64,000 bases of DNA from Lichina pygmaea (Eukaryota > Ascomycota > Lichinomycetes > Lichinales > Lichinaceae), in assembly GCA_963422465.1 (NCBI GenBank), contig OY730175.1, positions 124,001 through 188,000 of the forward strand, in the 5' to 3' direction. Positions within the stretch are counted from its first letter, which is position 1. Every line of letters starts with the position of its first letter. Shown here in pieces: positions 1 through 64,000 of the stretch. A program made the position numbers and the translations under genes. A model generated the notes under the pieces. It saw only the letters and a program-made list of their open reading frames with translations. It was not told where the DNA came from and ran no database searches.

Positions 1-1566
1 CGCCAGCTCTCGTCCGTCTTGCGATCCCTGATCATGAGGACGCGTCTCAGGCTGCCTTCACGCGCGCCGAGGTTGGCTCCCGACGTCGTCGATGAGACCT
101 TGGTCCCGGCCTTCTTCGCGGTCGGGATCGCGGCTGGCTGCTCAGAGCAGGAGCTGGACTTGTAGAGCTTCGCCGCACCCTTGGCCAGCAGCTGGGCCGT
201 CACCGAGCCCTCGAGGCCGCGGAAGAGAAGAAACTGCGAGGCGGCCCCATCGGGCGAGACGTCACTGTCGCCCGTATTGGTATATAGGTAGGGTTTGGCA
301 TCTGCGGGTACGGCATCTGGAGTGCAGTGAGTACTCTCTCGGCCCAGGTCCCGCCGCGTCGACTCACCGGCTCGATGACTCTGGCAACTGCGGCATTCGT
401 TTCGGCGAGCGTAGTTGGCAAAGGAGCACTAAAGAGAGATGAGCAGGGATTGGGAAGAACTTTGCTTCGTCGGACCTACCACCTGACAGGTCCACTCTTC
501 GTCCAGCCGGCTAGGACGCTCGCGATCGTCTTTCTCGCGGCAGAACGATACACGGACCTTGGTCGCCTGATCGCTCCGAGAACCCTTCCTATTAGTCCCG
601 CCGTTGCCGTAAAGGTAGATGGAAGGGTATGCCCGCTCGAGAAAAGCTGTTGCTGCCTCGACGGAGGCAAAATGCAAGAACCCGAATTGACGAGAGGCCC
701 CTGGCACCAGACTTTCGGTAAATGTTCGTCAGGCTGGCCACGGTCCGAGAGAGCGCCTACCCGTCTGTCGATCTTTGATGACCCTGACATCCTCCAGCCC
801 TTCGACGTGGTATCCTTGGTGCAGTTCTTCCGTGATCTGTGGTCCTTCGATGCGTTGGCCCGTCCGGCCAAACCCTACGCCTTAGCCACAGTATTCCAAC
901 AGCGCACGGTCGCGGACACTTAGGCTGCATGCTGCTGCCCCAAGCGATCGAAAACTGAAAGGTGGAACGGGGTGGTGTCCAACGTCGTTAGAATCCATAT
1001 CGGGCGGTAAGCCCTCCATGATCACGTCCCTGCTTGGCGAGCCTCCATAGTATGGCGACGAGCTCCGGTGTCGAGCCCGGCTCACGCTGCGGCTTTGGCT
1101 TCGGCTTCGGCTGTCGTAGCCGTAAGAGCGGTGGTGGTCTTCTCGGTCCCAGTCTCGGTATCGGCCGCGGCGACCCCTCCCCGACGAAGGAGATCGAGCG
1201 CGTCGTTGAACGTCGCGATCTCGGCTGTGGTTTCGTGCACGGTCCTGATCACGACGGGCATCCCAGTCCCGATAATAGCCTCTGCTGTCATCGTCGCTGC
1301 CAGGACGTCGGCGATCCCGGTAGAGGTCTTCCTCCAGCAAGATAGCGCATTAGCCAAAGCCAAGCCTCCGAGAATCACTCGTCTCAGTCCTGATTACCAT
1401 GAGGCGGAGAATAACGCCTTGGCGACGGTGGGCTTCGACGGTCAAGGTCCGGCTGAGGGCGTCGGCTGTCGCGGTAGGATGCTCTTCCAAAGTCACTCTG
1501 AGCAGTGGGATATCGATGATGATCCCCGGAGGACTCCCGGCCAACTTGCGGCCTGTACGATGACAT
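1..1566 (-). CDS. RBM5/RBM10-like RNA-binding splicing regulator (3' end beyond the window)
   Basis: Predicted nuclear RNA-binding protein acting in pre-mRNA splicing. The start ATG is at 1566 (MSSYRPQV). An Arg/Ser/Asp-rich N-terminus (RDRDVQRRARSPSS, SRSRSQSRSVSRARHRS) spans exons 1 and 2, split by an intron whose donor is near 1398. RRM1 begins with VIMEGLPPDMDSND, continues after an intron with ITEELHQGYHVEGLEDVRVI and after another with ASRQFGFLHFASVEAATAFL. A RanBP2-type zinc finger follows, also split by an intron: EEWTCQ, then CSFANYARRNECRSCQ, giving C-x-C and C-x2-C pairs. A second RRM starts with QFLLFRGLEGSVTAQLLAKG and LRRVLMIRDRKTDESWR, where the window ends. RS region, RRM, RanBP2 finger, RRM is the RBM5/6/10 order. 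The C-terminal OCRE and G-patch parts would lie to the left and are not seen. The family call is firm; the exact exon edges are inferred. Confidence 0.8.
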
Positions 1567-1870
1567 TTTGAACGGACAGGAAAGGTCTGGAGGACGTCTA
1601 ACGTATCTGGCCCGACTGGTAGCTTCAAGTGTGGCTGATCTACGGGTAGGGGCAGGCCCATGATTACTAATCAACGTCAGCTGTACCGTGCCGGAGGCCT
1701 TGCTTATCTAAGCTACCGTACCGTATTTTGTACTTGGTACGAGAAGACTACTCGTACATACTGTACTCCGTACGTACGTAGTACTCTCACTGCTCTCACG
1801 ACATAAACACTGACATTTCGTCGCTATAAAAACCGTCAACAGTCTTACACTACGTATATAGAAAGCCGCC
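1567..1870. promoter_or_regulatory. Shared divergent promoter region
   Basis: About 300 bp separate the divergent RBM5-like and molybdopterin synthase starts. The interval is rich in GTAC/TACGTA motifs (about 1720-1785). A TATA-like stretch (cgctataaaa near 1822) lies about 45 bp upstream of the MoaE-type ATG. No other gene is seen. Confidence 0.5.
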
Positions 1871-2491
1871 ATGGCCGTCGATGACTTGGTCAAGCAGGAG
1901 GGTCCCATTCACGTCTCGTTGACGAACAGCCCGCTGGACATCCTTGGAACCATGGACCGAGTTCGAAGTCCCAAGGCCGGCGCCATCGTGATGTTTGCCG
2001 GGACGACTCGCGACAACTTCAAAGGGAAAGCCGTACAGTCCCTCACATATATATCCTACGCACCACTGGCTCTGAAGACGCTGTTCGCCGTTGCGAAGGA
2101 CTGCCACGAAAGGCACGGGCTGGTCGGGATTGCCATCGTGCACCGGCTGGGTAATGTTCCCATCGGGGAGGATAGCGTCCTCATCTTCGTCAGCGCTCCT
2201 CATCGCCAGGCGGCGTGGACGGCGGGCGAAGAAGCATTGGAGAAGTGCAAGTCCATGGTCGAGATCTGGAAGCGAGAGGAGTTTGTGGACGGCGGCGGCG
2301 TTTGGAGGGCCAACGACAATGCCCTCCAGCTGAATGGACATGGGACTAGGCATCAAAAAGGGGTGCATACAAGTCCGAGTACGTTCCTGAGCACCCACGC
2401 TACCGCAGGAAGTCAGGCCGTCGTCGATGATGACTCGGGTTTGCTCACGAGAAAGAAAGAGAACGGGATCTTCGAACCTCGAACAAGTTGA
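1871..2491 (+). CDS. cnxH: Molybdopterin synthase catalytic (large) subunit, MoaE/MOCS2B family
   Basis: Transfers sulfur from the thiocarboxylated small subunit to precursor Z, making molybdopterin for the molybdenum cofactor used by nitrate reductase and related enzymes; cytosolic. Single-exon ORF of 206 residues whose ATG sits in a strong context (gccgccATGG). MoaE hallmarks are visible: FAGTTRDNF at about 42-50, the ISYAPLALKTL segment at 61-71, HRLGNVPIGEDSV at 91-103, the SAPHR motif at 108-112 and the lysine-containing IWKREEF at 132-138, which matches the catalytic lysine region of the family. Residues after about 155 form a tail with no recognisable homology, longer than in bacterial MoaE. 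The fungal gene name is cnxH by analogy with Aspergillus. The matching small subunit gene is not in this window. Confidence 0.93.
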   Translation: MAVDDLVKQEGPIHVSLTNSPLDILGTMDRVRSPKAGAIVMFAGTTRDNFKGKAVQSLTYISYAPLALKTLFAVAKDCHERHGLVGIAIVHRLGNVPIGEDSVLIFVSAPHRQAAWTAGEEALEKCKSMVEIWKREEFVDGGGVWRANDNALQLNGHGTRHQKGVHTSPSTFLSTHATAGSQAVVDDDSGLLTRKKENGIFEPRTS

Positions 2492-2928
2492 CCGGACGTA
2501 CGGTTCCTCCGTTCATCTCCGCCGCCGTCTTCAGCTACGAGGTCCTGCATCATCTCCGTCGAAGGTATGAAGTCTTGAAAGATGAGCCGTCAGCCCTCCA
2601 TATAAGACGAACCCCTCCGACTTCAACGAACATGAAGGCATGGCGAGAGGACAAGGCCACTAACGTGTTTTCGTCTGTCAGAATTACATTATATCAATTC
2701 TCGTGAGCGCCCACGTGCCTGTGCATCCCACTTATATACCCGTCACGTCATTTCTTCGAGAATGCTTTTCTAAGCCTGCCACATCACAAAAGAAAACATG
2801 AGATGTCATCAACGCTATATCGCTTCAAATGAGCACAAGAAAGGGGAGCAGACAAGAGATGTCCTGCAAGCGACAAGGATATATAAAGAGAGGTGAAAAG
2901 GCGTCGATCAACGCCCCCCGGGTGAGGG
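2492..2928. other. Convergent intergenic region
   Basis: The 3' flanks of the MoaE-type gene and the DUF3433-type gene meet here. AT-richer than the genes. No further coding potential recognised. Confidence 0.5.
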
Positions 2929-5482
2929 TCAGATCCGATCGATGCCCAGATGTTCCTTGTCGTCCATGCCTCGGTAGACGCCAAAGCCGTAACGGGTCGA
3001 CTCGCTCTGGCCGGGAGGGGTGCTGAGCAGTCTCGTGACGAGGTCGGTCTTGCTCGTCGGCTCGCGGAAGATAGGGTCGCGAAGCAGACTGCTCCGGTAC
3101 AGGAACGAGGTGAGCTCGGCGAGGCTGCGCGAGTCGTGGGGTAGGTAGCGTTTCCGCCGGGGCCAGATGACGGCGAACGAGAGACAGTATATGGCGAAGA
3201 AGACGACGAGGGCGATGAAGGCGGGCATGTGGGCGATCATGCGCACCTCGAGGTCGGCGGGAAAGTAGATGGCCCAGAAGACGCCGCCGCCGAGGACGGG
3301 CAGGGTGAGGGAGAGGAGCGCGACGAACGAGATCCACGCGACCTTCCAGTGACCGGCGGCCGCGGCCTTGAGCGAGACCAGGCCGAGCGGGCAGCTGGGA
3401 TAGTCTAGGAGCAGGCTCTGCTCGGCCGAGGCGCCGCCGGGTTCGGCGAGGGCGGCGAAGGGCTGAAGCGCGCAGAAGGCCATGTGCAGGTCCCGCCAGA
3501 AGAGGAACAGCATCGTGCCGATCAAGGACGGCACGAAGCTGTAGAGGAAGCCCGGCGGCGAGAAGCCCATCGCACTCGGCGTCGCGTCCAGCAGCGGGCG
3601 GAACCCCCGGTCGACGCCGCCGTTGACGAAGCTGACCACCAGGAAGGCGACGAGCAAGACGAAGGCGACGATGATGCAGGCGACGACGACCGAGTCGCGC
3701 AGGAACCACGGGATGAAGCGGTACCGGACCAGGGGCGAACGGATCCGGGCCGGCCGATTGCCCTCCCACGTCTGCCGCCGCGGCCGTTGCCCTTCCAGGT
3801 CGATGTCGTCGGATCGGTCCGCCTCGTCCTTCTCGTTGCTGAGCTCCGCTTTCACCCGGCCTCGCTGGACCGAATACCGTCGCGTCGGTGCGCCTTCTTC
3901 CGCGATGGCGTAGAAGATGTGCGATGGCTCCTCGGCCAATTTCCAGTAGCCCAATCGGTTGCTACTGATGGCCAGCCGCTGACGAAGGGACCTTCGCGAT
4001 GCCAGGGTCTCGGTACCCTCGAAAGGGTCGAGTGCGTTCGAATGCTGCAAGAGCACGATCAGATCCGCCAGCGTATCGGCGTCCCACCTCAGTCCGGTCC
4101 GACGTCGGAAGAGGAATGCCGCCACGGTGAGGGCCGCGGTGGCGAAGAGCGCGTACAGCGCGACGAGCAGCCACGCGACCGGCTCGACCGTGACCCATCT
4201 CCACGACGGCCCGTCTGCACCATCGACCAGCCGCACCTGGAAGAGAGAGGCTTGGAGGGGTACGGTGAAGATCGAGAGCCAGAACACGATCATGCAGAGT
4301 CCGATCAGAGGCTGGCCGGCTCGAAAGTAGGACAAGTGAGGGAAGAGAGACGTCTTCTGGCGCAGGTCGAGCAGCGGAGCACGCGACCGAGACTTTACGC
4401 TTCCGGACGCCAACAGGACGAATGGCATGAGCCGCGTCAAGGCCGTCTGGACGCCGAGCACGTACAGCATGATGACGGTCGCCAATATCTGGGGCAAGAA
4501 GCTGAAGACGAAGAAGCGTGGGCCGTCGACTTGGACATAGTCCCATAAGCCGGCCTGTCGGTTTGATCGGACCGAACAGAAGATGAGTGCGGCCATCATC
4601 AGGAAGCATAGCAAAGCCAGGGGAGCGAGGCTGTAGGATCGCAGGACGAGAGGTCGATGGGTGAGATTGGGAAGCCGGGCCGAGTCATCAGGGTGGTCGA
4701 CGGGGATGAACGTTCGGCGATCTACCGGTCCACGTCAGCATCAGAGCGAGGAAAGGTGGTAGCATCGCCAGCAGGTTAAAGGGAAAAGACTTACGGGGTT
4801 GGCGGACTGGCTCCTCGCCCCCTGCGCGCTGCGATCGACCTCGCCGAGGCGGCTGTGGGTCGGCAAAGCCTGGAGGCACGATGCGCTCGACCGGGTAAGA
4901 CGACAAGCTGGACGCGGACGTTGGCCGGCGCGGTTCGACTGGATCGACATCGTTTCGAGTGATCTGATCGATGGCGTACCGAATGTAGGGTGTGTCGTCG
5001 ACGCCAGGCGTCGGTGGGCCGACGTCGCTCGCCGTCGCATTCCGAGACCGGGTTCGTGGGATGGACGGACCCGCCGTCGGCGCCGAGGGGCCGGCTTCGG
5101 CCTTGATCGATCTCGGCGCCATGTTTCGCTCGCGACGAACAGCCACGCCTCTGGGCGGCAAGCTCGCCTCGGACGTCGCATGATCCGGGGCCGGGTCTGG
5201 TGAGCGAGACTGCGACGGGGGAGTGGACCACCGCACGGGCGTCGCTCTGTCGCCGGAGCTGCACAAGGAGGAAGCGTAGTCGGAGGCCGAATGGTAGTCG
5301 TCCGAGGCGGCCACCGACCGCTTCGATACGCCACGAGAGATCTCCGGGCGGCTGCCTATGTCGCCAACATACGCGATCAGAGGGCCGTCACAGGCGCCGT
5401 GGGCGTGGTAGAATTCCATCGTGCGGCGTTCAAGGGCCGACTCACGGGTTACCGACTTCACGGTAGCATCTCCCAAGTTCAT
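2929..5482 (-). CDS. DUF3433-type multi-pass membrane protein
   Basis: Two-exon gene starting at ATG 5482. Exon 1 encodes about 250 mostly disordered Ser/Pro/Arg-rich residues containing DTPYIRYAIDQITR, a motif I associate with fungal DUF3433 proteins, then a membrane segment (FNLLAMLPPFLALMLTW). An intron of about 100 bp (donor near 4731, acceptor near 4635) joins it to 2929-4614. Exon 2 carries roughly eight more hydrophobic helices, for example LALLCFLMMAALIFCS, FLPQILATVIMLYVLGV, CMIVFWLSIFTVPL, VVACIIVAFVLLVAFLVV and FIALVVFFAIYCLSF. The soluble insert has WDADTLADLIVLLQHSN and RLGYWKL, also typical of the family. The layout looks like an internal duplication: membrane block, loop, membrane block. 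Molecular function is unknown for the family; a plasma-membrane or vacuolar location is only inference. Confidence 0.68.
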
Positions 5483-7934
5483 GTCTAAGGGCGATTGCCG
5501 GCATCAATTCCGACGATCGAAGAATGTGGGCGACGGGCGTGGCGGATGCTCATGATGCGCAGAAGACAGCTAAAAGAATAGGGTCTTGGAGTAACCGAGC
5601 AGGCTGCGCAGAGAAAAGGGATGGCTGGAGCACCGTACAGAATGTTGCGTGGCGGGTCGAAGAACTGGAGGTTGGTCCTCGGGCCCGACGATGATGCCCC
5701 CTTTTGCGACGATGACGAGGGTTCGAGCAGCGGATCATAACTAGCTGATCTGAGACCTGTGACGATACTCGTCTGTCCGTATCATTGGTTATGACACATG
5801 CTAGGGAGGAGCTCCAAGATTCCCGACCTTGATGCCCGAGCCAACCCGCCTACGGCCGCCGAAATGGTGCCCGCGCCAAGGTCCTTTGCCAAGCGAGTGT
5901 CAAAAGTAGGGATCTACTTATCGTAAGTGAGTAAGCTATCACGGCTGATTTGCGTGGGACCCTCGCAGAACTTTAGACTTTGTGCTACTTTTCGTATGTC
6001 CCGACCTAGCCCCCGTTTCGTCTACCCTTCGTGCCGATGGCTGGGCAACCGAGTCTTGCTAGTGCAACGAAATTCAAAAGGCTGGAGGAAATTCGAAATT
6101 CGCCTGCGCTCCAACCAATCACAAAGGCTACTGTACATTCAAAAGCCCTGGTCTACAGTACGTACTGTACTCGTATACGTACCGTACGAGCGTATTGTAA
6201 TTCGTTTCGCCAGAAAAAGTAATCTTCGATAGAGAAGACGGCGATCGGCAAATTACAGACGCGTTAGGCGCGAATAGCCGAGGCTGCTTAGACGACATGT
6301 CGTACAAACTGTGCGCAGGGGCGTTCCTCGGCGTATCTAGTCTGAAATTCATCATCCCCTGGTCCGCGAGGAAGCTGGCCCGTCTTCCTCGAGGCCGAAA
6401 GGGTGCTTCCGTCCTCCATGATGGCTTGTTGCAGTCCATTCAATACAGTACCAGTGAAGGGTAGATCCTTCACTGCCTCGATCCGTTCAAGATAGATCAA
6501 TGAGATCTTCGAGACTGCCGTTTCTTCTAGAACCCGTGAATGCAAGCTAGTCGTTCTCGACTAGCCATCTGGTAGACGTTCGACTGGAGGATGATGATGA
6601 TGAGTGCAGACTTGCACATCCAGCAACGAGGAAGCCTCCTAGGCTTCCTCTCTTACACGCTCGTCGGGTTCTCCTTGACAAGTGGAGCCTGCTTGAACTC
6701 GTCGTCTCGCAAGCTATGAGGGCCGCCGCAATGTCACGGTGAGAAGCATCGTTGTGCTTTGCAGATTCAAGTCTTTGCATCCAAGGCATCGCCGGTTCTG
6801 CTCCTGCGTACCGTCTCTCGATGGCTTGTCATTCAACTCGAAGATCCCACTGAAGTATGTGGAGGATGTCCCTGCTTTCACGCCATGGACCTTGCCCCAT
6901 CTGCTGATGGACGGATGCCAGAGGATATGGAGATCAGGACACGCTGGCCGGTGTTCTTCGCGGGCGCCTCCAACCTTGGCCCAAAACGGAGCGAAACAGT
7001 GGATCATCCTGCCATCGGTCCGGGCTTCGAGGATGTTTCCATGTTCACTTTTCTGCTCGTCTTGTTGTTGATCGACCTGGAACGAAGTCGATACTGGATG
7101 CCCGAGGGTCCGGTTTTGTTGGGTTGACGCCGGTACGATGCTGCTATGTCTTGAACCAGCAGTGGCTCGCCCGAGGGGAGCGTTCCGTCATGGCTCGTGT
7201 CTGGCTCGACTTCTGGTGTTGCCTTTACTCGGCACTGCTTCCTGAATCTGCATACTCACATCTGTCAAGATGCTGCTGTGCTTTCTTCCTCTTTCGGACG
7301 CGCACTCCGCCTTGGAGCCCGAGAGAAATGACGTCGGAGTTCGATCGAGGACCATGTCCTGATGGGACAGCCATGAGGCAAGAAAGGCCTTTCTGCCAAG
7401 AGACCTCAAGCTGTGTCGAATGTGTATCGCAGCATCATGGCTGATAGAGCACTGAAGACTGTTAGCGGATGCTGGACACTACGCTCAGACAATTCTGCTC
7501 GGAGTATACGCCCACCAATGGGCTGCAAGCAGGAGACAGAAATGTGCAGATGTAGCTGCACAAAGATGTGCATCTTCAACAACATCCATATGTCACGTTG
7601 CCTCTTGGGAAGCGCGCTAGGACTGCAGACGCTGTCTCTCATACCCCGTGACCTCCCCAATTTGCTGGTGGTTGAGCCGCATCGATCACGACTTTCAAAT
7701 TTCGTTCTTGGGCGCTGTGTTTACTACCCCAGATATCTTGTCCCCATAAGACGCGTGTGCACAGAATTCTCCCTCAACATCTTTCATGCTCTAAGTGATC
7801 CACATTCGCCCTTTAGCTGCTTGTGGAGGCTGTTCACCAGGTGCCCATGCGGCTTGAGCTCCCTTGTTGCTTGTCGATTCGTCTGCGTTCGCTGTGGATG
7901 ACCTCGTGCGCTTCCGTTCACGCGTCGCCGAGAA
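5483..7934. other. Long intergenic region, no gene recognised
   Basis: About 2.4 kb. Contains GTAC-rich stretches (about 6155-6195), a CT/GAT-rich patch near 6585-6605 and several short unrelated ORFs with no family resemblance and no consistent codon bias. The last part is probably promoter and 5' leader of the gene starting at 7935. A long leader with intron(s) is possible. Confidence 0.4.
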
Positions 7935-9708
7935 ATGACATCGCCGGGACCACCACCGCCCGGTGGAGGGGGCCCGTATTCAGGACCATCGTCGCCTGGT
8001 CCTTGGACGGCGAGCCTCTCGGGGCTTGATATGCTAGTGACTGCCGCACTCGGGACTCCGGAACCTGGGCATCAGATGAACATGCCTCACCCAGTCAGCG
8101 AGGATCAGTTTTTAGCCGCACAACCTGCTCAGCCAGTGCAACCAACACCTCTTCCCCAGGAACTGTCGCAGCCAGCCAATGCTGAGATGGCTCCCCAGGC
8201 CGATTTCCAGCCTCCGAGCGAGCTTCCGTTCGAGTATATTCAACAAGCTATAGATGCCGCCGTCGAACGGCACAGGGCTCGTACGGTGAGCCAACAGCAG
8301 AATCATCAGCAAACCCAGGCTCCGCAATCCGCGCCGAACCAACACCTCGGCCATCCTGCACACTATCATGCTGGGAGCCAGATGCCGTGCTTTTCGCCAG
8401 CCTGCATCGGCAATCCAAACGTCGGCTGGATCTTCTCCAACCCGGCACCGGCTCAGCAGGGCCAGCAGGCCGCGGCAGTACCAGCCCCGCCTCAGTCTGC
8501 CCATCAAGGCCAAAATTTCTCGAACGAGCAGACTCAGATGTCTGCTTATGAACCCATGTTCATGCAACCGCCCGGGAACTTCACATATCCGGCCAATCTC
8601 CATCCTGGTGCGTTTGGCGGTCAGCCGCCGCCCACGCCGATGGGGTATCCCATCGGCTCGCCGTTCAATCCAACCGTTCCTATGGCCACGGGGCCGCATA
8701 CCTTGTCAGCTGCAGCATCGTCGACGTCTCCGGTCGCAGCCAATCACGCCTCGGCGTCTACAGCCACCGCATCTCAAGGTCCAATGCCTCCGCCGGCCGC
8801 CTCTACCCGTCGGAAGCCGAGTGCAAGTCGGCCTCCACGGTCTCGTAAGGTGTGTGTGCACGATCAGACCGCCTTCCCAAAGACAGCGTCTAACTCCCAC
8901 CCGTCTGCAGCGCTCTCAGAAGGAGAATGCGCCCAAGTATTCCGAGAGACTGAAGGGTGTGGGTGTGCCGACATCGGCTTTGAGTGCCGATGCTATTGCA
9001 GCCGGCTTAGCCTGGCGCCAAGGGCACGATGTGCAGACGGCGGCTTCATCGGACGCAACGGTTCGGCAAAGGCCGACCCAAGACCCTCTTATGGTCAACG
9101 CTCAGCTTCCCACCACTGCCACCTCCCAGGCTCCTTCACCAGCGCCGACTGAGGTAAATGGCGTCCGCATGACAGTCAACGCTAACCCGGCTCAGTACCG
9201 CGTGACGTCGCGCGTGGCAGACCATATCTCCAGCAGTGGCTTCATCCACGACGCCCGCCGATTGCCACTGTCCGGGACGGCAGCTCCGACTGCACCGATG
9301 GCTCGGCCGCTTCTGCCGACCCATTTTTTTGGGCCGGGTGCTCACATGGCGGCCGTCAGTGCCCCGACCCACGTCAACTATGGCAACCCCTTCGCACCCG
9401 CCGCAGGCGGTTCTCAGTTGAGCGCCGAGCCGCAACTGCCGGCCTACATGAACGGGCCACGACAGGCACCCGTTGCTCCGGCGGCTCCCTTCACGAGTCC
9501 GGCCGGCATCCAGAGCGGGCACGAGACGCCCGGCCGTCGGCAGAGCAGGAGAGCCAGCCAGGGGACGGCGAGCGCGGAGAAGTCGAAACGTACGGCTTCC
9601 GATATGGAGGACGACGGTTCCGATGATTCACAACAATCGCCCTCGGCGAGAGCGGCCAAGCGTCGCAAGTCTGGCTCTGCCAACGGTTCGGCGGGTCGCA
9701 GGACTTGA
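7935..9708 (+). CDS. Pro/Gln/Ala-rich low-complexity protein, probably nuclear
   Basis: Not assigned to a family. Two exons fit exactly: 7935-8849 and 8911-9708, with a 61-bp intron (GTGTGTG to CTGCAG). They give 571 residues, with the join reading SRK/RSQKENAPKYSERLKG. The N-terminal half is rich in Pro, Gln, Ala and Ser (TSPGPPPPGGGGPYSG, SQQQNHQQTQAPQS), like activation domains of transcription regulators. A short ordered stretch, PFEYIQQAIDAAVERHRAR, may be helical. The basic ASTRRKPSASRPPRSRKR around the splice join and AAKRRKSGSANG near the C-terminus look like nuclear localisation signals, and an acidic EDDGSDDS patch precedes the latter. No zinc finger, bZIP or other DNA-binding fold is visible. 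Nuclear location is inference. Confidence 0.7.
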
Positions 9709-10213
9709 TCTCCTGCGACACGACTGGCAGCTTTTTTCTTTGCTTTGATGTTCAGTCTGCTTTTCCTGCTTTTTTCGGATCGATGCGGTCTGCTTTGCTT
9801 GCTAACATGCCCAAAAGGGGTAAAACCACAAAAAAAAGGATGAAAAGATCAAAAAGCCCAAAAAAATAGAAAGAGAAAAGGAGAAACGAGGGCTCACCGA
9901 CGTGGCGGCGGCAGCAGCAAAGACAACCATGTCTGCTGTCGCGGCGTTCTTTACGACAATGGCAGTCATTTCTTGAGAGCGACGCTGCTCCCGATGACCC
10001 TGCTCTTTACAGCTGCTGTATGTCTGGCTCTAACAAAGCCGACATGGGCACGTGTGTATTTCATTCCGTGAAGCAAAGATGGTGCCAATCATCTTTTCGT
10101 TGTCGGCGGATGCTTACCTGGCGTCTCGAGCCGGATCCAGCGTCCTCACTGCGAAGACACTCTTCCATCTTCATCATCATCATCATCATCTTTCCATGGA
10201 CGAGACCGTACAT
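9709..10213. other. 3' flank with A/T-rich runs
   Basis: T-rich, then A-rich runs (9730-9880) consistent with the 3' UTR and polyadenylation zone of the preceding gene. A CAT trinucleotide run lies at about 10170-10195. No gene recognised except the weak candidate on the minus strand to the right. Confidence 0.4.
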
Positions 10214-10567
10214 GGACCGGTTCATGTCGGAACGGCCGTTGGTCTCTGCAGCCCGGAATCTGGATCGCTGTCCTTGGATAGACCCTACATGGACAAGTTC
10301 GTCTCCACGCGGCCAGGCCATCCTCACCGTCGCAGCCTTTGCAGCTCCTTGCACGAACCAACCCAGCAGACCCGTCCGCAGGCCGAGGACAAGGACAACG
10401 GCGGCCAACTGGCGAAGCGGATACTTGACGAAAGGGCCTTTCTTCAGCTCGGCACGGTCCTTGGCGCCGAGCGTGTTGGATGTAATGCATTGGATTGGAT
10501 TCTGATGGGGGGAAACACCGGGGCTGTTGAGAGGTGGAACCAAGGCTTTTCCTTCGAGTCGTGCCAC
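10214..10567 (-). CDS. Possible small single-pass membrane protein (weak candidate)
   Basis: On the minus strand an open frame reads NTLGAKDRAELKKGPF, then KYPLRQLAAVVLVLGLRTGL and LGWFVQGAAKAATVRMAWPR. This is a charged N-terminus, one clear hydrophobic helix and a charged tail, as in small organelle or ER membrane proteins. There is no in-frame ATG in this segment, so the start would lie in an upstream exon (around 10735-10750, ATGAGAGTGTTTG then a GTAATTAG donor). The intron would contain the poly-C run at 10626-10649. Downstream, GTAGGG near 10286 could be a donor. I do not recognise the family; both ends are guesses. Confidence 0.3.
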
Positions 10568-10625
10568 CCTGGTCTCGTCCTCATCATCTCACACCAACTC
10601 CAGCTGCTTCTAACCCCTCTCCTGT

Positions 10626-10649
10626 CCCCCCCCCCCCCCCCCCCCCCCC
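10626..10649. repeat. Poly-C homopolymer run
   Basis: About 24 consecutive C on the plus strand, followed by a pyrimidine-rich tract to about 10675. Sequencing length is probably unreliable here. Confidence 0.85.
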
Positions 10650-10929
10650 TCCCTCTCTCTTCCCCTTTTCCCCTCGGCCCTCACCACCCTCGGCTCCTAG
10701 CCCTACCAATCCCACTCGAAAACCGACTAATTACCAAACACTCTCATCCTCCCCGAGGCCGATGTCAAGTGAGTCCTCTGTAAACGGTAGCAGTACCAAC
10801 GTACTGCTACGTGCCAGGTAAAGATGTGGGCCCGTCGAAGTGAGTTATGACTGGGGCCGTCGGCGTAGAGGGGTAGAGATGCAATCCTAGACACAAAAGC
10901 AAAAGTGACCCCACCACAGGTAATGGAGT

Positions 10930-11220
10930 GTCCAGATGGAGTGGCGGTGTTGGTGGCGAGCTGTGTATATGCAGTAGCAGGGAGCAAGTGGCAGAAAGTA
11001 GTGCGGGGAAGCAGTGGCAGAGAGTAGTGGGTATAGAGTAGTGCAGGGGGTAATACAGGGAGTAGCGTAGAGAGTAGTGCAGAGAGAAGTGTAGAGTAGT
11101 GTAGAGAGAAGTGTAGGGAGCAGTGGCAGAAAGTAGTGGCAGGAAGCACTGGCAGAAATCAGTGCAGGAAGCACCGGCAGGGAGCAGGGAGCAGTGTAGT
11201 AAGCAGTGTAGGAAGTATGC
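10930..11220. repeat. Degenerate GTAG/AGTAGTG minisatellite
   Basis: Imperfect tandem repeats built on agtagtgcagagag- and agcagtggcagaaag-like units, about 15-20 bp each, spread over nearly 300 bp. It creates long spurious ORFs on both strands. A neighbouring gagagaga tract is at 11327-11342 and a ctcttctctc tract at 11475-11515. Confidence 0.8.
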
Positions 11221-12077
11221 ATGTAGTGTGCAGACTACCCAGGCGTCAAGTCCTCATCTGATTGTCTTGACAGTAAGGAAGTATGTACTACTGTCATCTC
11301 AGCACCTTCTGTCCCTTGTCATCTTGGAGAGAGAGAGAGAGACTCGAGAACAAAAAAGGCCTTTCACACAGGCAGTCTTGGTGCTCCGTCTACTCAGTCC
11401 ATTGCTCAAGATCCCAAAAAGAACACGTGCACACATCTTTCATTCATATGCCTCTTCGGTCTCTTCTCTTCCTATACCTGCTTCTCTTCTCTCTTCTCTC
11501 TTCTCTCTCTTCTCCCCCCCTCACCTCTTCCAAGAACAACAACTGTTTTGCAATGCAAACATCAATATTCGGAGAAGAAGAGAAGAAGAACTTTTATTCA
11601 CAGCTCACTGATGTGTGGAGCACTAGAAACAGACCCAAGATAAGGATGTCATGAACAGAGATGTGTGACATGCAGTAAAGACGCTAGGGTGGAATCACCG
11701 ACGCGAAAAGGACGGACGGGATAGGAGAGGATGCCATGTTCAACGAAAAAGGTTGGGTGAAAGACGGATTCTGTTGTTCATCAAAAAGGGCCGGGACCGA
11801 AAAGGTGAATATGCAGGAGCGTAAAAGTATTCGAGGGGGGAATGGGGCCGAGGACGGCCGACAAGCTCGACGTCATTCCGACCGGTAGCGCCATGCAAGA
11901 AGGAACAAAGATCAATCATGAGGACAGGAAGCGCGAGATTCTAACGCAATCAAAAGACATGGCATCACCAAAAGGCCCCTGTGCCGGCCATCAAGGGTGT
12001 ACTCTTTACTTGCACGTCGACGACGATGCGGCCACACCGACAGGACTCGGCTGACAGGACTCGGCTGCGTCCGACGA
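11221..12077. other. Intergenic region, no gene recognised
   Basis: Mixed low-complexity sequence, including a pyrimidine-rich tract. The part nearest 12077 is the 3' flank of the gene on the minus strand. Confidence 0.4.
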
Positions 12078-14767
12078 TCACCGGCGTTCGTTCATGCTCA
12101 TGCTGGTCCGGCTCCGTTCGTCCTCCTCCTCCTGGATCTCGCTTAGTCGGGTCGGGTGATGGTGGCGCGAGACCGTCTCCCACCCCGATCCGTAGCCGGT
12201 GCCGCTGTAGTCCGCGCCGCTGTAGTCCACAACGCCTCCGCTCGTCCACGATCCGGCCGGGCCGTATTCGACCCCCGACGCCGCATTGCCGCCGTACGGG
12301 CGCTCGTCGCCGTCCGCGGCGCCGCCCTGCCCCGTCTGGCCCCGCCGGTAGATGATCGGACGGCCCTGGGCGTCGTATCGATAGTTGCCGTGGTTGTCCA
12401 GCTCGTAGTCGTCTTCGCTGACGGTGCCGTCCTCGGATGGCGCCGACATGGCCGAGCGGGTGTCGCGTGCCGGCACCGCGTAGCTGCCTCCGCCGCCTCC
12501 GCCGCCGCCGCCGTGGATGGACGTGCCTTGATGCTGGTAGAACGTGGTCCCCGAAGCGCCAGATGCAGCGCCCGACGTCGTCGGCAGCAGCAACGAGTCG
12601 TCGTACGGCGACCGGCGCGTCGGGACGGCGGGCGAAGTGGCCGATGACGCCGACGGCGACCGGGTCCTGGTGGTCTGATAGGCGCTTCGGTCGCGCGTGC
12701 CGTTGGTGACGACCGGCTGCGGCTCGTCGCCGCGTCGAGCAGCCTCGGTGGACGGGTCGTCGAGCAGCGATGCGCCGTAACCGTGATGCGCCTCGCCGCG
12801 TCCCAGCTCGGGCGACCGTTCTGCCGTGGCCAGGTATGGCTCCTGGCGGGTCGCCGTCGCCGTCGCCGTCGTTGGCCGATTGACGCTCGCCTCTCGACTG
12901 ACGCCGCCGACGCCGCCGACGCCAACGCCGCTCTGGCCCATGGGCACGACCTGGAAGCCGCTCATCAGCGTCGGCAGGCCCTGCCGGAGCGACGCCGTCC
13001 GTTCGCGCTCTTCCTGCTCCCGACGACCCAGCTCCTCCCACGCCCGACGAGCCTCTTCCTTCGAGATCAGGAGCTCGCGCCGCAACTCGCCCACCAGCTT
13101 GTCGGCGTTCGCCTTTTCCGTCGCCGCCTTGTCGGCGCTGGTCTGGTCGACCTCGACCTTGGAGGCGCGCTCGACCGCCTCGGCCCGCAACTTGCGCTCC
13201 TGGCGTAGGTTCGCCTCGAGTTCGGCCTGGATCTCGCGACTTCGTTCCTGCTCGGCCCGGGTGTCGAAGAACCAGCGCTGGAACTTGCGCTCCGACGACG
13301 CTCGCAGTCTTTGCAGCTCGACCACGGCGTGGAAGAGATTGGCACCGGCGGCGGAGAGGTCGGTGATCTGACGCGCCATCTGCTGCGCCAGCGGCTCGCG
13401 GTTCACGTCGTCGCGATTCTGGTCCAGCCTCCGGATCCAGTACGACGTCAAGCCTTCCCAATGCGACGACAGCGCTTCCCATCGCTCGAACGCGTGCGGG
13501 AAGGACGAGATGCTGGGGTCGCGCCGGTGTGCGCCTTCGCTCGGACCTGCGGCCGGACGAGCCTGCGTCGACTGTCCTGCGCCGGGCTGGGCCGCCGTCG
13601 CCGTGGCCGCAGTGGGCTTTGCTTGAGGTGGCACTGGTATTCGATTCGTGGGCACCGTCGTCGGTTGTGGAGCAGGCACCGGTCGTGAGTTGAAAGTGCC
13701 GGCGCCGCCCGTTCCGGCTCTGTTTCGTCCCGCGCCGGTCGTCCCTGCTCCCGCGGGGCGACCGTCGGGGGCCGGTGCCGGCGCAGGGGCGGGTTCGAAG
13801 GTCTGGTTCGTCATCGCGGCGCCGCCCGGTCCTGGCGGCATCGCCCGTTGACCGCCGGTCAAAGTTCGGCGCGAGGGCTCCGGTTTGTGCAAAGTGCCGT
13901 CGGCGGGCCAGGCGGCGGTCGGTCGACGGTACGTCGTGGGCTCCGGACCACCGACCGGGACGGTCCCGGCCGCGGCATGGACGCCGCCAGCACCAGCACC
14001 AGCACCAGCGACATCAACACCGGCACCGACGCCGGCGCCGGCGACGGTCCCCCTCTCGACGTCTCTTCGTCGATCGGCGTGGCCCCGCTGCATGGCCTCC
14101 TGCTCCTGTCGTTCGCGGGCCTCGCGATCCCGTTCGGCCTTCTTCCTCGCCTCGCGCAGTTCTCGATCGCGCATCACCTCGCGCGGTCCTCGCACCGTCG
14201 ACGGCGACGACGCGGGAGCGGGAACGGGAACGGGAACGGGGCCTGTTGGGCGGGAGCTGCCATTGGAGGTGGTGGCGCGGCCGTTGTAGCCGCCGCCGTT
14301 GCTCATGCCACCCACGGCCAGCTCGGACATGGACGCGTTCTCCTCCTCCAAGTCGGGCGTGAAGGGGAAGGGTGTGCGGATGGCCTCCTCGAGGGCGTAG
14401 AGGACGGCGGACGCGGTGCGGCTCGAGATGCGAGCTCGCCGCGGCCGGAGCGGATCCGATGGGTCGAAGCCGCGGCTTGGACGGTGGGAGGCCGAGGTCG
14501 TCGAGCTCAGGGACGGGTCGAGCGGCGGCGGCGGCGGCGGCGGCGGCGGAGTGCGGATGCGGGGCGTGGAATCTGGCGCCCGCTGCGGAGGGAGCGCCTG
14601 ACTCCGGTGTCGCCGCGCTGGATCGGCGGACGCTGACCTCGGTCGACCGGGACGAGGCTCGTCCAGCCGGGGCGTGCGCCGCAGATGCGACGGGCCACCG
14701 GACGAGCTCGACTGTGGGCCCGAAGCTGGGGGGACGGGAGAGGAGGGCCGCTCGTGCTGCTGCCGCC

Positions 14768-14804
<37 letters not shown>

Positions 14805-14942
14805 TTGCTGCTGCTGCTGCTGGCGGCGCCGAACGGTTGTAGCGCCTAGAGATTCGTGACGGTCGTCGGGCTCATGAAAGTGAGAAGGGGGGTGGCTCGT
14901 CAGCGCGCCCGAAACGGGATGCTGGCCTCGGCGGGCCGACAA
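12078..14942 (-). CDS. Poly-Gln, low-complexity coiled-coil protein (conserved-looking, function unknown)
   Basis: A single open frame of about 950 codons reads without a break from 14942 to the TGA at 12078. It begins with a TTG, and there is no in-frame ATG before about residue 200 (SMSELAVGG), so an upstream exon probably supplies the start; an ATG at 15200 in another frame is one candidate. Order: a pure Gln tract of about 18 at 14760-14825, a Pro/Arg/Ser-rich stretch, a basic/acidic helical run rich in RDRELREARKKAERDREARE, Gly/Ala/Pro repeats, then an ordered block with WEALSSHWEGLTSYWIRRLD. A long coiled coil follows (RAEQERSREIQAELEANLRQ and KLVGELRRELLISKEEARRA), then a Gly/Ser/Tyr-rich tail. 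The WEGLTSYW block is the part most likely to be conserved. A cytoskeletal or scaffolding role would be a guess. Confidence 0.65.
14757..14825 (-). repeat. CAG/CAA trinucleotide repeat encoding poly-Gln
   Basis: Plus strand reads tgctgctgt/tgttgctg repeats. On the coding minus strand they give about 18 consecutive Gln codons, mixed CAG and CAA. Similar but shorter GCC/GGC repeats (14523-14550) encode a Pro run. Confidence 0.85.
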
Positions 14943-17900
14943 GGCGTCGGCTGCCCGTGAGGAGGCTCGACGTCGATGTGGAAGCTCGGCTCAAGCCTGG
15001 AATGTACGGTCGTCGGTACGGGTCGAGCGCGATGTCGTGATGCGAGAAACGGGGCTCGGTCGAGCGACGGTGGAACCCGAGCTGGCGGACGCTGGGAAGT
15101 GGTTCCTGCAAGCGAGCTTCCACAGCTACAATCAGCGAAGACAATGGAGTTTGGTAATGTCACGTTCGCTTGAGAGGTAGAGAACAAGCTAGAGGCCATG
15201 GCCAGATGTTTTGTCGGTGCTGGGGTTGACAATAAGGTGATGGCTGGCGGCGGCGGCAGCGGCGACGGTGGTGACGGCCGAAAAGCCCCACCGAAGGAAA
15301 AAAAAAAAAAGTTGGGAGGTTGGGAGTGGACGACACGAGACAACGACCAACCTCGTCAAGACGGCCCAATCGAGGTGCTGACGCCCTTCCACGGCCCGGG
15401 ATGTGCGGTAGATGGAAGAGAATGGATGTAGAAGTTCTACGGAGATGGTTTGGCCGTCGTTGCTGTCGTCGTCGTCGTCGTCGTCGTCGTGGCCTGCTAT
15501 CATGAATCGGGTCGCTGCGGTGTCGCCAGTGACGGCTTCCCCCCAACGCCAGCGAGAGAAAGTCCCTAGCAACAACGACGACGTAATCGCGTGCAGTAAC
15601 GCTGTCGTCGGCAGCGCCGTTGCTGACCGAGCAAGGCTCGAGGGTGGTGAATGTCGATGCACCAGCGTGACAGACCGCGGTGTCGCTGCATATCCAGCGG
15701 ATTCAAAGTCCTTCTTTTCTACGTACTTTTTTTTTCCAGGATGCCTTTGCCTGTGCTGGACCGTGCTGGACTGGGCTGAGATGGACGCCGAGTGACGTTG
15801 GCCAGGATGATGATCGTGGGTCTCGTCGGTGGGTGTCGTCCTTGACCGCTAGGTGTCGCGGGAGGCAAGGGCGCCGTTCGGGGCTCGGTCGTCGTCACCG
15901 GCCGCGGCTACGTAGGGTGCGACCGGTGTCGATCGATGCGCCAACCTCGTGGTCGGTCGTCCGCTGGTCGACGTACATATCGACGCCGGTCTGTTGTCGA
16001 CGGGCCGAGGAGCGAAGGAGAAGAAAGACGGGAGAGAAGTACTTCGTAGGAGTGGTGGAACAGCAGCGACGAACGGTGAAGCCGAAAAGATCAGTTGCAG
16101 TATTCGCTCGTCTACAGCTGCATTGAGCTTGTACGGAGGTACCGACCCCGTTCGCACAGGCTCCCCAGCTCTGTAAGTTGAGGCAGCTCTATCGATGGTG
16201 ATACTCCCCGCCGCCTTTCTCTCCGTTCTCGATGCTTTTGCTGGTTGGTTAGCGGATGCGTTGGCAGGTGTTGATACGTATCCGCCAGACGGCCTTCCTC
16301 GCATCCGGCCTTGCTGCTCTCGGTCTAGCACAGACGGCGACATCTCAGACGGCACCACGGCAGCTAAACCCTGTTGGGACCCTGGGGACCTAACCTGTCT
16401 GCGTTTTCGTGGGCGAGGATGTGCTCCGTCATATTGGCCGTCCTCCGAGTACTCGACGATGGCTGCGCGAGCCGCAGAATCCGGCTGAGAAGCCCCAGCG
16501 ACGTCGTATTTGATACCCGGAACTTTCGACCGGATCTTCTGCATGTCCTGCAGCTGCAGTATGCTTGTCCGACCCTTGTCGTGCTAGTCCAACGCGGCCA
16601 AGCTTCTCCTTGATAGGGGTAACCTTGCTGTACGAGTCCTGCGTTTGCAGATCATCTGAGAAGAGCCGACTCTGTTTGTCGGCCCGACAAGTTCGTGCGT
16701 GTGGCTCGAACACTCGTGACCCAGGTGCTTGCGAGCACTGATGCAGCTCCTTGGAGATGCACCATCCCTGCATCCAATACCTCCGTCCCTCCGTATGAAG
16801 CTACTGCCGCGGACAGAAGGCGATGTGAAGAACACAGCCGCCTTTGCCGCCACTGCAACCTCGACGAGGGCGGGAGGGAGAAAAGAAACAGTGCATCTAG
16901 CATGATGCAAGATGGGAAAAAGGTGACGTGAGATGAAGATGCTAGTGAGATGCTGCTGCTGCATCCACCGATACGAGCGTGTCCGCGGTCTATCCGGCTT
17001 GAGGAAGGAACAGCGTCCGTAATTTCCAGCATGCAGACGTCCGAACTTGAGGAGAGATGGAACAGAAAAGCCACGGACGTATGTGGATACATTTGGTCAG
17101 GCGCAAGCCCTGTCGGTAGCAGCCCATGATGCTGATCACCAGTACCGGGTACTGGTATAGCACAGGATGCAGAACAAGAGCAACGCTCGACTCCAAGAAG
17201 TGATAATCAAGAAGAAGTACTGTACTGTAGCTCTAATCACTGTAATTCAGGAGTCCAACAACCTGAACAAGAAGTGCACAGGGTACAGGGCATCACCACC
17301 ATTCAACCGCCAAGATGGCCGTGCTCTTGTGGCCGTACGAAAATCAATGTGGCTCTGTAGCTGTAGCGATGGTCATAGAGCTTCGGTGTTGTATCTTGCC
17401 GCGATCAAGATAGTCCAGCCCAGACAGAGAAAGCATCAAGTCGATCAGGTCCAAGTCAAGGTAGCTAGCTAGCTTGAGAAGAATAGATTAGTTCACGCGA
17501 CACTCGTTACAGAGCTGTATCTACCGAGTATAGATCTTCCATCCTCCATCTCCGATACGCCCGTGTGTATGTACGGTCGTTCTCTCGGGGTAGGCTCAAG
17601 TACGGATAGATTGCCAAGGGCCTGGGACGAGGATACGGTACGGGGTACATCCCAGCTCGCGGCGAGGACGACCTGCATCGTACGGCATCACGGAGCATCG
17701 TCTGCTGATATCGAGACATTTCCGCTTTTGGACAAGCAGTCCCGGTGGTGGGGCCGTAGATTGTGTGCTACCTACTGGCCTAGAGTCACGAAGAGAGCAG
17801 ATGAAGATTCTCCGCCGATGCACAGACGCAAAAGCCTCCCGACGACGAGACCCCGCATGGCCCGTTTCCGGCGCTTCTCGACATCCTCTTCCCCCGTGTC

Positions 17901-18095
17901 CAGATCCGAAAGAAGATTCCCCACGACGTACATGTCTCCGGTTTCACTCCAGACGACCTAGGAAGAAGAGGAAACTGCCACGTGGTCGAAAGGCAACTTC
18001 GATACTGACAGAGGAAAAGGCCACGCGAAGCTTCAAGCCAGGCCGCATCCGAGGTCGGACCGAGGAGAGGGGCGTCCGACGTCCTCGGCGCATCA
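14943..18095. other. Long region without a confident gene
   Basis: Holds the probable 5' exon/leader of the poly-Gln gene (to about 15350), an A run at 15300-15310 and a GTC repeat at 15465-15492. A minus-strand open frame at 15849-16544 (MQKIRSKVPGIKYDVAGASQ at its start) has fair codon use, but its second half reads like leader sequence and matches no family. 16600-17500 shows no coding signal; 17500-18095 is probably the 3' flank of the helicase gene. Confidence 0.4.
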
Positions 18096-20734
<2,639 letters not shown>

Positions 20735-22169
20735 TTTCGGCGGATGACGAAGCAGAAAGGTGCTGAGGAGCAGTCAGCAACGACCCAGATGGCAGGATCC
20801 GGTGCGGCAGCTTCAGCCTTGGTAAGAAGAGCCATGATCCAGGAGGAGGAGGAAGAAGATCATCCAGCTTGTGGTGGATCGAGGGGCTGCCGTCACTGCA
20901 ACCAGGGATGGCTGCCGCAGAAAACTGCGGGATCAGGGGAGAAACAGGACAAGCTCGAGCTTGCTCTCATACCCGGCTCAATGTAACAGCACCAACAATC
21001 CTTTGCCCGTCACAGATGCTCGGAAGAGAACAGCCTCCGCCGTCAAGCTGCACGTATGCCCAGAAGCAATGGGGAACACAGCAGCCTATGCACGCTCAAC
21101 TGTCGAGCACAGTGGTGATCGACCGTGATGGGCATTGGGCACACGGTGAAAATGCAGGGACAACCAACAAAGCGAATTCCACAATACTAGCAAAAGCCGA
21201 CGAAAACATGGCAACCAACGACTTACCGTGGTCAGTGGAGATGGGAGATGTCCTCGGAGCGATGCAAGGCTCGCCAGCGGACACGGATACTGACCGTCAG
21301 GGCAGTCGATGAAGGAGGGTTCGACGGTGACGACGGTCAAAGGTCGAATGGTGACCGAAGAAAGTGTAACAGTCCTAGAAAATGATAAGAGAACGGTATG
21401 GAGAGGAAGAGATGGATGAGGTCGAAGTACTACTCATACACAGCCGCAAAGCTGCGAGATCGGCTTGGGACTGATTCCTGGAGGCAGTGGTCAAAAGGAG
21501 GGTGGGAAGAAAAAGGGAGAAGAAGAGGAGGAAGAGAAAGACGGCCGAGGGGGGAAATTTATACAGACGGCCAGAGGGACGCCGTGATCTTGCTCGAGTG
21601 AGGCTGCGATTCTGTGGGCGTCCGGAAAGGTCCAGTGCCACGCCGTCGCTGAGTCGTGCGTGCAGCGATCGTGGAGGCCTGCTGAGTCGGCGGAGGGGAG
21701 GGACAGAGCTGGAACGGAGGCTCGAGCTGTGATTCTCCTACTCCGATGGCATGTTTGACACGGCCCTTTCTCCTTGGGACGAAGAAGATACGAGACAAAG
21801 CGGAAGATGAACAACGACAGACACGAGCGAGTGATTGTCGGTTCTTGAATGTATTCATAAATATATGTTACATATATTACAGCGGAAGGGAGATCGAGGG
21901 CGTGTCGATGGACCTTTCTGGGGGGAGGGGAGCATGGTCTCACGCCGATTTGGCCCGTCCAAACCAATGCCGTAGGGGTACGGTGGTTTAGGTGAAGGCC
22001 GCCGAGGTCCGGAAGCCGCGAATCTAGTGGCAAAGACGCCTGTTCCCTAGCAGTACGATAGAGGCCACTGTAGGTCACTGATCGGGCGTTGCATGTAGGT
22101 AGGCGTGGCAGGCACTGGCATGCACTGGCAGGATATGTCGCTGGAAGATGGGACCAGACCCAGCTTACG
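20735..22169. other. Helicase promoter side and intergenic DNA up to the transposon nest
   Basis: No gene recognised. Contains a purine-rich tract at 21495-21560 and an AT-rich patch at 21845-21885. Ends at the 5-bp target duplication AGTAT (22170-22174) that marks the left edge of the copia element. Confidence 0.45.
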
Positions 22170-22174
22170 AGTAT

Positions 22175-22369
22175 TGTTGAAGTTGGGCGATCTGCAACGT
22201 CATACCACGTGACTTACAGAAGGGCGCTAACCCTAGATTGGGAGGAAGGAAGGTTTTCTCATTTTTCATTGTAGACGAATGTCTTAGTACATCCTATTGA
22301 ATACAAGATCCTATTGTCTTCGAAGTGCCTCGTCATTCTGAAGTGTCACCGACACCGATTATCCCAACA
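22175..22369 (+). repeat. Copia 5' LTR (195 bp)
   Basis: Begins TGTTGAAGTT, ends CCCAACA; nearly identical to 43865-44060. Nearly every difference is a CpG here that is TpG or CpA in the right copy (for example GGGCGATC versus GGGTGATC), with one extra T in a T run at right. Confidence 0.93.
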
Positions 22370-22384
22370 GGTTATGAGCCCGGG
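22370..22384 (+). other. Copia primer-binding site complementary to the initiator tRNA-Met anticodon arm
   Basis: GGTTATGAGCCCGG directly follows the LTR. It is complementary to CCGGGCTCATAACC, the anticodon stem-loop of eukaryotic initiator tRNA-Met. This is the half-tRNA priming used by Drosophila copia, as opposed to a tRNA 3' end. Confidence 0.75.
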
Positions 22385-22534
22385 AATCCCGCTGACGAGG
22401 TTGAATCAACTGTGAAGAAGTCGAAGAAGAAGAGGAGAAGAAGAGCCTAGAGGAAAAGGCTGCAAAGAAGGGCCTAGAGGAAAAGGCCGTAAGGAAGGGC
22501 TAGCCACGACGTTAGCAGAAGGCAAGCCAATAGG

Positions 22535-23868
22535 ATGGAAGACAAGAAGGAACGGGGCAGGAAGGTCCTGCTCCGGGGCCCAGAGAACTATGAAGACTGG
22601 GCACAAGTTATCAGGATGCGGCTATTGGCCGCAAGAGTCTGGCACACCGTCCTTGTAGAGCCAGAAGAGTCAGAGATGAAGCCTGCCCAAACGTCAGCAA
22701 CAGGATCCAAAGGTCAACGGATCGAGGCCACAAAGGAGTGGTAGGATAGCAAGGCAGAAGAAGGAAAGGCAGCAGACATCATACTGTCGTCAATTAGTGA
22801 AGAGCAGCAAAAGCACGTCAGATGGATCGAGCACCCCTACCACATCTGGAAGACCCTGAAAGGGATCCCTGAACAGCCGAACAACGAGAAGCTGCACAAC
22901 GTGATGGTACAGCTGTTTTCGAAGGACCTTGGCTGAATGATCGAAGAGAGGGTCGAGGATCTGTGTGCTCAATGCTGAAATAGAGAGCTACGACTCGACA
23001 CTGAAACTGCCGGAAAAGACATTAGTGATCCTGCTCCTAGAGTTGTTGACGCCAGAATACGACACCATGAAGAAGATTCTCATAACAACAGATCAGATCG
23101 ACAAACTGGACAAGGTCCTGCAGAAGTTAGCAGGAGAAGAGGCACGGATCATCAAGGGAGAAGTGGAGCAGGCACTGACTGTCCGTAAAGATGACAAGGG
23201 CAAAGGACAGAGCAAGGGCTGACAAGACAGAAAGGACATGAAGTGCTCCTGGTGTGACCAGACAGGGCACAGGAAGTCTGAATGTTTTGTGACATGGTCA
23301 GCAGACAGAACCCCATTGGAGGATGAACCCCTGGTGAAACCCAGGAAGAGAGGGGAGAAGGCAAGAGTGGCAACATACCAGGAGGATGAGGAAGGAGAGA
23401 AGACCTACCTCACTTGCCTTGTACCAGATCTGGTGATTGGGGAACTGCGGACGAGTGATTAGATTGTTGACAGCAGTGTGACCCGACACATGAGCTGGGA
23501 TCTTGGACTATTCGTTGAGTTGAAACCTATGGGAGGCCACCTGTCAGTAGCCAACAGAGACAGGCTTGCGATCAAAGGTGTAGGAACTATACAGACCCGG
23601 TTCAACCAGCAGAGCGGTGTTGTGACAGCCACAGGAGTGCTGTACGTACCTGGATTGACTGCCAACTTGATGTCAGTTTCAGATCTGGACAAGAAGGGGT
23701 TCAAGACAACAACAAAGAATGGGGAGATGGCCATAATAAAGAATAGCAGAAGAAGGGTAACAGCCAGAAGAGAAAAGGGCATGTACCACTTGAAGGCAAA
23801 TAGTGAGGTAGTCCTTGTGACAGGGCAGAAGAGCCTGACCAGCAGGCCAGGACAGGAGAGTCCTGCAG
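22535..23868 (+). pseudogene. Copia gag, zinc knuckle and protease remnant
   Basis: Decayed first part of the copia polyprotein. Gag-like text (LRGPENYEDWAQVIRMRLLA at about 22570, then EEQQKHVRWIEHPYHIWKTL at about 22800) is broken by stops at 22742 and 22934 and by frame changes. A CCHC knuckle, CSWCDQTGHRKSEC, is at 23243-23284. The aspartic protease begins at 23463 with VDSSVTRHM, where the family motif is D-S/T-G-A, and continues with VLYVPGLTANLMSVSDLDKK. The block ends at 23868 where Ty3 element A1 was inserted. Confidence 0.8.
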
Positions 23869-24416
23869 TGTTACGACCCAGGGATGGGAGCCACTCATTT
23901 ATAGGCAATCAGGCCGCGGGCCAGGCAAGAGGACACCATGGAAGTCAAGTGACCAACCAACAAGGGGTCACGTGACTGTCGAGACACACACGGGAGTCTC
24001 GACGCATGATGCATGAAGCATCGAGACAATCTCACCAGTCTCGACGCATGATGCATGAAGCATCGAGACAATCTCACCAGTCTCGACGCATGATGCATGA
24101 AGCATCGAGACAATCTCACCCGTCTCGACGTCGAGACTGTCGAGACAATCTCGATCATCTCGACAGGCCAGCACTATATAGTCCGGCGATAGTTCCCTTA
24201 TGGAACGATCGTCTTCAACTCATGTTGTGATCCAGACAACTAGATCTACTTCAATATAATCCTTTGTACGAAGCCATTGATCAGGTGTCACCACCACCAC
24301 GTTCCACCAAACCCCTTCGCGCTCCTTGACACTCCTCTCCTGCGAGAACCAACCCGCCTTCCGCCTCTCGCCCTAATCCTATACTCGGATAGGACAGTAC
24401 GGTACGGACCGCAACA
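23869..24416 (+). repeat. Element A1 5' LTR (548 bp) with U3 tandem repeats
   Basis: TGTTACGACC...CGCAACA. U3 holds three tandem copies (about 43 bp) of an inverted-repeat unit at 23990-24130, with arms GTCTCGA and TCGAGAC around gcatgatgcatgaagca. Sense TATA at 24175-24180. U5 is shared with element A2, while U3 upstream of the TATA is not. Confidence 0.93.
24175..24218 (+). promoter_or_regulatory. A1 core promoter and predicted RNA 5' end
   Basis: TATATA at 24175-24180 is followed 36 bp later by GTCTTCAA (24211-24218). That octamer is complementary to the primer-binding octamer TTGAAGAC at 24419-24426, so transcription is expected to start close to 24211. Confidence 0.6.
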
Positions 24417-24418
24417 CT

Positions 24419-24426
24419 TTGAAGAC
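24419..24426 (+). other. A1 self-priming primer-binding site
   Basis: TTGAAGAC lies 2 nt inside the 5' LTR and pairs with GTCTTCAA at the predicted RNA 5' end. This matches the Tf1-type self-priming mechanism; I see no better tRNA 3'-end complement here. Confidence 0.6.
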
Positions 24427-24434
24427 CCTCAAGG

Positions 24435-25934
24435 ATGAGTACCTTAGGAGTAACCAACCCCAACTTCCCAGATGGAAAGATTAGCGTCGCCAAGCCAGAC
24501 CTGTTCTACGGCGAAAGAAACAAGGTTGACGACTGGCTCATGCAACTCCAAGTCTACTTTCAATTCCAACCAGAGACAAAGCTGCCTAAGGAAAAGTGGC
24601 CCCTCTTTGCAACCACTTATATGAGAGGCAATGCTTATCAATGGATCAAGCCCTACGTCAACAAACATCTCTCAGGAAACAGAGACCACGACAGCACAAC
24701 AGAATGGATGACGAAATGGACGTGATTCAAGGACGAGATCAAAAGGATCCTTGGACCATCTAACAAAGACAAAGTGGCTATACGAATGATCCAGCACATC
24801 AAACAACGACGCTCAGCCGCAGAGTACACCACGCAGTTCAAACAATACTCAGTACTGACTGACTGGGACGATGACACCCTGATGGTCATGTACTGACGTG
24901 GACTCAAGGAAAACATGAAGGATGAAATCACCTTCGACGGACAAGCAGTCGACACACTGGACGAACTCATCGCACAAGCAATCGACATTGATGACAAACT
25001 ATTCGAGCGAGCGATGGAGAAACGCCACGACGGAGGATACAGCCGCCCCGCATGGCATGTGAGCAACCACTACAAGCCGCCTAACAAGGCACCGCCACAT
25101 GATCTATATGGCTATGCACCCATGGAACTGGATGCAGTCCACCACAAGGGAAGGTTCACGAAGGGAAGGAACAACAAAAAGAGGAAAGCACTGAAGTGCT
25201 ATGCCTGTGGCAAGCTAGGCCACATGGCGAAAGACTGTCGTTCAAAGAACAAGGTGCACCGACAGCAACTTAATACGCTCGACGGAGACTGGAATGTCAT
25301 CAAGCCAGAGGACCCACCAGGAGAGGCTCAGCTATCCCTCGAACAATGGGACAACTACGATCAGACATTGGAAGCAGCCCACCAACTGGCAACATCAGAA
25401 GGCAAGGACCTACCAGAACTAACAGGTCAGGACAAGGGACAGGAGCCCTTAACCACCTCTGATGGGGACTGAGACGAACCCGCGTCTATCAAAGAAGAAA
25501 TACCACAAGGAAGCTATGCTTACAGCATGGACTCACGAAATCTACAGCACGGCGAACTACAGTGGAGGTTTTGCACGAAGCACTACTGCACCTACCACGA
25601 ACAACTACGAAGGTACGGAGGACATTCACCCTACCACGCCACCTGCCACAAACATTGGGTCAATTGCGAGAAGGATGCGTGTGAGATCCACCTTTGGGAC
25701 AAACGCCAACACACTGCATTCCCCGGGCACACACATGATTGGCACGAACACCTCATGTTCCTACAGCAAGGTGACAACCACAACTGCTACGTCAACAATT
25801 GGCAGTACTGCCTCAAGCCTGGATGTGACAAGCATCAGCAAGACAAATTCATGAACAGATTCCTCAGGACTGATGGGAATGGCTGGACCCATTGCCCAGT
25901 CAGTGGAAAGACACTTCAATCAGGAAAAGACTGA
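24435..25934 (+). pseudogene. A1 gag with CCHC knuckle and Cys/His-rich extension
   Basis: Starts MSTLGVTNPNFPDGKI at 24435. Capsid region includes RNAY.WIKPYVNKHLSG-like text; stops interrupt it at about 24723 and 24895. The knuckle CYACGKLGHMAKDC is at about 25198-25240. A stop at about 25470 (SDGD stop) is followed in the same frame by a second segment to 25934. That segment is unusually rich in Cys and His: FCTKHYCTYHEQ, TCHKHWVNCEKDACEIH and NNWQYCLKPGCDKHQQ. The latter may be a separate metal-binding domain between Gag and protease. The stops after VMY and SDGD and the end after SGKD are also present in A2. Confidence 0.85.
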
Positions 25935-28900
25935 ACTCCCTTGTCAAGGGGCGACATCGGGAGCTCAACAACATGACCCCTAGCAACGCAAAGCACCTGC
26001 GATTGCCTGTGTCACTACACGCCAACACGCCAGTACGGACATACGCACTTGTTGACTCTGGAGCCAGTGGAAACTACATTTCAAGACAACTTTACGACAC
26101 CCTCGGCACTGGAAGGAGACGCAAGCAGCAGCCCTATCAGCTCGCGATGGCAAATGGACAGACAGAGCTAGTCTGCCATGAGACGCAGCCAATGGAAATG
26201 GTTACCAGACACTATGCTGAAAGAATCCACCTTGATATTGTCGAGTTGGCCACTCAGGATATCTATTTGGGGATGCCTTGGCTAAAGAAGCACAACCCAG
26301 TTGTTAACTGGAAGACAGGAGTACTCACGTTTAGGAACTGCACTAACAACGCAGCTCGGACCTGTTACCAGCCGCAGAAGGCGTGGACAGATGAGGGAAG
26401 GAGTCCTCAGTGGAACCTCACCGACAGAAAGGACAACTCTCAAGAGAAGAGGTCTGCCTCGACAGGCACACCTCAGAACCAGGTGGCCAAACAGTCAGAG
26501 ATGAAGAGAGAGGAAGTTGTTAACCCTCTGGAGATCCCTGAAGAGTACCGACCTGGGTATGATAACCTCTTTCAGGAAGAGACAACAACAGCAGTGTTGC
26601 CTAAGCACCAACCTTGGGATCATGAGATCAAGTTGCAACCAGGGACAGAGCCAGGATTTGGACCAATTTACCAGTTATCAGAGAAAGAGCTCCAAGTACT
26701 TCGCGAGTACCTGGAGGAAAACCTGAAAAAGAGTTTCATTCAAGAATCTCAATCGCCAGCAGGATACCCGATACTATTTGCACCAAAGAAAGATGGAAGT
26801 CTTCGACTTTGTGTGGATTACAGGAAACTCAACGACATTACCATCAAGAATTGATATCCGCTGCCAAATGCGAACAAATTGCGAGACAGGATCAGCCAAG
26901 CTACAATCTTTACCAAGCTAGACTTGAAAGGAGCATACAACCTGATACGCATGAAAAAAGGAGAAGAATGGAAGACAGCCTTCAGAACCTGATACAGACA
27001 CTACAAGTATCTGGTTATGCCATTCGGACTCACAAACACACCAGCAACATGTCAAGCATTGATCAACAACATCATCAGAGCACACCTGGACCAAACAGCT
27101 ATCGCCTACCTGGACGACATTCTTGTCTACTCGAACACGCAACAAGAACATACCAAACATGTGAAGGATGTTCTACGATGCCTACAAGAGGCAGGGCTCA
27201 AGCTCAACCCGAAGAAATGCGAGTTCAACAAACCAGAAGTTGAATTCCTCGGATACATCATAGGGATTAAAGGGATCAAGATTGACCCTGAGAAAATCAA
27301 AGCGATTCAGCAATGGCCAACACCAACATCAGTTAAGGAAGTACAAGCCTTCCTAGGATTTGCCAACTTCAACCGACAGTTCATCAAGAACTACTCACAG
27401 ATGGCAACACCACTGACAGAACTCACGAAGAAGGACGTGGAGTACTGGTGGACAGAGAGACAACAAAAAGCATTCCAACAGCTCAAGGACGCTTGCGCCA
27501 AGGAACCAGTTCTCCTCAACTTCAAGACAGGCCAACCGACGCGAATCAAGACAGACGCTTCAGATCAGGCAGTGGGAGCATGTCTATGCCAACAGGCAGA
27601 CAGCAAGTGGCACCCAGTTGCCTACTACTCACGAAAAATGACACAAGCGGAACGAAACTATGATATCCACGATAAAGAGCTACTGGCAGTCGTCAACGCA
27701 CTCGAACACTGGAGAGTGTACGCGGAAAGCAGTTCTGAACTCACCATTCTCACAGACCACAAGAATCTGACAACGTTCACGACAACCAAGAAGCTGAACA
27801 GACGGCAAGTCAGATAGGCTGAACTCCTAGGGCAACACAAGTTCAAGATCTTGTACACCCCTGGACAAGACAATGGGAGAGCAGACGCACTAAGCCAACG
27901 AAAAGACCACATGGAAGATGATGAACGCCAAGGAACAATCTTACAGCAGGACTAGCAAGGAAACCTGGTGCCTCAACCACAGATCAACAAGCTCACGGCA
28001 GAAGACACTGAAGAACTAATAAGGAACTACCATGATAACCCAGCACACGGTCACCCAGGAATCTCCAAGACCACAGACCTTATCTAACGGGCAGGGAACA
28101 ATGTCATTAACCTCCGACAACATGTCACAAACTACATCAGCAAGTGTCTACTATGCCAGAAAAACAAACATGGAAGACATAAGCCATACAGAGAAGGACA
28201 CCCGAACACGATACTGAAAGGCCTGTGGGAAGACGTGTCAATGGACTTCATCACAAAGCTACCCAAGTCCAAAGACCCAGTCACAGGAATCACCTACAAC
28301 TTGATTATGGTGATAGTGGACAGATTCACAAAATATCTAATAGCGGTACCATTCAAGGAAACCCACACAGCAGAACAGTTGGGACACCTCTTACTGGACA
28401 GATTGGTCAGAGACCACGGAGTTCCGATCACAATCATTACAGACAGAGATAAACTCTTCACATCCAACTACTGGAAGACAATCAGTGCAGCCATGGGAAC
28501 AAAACCCAAAATGTCTACGGCCTATCATCCACGAACCGACAGCCAGACGGAGCGAGTGAACCAAGTCCTGGAGACTTACTTACGGCATTACATCAACAAG
28601 ACCCACAGCAATTGGGCACAGTTATTACTGGTGGCACAGCTGGCAATCAACCAGCACAGATCAGACTCAACAAAGGAATCACTATTTTTTGCCAATTTTG
28701 GATGACATGCGAACATCAGGATGCCAAGCAGAGCTTCACCAAACACGGAGAAAGCACTCCAACACGACAAGCTCCTACGACAAACGCACACGATGATGAG
28801 GCACTACCTTCAAGAGACCTCAGAAAGAATGCAACGTCAAATGGACAAGAAATCAAAAATGGCACCTCAGCTAAAGAAGGGGGATAAAGTCTACCTCCTC

Positions 28901-29272
28901 ACAAGAAATTGGAAAACGAAGAAACCAAGAACAAAGAAACTGGACTATGTCAAGGTCGGACCATTTTCAGTCGAAGAAAAAACCGGACCAGTCAACGTCA
29001 GACTGCGACTACCGAGAGACGCTCGGGTACACCCAAACTTTCACATCTCAATGATCGAATTAGCCGACCAGAGCACACCCTTGCAGGAAACATTTCATTA
29101 CCAACCAGAGGAAGAACAGGAATTCGAGGCCGAACAGATCCTGAAGAGAAAAGGTCAGCGATACCTTGTCAAGTGGAAAGACTACCCAGACTCAGAAAAT
29201 ACCTGGGAGCCACTCAGGAACCTCGCGAACTGCCAGCTCTTCCTGCAGCAGTTCCGGCAGGAGCAGGACTGA
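25892..29272 (+). pseudogene. A1 pol: protease, reverse transcriptase, RNase H, integrase, chromodomain
   Basis: Shifted one frame from the gag extension. Protease [12 protein letters not shown] at about 26053. Reverse transcriptase from [18 protein letters not shown], including [11 protein letters not shown] and the active site IAYLDDILVY at about 27105. RNase H contains KTDASDQAVGACLC and the DIHDKELLAVVNALEHW segment. Integrase has the zinc-binding H-x-H region around NPAHGHPGIS, CLLCQKNK, then DFITKLPKS and MSTAYHPRTDSQTERVNQ. The final chromodomain reads FEAEQILKRKGQRYLVKWKD. In-frame stops occur near 26852, 26992, 27815, 27955, 28087 and 28702, so no full polyprotein can be made. Confidence 0.93.
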
Positions 29273-29714
29273 ACAGCTTGGCCTGCAGCGCGGACGCATC
29301 AATGACTGTCGCCGACAAGTTTTCACCATCCACCTCCATTTCAGCAACAAGGCACTGGAGCTTCTTCTTTGCTCGACCCTCAGCACCCTCAAGAACCTTT
29401 CGCTTTCGGGACACACAAGCCTGCAGCTCGGCAAGCTGCTCGACAAGAGCATCCCGCTTGGCCTCATCGACAGCCAAATCCTCGCGAAGGTTATCCCGAG
29501 TCATGTTCAGCGACTCCCAAGAAAGTGACACACAGGACTTTCTCTGATGAGTGCACTCAGCGCACTTCAACTTATCGTTGTTGTCAGACATTCGGAAGCA
29601 GGGCTTGTGGTTCAAAACACAGAAGTCACACGGAGCAAGTGACACGAAGTTATGATCACGGATCTGGGCTGCCAGTTGGTTTCGGTAAGCAGAGGCATGT
29701 GATTTTGCAGACAT
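29214..29714 (-). CDS. Antisense ORF of element A1 with Zn2Cys6-like cysteine pattern
   Basis: Intact 166-codon ORF on the strand opposite to gag-pol, starting at ATG 29714 (MSAKSHASAYRNQLAAQIRD) and overlapping the last 59 bp of pol. Six cysteines follow C-x2-C-x6-C-x11-C-x2-C-x6-C (PCDFCVLNHKPC, then KCAECTHQRKSC). This is the spacing of fungal Gal4-type binuclear zinc clusters, although the usual basic residues between cysteines are few. The second half (SWESLNMTRDNLREDL, RDALVEQLAELQACVSRKRK) is charged and predicted coiled coil, as in dimerising regulators. A TATA-like CCTATAAATG on the same strand (29786-29795) lies about 79 bp upstream of the ATG, inside the 3' LTR. The homologue in A2 has the same length. 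Function unknown; a DNA- or RNA-binding accessory factor is an inference. Confidence 0.75.
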   Translation of the reverse strand: MSAKSHASAYRNQLAAQIRDHNFVSLAPCDFCVLNHKPCFRMSDNNDKLKCAECTHQRKSCVSLSWESLNMTRDNLREDLAVDEAKRDALVEQLAELQACVSRKRKVLEGAEGRAKKKLQCLVAEMEVDGENLSATVIDASALQAKLFSPAPAGTAAGRAGSSRGS

Positions 29715-29758
29715 ACTCAAGAATTCATCAGGACGATGAATGAAGGAGAGGAGGGTAG

Positions 29759-30306
29759 TGTTACAACCCAGAGATGGGAGCCACTCATTTATAGGCAATC
29801 AGGCCGCGGGCCAGGCAAGAGGACACCATGGAAGTCAAGTGACCAACCAACAAGGGGTCACGTGACTGTCGAGACACACACGGGAGTCTTGACACATGAT
29901 GCATGAAGCATCAAGACAATCTCACCAGTCTCGACACATGATGCATGAAGCATCGAGACAATCTCACCAGTCTCGACGCATGATGCATGAAGCATCAAGA
30001 CAATCTCACCTGTCTTGACGTCAAGACTGTCGAGACAATCTTGATCGTCTCGACAGGCCAGCACTATATAGTCTGGCGATAGTTCCCTTATGGAACAATC
30101 GTCTTCAACTCATGTTGTGATCCAGACAACTAGATCTACTTCAATACAATCCTTTGTACGAAGCCATTGATCAGGTGTCACCACCACCACGTTCCACCAA
30201 ACCCCTTCGCACTCCTTGACACTCCTCTCCTGCGAGAACCAACCCGCCTTCCACCTCTCGCCCTAATCCTATACTCGGATAGGACAGTACGGTACAGACC
30301 GCAACA
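29759..30306 (+). repeat. Element A1 3' LTR (548 bp)
   Basis: Same length as the 5' LTR. Nearly all mismatches are CpG to TpG or CpA (for example TCTCGACGC versus TCTTGACAC). On the minus strand it carries the TATA used by the antisense ORF. Confidence 0.93.
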
Positions 30307-30311
30307 TGCAG

Positions 30312-31917
30312 ACACGAAGAAGAAGACCTGGCACTGGAGGCTAGGGCATGCAAGCAAGACTGTCATGAAGAGGGCAGCACTCACCAGCAAACTCAAAGGG
30401 TTCAAGTACAATGAGGAGATCATCAGACAACAAGTGCAGGTGCGACCTAAGGAGAAGGTCAGCATTGAGGGGGGGTGGCCACAGGTCACCTCAGTGCCTG
30501 AGCAAACCAGGACAGAGAGACAGGTGCAAGGCGTACCTGGTCAGCCGGAAAAGCCAGAAGAAGACTGTGATGAAGAGTCAGTAAGATACAACAAGAAGGT
30601 GACAGAAGACTCACCTTGGCAGCCCTGACAAGGAGTGGCTGAAGGAACAGTGGAAGCACCTGAGGAAGGAGCTCAGGAGTTGAACAAGTCAGAAGGAAGA
30701 GGTTGTGTGGAACCTGAAAGAAGTCCACAAGAGAACAGGGCCACAGGCAAGGCCACGAAGGAAGGGTCTGAAAGAGCACAGGAAACAGAGCCAGCAAGGT
30801 GGAGTACGCAGATCTGCAAGGCAACAGGGAAGGCAAAGGAAGGTGCCTTTGCAACAGAAGAGCAAGGTGCTGTGGCACCTGTACTGATGATTCCAGGGTT
30901 GTATGAAGAAGTGGTGAACAACATGGTTTTCAGACATGAATGGAGGAAAGCTACTGAGAAGGAATTGAGTCAGTTAGCAAGCTTCAAGACATGGAGACTT
31001 GAAGACCTACCTGCTGGAAAGAACCTGGTTAGTTCCAGGTGGGTATTTGACCTGAAGAAGAATCAGCAAGGGGAGGTCACCAAATTCAAAGCAAGACTGG
31101 TCGCACGGAGTTTCTCACAAAAGAAAGGAATTGATTACATCAAGATGTTTGCCCTGACTGCAAAGTACAACTCCCTGCAGATGCTATTAGCAATTGCCAC
31201 AACAGAGGACCTTGAGATCCACCAGGGTGATGTTGAGAGTGCTTACCTGGCTGCAGATCTTGACAAGGAGATCTTCATGGAACCACTGGAAGGGGTGGAG
31301 ACCAGAGGGAAGGTCTGCAGAGTGCTGAGAGGACTGTACAGACTGAAGCAGTCAGCCTGGCTCTGGAATAGGAGACTTACCAGTTTCCTATTGAAACATG
31401 GTTTCTGACAGCTGTCAACAGACTTCAGTATTCTCACAAAGGGGGGGATGAAGGAAGGACTCACAATACTGATCTATGTGGATGACTTGCTATTTATCAG
31501 TCCACATATAGAGCAGATCAACTGGGTCAAGAAGCTGTTAGCCAATGAGTTCAGAATCAAAGACCTTGGTGAGGCAAAGACAATCCTCAACATGCAGGTA
31601 ACAAGGGACTGGAAGAAGAGACAACTCACCTTGTCACAACCTGGATACACCAGGAAGGTTCTTGAGAGGTTTGGCATGACAGATTGCCACCCAGTCACAA
31701 CACCAATGGAACCTGGAGCAATAAAGGTGTTAGACAGGGTGTATAAGAAGGTGAAAGACTCACTGGTGGAATTAAAAGTGGACAAGACTTGATATCAAGA
31801 GGCAATTGGGTCACTAATGCACTTGATGGTCAGTACAAGACCAGACATTGTGTATGCAGTGGGAAGACTCAGCTGTTATTGTCAAAATCCAACAGATGTG
31901 CATTGGAAGACTGCCAA
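30312..31917 (+). pseudogene. Copia GAG-pre-integrase and reverse transcriptase remnant
   Basis: Copia sequence resumes after element A1. The pre-integrase motif TWHWRLGHASKTVMKRA is at about 30328. The integrase catalytic core is missing. A Lys/Glu/Gln-rich linker leads to the copia-type reverse transcriptase: EWRKATEKELSQLASFKTW, SRWVFDLKKNQQGEVTKFKA and DVESAYLAADLDKEIFMEPL, then LIYVDDLLF (about 31470), the catalytic box, which is intact, and SLMHLMVSTRPDIVYAVGRL. Stops at about 30628, 31408 and 31792 break it. It ends near 31917 in NPTDVHWKTAK, where family-B sequence begins. Confidence 0.88.
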
Positions 31918-34731
31918 ACAAAGAATAGTGTTGTCCCTGTCACACTGTGTTGCTGGTTGTTGTACGCAAACTGGGCTATTGGTAGCAGTTCCACCCAGTC
32001 ATCCTGCTGGTGGTTGATGTAATGTCGTAGGTACTGCTCCATCATCTGGTTTGTCTGCTCAGTTTGTCTGTCAGTTTGTGGGTGGTAGGCTGTTGACATC
32101 CTTGTGTCAATGCCAAGTTGCCTTGTCCACGTGTTCCAGAATTTCGAGGTGAAGAGTTTGTCTTGATCTGAGATAATTGTCTTTGGTAGCCCTCGGTGGC
32201 TTACCAGCTCTCTGAGTAGGACACTTGCAAGTTCGCTCGCAGTTCCTGACTCCTTCTATAGAACCAGGTGGGTGTATTTGGTGAGTTTGTCAACAACTAC
32301 CAGAATACTGTTGTATACCACCTTTGTTGCTGGGTCTGTTGACTTTGGCAACTTGACCACAAAATCCATCATGATGGTTTCCCATGGTGCCTCGGGTAGG
32401 TCTATTTACTGTGCCTGCCTATAGGGCTTATGTCTTGATAGTTTGTTCTTCGCACATTGTTCGCAGTTGCGAACGAACTCTGTCACCTTGCACTTCATTC
32501 TGTTGAAGCAGTAGTTTCTTTGGATTTTCTCCAAGGTTTTATCTTGTCTGGGGTGTCTGTGCAAAGGCCTGTCATGGTGCTTTCAGATCACCTCCTCTTG
32601 TGCTTCTTCTGGCACAATTTCCTTTTTGTTTGCTGTCTTGTGGCCAAGGGTAAGGAGTGGACTCTTTGTTTCAGTTGTTGCCAGTTGGGGTTGGGCGTAG
32701 ACTAAGGTTTGTCTTTTTGTCACTAGGATTGGGTGTTCCTCTGTTGTTTTCTTATCCATCAGGTCTGGTCGTCTGCTGAGTGCGTCCGCTTGGGCATTTT
32801 CAGTGCCCTTCCGGTAGAGGATTTGAAAGTTGTATGATGCCAACAACTCTGCCCATCGAACATGTTGTCAGTTTAGCTTTTTTGTTGTTGTGAAGTAAGC
32901 TAAGTTCTTGTGGTCTGAGTACATGTCTACTGTGTATTTTGCCCCTTCCAAGTAAGGCCTCCATTCTTGGAATACGTTGACAATTGCTAACAGCTCTTTG
33001 TCGTGAACATCATACCTCAGTTCTGGGCCAGAGAACTTTCTTGATCAATACACGACAGGGTGTAAGCGATTGTCAGTGTCTGGTTGGCACAAGCAGGATC
33101 CCAATGCTTGGTCTGAGGCATCAGTCTCCAGAATAATCCTCTTCTCAGGATCAAATGATGCTAAAATAGGTGTGGAGATGAATTTATTCTTCAACTCCTG
33201 GAAGGCCGCTTGTTGGCTCTCCCCCCACCTGAAAGGTTCCTCCTTTCTGGTTAACTTTGTCAAGGCTACTGCTGTTCTTGAGTAGTCCTTGATGAATCGT
33301 CAGTAGAAGTTTGCAAATCCCAAAAAGGATTGTACTTCTCTGAGGTTTTTGAGTGTTGGCCAGTCTCGCACTGCCATAGTTTTTGTGTTGTCTATTCAGA
33401 TTCCTTCTGTTGTCAGGATCAACCCCAAATATTCCACTTCCTTTGTGTGGAAAACACTTTTATCAAGGTGTAACCTTATGCCTGCTTTCTGGAGCACATG
33501 TAGGATCTTTTTGACATGCTGTTTATACTCCTCCAAGGTTCCATTGGTGTATATCAAGATGTCATCAATGTAGGCAGTGACAAATATATCCAGGTATTGT
33601 CAGAGGACAGTGTTAATAAGTGATTGGAATATTGCTGGTGCATTCGTAAGGCTGAATAGCATCACAGTATACTTGTAGTACCCGTACCTTGTACAAAAAG
33701 CTGTCTTCTATTCTTCACTGTCTTTCATCCTAACCAGGTTGAAAGTACCTTGAATATCAAACTTGGTAAACTATTTGGCTCCTTGGATCTGGTCTTGGAT
33801 TTCTGATATCAATGGCAGCGGGTAGTGATTTTTCACTGTGATCACATTTAGCCGCCGATAATCAACACACAGTCAAAGTTTGCCATCTTTCTTTGGCACA
33901 AACAATATCAGGTATCCAGCTGGTGATGTTGAAGGTCTTATAAACTCTTTTGCTAGGTTCTTGTCCAGGTAGTCTCTCAGGGCCTCAAGCTCTTTTGCTG
34001 ACAGAGTGTAGATAGAGCTGTGTGTGGGTTTTTTTCTGTCTTCCAGCAGAATCTTGTGGTCCCACTCCTGATGTTCCGGTAGTGTTGTGATCACTGTTTC
34101 TTCAAACATCTCCTGGTATTCTTTATACTCACTTGGCAACTGCAGTGCCTGAGTCTTGCCCACGGCGTCTTGCGTGGTGTAAAGTTGTTGGGTTTGGGGT
34201 TTCATCCAGGCCACACAGGCCTGCCCGCACTGGTGGTATTTCTTCCACTGTGTCAGTGAGATTTCTTTAATCATCACCCCTGGTTCTGACGTGACCAGTG
34301 TTTTGTCGGGAAAGACTAGTTACCTTCTTTTCCAGTCAATCCTTGGGTTTTGCTTCTCCAACCACAGAAGTCCCAATATAACTTTGTGTGGTATTCAGAC
34401 TAAGTCAAATTCCTCTGTTCTGATTGTTGTGCCATGGACACTCAGTCTCAGACTCTTGGTCTTCTTCATCACTCATCCCTTGTCTTTGGAGAGTGGTGTT
34501 CTGTCCACTACCGTTAACTGGTAGAGGTCTTTTTTACTTTGGACTGGAACCTTGTTCTTTCTGGCAAAACTTTCTGACATGAAGTTGCCAGTCACACCAG
34601 AGTTGATCATGGCCTTGGCCAACCACCCATTGACTCTGATCTTGATGTGAAAGTGCAGGCTGCAGGCTGTCACGTCAAGGCTCCACTTGACTCCTTCCTC
34701 CCGGGGTGTTGTCTTGCCTGCTCTTCCAACC
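31918..34731 (-). pseudogene. Element B protease, reverse transcriptase, RNase H and truncated integrase
   Basis: Reads right to left. Protease AMINSGVTGNFMSESFARK at about 34600, where the catalytic DSG has become NSG. Then WDHKILLEDRKKPTHSSIYT (start of the reverse transcriptase region), [28 protein letters not shown] (active site at about 33560), the RNase H stretch ETDASDQALGSCLCQ, the CAKNKLSRHKPYRQAQ zinc-binding tail, and the integrase core DFVVKLPKSTDPATKVV ending in MSTAYHPQTDRQTEQTNQ. A dozen or more in-frame stops are present. No chromodomain remains because the 3' part is deleted. Confidence 0.88.
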
Positions 34732-35361
34732 TGTTGCGGTCCGTACCGTACCGTCCTATCCGAGTATAGGATTAGGGCGAGAGGCGGAAGGCGGGTTGGT
34801 TCTCGCAGGAGAGGAGTGTCAAGGAGCGTGAAGGGGTTTGGTGGAACGTGGTGGTGGTGACACCTGATCAACGGCTTCGTACAAAAGGATTGTATTGAAG
34901 TAGATCTAGTTGTCTGGATCACAACATGAGTTGAAGACAATCGTTCCATAGGGGAACTATCGCCTGGCTATATAGTGCCCAGTTCGTGAGCAGAGTGAGC
35001 TCTGCTCACTTTGCTCACTCGGTGAGATAAGTGAGCTCTGCTCACTTTGCTCACTTTTCATGCACGCTGCGGCGAGCAGGGTGAGCTCTGCTCACTTTGC
35101 TCACTTTTCATGCACGCTGCGGCGAGCTGGGTGAGCTCTGCTCACTTTGCTCACTTTTCATGCACGCTGCGGCGAGCTGGGTGAGCTCTGCTCACTTTGC
35201 TCACTTGTTCGTGCATATGCATGCTGCGGCGAGCACCCCCTGGTTTGTCTTGCCGGTCACGTGACCGGTTCCCGTGTCACGCTGTCTGGTACTTCTGTCC
35301 AGTATCCTGTCTGCTGCTTTCTGTGAGTATATAAAGACCGTGTTCCTCCTGGGTCGTAACA
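34732..35361 (-). repeat. Element A2 3' LTR (630 bp) with palindromic U3 repeats
   Basis: U3 (34985-35215) holds several copies of a 59-bp unit with the palindromic core GTGAGCtctGCTCAC followed by TTTGCTCACTT and CATGCACGCTGCGGCGAGC. The left copy has one extra partial unit compared with 40965-41155. Sense TATA at about 34965-34972 (minus), antisense TATA TATATAAAG at 35328-35336 (plus). Confidence 0.92.
35328..35336 (+). promoter_or_regulatory. Antisense TATA box in the A2 3' LTR
   Basis: TATATAAAG, 77 bp upstream of the antisense ORF start at 35405. The same arrangement in A1 has 79 bp, although the surrounding U3 sequences are not alike. Confidence 0.6.
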
Positions 35362-35404
35362 CTATCCTCCTCTCCATCTTTCATCATCTTGATGAAATCT
35401 GGTC

Positions 35405-35905
35405 ATGCTTCCAAAGTCACGTGCGACTGTTAGCCGAACTCAGCTGGCTGCTCAAATCCGCGATCGGGGTTTTGTTTCGCGTACGCCCTGCGACTTTTGT
35501 GTTCTCCGTGGTCGTCCGTGCTTCCAGATGCCGGGAGAAGACGATAAGTTGAAATGTGCTGTGTGCACTCAGCGCGGAAGGTCTTGTGTCTCTGTGTCCT
35601 GGGAATCTTTGAACATGTCCCGGGACAACCTCCGTGAGGATGTTGCCGCTGACGAGGCAACACGTGATGCACTCTTTGAACAACTTGCCACAGTGCAGGC
35701 TCGTCTGTCTCGGAAGTGAAAGGTGTTGGAGGGCGCCGAGGTCCGTGCGAGGCAGAAGCTTCAGTGCTTGGTGAAAGAGATGGAGTCGGATGGCGAGGAT
35801 TTGACTTGATCAGTCATTGACGTGTCCCTCCTGCAGGCTGAGCTGTTCGGTCCTGCTCCTGCTGAAACTGTCGCAGAAGAAGCTGGCAGTTCGCGAGGTT
35901 CTTGA
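35405..35905 (+). pseudogene. Antisense ORF of element A2, Zn2Cys6-like, two stops
   Basis: Homologue of 29214-29714 with exactly the same length (501 bp) and the same C-x2-C-x6-C-x11-C-x2-C-x6-C spacing (PCDFCVLRGRPC, KCAVCTQRGRSC). The first cluster here has more basic residues (RGRPC, RGRSC) than A1. Open to 35716, then TGA stops at 35717 and about 35806; both copies end in AGSSRGS. Protein identity with A1 is far lower than for pol, which is nearly unchanged between the elements. Confidence 0.75.
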
Positions 35906-38900
35906 GTGGTTCCCAGGTATTTTCTGAGTCTGGGTATCCTTTCCACTTGACGAGGTATTGCTGACCTTTCCTAGCCAGGATCTGTTCAACCTCAAACTCT
36001 TGTTCTTCTTCAGGTTGGTAATGGAATGTTTCCTGCAAGGGTGTGCTCTGGTCGGCTGGTTCAATCATTGATATATGAAAGTTTGGGTGGACTCTGGCAT
36101 CCCTTGGTAGTCGCAGTCTGATGTTGACTGGTCCGGTTCTTTCTTCGACTGAAAATGGTCCGACCTTAACATAGTCCAGTTTCTTTGTTCTTGGTTTCTT
36201 CGTTTTCCAATTTCTTGTGAGGAGGTAGACTTTATCCCCCTTCTTTAGCTGAGGTGCCATTTTTGATTTCTTGTCCATCTGACGTTGCATTTTTTCTGAG
36301 GTCTCTTGAAGGTAGTGCCTCATCATCATGTGCGTTTGTCGTAGGAGCTTGTCGTGTTGGAGTGCTTTCTCCGTGTTTGGTGAAGCTCTGCTTGGCATCC
36401 TGATGTTTGCATGTTGTCCAAAATTAGCAAAAAATGGCGATTCCTTTGTTGAGTCTGATCTGTGCTGGTTGATTGCCAGCTGTGCCACCGGTAATAACTG
36501 TACCCAATTGCTGTGGGTTTTGTTGATGTAATGCCATAGGTAAGTCTCCAGGACTTGGTTCGCTCGCTCCGTCTGGCTGTCAGTTCGTGGGTGATAGGCC
36601 GTAGACATTTTAGGTTTTGTTCCCATGGCTGCACTGATTGTCTTCCAGTAGTTGGATGTGAAGAGTTTATCTCTGTCTGTAATGATCGTGATTGGAACTC
36701 CGTGGTCTCTGACTAGTCTGTCCAGTAAGAGGTGTCCCAACTGTTCTGCTGTGTGGGTCTCCTTGAATGGTACTGTTATTAGATATTTTGTGAATCTGTC
36801 CACTATCACCATAATCGAGTCGTAGGTGATTCCTGTGACTGGGTCTTTGGACTTGGGTAGCTTTGTGATGAAGTCCATTGACACGTCTTCCCACAGGCCT
36901 CTCGGTATTGTGTTCAGGTGTCCTTCTCCGTATGGCTTGTGTCTCCTATATTTGTTTTTCTGGCATAGTAGACACTTGCTGATGTAGTTTGTGACATGTT
37001 GTCGGAGGTTAATGACATTGTTCCCTGCCCGTTGGATAAGGTCTGTGGTTTTGGAGATTCCTGGGTGACCATGTGCTGGATTGTCGTGGTAGTTCCTTAT
37101 TAGTTCTTCAGTGTCTTCTGCCGTGAGCTTGTTGATCTGTGGCTGGGGCACCAGGTTTCCTTGCTGGTCCTGCTGTAAGATCATTCCTTGGTGTTCATCA
37201 TCTTCCATGTGGTCTTTTCGTCGGCTTAGTGCGTCTGCTCTCCCATTGTCTTGTCCAGGGGTGTACAAGATCTTGAACTTGTGTTGCCCTAGGAGTTCAG
37301 CCCATCTGACTTGCCGTCTGTTCAGCTTCTTGGTTGTCGTGAACGTTGTCAGATTCTTGTGGTCTGTGAGAATGGTGAGTTCGGAACTGCTTTCCGCGTA
37401 CACTCTCCAGTGTTCGAGTGCGTTGACGACTGCCAGTAGCTCTTTATCGTGGATATCATAGTTTTGTTCCACTTGTGTCATCTTTCGTGAGTAGTAGGCA
37501 ACTGGGTGCCACTTGCCATCTGCCTGTTGGCATAGACATGCTCCCACTGCTTGATCTGAAGCGTCTGTCTCGATTCGTGTCGGCTGGCCTGTCTTGAAGT
37601 TGAGGAGAACTGGTTCCTTGGCGCAAGCGTCCTTGAGCTGTTGGAATGCTTTTTGTTGTCTCTCCGTCCACCGGTACTCCACGTCCTTCTTCGTGAGTTC
37701 TGTCAGTAGAGTTGCCATCTGTGAGTAGTTCTTGATGAACTGTCAGTTGAAGTTGGCAAATCCCAGGAAGGCTTGTACTTCCTTAACTGATGTCGGTGTT
37801 GGCCATTGCTGAATCACTTTGATTTTCTCAGGGTCAATCTTGATCCCTTTGATCCCTATGATGTATCCGAGGAATTCAACTTCCGGTTTGTTGAACTCGC
37901 ATTTCTTTGGGTTGAGCTTGAGCCCTGCCTCTTGTAGGCATTGTAGAACATCCTTCACATGTTTGGTATGTTCCTGTTGCGTGTTCGAGTAGACAAGAAT
38001 GTTGTCCAGGTAGGCGATAGCTGTTTAGTCCAGGTGTGCTCTGATGACGTTGTTGATCAATGCTTGACATGTTGCTGGTGCGTTTGTGAGTCCGAATGGC
38101 ATAACCAGATACTTGTAGTGTCCGTATCAGGTTCTGAAGGCTGTCTTCCATTCTTCTCCTTTTTTTATGCATATCAGGTTGTATGCTCCTTTCAAGTCCA
38201 GCTTAGTAAAGATTGTAGCTTGGCTGATCCTGTCTCGCAATTCGTTCGCATTTGGCAACGGATATCGGTTCTTGATGGTAATGTTGTTGAGTTTCCTGTA
38301 GTCCACACAAAGTCGAAGACTTCCGTCTTTCTTTGGTGCAAATAGTATCGGGTATCCTGCTGGTGATTGAGATTCTTGAATGAAACCCTTTTTCAGGTTT
38401 TCCTCCAGGTACTCGCAAAGTACTTGGAGCTCTTTCTCTGATAACTGGTAAATTGGTCCAAATCCTGGCTCTGTCCCTGGTTGCAACTTGATCTCATGAT
38501 CCCAAGGTTGGTGCTTAGGCAACGCTGCTGTTGTTGTCTCTTCCTGAAAGAGGTTATCATACCCAGGTCGGTACTCTTCAGGGATCTCCAGAGGGTTAAC
38601 AACTTCCTCTCTCTTCATCTCTGACTGTTTGGCCACCTGGTTCCGGGGTGTGCCTGTCGAGGTGGACCTCTTCTCTTGAGAGTTGTCCTTTCTGTCGGTG
38701 AGGTTCCACTGAGGACTCCTTCCCTCATCTGTCCACGCCTTCTGCGGCTGGTAACAGGTCTGAGCTGCGTTGTTAGTGCAGTTCCTAAACATGAGTACTC
38801 CTGTTCTCCAGTTAACAACTGGGTTGTGCTTCTTTAGCCAAGGCATCCCCAAATAGATATCCTGAGTGGCCAACTCAACAATATCAAGGTGGATCCTTTC

Positions 38901-39146
38901 AGCATGGTGTCCGGTAACCATTTCCATTGGCTGCGTCTCATGGCAGACTAGCTCTGTCTGTCCATTTGCCATCGCGAGCTGATAGGGCTGCTGCTTGTGT
39001 CTCCTTCCAGTGCCGAGGGTATCGTAAAGTTGTCTTGAAATGTAGTTCCCACTGGCTCCAGAGTCAACAAGTGCGTATGTCCGTACTGGCGTGTTGGCGT
39101 GTAGTGACACAGGCAATCGCAGGTGCTTTGCGTTGCTAGGGGTCAT
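35814..39146 (-). pseudogene. A2 pol
   Basis: Protease [12 protein letters not shown] at about 39060. Reverse transcriptase with [21 protein letters not shown] at about 38010 (Asp to Asn in the catalytic pair), stops near 38105, 38023 and 37741. From 37718 down to 35814 a 634-codon frame is open and covers RNase H, integrase and chromodomain (FEVEQILARKGQQYLVKWKG). Confidence 0.92.
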
Positions 39147-39184
39147 GTTGTTGAGCTCCCGATGTCACCCCTTGACAAGGGAGT

Positions 39185-40684
39185 TCAGTCTTTTCCCGAT
39201 CGAAGTGTCTTACCACTGACTGGGCAATGGGTCCAGCCATTCCCATCAGTTCTGAGGAATCCGTTCATGAATTTGTCTTGCTGATGCTTGTCACATCCAG
39301 GCTTGAGGCAGTACTGCCAATTGTCGATGTAGCAGTTGTAGTTGTTGCCTTGCTGTAGGAACATAAGGCATTCGTGCCAATCATGTGTGTGCCCGGGGAA
39401 TGCGGTGTGTTGGCGTTTGTCCCAAAGATGGATCTCACACGCATCCTTTTCGCAATTGACCCAATGCTTGTGGCAGGTGGCGTGGTAGGGTGAATGTCCT
39501 CCGTACCTTCGTAGTTGTTCGTGGTAGGTGCAGTAGTGCCTCGTGCAAAACCTCCACTGTAGTTCACCGTGCCGTAGATTTCGTGGGTCCATGCTGTAAG
39601 CATAGCTTCCTTGTGGTATTTCTTCTTTGATAGACGCGGGTTCGTCTCAGTCCCCATCAGAGGTGGTTAAGGGCTCCTGTCCCTTGTCCTGACCTGTTAG
39701 TTCTGGTAGGTCCTTGCCTCCTGATGTTGCCAGTTGGTGGGCTGCTTCCAATATCTGATCGTAGTCGTCCCATTGTTCGAGGGATAGCTGAGCCTCTCCT
39801 GGTGGGTCCTCTGGCTCGATGACATTCCAGTCTCTGTCAAGCGTATTAAGTTGCTGTCGGTGCACCTTGTTCTTTGAACGACAGTCTTTCGCCATGTGGC
39901 CTAGCTTGCCACAGGCATAGCACTTCAGTGCTTTCCCCTTTTTGTTGTTCCTTCCCTTCGTGAACCTTCCCTTGTGGTGGACTGCATCCAGTTCCATGGG
40001 TGCATAGCCATATGGATCATGTGGCAGTGCCTTGTTAGGCGGCTTGTAGTGGTTGCTCACATGCCATGCGGGGCGGCTGTATCCTCTGTCGTGGTGTTTC
40101 TCCATCACTCGCTCGAATAGTTTGTCATCGATGTCGATTGCTTGTGCGATGAGTTTGTCCAGTGTGTTGACTGCTCGTCCGTCAAAGGTGATTTCATCCT
40201 TCACGTTTTCCTTGAGTCCACGTCAGTACATGACCATCAGGGCGTCGTCGTCCCAGTCAGTCAGTACTGAGTATTGTTTGAACTGCGTGGTGTACTCTGC
40301 GGCTGAGCGTCGTTGTTTGATGTGCTGGATCATTCGTATAGCCACTTTGTCTTCGTTAGATGGTCCAAGGATCCTTTTGATCTTGTCCTTGAATCGCGTC
40401 CATTTCGTCATCCATTCCGTTGTGCCGTCGTGGTCTCCGTTTCCTGAGAGATGTTTGTTGACGTAAGGCTTGATCCATCGATAAGCATTGCCTCTCATGT
40501 AAGTGGTTGCGAAGAGGGGCCACTTCTCCTTAGGCAGCTTTGTCTCTGGTTGGAATTGAAAGTAGACTTGGAGTTGCATGAGCCAGTCGTCGACCTTGTT
40601 TCTTTCGCCGTAGAACAGGTCTGGCTTGGCGACGCTAATCTTTCCATCTGGGAAGTTAGGGTTGGTTGCTCCTGAGGTACTCAT
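39185..40684 (-). pseudogene. A2 gag with CCHC knuckle and Cys/His-rich extension
   Basis: Starts MSTSGATNPNFPDGKI at 40684. The capsid frame is open to 40223, where it meets the stop after VMY that A1 shares. It then runs 40204-39647 with the knuckle CYACGKLGHMAKDC and ends at the shared stop after SDGD. The Cys/His-rich extension follows (39592-39185: FCTRHYCTYHEQ, KHWVNCEKDACEIH). Confidence 0.88.
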
Positions 40685-40692
40685 CCTTGAGG

Positions 40693-40700
40693 GTCTTCAA
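40693..40700 (-). other. A2 self-priming primer-binding site
   Basis: TTGAAGAC on the minus strand, 2 nt from the 5' LTR edge. Its complement GTCTTCAA lies at 40902-40909, 37 bp downstream of the minus-strand TATA (40939-40946), as in A1. Confidence 0.6.
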
Positions 40701-40702
40701 AG

Positions 40703-41296
40703 TGTTGCAGTCCGTACCGTACCGTCCTATCCGAGTATAGGATTAGGGCGAGAGGCGGAAGGCGGGTTGGTTCTCGCAGGAGAGGAGTGTCAAGGAGCGC
40801 GAAGGGGTTTGGTGGAATGTGGTGGTGGTGACACCTGATCAACGGCTTCGTACAAAAGGATTGTATTGAAGTAGATCTAGTTGTCTGGATCACAACATGA
40901 GTTGAAGACGATCGTTCCATAGGGGAACTATCGCCTGGCTATATAGTGCCCAGTTCGTGAGCAGAGTGAGCTCTGCTCACTTTGCTCACTTTTCATGCAC
41001 GCTGCGGCGAGCAGGGTGAGCTCTGCTCACTTTGCTCACTTTTCATGCACGCTGCGGCGAGCTGGGTGAGCTCTGCTCACTTTGCTCACTTTTCATGCAC
41101 GCTGCGGCGAGCTGGGTGAGCTCTGCTCACTTTGCTCACTTGTTCGTGCATATGCATGCTGCGGCGAGCACCCCCTGGTTTGTCTCACCGGTCACGTGAC
41201 CGGTTCCCGTGTCACGCTGTCTGGTACTTCTGTCCAGTATCCTGTCTGCTGCTTTCTGTGAGTATATAAAGACCGTGTTCCTCCTGGGTCGTAACA
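40703..41296 (-). repeat. Element A2 5' LTR (594 bp)
   Basis: Pairs with 34732-35361. Length differs because the U3 palindromic repeat block has a different copy number. Ends TAACA next to the duplication CAACC. Confidence 0.92.
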
Positions 41297-41301
41297 CAAC
41301 C

Positions 41302-42868
41302 CCAGTCTTGGAGAGTGCTGCTAGTTTTTTGAGTTACCTAGACCCTGGGCCTGACGCTCTGCCACGTGTCATCTGCATTGTGTGGTGAGGCATTGTTCCC
41401 ACAGGTCTTGGTCACAATCGTCTTGTTCAGGGTTGACCCTTTGGATGTGTATATTCCATTGCACTTCCACCTCAGACCCTGGGAACCACATCTTCTTTCT
41501 TTTCTCTAGAAGGTGTTCCTTGCAGTGGTTGTCTTCGCACGCCTTCTAGTAAGGCTGTCCGCAGGCTGCTGTTGTAGCCTGGTGTAGGTCCACTTGTGTG
41601 GTGATGTCTCTGACCTGTGTGATGCTGAGGGTGTCATCAACCCATCGTGACACTTGCTTCTCCCCTATTTCTGATAGGGTCATGTCCTGTTGTTGAAGGA
41701 CAGGATTGTTGGGGACTGGTGGTGGCTTGGCTTCCTTGTCATCAACCAATTCCTCTATATAACTGGTTGCGTTGAACTCGGAGATCAGGTCTTCCTCCCA
41801 GTGGATTCCATCAACCTTTCTTTAGATTTTGTTAAGGTGATCCAAGGTTTCCTGAAGCATGTTCTCAAGTTGTTCGGTGTGTTGTCGGAGGTCATCCTCC
41901 TCTCTGAGAAGTGCCGCCTCAGGGTGATTGTGGAGCAGTGTGCCTTGGGGGGCTCTCTGGGGCTCCTCCCTCTTCTTACCTTTCCAAGCACTTGTGGCGT
42001 TCAACTGCTTCCTTTTGCCCTTCTTGTTCTTCTTCTTGCTCTTGCAGTTCACCGCAAGGTGGCCCACTTTCTGACAGTTGTAACACTTCCGTGTCTCCTT
42101 TTTTTGTGGTTCTATCACGTTGATTTCCATGGGTACCAAGCTGTAGTTATCTTTGGCAGGTGTTGGCTTTTTCTTTGCCCATAGTTTTGTCTGCTTGCCT
42201 CGCTTCTCAAGCTTTCTCTTGAACTGTCAGTCGTCAATGCGGACTGCAGTCTCAATCATTTTGTAGAGCTCAGTGGGTCAGTCTCCTCACGTGATGTCAT
42301 CTTTGACTTGTTCCTTAAGGCCTTGGTAGAATAGTGCTGTTAGTGCGCTATCCCCCCACTGGGTCCTTACTGCTAATTGTTGGAACTTTGCCACAAATTC
42401 CGATGCCAATCCTGTTTACCGCAGTGCTTGGAGCTTTTGTTCCGCATCTCTTTCCTTATCAAGAATCCCGAATGTCTTCCTCATGGCTGTCTTAAAAGTC
42501 TTCAAGCTCCCCATGACCTGTCGGGTATTGTCTTCTTGCTCCTTGGGGTCTGCTTGATTGTCGAGGTAATCTCTCAAGTAGACATTGAACCAAGCGAAGG
42601 CCAGTCCTTCCAGGTAGGAGGCTGCAAACAGCACCTTCTCCTGGTCTGTTGGGAACTGGGCTGTATTAAACCTATAGTAGAGCTCCAGTTGTGAGAAGAA
42701 CAACTCCAGTCCTCCCCTGGATCCATCGTACCTCTTCAGCACTCCTACCTTCAGGGGTTTGGGTGGTAGGTTGACAATAGGTGCCGCCTGGACAGCCTGG
42801 GCCTGAGCTGCCTGAGCAGCCTGGGCTTGAGCTACCTGAGAAGGGGTAGGGCTTCGTGGATCCACCAT
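41302..42868 (-). pseudogene. Element B gag with CCHC zinc knuckle
   Basis: ATG at 42868 (MVDPRSPTPSQVAQAQ). An Ala/Gln repeat stretch, then a capsid-like LKRYDGSRGGLELFFSQLEL and FAASYLEGLAFAWFNVYLRD. Knuckle CYNCQKVGHLAVNC at about 42085-42045. Stops near 42416, 42300, 42232, 41820 and 41546 break the frame. The right flank of the A2 insertion is at 41301. Confidence 0.85.
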
Positions 42869-42896
42869 CGTATCAAGTCAGTGTCCTGTATGTTAG

Positions 42897-42904
42897 AGGC
42901 TGAA
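42897..42904 (-). other. Element B self-priming primer-binding site
   Basis: TTCAGCCT on the minus strand, 2 nt from the LTR edge. The complement AGGCTGAA lies in the LTR at 43041-43048, 40 bp downstream of a minus-strand TATAAAG (43082-43088). Geometry matches A1 and A2 although the octamer differs. Confidence 0.6.
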
Positions 42905-42906
42905 AC

Positions 42907-43319
42907 TGTTAAAGGCCGGGCCGGGTTCACACAGAAACCGGTACGGTCTGTTGCTTCGCAGGGCAGATTCTGGACAGGGACTTGATAGATAAATAGACAG
43001 GTAGGCAACTCTCTCTGTACTATTAGTCTTATACGATGTGTTCAGCCTAGAGAGCTAATCCCTCTGGGCTATTGGGGTGGTCTTTATACAGATGCCCGAG
43101 GGGGGGGTCTTCCTCAAGGGGTATCATCCTTTTGCGTGGTCGAGCTCCTCGCTTAGCTCCTGCTTGTCCACCGGTCGAGCTCTTCGCTTAGCTCCTGCTC
43201 GTCCACCGGTCAAGCTCCTTGCTTAGCTCCTGCTCGTCCACCGGGTCGGTCGGATGTTGTTCCGTATGACTAACACACCTCCCTCGCTTACCCAGGCTGT
43301 TCCGGCCTAGGCCTTAACA
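42907..43319 (-). repeat. Element B 5' LTR (413 bp)
   Basis: Minus strand starts TGTTAAGGCC and ends CTTTAACA. U3 carries about three 40-bp tandem units (43138-43245; CGAGCTC.TCGCTTAGCTCCTGCT and GTCCACCGGT). No partner LTR remains at the left end. Confidence 0.85.
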
Positions 43320-43734
43320 GTCAACTGCAGCATATGTTTTCCTGCTGAACAGAGGTGCAATCACCTGGGCAAGCAAAAAGACCTCTGTTGTTGTCCTATC
43401 AAGTACAGAGGCTGAGTATATGGCCGCAACAGCAGCAGCACAAGAAGAAGCCTGGGTATCATGACAGTTAGTGGAGCTTGGGATAAAGCAGACAGGACCC
43501 ACAAGGATTGACATGGACAATCAATCAACAATCCAGATGACAAAGAACCTGGAATTCCATGCACAGACCAAGCACATCAATGTCCAATACCACTATATTT
43601 GTGAGCAGGTTGCCTCAGATAAAGTGCAGGTTGAATACATGCCTTCTGCAGAATTGCTTGCAGACAAGCTCACAAAGCCACTCAGCACTCAGGCATGGAA
43701 GGAGAAGCTGCAGAGACTTGGTCTGACACAGTAG
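43320..43734 (+). pseudogene. Copia RNase H remnant
   Basis: Resumes the copia polyprotein after element B: AYVFLLNRGAITWASKKT, STEAEYMAATAAAQEEAW, IDMDNQSTIQMTKNLEFHAQ, HINVQYHYICEQ, ADKLTKPLS, with a terminal TAG at 43732. One in-frame stop near 43462. The strand of the RNase H domain preceding AYVFLLN is missing. Confidence 0.88.
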
Positions 43735-43854
43735 ACAAGATGTCAGCTAATGGAAGCAGCAGTGGACAAGGATGGTGGGCCCACACACTCACCTTGGGGA
43801 AGCTAAATTGCAAAGTGGAGGTGCAGCTTGAGTGGATCAAGTGGAGGTGCAGCT

Positions 43855-43864
43855 CAAGAGGGGG
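43855..43864 (+). other. Copia polypurine tract
   Basis: AAGAGGGGG directly before the 3' LTR, the expected primer for plus-strand synthesis. Confidence 0.75.
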
Positions 43865-44060
43865 TGTTGAAGTTGGGTGATCTGCAACATCATACCACAT
43901 GACTTACAGAAGGGCGCTAACTCTAGATTGGGAGGAAGGAAGGTTTTCTCATTTTTTCATTGTAGATGAATGTCTTAGTACATCCTATTGAATACAAGAT
44001 CCTATTGTCTTCAAAGTGCCTTGTCATTCTGAAGTGTCACCAACACTGATTATCCCAACA
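43865..44060 (+). repeat. Copia 3' LTR (196 bp)
   Basis: Pairs with 22175-22369. Followed by the duplication AGTAT. Strongly depleted of CpG compared with the left LTR. Confidence 0.93.
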
Positions 44061-44065
44061 AGTAT

Positions 44066-44944
44066 ATCAAACAGGCTGTTGTCACATGACCCGGGCAGTT
44101 GGCCATTCTTGATGACTAAGCAGGATAGTCACGTGCCGGATCGGGACTTGGGAAGACTGCAAAGAGCAAACCGGACCGGTACGTACTGCAGCCCTTACTC
44201 AGCAGGGTCAGAGTCCCGCCGGAGCGTCACATGACACATGACAATGGGGAGCACAAGTCTTCCCCCCCTTGGAGTTGGCTCCAGGAGCCACCTCCCACGA
44301 CCATGTCGTTGGAAAGGGCCATGAGAGGCGCCGTCAGATAGGTTTCACCAGCATATTAGCACGATAACGAGCAAGAGCTGCAAGAGCTGAGGACCGAATC
44401 AGAAACTCCCCTTCCTGGTGGGAAGTATCGAAAACAGTCCCCGCCACGGCTGGCTTGGACATGGGTGCGGTCAGGTGAAAACAACGAGCGTACTCCCGTA
44501 AAGATGAAGCTGGCATCGGCACCGGCATTTACGGGAGTACTCGCTACGGGTTCACCGCAGATGCACTCCGACGACGAGCTCTGACCGACCACAACGCCAA
44601 TGCGACGAGCAAAGCCAGTTTTGGGTATTATTATGATGATCATGTCCGATGAACGAGAGCCGGCGGGAGGGGGGAAGATAGGGAGGGAGAAGAAGAAAAA
44701 AAGAAGAAAAAGGCACTACTCGACGGAAAGGCCCCTTACAACGACGGTGTGGTATCCACGCAAAGAGCATTGGGCAATCATAAAATCAGGTCCATGGCTG
44801 GCGCAAGAAAGCATGAAAGATGGGCAGGTGTGGCAGACGTCGGTGTCGCGTACGAGCAGATACGCATGTCCGCGACCGAGCTACCGCTTCCTCCCGCTCT
44901 CTTGTCTCTCCATGCGGGCCGACGCGCGAAAGGTGAGGGGAAGA
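44066..44944. other. Region between transposon nest and opsin gene
   Basis: No gene recognised. A repeated ACGGGAGTAC-type motif (44490-44540) and an A-rich tract (44690-44715) are visible. The right part is the opsin 3' flank. Confidence 0.4.
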
Positions 44945-45911
44945 TCAGACGGCCGTCGTCGTCGTCGTCGTCGTCGCCGCCGGCTCGTGGACGCCGTTGT
45001 GGTGACGCTTCTCGGCGGCGCCCGACGCGAAGTGCGAACCGTACGCGGGATCGTCGTAGTCGCGGATGCGCAGCTTGGTGCGGCCGTGCTCGAGCTTGCG
45101 GAGACCGAAGATGAGCAGGCCGAGGAAGCCGAGCTTCGAGACGAGGTCGAGCACGCCGTAGAAGACGGCCTCGGAGTCGGGCGAGATGACGTTGCCGCCC
45201 TCGCTGAGGCCCCAGGCGATCGGGTAGAGCAGCGCGGTGAGGCCCAGGATGGCGGCCGGCAGGGTGTAGGTGCGGCCGACGTTGCCGCCGAGCGGGCGCG
45301 TGTGCTTGCGGCCGGTGACGAAGACGTGGTAGAGCACGGCCAGGAGGGCGGCGAGGCCGAAGGCGAAGTAGCCCCACTTGTAGCTCGAGCGGACGAGGGC
45401 GCCGACGAGGCCGCACACGACGACGACCTCGACGAGGAAGATGGTGAAGAGGATGATGGCCCACGGCACGGCGGCGGTCAGGAGCAACAGGAGCAACGCC
45501 AACGGAGCCGTGATGAACCTGGCGGCGACGGCAAGGCGCGTCAGCGTGGGCCGGTTCGAGCCCGCGCGATCGATCGGGACGAGCGACTCACCAGTCGATG
45601 TAGCGGGTGTAGAAGACCTGGCGGACGGCACCCCTCACCTTGGGGTCGCTGCGCAGGTACCTGACGGGCACGCCGGTCCAGCCGAGGTTCGAGGCCTGGG
45701 TGAAGTAGTTGATGGCGCTGACCAGCGTGATGGCGGACGCGATGTAGTACGGCAGCCGGTGCGTGCGCGGTCGGGTGAAGGCGAGGCCGAAGAAGGCCAG
45801 CGCCGCGACGGCGAAGACGGCCGCGACGGCCCACAGCCAGTTCGAGCCGTCGGTGGTGATGTGGATGTCCGACCCGAAGCTGGGGTTGACCTCCAGCGCT
45901 TCGTTCCCCAT
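44945..45911 (-). CDS. Microbial (type I) opsin, fungal CarO/ORP-like
   Basis: Seven-helix retinal-binding membrane protein. Exon 1 is 45592-45911 (ATG at 45911, MGNEALEVNPSFG) and exon 2 is 44945-45518; the 73-bp intron interrupts the Trp codon of helix C, giving 297 residues. An ATG a little upstream cannot be excluded. Helix C reads RYIDW then FITAPLALLLL: Arg82, Asp85 (Schiff-base counterion), Trp86 and Thr89 of bacteriorhodopsin are kept, but the proton donor position Asp96 is Leu. Helix G has SPDSEAVFYGVLDLVSKLGF with Asp212 and the retinal lysine (K in DLVSK). Loss of Asp96 suggests a slow pump or a sensory/auxiliary role. It ends in a Thr-rich tail. It lies in a cluster with the enzymes that make and cut beta-carotene, so retinal supply is local. 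The 5' flank holds GTAC motifs. Confidence 0.93.
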
Positions 45912-48900
45912 CTCGACCGGCTGTGCAACGGCGGACGTCAGCGACGCGACCACGGACCGTCTCGAACAAGCACAGGTGGATCGCCAATCGTCGAGGGTAT
46001 CGCTCACATTGTTCTAGCTGTCGTTGCGGATGATAGGGTCCGGAAAGGCGATATCCGGGGGATGGATACACTAGACCTTGATTCAGTTGGAGCGTACGTA
46101 AGGTACTGTAGGTGTGATAGGGAATGCGAAAACGGGAACAAAAGGCGTGAGTGGAACGCAGTGGTATTTATACTGTAAGAGGAAGAAGGGGGGCGGATCC
46201 ATCCGGAAAGTGCAGCACATACTGTACGTAGCACTAGTAGATGGCCGTTCGAGGCCGAACAGGGAATGTGTACGAGTACGAGTAGGTCGCTTTGTTGTTG
46301 GCCCCGTCCTCGTCCATCACCGCCGGAAGCAACAGCCCAAACGCCGGCCAGCACTTGACGCCACGGTACCGACACGGTCCATTCAGGATGCGACGCCGGC
46401 GGGCGAATAACAAGAGGCTCCGTACGAGCCAATCAGGCGCAAAAAGCTGACCTCACCATGACATAGCCCTTGCCCGGCTTCCTAGGTCTCGGGCGCCGAT
46501 CAAGATGACGACGATGGTCGAGAGCGGAAAGAAGCAAGCATGTACGTAACGTACAGTAGACGCGGGACAGCCTGCCGGAGCTTGACGTTCCTCCGTCGTC
46601 GCGACAATGGCTCGAATACAAGGGATCCTTGTACGGCACTTGTCACGTCTCCTTGCGGCTCTTCGTGCAGACGCAGTGAGTCTGCCCGTATCGAAAGGTG
46701 TTCGACGACCTTTTGACGCAGCGAGGCGAGCTCCAGAGCAGACAGACAGCGTCGTCCTTCCCGTCCATATTGCCGTTGCGAACCAGGCGACCGCCGCAGC
46801 AGTCGTGATGGCTGCGCCCACACACGACGTCACGCGAGCCGTCGCTGCCCTGACGTTGACCGCCCCGTTCTGCTGCGGCAAGCGCGCGGCAGAAGCGGCA
46901 GTCACAGAAAAACAAGGCATCTGCCGTTTCAGCAAGAAAAAAAACGGGGAAAAAAAGCTTCGTCGCCGCTTTGCCGCATCGTCATCGACGACGCTGGTTT
47001 GAGGTCTTCCACATCTGTCCCAAAGTTACCGTAGATGCCAAGGGCAAGACGGCAAGATGACTGCAGCAGCAGCCGTCGGTGGCATTTCCTTGGGACGACG
47101 GTAGAGGACAGAAAGCTGGAGAACAAAAGGCAACGGCGAAATTGGTCGAGGTTTAGGATGCAAGAGCGCGAGAAAGTGCAAAGGTACTGTACCTCGTAGC
47201 CTCGTACTGTGAAGGATGCTGGGCACAGATGGTGACGGGGTCTTGCATAAGTATCTTCGTACAGTAGCTTGGGCTTGGGCTAGGACACTTGTCCCGACCA
47301 TACTCGTCCGGCAACGGTACCCGGTACGAGGCTGGGACCTCTGCCGTGTCTGCCGAGGCTTGGCGTATACTTAGCGGCACGTCACCGTGTGGGGTCCTTA
47401 GCCGACGACAGCCGAGGATTGCTCGGCACAGCTGAGAAAGGCCGATATCCTTGTATCAACCCCGCAATGCCTCCCTTGCGCCCCAGGCTTCCCCAGTCCC
47501 GAGTGACGGCTCTAAAAAGTACCCCGTAGCAGGAAGAAGGCTAGGCTGGACATGAGCCTAGCATAAGCAAGGATCAGATGATGGGCCCGGGGGGGGGGGG
47601 GGCGGAGTTGATCGATCGCCAGTGGGACCACCATCAAACCAGACATTCCACTATTCTACTCGTACGCTACGTACATACGTACATGTGTACAGAGTACACA
47701 GTCTCATAAGTCAAGAAGAACTGATAAAAAGCTATTGCTCTGAAATTGTGTGCTAGAAGTTCATACGTACCCATAAACATGACAGGCAGATCAGAGGCAG
47801 ATCAGAGTACAGAACCATGTCTATCCGTCTGTGCTTGGATGTGACTGGAACTAAATGACTACCGTCCCCATACTTTGCACATCTACTCACCAACGATTCA
47901 ATGTAGCTGGTGACAGAGTGTCAAGTGATGTCTTGTTGATGGTCTGTCTAACAAGTCTGTTTTGGTCCAGGGCTCTTTGGCAGGGCACCAAGTCACTCAG
48001 CATCTCGACCTCAACTGCTGAGTCTACGTAGTAGCTCTTACTTACCACACCCTACTCGTGCAAGGCAACTTGGCAGGATGTCACCCAAGCTGCTTTGACA
48101 ACCAACACAACTCTGCCATACTCTGTAGTATTCACCACTGTTGAAGCCAGCTTGACAGGGTCCCTCGTAAGGTGATGGTAGGTTTCCTACGAGCTAGGCC
48201 TCCCATCGTGGGCATGGGCGTGGCTGGCCGGGTGAGATGTACCGGTAGACGCATCTGCAGCATATTGTACCGTAGAGCCCAGGGACGAGATGGCAACAGG
48301 CTTCAACTCGACCGAAGATGCCGTACCGGTCGTTGTCGACGGGGCTCGGATTTCCATTTTGACATGGTGGCTGCTTGGGCGTTGCCTGACTTCGAGCTTC
48401 GGTGCAGACGCGCAATTATGCTGACAGGGCAAGCACCCGAACGGAACGATATCGGGCCGGACGCTGGACGTCGCCACCCATTCAACGACGGTGGCGAACC
48501 CGCTGCGTCCTCGAGAGCGTGTGGTTGCTTCCCGGCGTCAACTGCTTCTCACATCGAGCGGCGCACGGCGTCCTGCAGCGACGGATTCGAGCTCTTTCGG
48601 CCGCTTGGACTGATGTCCTACTGCCATCGCGAGCCCACCGCAGGCACTGCCGTTGAAGACCTCCTCCCCCAGTCAATTTCCAAGAGGGCTCGGGCCAGAG
48701 GCATCGTCTGACGATCGACGATCCGGCGTCGAGGGGATGGAGTCCCGACCCCGTGCTCACGACGTTGCGGGCTTCGTTCCAGGACATCTCGCCCTGCTCG
48801 ATGGGCTGTCGTGCTTCCGTGCGTCGCTTGTCGCCAGCAGCCACGCGAGGATGGCCGTTCAGGGAGGTGGGATCACCGACAACCTCACCCGTTGCCGACC

Positions 48901-48959
48901 TGGTGGCCGACCCTCGCTGCCGTGTCCATTTGCAAGACGCTCCCGAACGACGCGGAAGC
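45912..48959. other. Long intergenic region, no confident gene
   Basis: About 3 kb. GTAC-rich patches at 46095, 46545 and 47655-47690, and a run of 14 G at 47589-47602. An open plus-strand frame at 48172-48711 and minus-strand frames around 48482-48844 have no family resemblance. The last 200 bp are the 3' flank of the glycosyltransferase gene. Confidence 0.4.
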
Positions 48960-50425
48960 TCAATGTGGGTCCCAGCGCAGCTTGCCGGTCAGGACAAAGC
49001 TCTCAAAGGGCACGCCTCGCCATTCTCGGGTGTCGTTGTCCCGGTAGAGGCGCGGCTCGAACGTGACGGATCTCCAGGCGACGAGCAGCCTCCTCCAGTG
49101 GCAGGCCTCGGCGGCCGGGGTGAGGTAGCGGTCGCGGAAGGCGTCGACGCCGTTGTCGGCGATGCGTCGCGCCTCGTGCGGCCGGTCGAGCAGACGCTGG
49201 ATCTTGACCTCGAGGTCGGAGTAGTCGCGCTCGACCTCGACGAAGTTGGCGTGGGGCCCGCTCGACCGCAGCGCGGCCTGATGCGCCTCCCGCCACTCGA
49301 GCTTGTGGGCGACGACGACGGAGCGGCAGTTGTGCAGGTACTTTGCTCGGCCGGAGAAGCTACGGCCTTCGGTGTGCGCCAGGAACATGTACCGGCAGTG
49401 ATCCTCCATCGGCGCCAGGTTCGCCTGGATGCTCTTGCGGCTGCCCCAGTCGAGCGCCGACACGTTCGCCCAGGACTTCGATCGCGTCGCCCGGACCAGG
49501 CTCTTCCGCAGCGCGGGGGCCGTCTTGATCGCGCCCCTCCAGAAGATCTGCGGGATCTTCTGCGCGAAATCAAGCCCGCCTCGACGGACGCCGTCGACGA
49601 CCTCGCCGTCGTCGACACGAGCCATGAGACGCCGCACCCGCCCGTACGACCCCACCCGCGGCTCCGGCCAGGACCAATACCCGAAATCCGGCATCAGCCA
49701 GAAGTGGTCGTCGCCGGCCTTCTTGGAGTAGGTCCACATCGGGGCGTTCCCGTCTCCAAAGTCGTCGATCGTGAATACGAACTCGACGTTGGGCAAGGCC
49801 CGCCTGTCGGGGGCGGCGACCAACGCCCGATGCAACGACTGCAGCGTCGCCATCGCGCGCGTGTTCGAGCTACGAGTGGCGTCGTTGCTGATGAGCAGAA
49901 GCTGCGACGCGCCGAGGAAGTCAGCGCCAGCGTCGCATGTGGCGGACGGGACCCGGGACCGGGGCCTCGCAAGGAGGAGGCGCTCACATCGCCATCGTAG
50001 ACAAGCCCGCGCACCGTGCCACTGCGTCCTCGATGCGAGTTCAATTCTTCGACGGTGATGGGACGGGCCATGCGGGACTCGACCATGCGGTCGATATCGT
50101 CGTACAGCAGCGGGAAGGCGCTCTGACACTGCGCGACGGTGAGGCCATAGTTGTCGGCATCGCGCTCGGCCGTAAACTCCCACGAATCCGGCGACGCGGC
50201 GGCTTCGTGTTCGGCGGCGCTAGGGCCTGTGCGATTGTTTCCAGGCGCGGGACCGGGGTCGTCCTCCAGAAACGGCCAGCCGTCCTCGAGCGTACGCGTC
50301 GATCGAGGAGGAGGAGGAGGAGGAGGAGATGCCGACGCGATCGAATACCGATAGAAGCTGGTGAGGCTGACCAGGACGAGGGATATTATGGCGAGCGCGA
50401 TCCAGGGCTGCACCCGTCTGCACAT
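48960..50425 (-). CDS. CAP10/GT90 family glycosyltransferase
   Basis: Probable Golgi type II membrane glycosyltransferase of the CAP10 family (xylosyl/glucosyl transferases in fungal wall or capsule synthesis). Exon 1 is 49988-50425 and exon 2 is 48960-49901, joined across an 86-bp intron (GTGAGC to CGCAG) to give 459 residues. The N-terminus MCRRVQPWIALAIISLVL is a signal anchor, followed by a Pro/Ser-rich stem. The catalytic domain shows features typical of GT90: LLLISNDATRSSN, FVFTIDDFGDG, MPDFGYWSWPEP, KIPQIFWRGAIKTAPALRKS, then EDHCRYMFLAHTEGRSFSGR and KYLHNCRSVVVAHKLEWREA, with the terminal W.RLLVAWRSVTFEPRLY. It is placed between the opsin and carotenoid genes on the same strand. A link to that pathway (for example glycosylating a carotenoid) is only speculation. 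Confidence 0.9.
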
Positions 50426-50926
50426 GACGTCGGAACGCGACGGTGACCCCACGTGACCCAGGAGGAGGCCAGCCGCGGAGCGAACGGGTCACGTGAGACT
50501 TGTCTGCTAATTCTCGACGGCGGTACGTTCCGTAGGTAGCTTTGGATACTAGCGTCTGATGCGTAGCTACGTATGCACTGTACGTACTAACCGGTCGATG
50601 AGCATTCCGGAACGATGAGTATATATACTTCCGTACGTATGTACAGTACGTTCGTCGACAAGGCCCTGGTCTATGTACGGAGTACGGTGCAGCATCATCC
50701 AGGATAAAATGCCGGATAAATTGCCTCTCTAGATGTTCCAAAGCATGTGAATGGTCTATGGGCAAATCTCTATCAGCGCTGAGTACGTTACGTACGTACG
50801 TACGTAACGTAGATACTAGTAGATGCGTAGCCTTCGTACGACGTACTTCCGTACGAACGACGTACGTAAGCGTCCAAAGAACGAGGGTGTCGGCGTCCGC
50901 GGGGAGCCCTGCGCACGCCGATACCA
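50426..50926. other. Intergenic region with a perfect 28-bp palindrome
   Basis: Between the glycosyltransferase start and the end of the synthase gene. Very rich in TACGTA/GTAC motifs; 50784-50811 is a perfect palindrome centred on repeated TACG. The glycosyltransferase promoter lies here. Confidence 0.6.
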
Positions 50927-53025
50927 CTATCGGGTCAGTGCTCTCCAAGCGACACGCAGACGTCGTAATCCGGGCACCGATGCTTGTCCCTCTTTGGGAC
51001 GAGCCGACGACGAGTCCTCTTGCAGCACGCGACCAATCTCCATGTAGCTCTCGACGGCGACGCGCATCCCTTGCCGCCCGTTCCGGGGAAGCTCGTCGAT
51101 CGCGGACCGCGCGTCGCCGTAGATGGCGTGCGCTTTCGAGAGCAGCCGATGTCTCAGAAGGTCGATCTTGCTGCCGTGCGGCTGCTTGAGGACGTCTTCG
51201 GGCGTGAGGCCGACCTGCTCGAGCCAGCGTCGGGGAAGGTAGACGCGTCGCATCCTCGCGTCGACGGCGATGTCTCGGGCGATGTTGACGAGCTGCAGCG
51301 CGATGCCCATGTTGCGACCCGCCAGCGTCAGTCGCTTCCGCCGATCGGAGCTGTACTGCTCGGGGGCGTGGTGGAAGACGAGATCCAGACAGAGTTCGGC
51401 CACGGTGCCGGCGACGCGGAGCGAGTACAGCTCGAGGTCGTCTTCGCCGAGGACGGGCCATCGCGTCTCGGCCTTTCCGGCTCGGGCGTCGGCGTCGAAC
51501 AGCAGGTCCATCTCGAACCCTTCGAGGAGCTGGTAGAGCGGGGTAGGGGACAGATGCGCCGTCGGCAGCGAATGGAGCGCCGCGCTCGTCTCCGCCGTGA
51601 AGCGGGAGTCGATGAGCTCGGCCAGCCGTGCCGACCTCACGGCCGGGTCCTGGTCGGAGTAGGCCGCGTCGAGGAAGGCGCGGAGATCGGCGACGCGTCC
51701 GTTGGCCTCGTCGACCGACGACGCGTTGTCGACGAGGTCGTCGGCGACGCGGCAGAACGAGTAGCTGGAACGAGGGGCGACCGAGTCAGCACGCAGCGCT
51801 TCTCACGGGAGACTCGAGCCGGAGAGAAAGGGTGCTCACAGGAGGACCAGATCGATGCGCAGCCGTCCCTGGAAGGTGGAGCTGGCCAGATGGAAACTTC
51901 GGCTCTTCTTCTGCAGCCTCTTGGACGCCTGCACGATACCGGCGATCCTCGGACGGGCGTATCGCGATCGGGGCAGCATGAGGGCCTTCATCAACAAGGC
52001 CGGCGACGGCATGTCCGGGACGGTGGCGAACGCGGCCGGAAAGGCCTCGAGCACGGTCATGGAGTAGTCGAAAGCGGTGAGTCCCAGCACGATGACGGTG
52101 TTGGTCACGAGGAAGAAGAGCGCCTCCCTGGCCGCCAGCGCCCCGGTCAGCAAGCTCGGAGCGAGGGGCGGTCGACCGGGTCGTCTTACTCGACGTCGAG
52201 GCCGGGCCAGAGGTGCAGGCCGAGCTTGGTGCCGGACTCGATGGCCCAGGTGCCCCGCTTCAAGGCCAGGGTGTCGACGACCCATAGATAGACCGTCGGG
52301 AGGGCGATGGGGACGACGGTACGCCATGCGGGAAGGGCGACCAGGAACGGATGGGCCAGGCTCCTGAGGAGGGATCGGCTCGGTCAGCTCCGGCGTGCTC
52401 TGCGGCCAAGGGGAAGCCGCACCAGAGGAGAAGCATGAACGGAGCGACCCAGGCCAGTATCAGCCCCGTGTACGTCGCTCGGCCGCCGTCGTAGACGGCC
52501 ACGGCGGCGGCGCCGATGACGAAGGCGAGGACAACCTGCCCCGTGACCCGCACCGTCCTGGGCCCGAGGGCGCCACGGGACGCGCGACGGCGGTCCGAGT
52601 GGCCTTCATCCGCGCCGAAGAGGTACCGGGCGTGGAGGACCGGCTTGTTGATCAGGATGTACAGCAGACTGGTGGTGTAGGTCTGGATCACGAAGAAGAA
52701 CAGCTCCTCGACGGGGATCGAGAAGGCGACGGGGCCCAGCACGGCGTCCGGCGGGTAGGTCCATATCCGACGACGGATGAGGTACGAGTCCCACGGGATG
52801 GTCGACGCGACGGCGATCTGTCCTCGGCGACTGCGGTGAGCGCGGCTGCCACTGTCACGGTCGTCGCTGCCGCATCACGACGGATCGACGACGACGACGG
52901 CTCGGAGGTGGGGGATCGGCCATACACATATCAGCCACGCGGTCTTGTACAGATCGAACGTGGTCCGCAACGGACGATGCAGGTACGTGAGCGCGATGGC
53001 AGGCGGGACGGTGTACTTGACATGC
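50927..53025 (-). CDS. carRA: Bifunctional lycopene cyclase/phytoene synthase
   Basis: Two enzymes in one chain, as in fungal carRA/al-2/crtYB: N-terminal membrane cyclase and C-terminal phytoene synthase. Exons from the 5' side: 52926-53025 (first codons in an unseen upstream exon), 52817-52423, 52363-52190, 52127-51840, 51764-50927; all four internal joins keep frame. About 597 residues plus the missing start. Cyclase: [63 protein letters not shown], then the second repeat with [15 protein letters not shown]. Synthase: [10 protein letters not shown], the first Asp motif [10 protein letters not shown], and the second [10 protein letters not shown] with [12 protein letters not shown]; both diphosphate-binding Asp-rich motifs are intact. 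It makes phytoene from two GGPP and cyclises lycopene to beta-carotene. Its desaturase partner is not in this window. The promoter is shared with the oxygenase gene. Confidence 0.94.
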
Positions 53026-53578
53026 CTGTCACTCGCACGTTAGCGCCGTCCGGATGCCTTCTACCGTCCTTCTCTGCGTCGTCTCCTTCGTCGCCCTCTC
53101 TTCCGAGGTCGCATGCCATCCGTCCTCCTCCTCCTCCTCCTCCTCCTTCTCCTGCCTCCGCGGGCCAAAGCACACGTCTCACTTACACCAGCGCGTAGTC
53201 GTAACCCATCGCGACGCGGATCCGTGCTTCTACGTCTGGCTCGGCCGTCCCAGCTACAGCTCATCGACGTCCAGACGCTCCGTCGCTCGACGAGAGGGAC
53301 AACCCCCTTTTAGCCAGCCCAAGTCCAGATTCGGGGTGCGCCGGCCGGTCGCATTCCAAGAAATTCATGACGCGCTCGAGTTTTTGGGTTCGCACGGTTG
53401 GGACAGGGGTATCGAAGCTTCAGGGGTACAGTAGCGCTGGAACTCGGAGGAACTAGAGCTCCGGATGATTGATTAGCTAATCGACCTGAACGGGGCGGGT
53501 CGATAATGGTCTGCTTACGTCAGCCGTCCCCGCCTGACTGACGTCAATGCCGTCTCCGGTACGGACGGGTTCAGGTCC
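53026..53578. promoter_or_regulatory. Divergent promoter between carotenoid synthase and oxygenase genes
   Basis: About 0.55 kb shared by two oppositely transcribed pathway genes, which suggests co-regulation, for example by light. The left part (53026-53180) contains the missing first exon of the synthase gene; ATGs exist near 53113-53125 on the minus strand, and the CTC/GAG repeat at 53122-53150 lies there. No specific operator could be assigned by eye. Confidence 0.5.
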
Positions 53579-55818
53579 ATGGAGACCTTGGCTCGCTCTC
53601 CGCTCGTGCCGCCGACGGCCAGCGACCAGCCACCGGCGCAGCAACCATGTCGTGCAGGGTCGACGAGTCGACGCGAACGACCGAGTCGACGGCGCTCCTG
53701 CTGGAGCTGTCCGAGACAGGTGCCAACGCCGAGACGCGAAATCATCCGTACGTCCCGGCGGCCGCGTCCCGGGGGGGAAGCTCCGTACGCTAACCCGACA
53801 GCTGTCGATAGCTTCTTGTCCGGCAATTTCGCCGCGGTGGATCGAGCGTCCCCGTTGACAGCCTGCGGCTACGACGGCGACATCCCCGACGAGCTCCTCG
53901 GCGGCCAGTATGTGCGCAACGGCGCCAACCCGCTCTACCACGAAGACCTCACCGTCGACGCGCACTGGTTCGACGGCGACGGCATGCTCACGGGCGTCTC
54001 GTTTCGGCGCGTCGACGAGGGGTCGAGCCGGGTGCGGCCCGAGTTCGTCAACCAGTTCATCCTGACTGACGTCTACCTGTCCTCCGTCACGACGCCGTCG
54101 CTGCGGAAGCCCATCCTGATCAGCATCGCGACGCTGCTCAACCCGCTGTCGGGGCTCCTCCGGGTCGGCTTCGCCCTCCTCAGGACGTTCCTGCTCGTCT
54201 TCCTCTCGCACCTCTGGGGCTCTCGGCAAGCCATCACGCGGTCGAGCGTCGCCAACACGGCCGTCTACTACCACGACGGCCGGGCTCTGGCAACGTGCGA
54301 GAGCGGTCCGCCGATGAGGGTGGCCCTGCCCGGCTTGGAGACCGTCGGCTGGTACGACGGACGCACCGTCGAGGGAGAAGGCCCAACGCCTGGCGACGAC
54401 CGGGGGGGCGTCGAGCGCCCCGGCTTCGGCGGGACGGGAGCCTTCAGCCAGTTCCGGGAGTGGGCGACCGGTCACGTACGAGCTCCCTCCCGATGATCGC
54501 GACGAGACCCAGGCCCGAGCATCTTGCTGACCCGAGAGCGCAGCCTCGCATCGACCCGGTCACGGACGAGCTGATCATATATCATTCGACCGTCGTGCCT
54601 CCTTACGTGAGGTACTCGGTCGTCCCCGGCGCCGCTCGCGGCAAGGCCGCCGCGGCGCCGCCGCCGCCGACGCCGCTCTTGGGAGCGACTGTGCCTGGGA
54701 TCAAGACGGCCAAGATGATGCACGACTTTGCCGTCTCCTCTGGCCACACCGTCATAATGGACCTTCCCCTGACGCTCGATCCCATGAACCTGCTCCGCGG
54801 ACGCTCCGTCGTCTCCTACGACCCGAACGAGCCCACCCGTTTCGGCGTCTTCCCACGGATGCAGCCGGAACGGGTGCGCTGGTTCGAGACGAGGGCTTGC
54901 TGCATCTTCCACAGCGCGAACACCTGGGACGAGCTCGTCCCGGACAAGACCGACGCGGCCTGGCCCGTCGCCGTCAACATGCTCGTCTGCCGCCTCAACA
55001 CGGCGGCGCTGGTGTTCACGGCCGCCAACGTCGAGACGCCGGCGTCGGCCATCGACCGGTCCCGAGCCGAGGGCGAGGTGGACCAATGTCGTCTCTACTA
55101 CTATCGGTTCGACCTCCGGTCCGTCGGGAATGCGATCACGCACCAGTGGGCGCTGTCGGCCATCTCGATGGAGTTCCCGTCGGTGCGCGACGACCGCGCC
55201 ATGGGACCCGCGCGCTACGTCTTTGGCTGTTCGTCGTCCTCGGGCTTCACGGCGACGCTCGGCCGCACGGACAAGGTGGACGCCATCGTCAAGATCGACA
55301 GCCTCGCCTTGATCGCCCGCGGCACGTCCGACCCGCCCACGCCGGTGACGGGCTGCGTCGACTCGCGCGGCCTGGACGAGGTCCTCCGATCGACGGACCC
55401 GGACGACCCCATTCGAGTGTTCCGGATGCCGGCCGGCTGGTTCGGCCAGGAACCGCGCTTCGTGCCTCGCCGAGATGGCGCCGGCGAGGACGACGGTTGG
55501 CTCCTCTTCTACGCCTACGACGAGAGCCAGCTGGACGAGGAAGGCATGGCACCCGACTCCTCCCGCAGCGAGCTCTGGATCGTCGACGCCAAGGACATGC
55601 GCGACATCGTCGCCCGCGTCCACCTGCCGCAGCGAGTGCCCTACGGTCTACATGGCAACTGGTTCACCGAGCGGCAGATCCTCCGCCAACGATCCATCCA
55701 GTCGGTGCGGTCGATCCCGCCCCAGGACAGCTACTCGCGCGGCGAAGGCCGGCTTGCTTCGTCCGTCATGGCGGCATGGATGCCGGTACGGAATGCATTA
55801 CTCCGCTGCCTTGGATAG
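53579..55818 (+). CDS. carX: Carotenoid cleavage oxygenase (retinal-forming type)
   Basis: Iron-dependent dioxygenase that would split beta-carotene into retinal. Exon 1 is 53579-54475 and exon 2 is 54544-55818, around a 68-bp intron (GTACGA to GCGCAG), giving 723 residues. Typical text: LLGGQYVRNGANPLYHEDLT and DAHWFDGDGMLTGVSFR near the start. The four iron-ligand histidines are visible: ATGHPRIDPVTDEL right at the splice join, MMHDFAVSSGHTVIMD, CCIFHSANTWDE and YGLHGNWF near the C-terminus. The N-terminal 60 residues before PTAVDSFLSGNFAAV are Arg/Pro-rich and not typical of the family, so the true start or an extra intron may lie there. It is longer than bacterial members because of Pro/Ala and Gly/Asp inserts. 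Divergent pairing with the synthase gene matches the Fusarium carRA/carX arrangement. Confidence 0.93.
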
Positions 55819-56486
55819 CAGTCACACAACGGCATCTTGTTCCCTCCACCGGAGACCGCGAATGAACTCCAACGACCACCGCCCTCGATCGTGCTAAACC
55901 GGAGGGCAATCCCACTCGCGCGAGGCAGAACATCGGGAGGATGAGGACCATGGGTAAGGAGAGCCGACGGATATACCCCCCAGCGTTCCTTTGATCGGCG
56001 AGGCGAGGTAGTGGGTGTTGGATGTGGCACGATGCCAGGGAGGCCATCACCAAGGCAGACGGACGAGAAGAGAAGGATCGGTCTACGAAAGCGTCTGCTC
56101 GGATACCTGTACGAAGTACTGCGGCAGCATGTTCATGCATCAATAATAATCATATCCTCGCCTGACCATGTCGACAACACTGAAAAGAACAAGACCGTCT
56201 CATTCTGCTGAATAGATCCTCGAATCTTCCAAATCTCCTGCGTTCTCGAGAACGGCGTGCTTGAACAAGGTCAGATCACGTGGTAAACGTCCGCCAACAG
56301 GCTAGTTTCTTTCGCGCCTAGCCAAACGAAACAGGGTCCGCATTCACTGCGAGATTTACGATCAGGTGGTCAGGAACGATGGACGCGAGCGAACGCCGGC
56401 CCGCGGGCCGACGGTTCCAACAGCAACGGCGTGCTCCTTTCCACGTCGTCGTCTCGACGAGCGTGTGAGAGGTCCTAGGTCGAACG
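55819..56486. other. Intergenic region
   Basis: Oxygenase 3' flank and channel-gene promoter. No other gene recognised. Confidence 0.45.
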
Positions 56487-58270
56487 ATGAACGACTACGA
56501 CCTGGACTCCACCATCGACAAGCATGTCAAGCCCGTCGACGACACGAAAGACTACGATGCCGAAGACGAGGAGCAGGCCGAGCAGGCCGAGCAGGCCGAG
56601 CGGAACTACACCGAACCAAGGTGAATGCGCCTCCCTTCCAGCGGGGTGGCTTGGTCGCTGCTGACGACGACGACGGTGCAGTCGATGGTGGTTCGGCTCG
56701 ACGGGCATTCCCCTCGTGGCCGGCACCGTCGGACCCATCAGCAGCGCCTTCAGCATCTGCGCCCTTGTTCAGCCGTGGCGCATGACCGTGCCCTCCAACG
56801 GATCGGAGAGGGATGGGACCACGTTCAAGGACCCGGCATGGTAGGCCAGCTCGCCTCCACTCGCTCGAGAGCCCCGGCTGAGTCGGGGTCTGCGTCTGCG
56901 TCTCCTCCGTCGACGTAGGCTACTGGTCGTCAACGCGATGTCGCTGGTGATCGCCATCCTCGCCAACGTCGTCCTCCTGCTCAACATGGCCCGTCGCATC
57001 TCCACCGTCGTGTCCCAGCCGCTGACGATCCTGGGGTGGTCGCGACGATGATGCTCGTCACGCTCTACAGCACCTGGCGAGACCACCACGGTCGAGAGTT
57101 CAGGTTGACGAACAGCCAGCGGACCCTGATGCTCCAGACGATCTTTTTTCCTGTCGTACGTCCTTCTCGGCGCGATCGTCTTTTCGCATGTCGAGGGCTG
57201 GGGGTATCTCGAGACGGTCTACTGGTGCGTCGTCACGCTCCTGACCGTGGGCTTCGGTGACTTCGCGCCCGCGACCCGGTTGGGTCGGGGTCTCTACATG
57301 CCGTACGCCATCGGAGGCATCATCTTCATCGGTCTGGTCATCGGCTCCATTCGATCGCTCGGGCTCGAGCGCGGGAAGCAGAAGATCGGAGCCCGCCTCG
57401 CGGAGAAGAGCCGACAGACGGCGATGGACGGTTTCAGGTCGAAGAAGCGGCGGGTTCGGCTGGGATGGCTCGCGACGCACCCGCTGCCCACCGACCGGAC
57501 CTCGACGGCAGACCTCCGTCGGCAGGAGTTCCACCTGATGCGCCGGCTGCAGCACGTGGCCGCGCGCCAGCGACGATGGACGGCCCTGGGCATCTCGCTG
57601 GGCATCTGGCTCCTGCTGTGGCTTGGCGGCGCCGCCGTCTTCCGGACCGTCGAGCGCAAGCAGGACTGGACCTACTTCGAGTCCATCTACTTTGCCTTTA
57701 CGGCCCTCATCACCATCGGCTACGGCGACTACCGGCCGCAGAGCAACGCCGGGACGGCGCTGTTCGTCTTCTGGTCCTTGCTTGCCGTCCCGTCCCTGAC
57801 GGTCCTCATCGGCAACATGAGCGACACGATCGTCAAGGCCATCCGGGACGTGCCCCTGAGAGTAGGCGAAGCGACCATCTTGCCCAGAGGGCAGGGCATC
57901 AAGGTGGCGATGCAGAAGACGGCGGCAGGGCCGAGGAAGAGCAATCCAGACTCGGAAAAGGACGGTACCGAGTTGCCTGGGGACATGGCGGGTGAGGGTC
58001 GCCATAGAGCTCACCCGGGTCAGCCGCGCGCACTCGACCGTGCGGGCAAGCAGTTTGAGGCCGGCGAGAAGGGCGAAGCCCGGACGGCGGCACGCGAGGG
58101 AAGCTCGGCTGCGCGGGACACGCACGAGCGGCTCGCGTCGTTGATGGGGGCGATGAGCAAGGTGATCCGGCATCTCGACGAGTCGCCGCCGCACGAGTAC
58201 ACCTTTGACGAGTGGCACTGGTATCTGGACCTGGTCGAGGAGGAAGTCGCATCGACGTTTGCGCGCGTAC

Positions 58271-58301
<31 letters not shown>

Positions 58302-58530
58302 TGCACCCGCCGACGAGAAAGAGACCACGTCCCCGACCGACTGCGCCGGCAGCAAACGCAAACGCAGGGATCGCGCCTGGGGCTGGCTGACCATGGACAG
58401 CCCGCTCATGGGCGACCAAGAAGAAGCCAGGTGGTTGCTCGAGCGGCTCGCCACGGCGGTCAAGACGCAGCTCAGGAGACTCCGCCGAGAGAGCGAGCAT
58501 CACGAAGGACGGGGAGTAGTCGAGCGGTAG
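56487..58530 (+). CDS. TOK1-type outward-rectifier two-pore K+ channel
   Basis: Plasma-membrane potassium channel with eight membrane segments and two pore loops. Exons: 56487-56620, 56682-56840 and 56919-58530. Start MNDYDLDSTIDKHVKP, then an acidic EEQAEQAEQAE stretch. Membrane text: WWFGSTGIPLVAGTVGPISS, LVVNAMSLVIAILANVVLLL, FSHVEGWGYLETVYW. Pore 1 has the filter TVGFGD at about 57246 and pore 2 TIGYGD at about 57715, preceded by YFESIYFAFTALI. A long cytosolic tail follows with an Asp run (58278-58305). Two oddities: between about 57033 and 57140 the conserved frame moves by one base and returns (after LTILGW, then at the T run before SYVLLGAI). Both sites are homopolymers, so sequencing error is the simplest reading, but a damaged gene is possible. 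A 35-bp GT-AG intron at the first site would keep frame locally but delete a conserved helix. Confidence 0.88.
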
Positions 58531-60329
58531 CATTAGTTGTAGGTGGTGTAGCACGAGCTGTCTGTAGCATGAGCTGCCTGTAGCATGAGCTCTTTGTAGC
58601 ATCAGCTGTATGTAATGTAATGTAATAAAGGTAACATCTACTATGAGCGATACCACTCGTGTTCGAGAGCACTCACTCAACTTCATCACTCACCCGTCAT
58701 ACTGTTACGTGCTATACTTGCCTTGGAAGAAAAGGGGCCCCTCCCCCTCAAAAAAAAACACCACTACCACCGCCACTGATGATAGTCAATTGCGTCTGTT
58801 GGATTCTACCTGTGTGATTTTCGGGCCGGCTATTCTCTGTCACCTGTTATTTGTTGTGGGACAGAGTTTTCTTGGACATGGGAGTGTGTCCGTGTGTTGA
58901 TAAATGTATTCTGTCTGTGTGTCTGTTGTCTGTGTGTCTGTTGTCTGTTGTCTGTTGTCTGTTGTCTGTTGTCTGTCGTCTGTCTGTCCGTGCGTGTTAC
59001 ATGCAGCCTTATATAACTAGCCAACGGCAGTTCTGGTGACCTCATCGGGACTGCCGGGTCTTTTGGCCGAGTTGGCAGGGCCTTCTAACAGTGCGTATGT
59101 CCATCTGTCCATCTGTCCGTCTTGTTATTATTATTATTTAGTGGATGGTAGGTACGTCATTGCCTTGTCAGACAGATGGATTACTACCGTAACGGTGACG
59201 GACCAACAGGTATGTATGTATGTAGTGTCACTGACCAGACGACTGGTTTGCTCAGCTAGGCGCGTGGCTAGGGAGGGGGAACTAGGACTCGACACCTCTC
59301 GTCCTACACCCAACCAAGAAGAATCTACTTGCAGAGCAATCTCTGGCGTATCAGTAGCGAGATTTTGAGATTCCAAGCGTTTGCCTGTATCATCAATCAC
59401 TCAGTTAACCAATATACTTGTAGGTATGACTTGCACTGAGTATCCTCAGAGAGAGGGGGGGGGGAAGAGAGAGGGCAAGAGAGAGAGGGCAAGAGAGACA
59501 GCAAGATAGAAATAAAGAAGCTGCCTGGTGTCTCACTAGACTCCGCTGTTGTGGACTCTAGCAGAGAGACAAAGCAGATACGACAGACAAACAGATAGAC
59601 AGATGGACAGATAGACACTGCAGATGTAAAAAAACAGACATTAGTGTCTGGATGGATTGGCAGGTACTTGCGAGTATTTGCATCTCTTTGCATCTTTCTG
59701 CTTCTCCCTTGCTGATGGACTCTGCCATCCATGTGAGACGGTAGAGCCAGGAGAGAAGGACAGCTTCCAAGATATATACATGCTGCCGGTAAGCATTCGA
59801 TACTCTGCGTGAGCTCTACTGTGCGCAAGCCCTGCTCTGCGGAAGCCCTACTCGGCGGAAAACCAGCCCTAGCCCTAAGTGACAAGGAACACTGTGATGT
59901 AGCGGGCAGCCATCGGGTTTGTTTATATCACAGCACATCATCTCATATCACGTCAGGCAGTATATGTCAGGTCTGCCTGTTCGACTGGTGCGGAAGAAAA
60001 TTCACTGATGACCATCATCTCCGTCAACCAGGCGCAAGCTCTCTCTTTCCATCGCCTTCCCTGAGACCTGCTACGGTCGATAAAGAATCTGTCCGCGAAA
60101 CATCTTGTCACTCGCATCAACAGGAGTAGACCACACACCGGTGAGCTAGGCCTGGTCAGGGGTAACTTGCTGTGAGCTCTCGACGGTCAGTAGGCTCTGT
60201 TGCGGTGCAGATAGCTTGTCCTGCTCACCTAACTCCGTGAAAGACAGCTTTGTTGGTCGCTTTGAGGCTGTCCGGTCACTGGAGAGCATCGTCACCGGAA
60301 GGAATCCTGCTCGGATCAGCACCGCCGAG
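58531..60329. other. Intergenic region with simple repeats
   Basis: A 3' UTR-like 17-19 bp tandem (tgtagcatgagctg) at 58540-58610, an ATGTAATGTAATAAAG polyadenylation-like stretch near 58613, a CTGTCTGTTGT microsatellite at 58911-58990 and GA-rich tracts at 59450-59510. No gene recognised. Confidence 0.5.
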
Positions 60330-61652
60330 ATGTGGCCGTCGCTGTCACGGAAGAGCCTTGCGGGCGGCTTAGTCGGTGCGGTGGTGTTTACCTGGGCTGC
60401 AGTGAACGCACAGACAGCTGGCACGATCAGCGCATCGCAGACCTCTGACGCGCCCAAGCCAACGGCGACTAAGCAACACTCGGGGAACATTCCAGCAGGT
60501 CTCTTCTGGGCAGCCGTTTCGGCCGTGGTAGTGCTCATCATATGCATGGCTGCGCTGGTCGCTTTCATCAAGCGAAGGCAGCGTGCCCGGCTGGCGTCCG
60601 CAGACCGGAACGTAGCTCGCGCTAGACGGCTGAGCCAGACCACGGCTCCGTATGCGAACATTGAGCTGACGCACCTCACTCCGCGTGATCATCATCATCA
60701 TCGACACGAGACGGGCTGGACGCCAGGGCCGAACGACGGCGTTCAGCTGCCGACACAGGCACCACACGGATACTATCCGCACGATGCTGCAGCCTTCGTG
60801 ACGGGCCAACAACAGCACGGACAGCAGGCCCAGGGAGCAGGACCGTCGGAGGCCGAGCCGCAGTCCGGCACCTCCGTCCCACAGATCGTCGAGCCACGGT
60901 CCGACACTCCCGAACCGAGCAAGGTGCTCGAGGACAAGACCCGCCGGGCGCACCAGCGGCAGCTTGCGTCCCTTCGAGAGGCCCAGCTGAAGAAAGCAGC
61001 TCTCCGGGCGACCGTGCGCACGGTCGAGGAAGCGTCTCCGGAGGCCGGACCGAGCGAGCAGAGAAACCCATACGCCCTGGACGACGCCGTTTCGCGCAGC
61101 GACGACTCGCGCTTCGACATCGTCCGCCGCGGGCCAACGGTCAATCCTGCCTATCAGACCGCCAGAGAACAGCGGTACCGACAGCTGATCGCGGCGGGAT
61201 ATTCGCACTCGCGTGCCATGTCCGTCTCGGAGGCGTCGACGGGCGAGAGCGAAGGCCCAGGTCCCCTCGCCGTCGTCGCTCCAACCCCCCGTCGGCCCCC
61301 GACGTCACAGCCGGGTACTCATCTGATGCCGCCGGAAGCACCGAGCCTTTCCCGGAGACGATCGATTCAGTTGCCACGGATCAACGTGCCGGACCGGTGG
61401 CAACCACGCCCGACCGCCCAGGCCGTCGCCGGCAGCGCCAACGAGGACGACGGCATCGAGGAGCCCGCGATCCTTCGCCACCCGGTGCCGCCAGGCGAGG
61501 CCGGCCACCGTCGCGATTCGTGGCGCTTCAGCCAGCTCGACGTCGGCCTGACCGAGACCGACGAGACGGCGACGCGAACCAGCACCGTCATCAGCGACGA
61601 TCCGTGGCGGGAGGAGGTCTTGGAGAATCGCCGACGGTACGGCAATCTCTGA
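60330..61652 (+). CDS. Single-pass membrane protein with signal peptide and long cytosolic tail
   Basis: Family not recognised. The frame is open from 60216, but the ATG at 60330 (MWPSLSRKSLAGGLVGAVVF) begins a clear signal peptide ending near VNAQT, so I choose it: 440 residues. A short Ser/Thr/Pro-rich outer segment of about 40 residues follows, then one membrane helix (LFWAAVSAVVVLIICMAALV, with VAFIKRRQRAR as stop-transfer). The cytosolic tail has a His run (RDHHHHRHE), Gln/Pro-rich stretches, a basic helical region (HQRQLASLREAQLKKAALRA) and the pattern PAYQTAREQRYRQLIAAGYS. The layout resembles fungal wall-stress or signalling sensors, which is inference from topology only. No introns are needed. 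Confidence 0.72.
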   Translation: MWPSLSRKSLAGGLVGAVVFTWAAVNAQTAGTISASQTSDAPKPTATKQHSGNIPAGLFWAAVSAVVVLIICMAALVAFIKRRQRARLASADRNVARARRLSQTTAPYANIELTHLTPRDHHHHRHETGWTPGPNDGVQLPTQAPHGYYPHDAAAFVTGQQQHGQQAQGAGPSEAEPQSGTSVPQIVEPRSDTPEPSKVLEDKTRRAHQRQLASLREAQLKKAALRATVRTVEEASPEAGPSEQRNPYALDDAVSRSDDSRFDIVRRGPTVNPAYQTAREQRYRQLIAAGYSHSRAMSVSEASTGESEGPGPLAVVAPTPRRPPTSQPGTHLMPPEAPSLSRRRSIQLPRINVPDRWQPRPTAQAVAGSANEDDGIEEPAILRHPVPPGEAGHRRDSWRFSQLDVGLTETDETATRTSTVISDDPWREEVLENRRRYGNL

Positions 61653-63771
61653 CCGCTCTCTCGACCGCGGCGTTCACCACGAGGAGTCGACGACGATGGC
61701 GCGAGAAGAGGCTAGCATGTGCGGCTCGAGAGGAGGCCAGCGGGCGTTGGGCATGGAAATCCGTGAAGGAGTCTGGGTGGTTGATGCCTACTGTACAGTC
61801 CGATACCGTACCTTCTTCGAGTTGAACTGGAGCTGAAGTGATGGAACGATGATCTCCACATTGCCACCGTATTAAGATACCGGTACCGTGGCTCACCGGC
61901 ACAGATCGAAGGCGCTGAAAGGCGCTTCTGCACTCGATCGTTCTTGCCCGAGCAGCGAGCTCTGGCGGAGTAGTTCCGTCCCAGTGTGGACAGCAGCGGA
62001 GAGCGCTCAGCATCACGTGATAGCACTTGTCATTATTGAAGCTCGCTTGGAACACTGCTTAGTCAGGTTAGCGGCTCTAGAGCCACGTGATCTTCGTCCG
62101 GGTATCTTTCTATTTATGGCATCGTGGAGATGCTCGAGTCGTGCATCACTTTAGATCACTTCATGTATTGCATGCTTCGACCGCCAAATCTGATGAGAGC
62201 TGCCAGGCCTACACGAAACAGTCGCACCACAGCCCCACCACAGCCACCTGTGCCGGGAAGGCCTACGAAGGGTACAGTTACGAGGTTCTCGCCGAAAATA
62301 TTGTTAGGTCAGTTACCCATAGCAACAAAACTCGGTTGGAAATTGCTGCTCAGGATGTGGGCGATCGGGTCATCCTCTTTTGAAACCACGTGATCATCCT
62401 CGAAGTTTTACAGATACTCATCTAACAATATTTTCGCCCAAGAACCTCGTACTGTACATATCGTACTCGACTACTCGTAGTACCCCACGTACCCCCATCG
62501 TACTTCCATACAGTACTTCCGAGGTCCTCGGATCGATATGGAATGTATTAATTACGGCCAACTAGCTAAGCTTCACCAAGACAATCAGTCAATCTTCTAG
62601 AAAGATTCAGACCAAGATGGGTCTTGTTCGGTTCGTCAGACCAGTGATTAATCACTGGTACAATATTGATGTCCCGACTCGTCAGAGCCCCACCTGCCCT
62701 GGCACGCCTGGCCACTGTGTTTCTGTGATAATCTCTCAAAGAGCACACTTCTCCCCCATCCCCATCAGACCGACCCACATTCCCCGACAACATTCTTTCA
62801 AGAGCGTAGGACGAAACAGAATAAGGCCCTTGTGGCCTGCAAGGTACCTTTGTAGTTAGTTGAGGAACTTGATCTCCTCCAAAATTTCCCCATGTACTTA
62901 CGTAGACAGTCATTCTCCACCGCCACACCCCTGCTTCTTGTTAGGCGCAGCCCTACATCATCAGCCGACGGCAGTCCTGACCACCCGACCGTGGCTGTCG
63001 GATCTTTTGGCCGAGTTGTTGGGCCTTCTGGCACTTCTACGGCACCAACCCCATGGGAGAGATGACTAACCGCTCGGTGCCGCCCGCACCCACCTCTATG
63101 AATAAACTCGTATCCGACTACTGTACGGAGTACGTAACGGTACTTCGTACATGACACACGCCCCGCATAGGCCTGACACGCTTCCCTCCGGCCGTCGGCG
63201 GTTCCGGAGCGGCTCACCCGACTTTTGGTCGTTGGTTTCGAAATGTATTCACGATCAAAAGAAAGACACCTCATGCTAATCAGCCCTGCTCTGTCCAGCA
63301 ACGACGCAGGAACACAACCGTCAACGGTCAGCCTTGTTCCTTCGATGCGCCTGCCATCCGCCCATTGCGATGCCAGCCACGGACGTGGACCTCGAGTCTA
63401 TCTCCCTTGGGATGTGGATCCTGCCAGGCCGCGCCTATTTCGAGTCTGCCAAGCGTCAAACGAGCATCTGCCGGCACCGTGCCGCGATCCTGCCGCATCG
63501 ACGGGCCCGCGGCGCGGCTGGGCGCCTACGGCCGCGAGTTCAATGGACCAGAGGCTCCAGCCAGCCTACGACCGGATCGAGGCCTGGAACCTGGTTGACG
63601 GCGCTGCGCCATGCTTCATCCTAGCAGGACGTTGTTCCGGTAAAATCAGAGCGACCGGTACAGCGTCCCTTTCGAGACCAAAACCTCTGCCGTTGCTCGA
63701 TCCTCAGAGCATCGACAATTCTTGATCGTTCTGCTTCCCCCGGTCCTCGGTTCAGCCTTCGTGACACAGCG
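61653..63771. other. Intergenic region, no confident gene
   Basis: GTAC-rich patches at 62445-62520 and 63118-63150. Open frames such as 63225-63725 have no family resemblance. The last 100-200 bp are probably the promoter of the gene at 63772. Confidence 0.4.
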
Positions 63772-64000
63772 ATGCCGTCACGTCCACGGGCTTTCGCCGT
63801 CTTCTGCGCCTTGCTCTCGACATCCACGCTCGCCGACGCCTGGCCGCGGAGGTCTGATGATGTCTCCATCGCGAGGCGCACGACGCTGAGCGCCCGTCAA
63901 TCTGCTGGCAACATCGACAACGATTCGTTCTACAGGAGGGTCTATCCGGCGAGTGAGTGCGCCCTGCGTCCTACTGCAGAGTCGGAACTCGACTCGACCC
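63772..64000 (+). CDS. 5' end of a secreted protein gene (runs off the window)
   Basis: ATG at 63772 opens MPSRPRAFAVFCALLSTSTL then ADAWPRR, a signal peptide with Ala-x-Ala-like cleavage. It continues SARQSAGNIDNDSFYRRVYP. A GTGAGTGCG donor near 63955 suggests exon 1 ends there. The dibasic RR after the signal peptide hints at a propeptide. The product cannot be named from 60 residues. Confidence 0.5.
   Translation, partial: MPSRPRAFAVFCALLSTSTLADAWPRRSDDVSIARRTTLSARQSAGNIDNDSFYRRVYPASECALRPTAESELDST

Follow-up and report, generated by a model that had tools for sequence, protein, structure and literature searches.

Antisense genes of LTR retrotransposons have long been noted, their function being described as unknown in the parts of PMC7264820 and PMC11963269 that deal with them. 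What such a gene could do for its element is the question raised by the stretch of Lichina pygmaea DNA analysed here (the window, 64,000 nucleotides in full), in which a reading frame on the opposite strand, termed the antisense ORF (aORF), lies behind pol in two Ty3-type elements (Table 1). The two elements lie in opposite orientation, each with two LTRs and a 5-bp target duplication (TGCAG for element 1, GGTTG for element 2), and their ORF pieces hold Pfam matches to gag, a CCHC zinc knuckle, aspartic protease, reverse transcriptase (RT), RNase H, integrase, and a chromodomain. In element 1, the aORF sits between the pol stop and the polypurine tract, overlapping the end of pol by 59 bp. The block with both elements is flanked by a 111-bp direct repeat (95%, 22262-22372 and 43953-44063), and a copia-like RT ORF was seen by eye between the elements at 30887-31408. 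The window also holds a carotenoid oxygenase gene, the named relatives of which, at about 52-60%, belong to lichen-forming and other Pezizomycotina.

Table 1. Features of the two elements, in window coordinates.
Feature	Position	Strand	Basis or remark
Element 1, type A, Ty3-type LTR retrotransposon	23869..30306	+	LTR ends and flanks; Pfam domains in ORF pieces
Block differing between types A and B (pol 3' end, aORF, U3)	29001..30100		alignment
Chromodomain, end of element 1 pol	29132..29260	+	PF00385, E=6.5e-15
pol stop, element 1	29272		
aORF type A, 166 aa + stop	29214..29714	-	six-Cys Zn2Cys6-like region at residues 29-61, then helical region
Polypurine tract ahead of element 1 3' LTR	29739..29758	+	sequence
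3' LTR, element 1	29759..30306	+	5' LTR at 23869-24416
Antisense TATAAA, U3 of element 1	29788..29793	-	79 bp before aORF ATG
Type A U3 array, 42-bp unit x3.2	29885..30019	+	half-site TCTCGA/TCGAGA, many CpG-decayed
Type A 33-bp dyad, four half-sites at 9-bp spacing	30021..30053	+	22/24 positions agree; 11 nt before sense TATA
Sense TATATA, U3 of element 1	30065..30070	+	
Element 2, type B, body as in element 1	34732..41296	-	LTR ends and flanks; Pfam domains
3' LTR, element 2	34732..35361	-	5' LTR at 40703-41296
Type B 33-bp dyad	34986..35018	-	24/24 positions agree; 11 nt before sense TATA at 34969-34974
Type B U3 array, 50-bp unit x3.7	35031..35215	-	half-site GCTCAC/GTGAGC
Antisense TATATA, U3 of element 2	35328..35333	+	77 bp before ATG
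aORF frame type B, 501 nt	35405..35905	+	in register; stops at codons 105 and 135
gag match of element 2	40223-40684		

The initial annotation described the aORF as a 501-bp ORF present in both copies and encoding a Zn2Cys6-like protein with a coiled coil, transcribed from a TATA box of its own in the LTR. The minus-strand frame of element 1 is open as described, whereas its counterpart in element 2 agrees in length, frame, and cysteines but is interrupted by two stops and is therefore not an ORF. The cysteine spacing C-x2-C-x6-C-x11-C-x2-C-x6-C recurs in both window copies, and both LTRs carry the antisense TATA at the distances from the ATG that had been given, the box being placed at LTR nucleotide 27-30 in 45/45 LTRs examined. 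Hydrophobic residues after the cysteines recur with a helical period (heptad power 59.5; permutation test, p=0.0024), but the power at 100 degrees is higher (68.1), so that the stretch may be a coiled coil or a plain amphipathic helix. A C-terminal motif, VIDASALQAELFGP with its variants, is conserved and could, as a guess, serve as a docking or activation motif.

Had the protein been peculiar to the window, homologues would be missing from other copies of the element family; at least 150 were scored in the genome searched (Lichina pygmaea, 32.47 Mb, 8 contigs), these being the best 150 of 514 candidates from a protein search of that genome, all at E 9.4e-85 or better. Internal stops, nearly all TGA, are present in 124 of the 150 (TGA only in 116, TAA or TAG also or only in 8) and absent from 26. 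In a codon alignment, all 24 stops in 45 type A and B copies stand at positions mostly reading CGA, and substitutions within types lie in CpG in 217/316 cases for type A and 199/301 for type B. Decay of the copies thus appears to go through CpG deamination, which is what methylated repeats would lead one to expect. L020 (C1:2424768-2425265) is a stop-free type A aORF with no recognisable LTR or U3 array after it, and in L052 and L054 the LTR beside an aORF of a third type, C, is inverted, its U5 end following the polypurine tract in L052 and interrupting the aORF near codon 27 in L054, an arrangement that would fit nested or self-integration.

Selection on the protein, which the initial annotation had argued from the equal length and cysteine spacing of two diverged copies, is upheld by codon comparisons across many. 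The alignment comprised 46 copies (26 A, 19 B, 1 C), picked from those with few or no stops and remaining from 57 aORF matches once 10 duplicates of the same place were removed along with L054, in which the LTR cuts off the start of the aORF. Between types A and B (26 and 19 copies), dN is 0.210 and dS 1.250, giving a dN/dS of 0.17 that is approximate because dS near 1.25 is close to saturation; the corresponding ratios are 0.13 for A-C and 0.25 for B-C. Within types, the ratios are 0.65 (A) and 0.41 (B), as expected where decay after insertion dominates. When the window A copy is set against single B copies, the differences number, for example, 37, 31, and 81 at codon positions 1, 2, and 3 (chi-square p about 3e-7), and the excess at third positions is found in transversions alone in a comparison with a B copy (18/8/30, p=0.0015); CpG decay is therefore not its cause. 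All six cysteines are kept in 25/26 A and 19/19 B copies. As judged from these comparisons between copies, the aORF protein is under purifying selection, a neutral antisense ORF being ruled out by dN/dS together with the codon-position excess. The zinc loop between the second and third cysteines is type-specific, reading VLNHKP in 26/26 A copies, VLRGRP in 13/19 B copies, and VLRGQP in the one C row. Specificity might be confined to this loop, but the amino-acid differences fixed between A and B show no concentration in the zinc region, where they number 0.18 per residue, compared with 0.29 for the N-terminus and 0.17 for the helix.

The Zn(2)-Cys(6) binuclear cluster (PF00172) has the spacing C-x2-C-x6-C-x5-12-C-x2-C-x6-8-C. 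Six cysteines so spaced are found in the aORF family, the 53 members with a complete six-cysteine stretch reading 2-6-10-2-6 in 37 cases, 2-6-11-2-6 in 14, and 2-6-8-2-6 and 2-8-10-2-6 in one each, from which it follows that variation lies mainly in the loop between the third and fourth cysteines. The protein is Zn2Cys6-like in this spacing, but the Pfam score stays below the Zn_clus (PF00172) cut-off of 21 bits, the best relative, P0089, reaching 18.7 bits (E=0.0019) and P0083 14.2, with no match for the window protein P0001. Sequence searches of solved structures gave weak matches only, none to a Zn2Cys6 protein. Pfam scans of the aORF family at E up to 10 or up to 1 gave no match to PF04195, the Retand TRP28 domain, and Pfam scans likewise gave none to DUF1985 or DUF287, domains of the VANC proteins of VANDAL, a Mutator-type DNA transposon. 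Membership in DUF3716 (PF12511) was also rejected, P0002 scoring 13.8 bits against a cut-off of 22 as the sole match among the members scanned; a search of the genome with DUF3716 gave 14 places (9 over the cut-off), none at the listed aORF places when compared by eye, and the five that were inspected (L013-L017) are other genes.

Homologues of the aORF protein number 57 by one protein search and 176 by a profile search at E up to 0.1, those elsewhere in public sequence being 41-69% identical; the most distant relatives aligned (P0083, P0089, P0101, and P0105) are 41-49% identical to P0001 among the best 120 of 176 matches listed. Fourteen proteins of the P0007 type begin with an N-terminal read-through, NTILPFPSHCPNDFLI, before the methionine. 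It resembles NTTLLSFIHRPDEFLS, obtained by translating the LTR start and polypurine tract of the window A copy in the antisense direction. The best match of P0007 in the Lichina genome is 64%, because of which the P0007 type would come from another genome with the aORF in the same antisense place. The expectation that homologues lie antisense at the 3' end of elements is thus apparently borne out by the read-through of LTR start and polypurine tract.

Comparison of the two types divides the element into parts with different histories. The gag-pol bodies of types A and B are about 4% apart, whereas the block of aORF and LTR U3 differs by 23-39%; outside this block, body and R-U5 are about 96-97% identical. 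In 150-bp bins, elements 1 and 2 agree at 92-99% over 24251-29050, 87% over 29051-29200, and 97% over 30101-30250, with values of 77, 72, 67, 67, 64, and 61% from 29201 to 30100, where U3 gaps and repeat arrays align poorly. The first column informative for A versus B within 28824-29330 is 29001, and from there or from 29014 the B rows (19) and C rows (2) mostly resemble B, some rows (L051, L053, and L055 among them) being mosaic; in one comparison of the types over the block, the A set was taken without L020 and L027_346. Synonymous divergence in pol is 0.11 over 27401-28994 (527 codons) and 0.70 over 28995-29272 (92 codons), rising to 1.25 in the aORF, and the block is on this account older than the body. 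Faster evolution in place is disfavoured, since synonymous divergence itself jumps from 0.11 to 0.70 to 1.25 along one element. In a tree of bodies (20 A, 2 B, L034 being omitted for its different upstream sequence), the two bodies that represent type B are placed apart among A bodies, several nodes having low support, and mean body distances are 0.0416 for A-A (range 0.0265-0.0527), 0.0400 for A-B, and 0.0335 for B-B. In these alignments, the types are shown to share a body and to differ in the block of aORF and U3.

The U3 part of this block holds arrays of tandem units, 42 bp long in A and 50 bp in B and C. The U3 set comprised 45 sequences, being 47 less L020, which no LTR follows, and L027 at 346, which ends before the sense TATA. 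The 6-mer TCTCGA and its derivative by CpG decay, TCTTGA, are over-represented in A, as GCTCAC is in B and GCTCGA in C; with CpG decay allowed, the mean number of words per U3 is 13.7 for TCTYRA (24 A), 14.2 for GCTYAC (19 B), and 8 for GCTYRA (2 C), A and B U3s containing zero words of the other types and C U3s averaging 1 word of the A type and 2 of the B type. Pairs of half-sites within 30 bp stand 9, 18, or 27 bp apart in 358/377 cases in B and in 259/425 in A, the remainder in A being at 24 bp (the repeat unit) or at 8, 16, 17, and 26 bp at one junction. When spacings from 6 to 15 were compared in the first 8 A, the first 8 B, and both C sequences, only 9 stood out, in all three types.

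A scan that named no half-site looked for any four 6-mers following each other at intervals of 9 bp, the first two in reverse and the last two in forward orientation, with a maximum score of 24. The resulting dyad scores 21-24 in 45/45 U3s (24 A, 19 B, 2 C), which represent three lineages rather than 45 independent cases, the grammar having been picked after the sequences were seen. The majority half-site word in the A dyads is TCTTGA in 16/24 and TCTCGA in 8/24. Dinucleotide shuffles of 8 U3s reached the observed 22-24 in 0/200 trials each, the highest shuffles scoring 21; one of 13 body stretches scores 21, as do the two lowest A copies, and the scores of 900 mononucleotide shuffles and of 108 host stretches from the window stay at 20 or below. 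With up to 6 mismatches allowed in A and 4 in B and C, the distance from the end of the promoter-proximal dyad to the sense TATA is 11 nt in 16/24 A, 19/19 B, and 1/2 C copies (36/45), and 2 nt, one 9-bp step less, in 8/24 A copies. Word counts and spacings together show a type-specific half-site grammar, the predicted half-sites being TCTCGA (A), GCTCAC (B), and GCTCGA (C). The A and C half-sites hold a CpG, often decayed, and the B half-site holds none, a difference that may matter for silencing.

Across the whole genome, there are 1331 occurrences of the exact 24-bp B triple site, 2018 of a degenerate A site, and 22 of a degenerate C site, each pattern written backwards giving 0; degenerate A sites on the minus strand number 1043. 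On contig C1 up to 2.5 Mb, and among the matches listed, B sites lie within 700 bp upstream of 7/7 B-type and 0/18 A-type aORFs, the A-site list, in which minus-strand places end at C1:17099, being left out of this association test. The two C-type aORFs among 150 listed matches are about 0.4-0.5 kb from C sites, type C lending weak support because the LTR beside both of its aORFs is inverted. As the types are three physically linked lineages, the match of aORF type to half-site type amounts to three cases at most. As read from these genomic copies, aORF type is coupled to U3 half-site type, and this coupling is a stronger finding than the antisense protein first noted.

It is probable that the aORF encodes a putative LTR-binding regulator that moves with its element as a cassette together with its own operators. 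The product would be a small sequence-specific DNA-binding protein with a Zn2Cys6-like cluster and possibly a dimerising helix, expressed from an antisense promoter at the outer U3 end, and it would bind the 6-bp half-sites whose arrays, stepped at 9 bp, occupy U3 from the antisense to the sense TATA, thereby controlling in trans both promoters of the element family. Three or more types would have arisen by joint divergence of protein and half-sites, and aORF and U3 would have been swapped as one cassette between near-identical gag-pol bodies. A template switch near the 3' end of pol during reverse transcription could move the aORF and both U3s in one step, and, by the known mechanism of reverse transcription, both LTRs would then receive the new U3. 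Binding of these sites by the aORF protein, regulation, and the template switch are steps that we infer. The simplest layout would be a divergent promoter, with antisense TATA and sense TATA at the ends of U3 and half-site arrays between them, and this layout would suit an activator, an anti-silencing factor, or a repressor alike.

The chances that the protein is an activator or anti-silencing factor are judged to be about even, and a repressor giving subfamily-specific immunity is a reading of somewhat under even probability. A more tentative idea is that the cassette forms an immunity module, in which a subfamily repressor (or licensing factor) would act only on LTRs with its own half-site. 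An element gaining a new pair of protein and operator would then escape the control of resident copies, much as temperate phages do by means of their repressor/operator regions; such a module would explain that the cassette, rather than gag-pol, differs between co-resident subfamilies.

Other accounts would separate the protein from the sites. The aORF could encode an accessory protein selected for a different task (RNP, integration, nuclear entry), the U3 half-sites being bound by host factors and the two travelling together merely as neighbours at the 3' end. This is considered improbable: linkage alone would account for the association in A, B, and C, with one template switch moving both, and Tnt1, by the account in PMC1838419, is a known case of U3 diversifying while the body stays more constant, yet a host factor would be expected to preserve its half-site, whereas the 9-bp grammar and, in most copies, the 11-nt TATA distance are kept while the half-site follows the aORF type. 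It is very unlikely that the arrays are no protein sites at all and instead an RNA hairpin, or the result of slippage, within the 3' portion of the genomic RNA; although dyads with altered half-sites resemble compensatory change and the arrays are tandem repeats, a hairpin needs no identical same-side half-sites 9 bp apart and simple slippage yields no inverted orientation, and both features are seen in all three types.

That the aORF is a captured fragment of a host Zn2Cys6 gene, drifting without function, is hardly credible. Zn2Cys6 genes are common in fungi, but drift predicts a dN/dS near 1 between types, where 0.17 was found, homologues at 41-69% identity occur in public sequence, and the antisense place is conserved. 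An importance of the antisense RNA alone, for example as double-stranded RNA with an incidental ORF, would agree with the antisense TATA in 45/45 LTRs and with roles of antisense RNA discussed for other elements in part of PMC7264820. It is nevertheless rated as highly improbable, since the dN/dS of 0.13-0.25 between types and the third-position excess point to a translated product.

The putative LTR-binding regulator has partial counterparts in known systems, and the view of the initial annotation that an antisense retrotransposon gene of this kind is not established was too strong, as the published descriptions of Boty brtn and Retand TRP28 make plain. The antisense gene brtn of Boty-like elements was reportedly described by Zhao et al. 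in 2011 (Virology 417:248). Like brtn and TRP28, for which the term aORF-3R is used, the aORF is a conserved ORF on the opposite strand between pol and the 3' LTR. The Boty-like elements of Botrytis cinerea (brtn described in PMC7264820 and cited in PMC8365987 and PMC4227169) share with the Lichina elements this antisense place in a fungal gypsy-type element with a chromodomain, whereas a matched U3 operator cassette is not mentioned in the passages on brtn in these three papers. The TRP28 antisense ORFs of plant Retand elements likewise lie between pol and the 3' LTR, with predicted DNA binding, nearby tandem repeats, and a proposed regulatory role, but have the domain PF04195, and the relevant passages of PMC11963269 mention no type-specific half-site match.

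HBZ of HTLV-1 is a regulator made from an antisense transcript of the 3' LTR and acts on LTR transcription, according to the sections of PMC3185765 that treat it; for the aORF, a corresponding antisense transcript is predicted from the TATA in 45/45 LTRs. HBZ is a bZIP factor that works via CREB and p300/CBP, while the aORF protein is zinc-cluster-like with candidate sites of its own (PMC3185765, same sections). In the VANC anti-silencing proteins of Arabidopsis VANDAL elements, the protein co-diverges with tandem-repeated short target motifs, as set out in part of PMC5735166. Type-specific repeated motifs are present in the non-coding DNA of the Lichina elements too, as candidate targets; VANC differs in its domains (DUF1985, DUF287) and in that loss of methylation was shown by experiment (PMC5735166, same part). 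The Tnt1 subfamilies A, B, and C have a conserved coding region and a modular U3, but in contrast to the Lichina elements a regulator gene moving with U3 is not mentioned in the corresponding text of PMC1838419. In the open-access literature, searched partly by title, no report was found of an LTR element with an antisense regulator and a U3 operator motif moving as a matched cassette, nor, among the titles or abstract starts listed, of a retrotransposon antisense Zn2Cys6 protein, a zinc-cluster trans-activator of an LTR, or an element-encoded LTR-binding factor of this kind; papers on DUF3716 or on antisense zinc ORFs in fungi did not come up either.

For antisense genes, the Lichina genome provides a testable partner: three types each of protein and half-site, on a single conserved 33-bp grammar by the promoter. 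If retrotransposons do carry promoter-specific regulators of their own, it may be regulatory specificity that sets their subfamilies apart, which would bear on copy-number control, on silencing, and on the rewiring of host genes by LTRs.

Two smaller observations concern other potential sites and proteins. The palindrome GTCACGTGAC was seen by eye at 29857-29866 and 35256-35265, in U3 outside the type-specific arrays, and is present also in two C LTRs, with one base changed in L054; it is possibly a candidate site of a common host factor. At L017, one of the DUF3716 places, a cysteine-rich ORF with DUF3716 and an integrase-core (rva_4) transposase-like ORF lie tail-to-tail and antisense to each other at 890-1393 (+) and 1396-1779 (-), possibly giving the Lichina pygmaea genome a second antisense zinc-like protein in a mobile element; the DUF3716 frame is present in L015 too.
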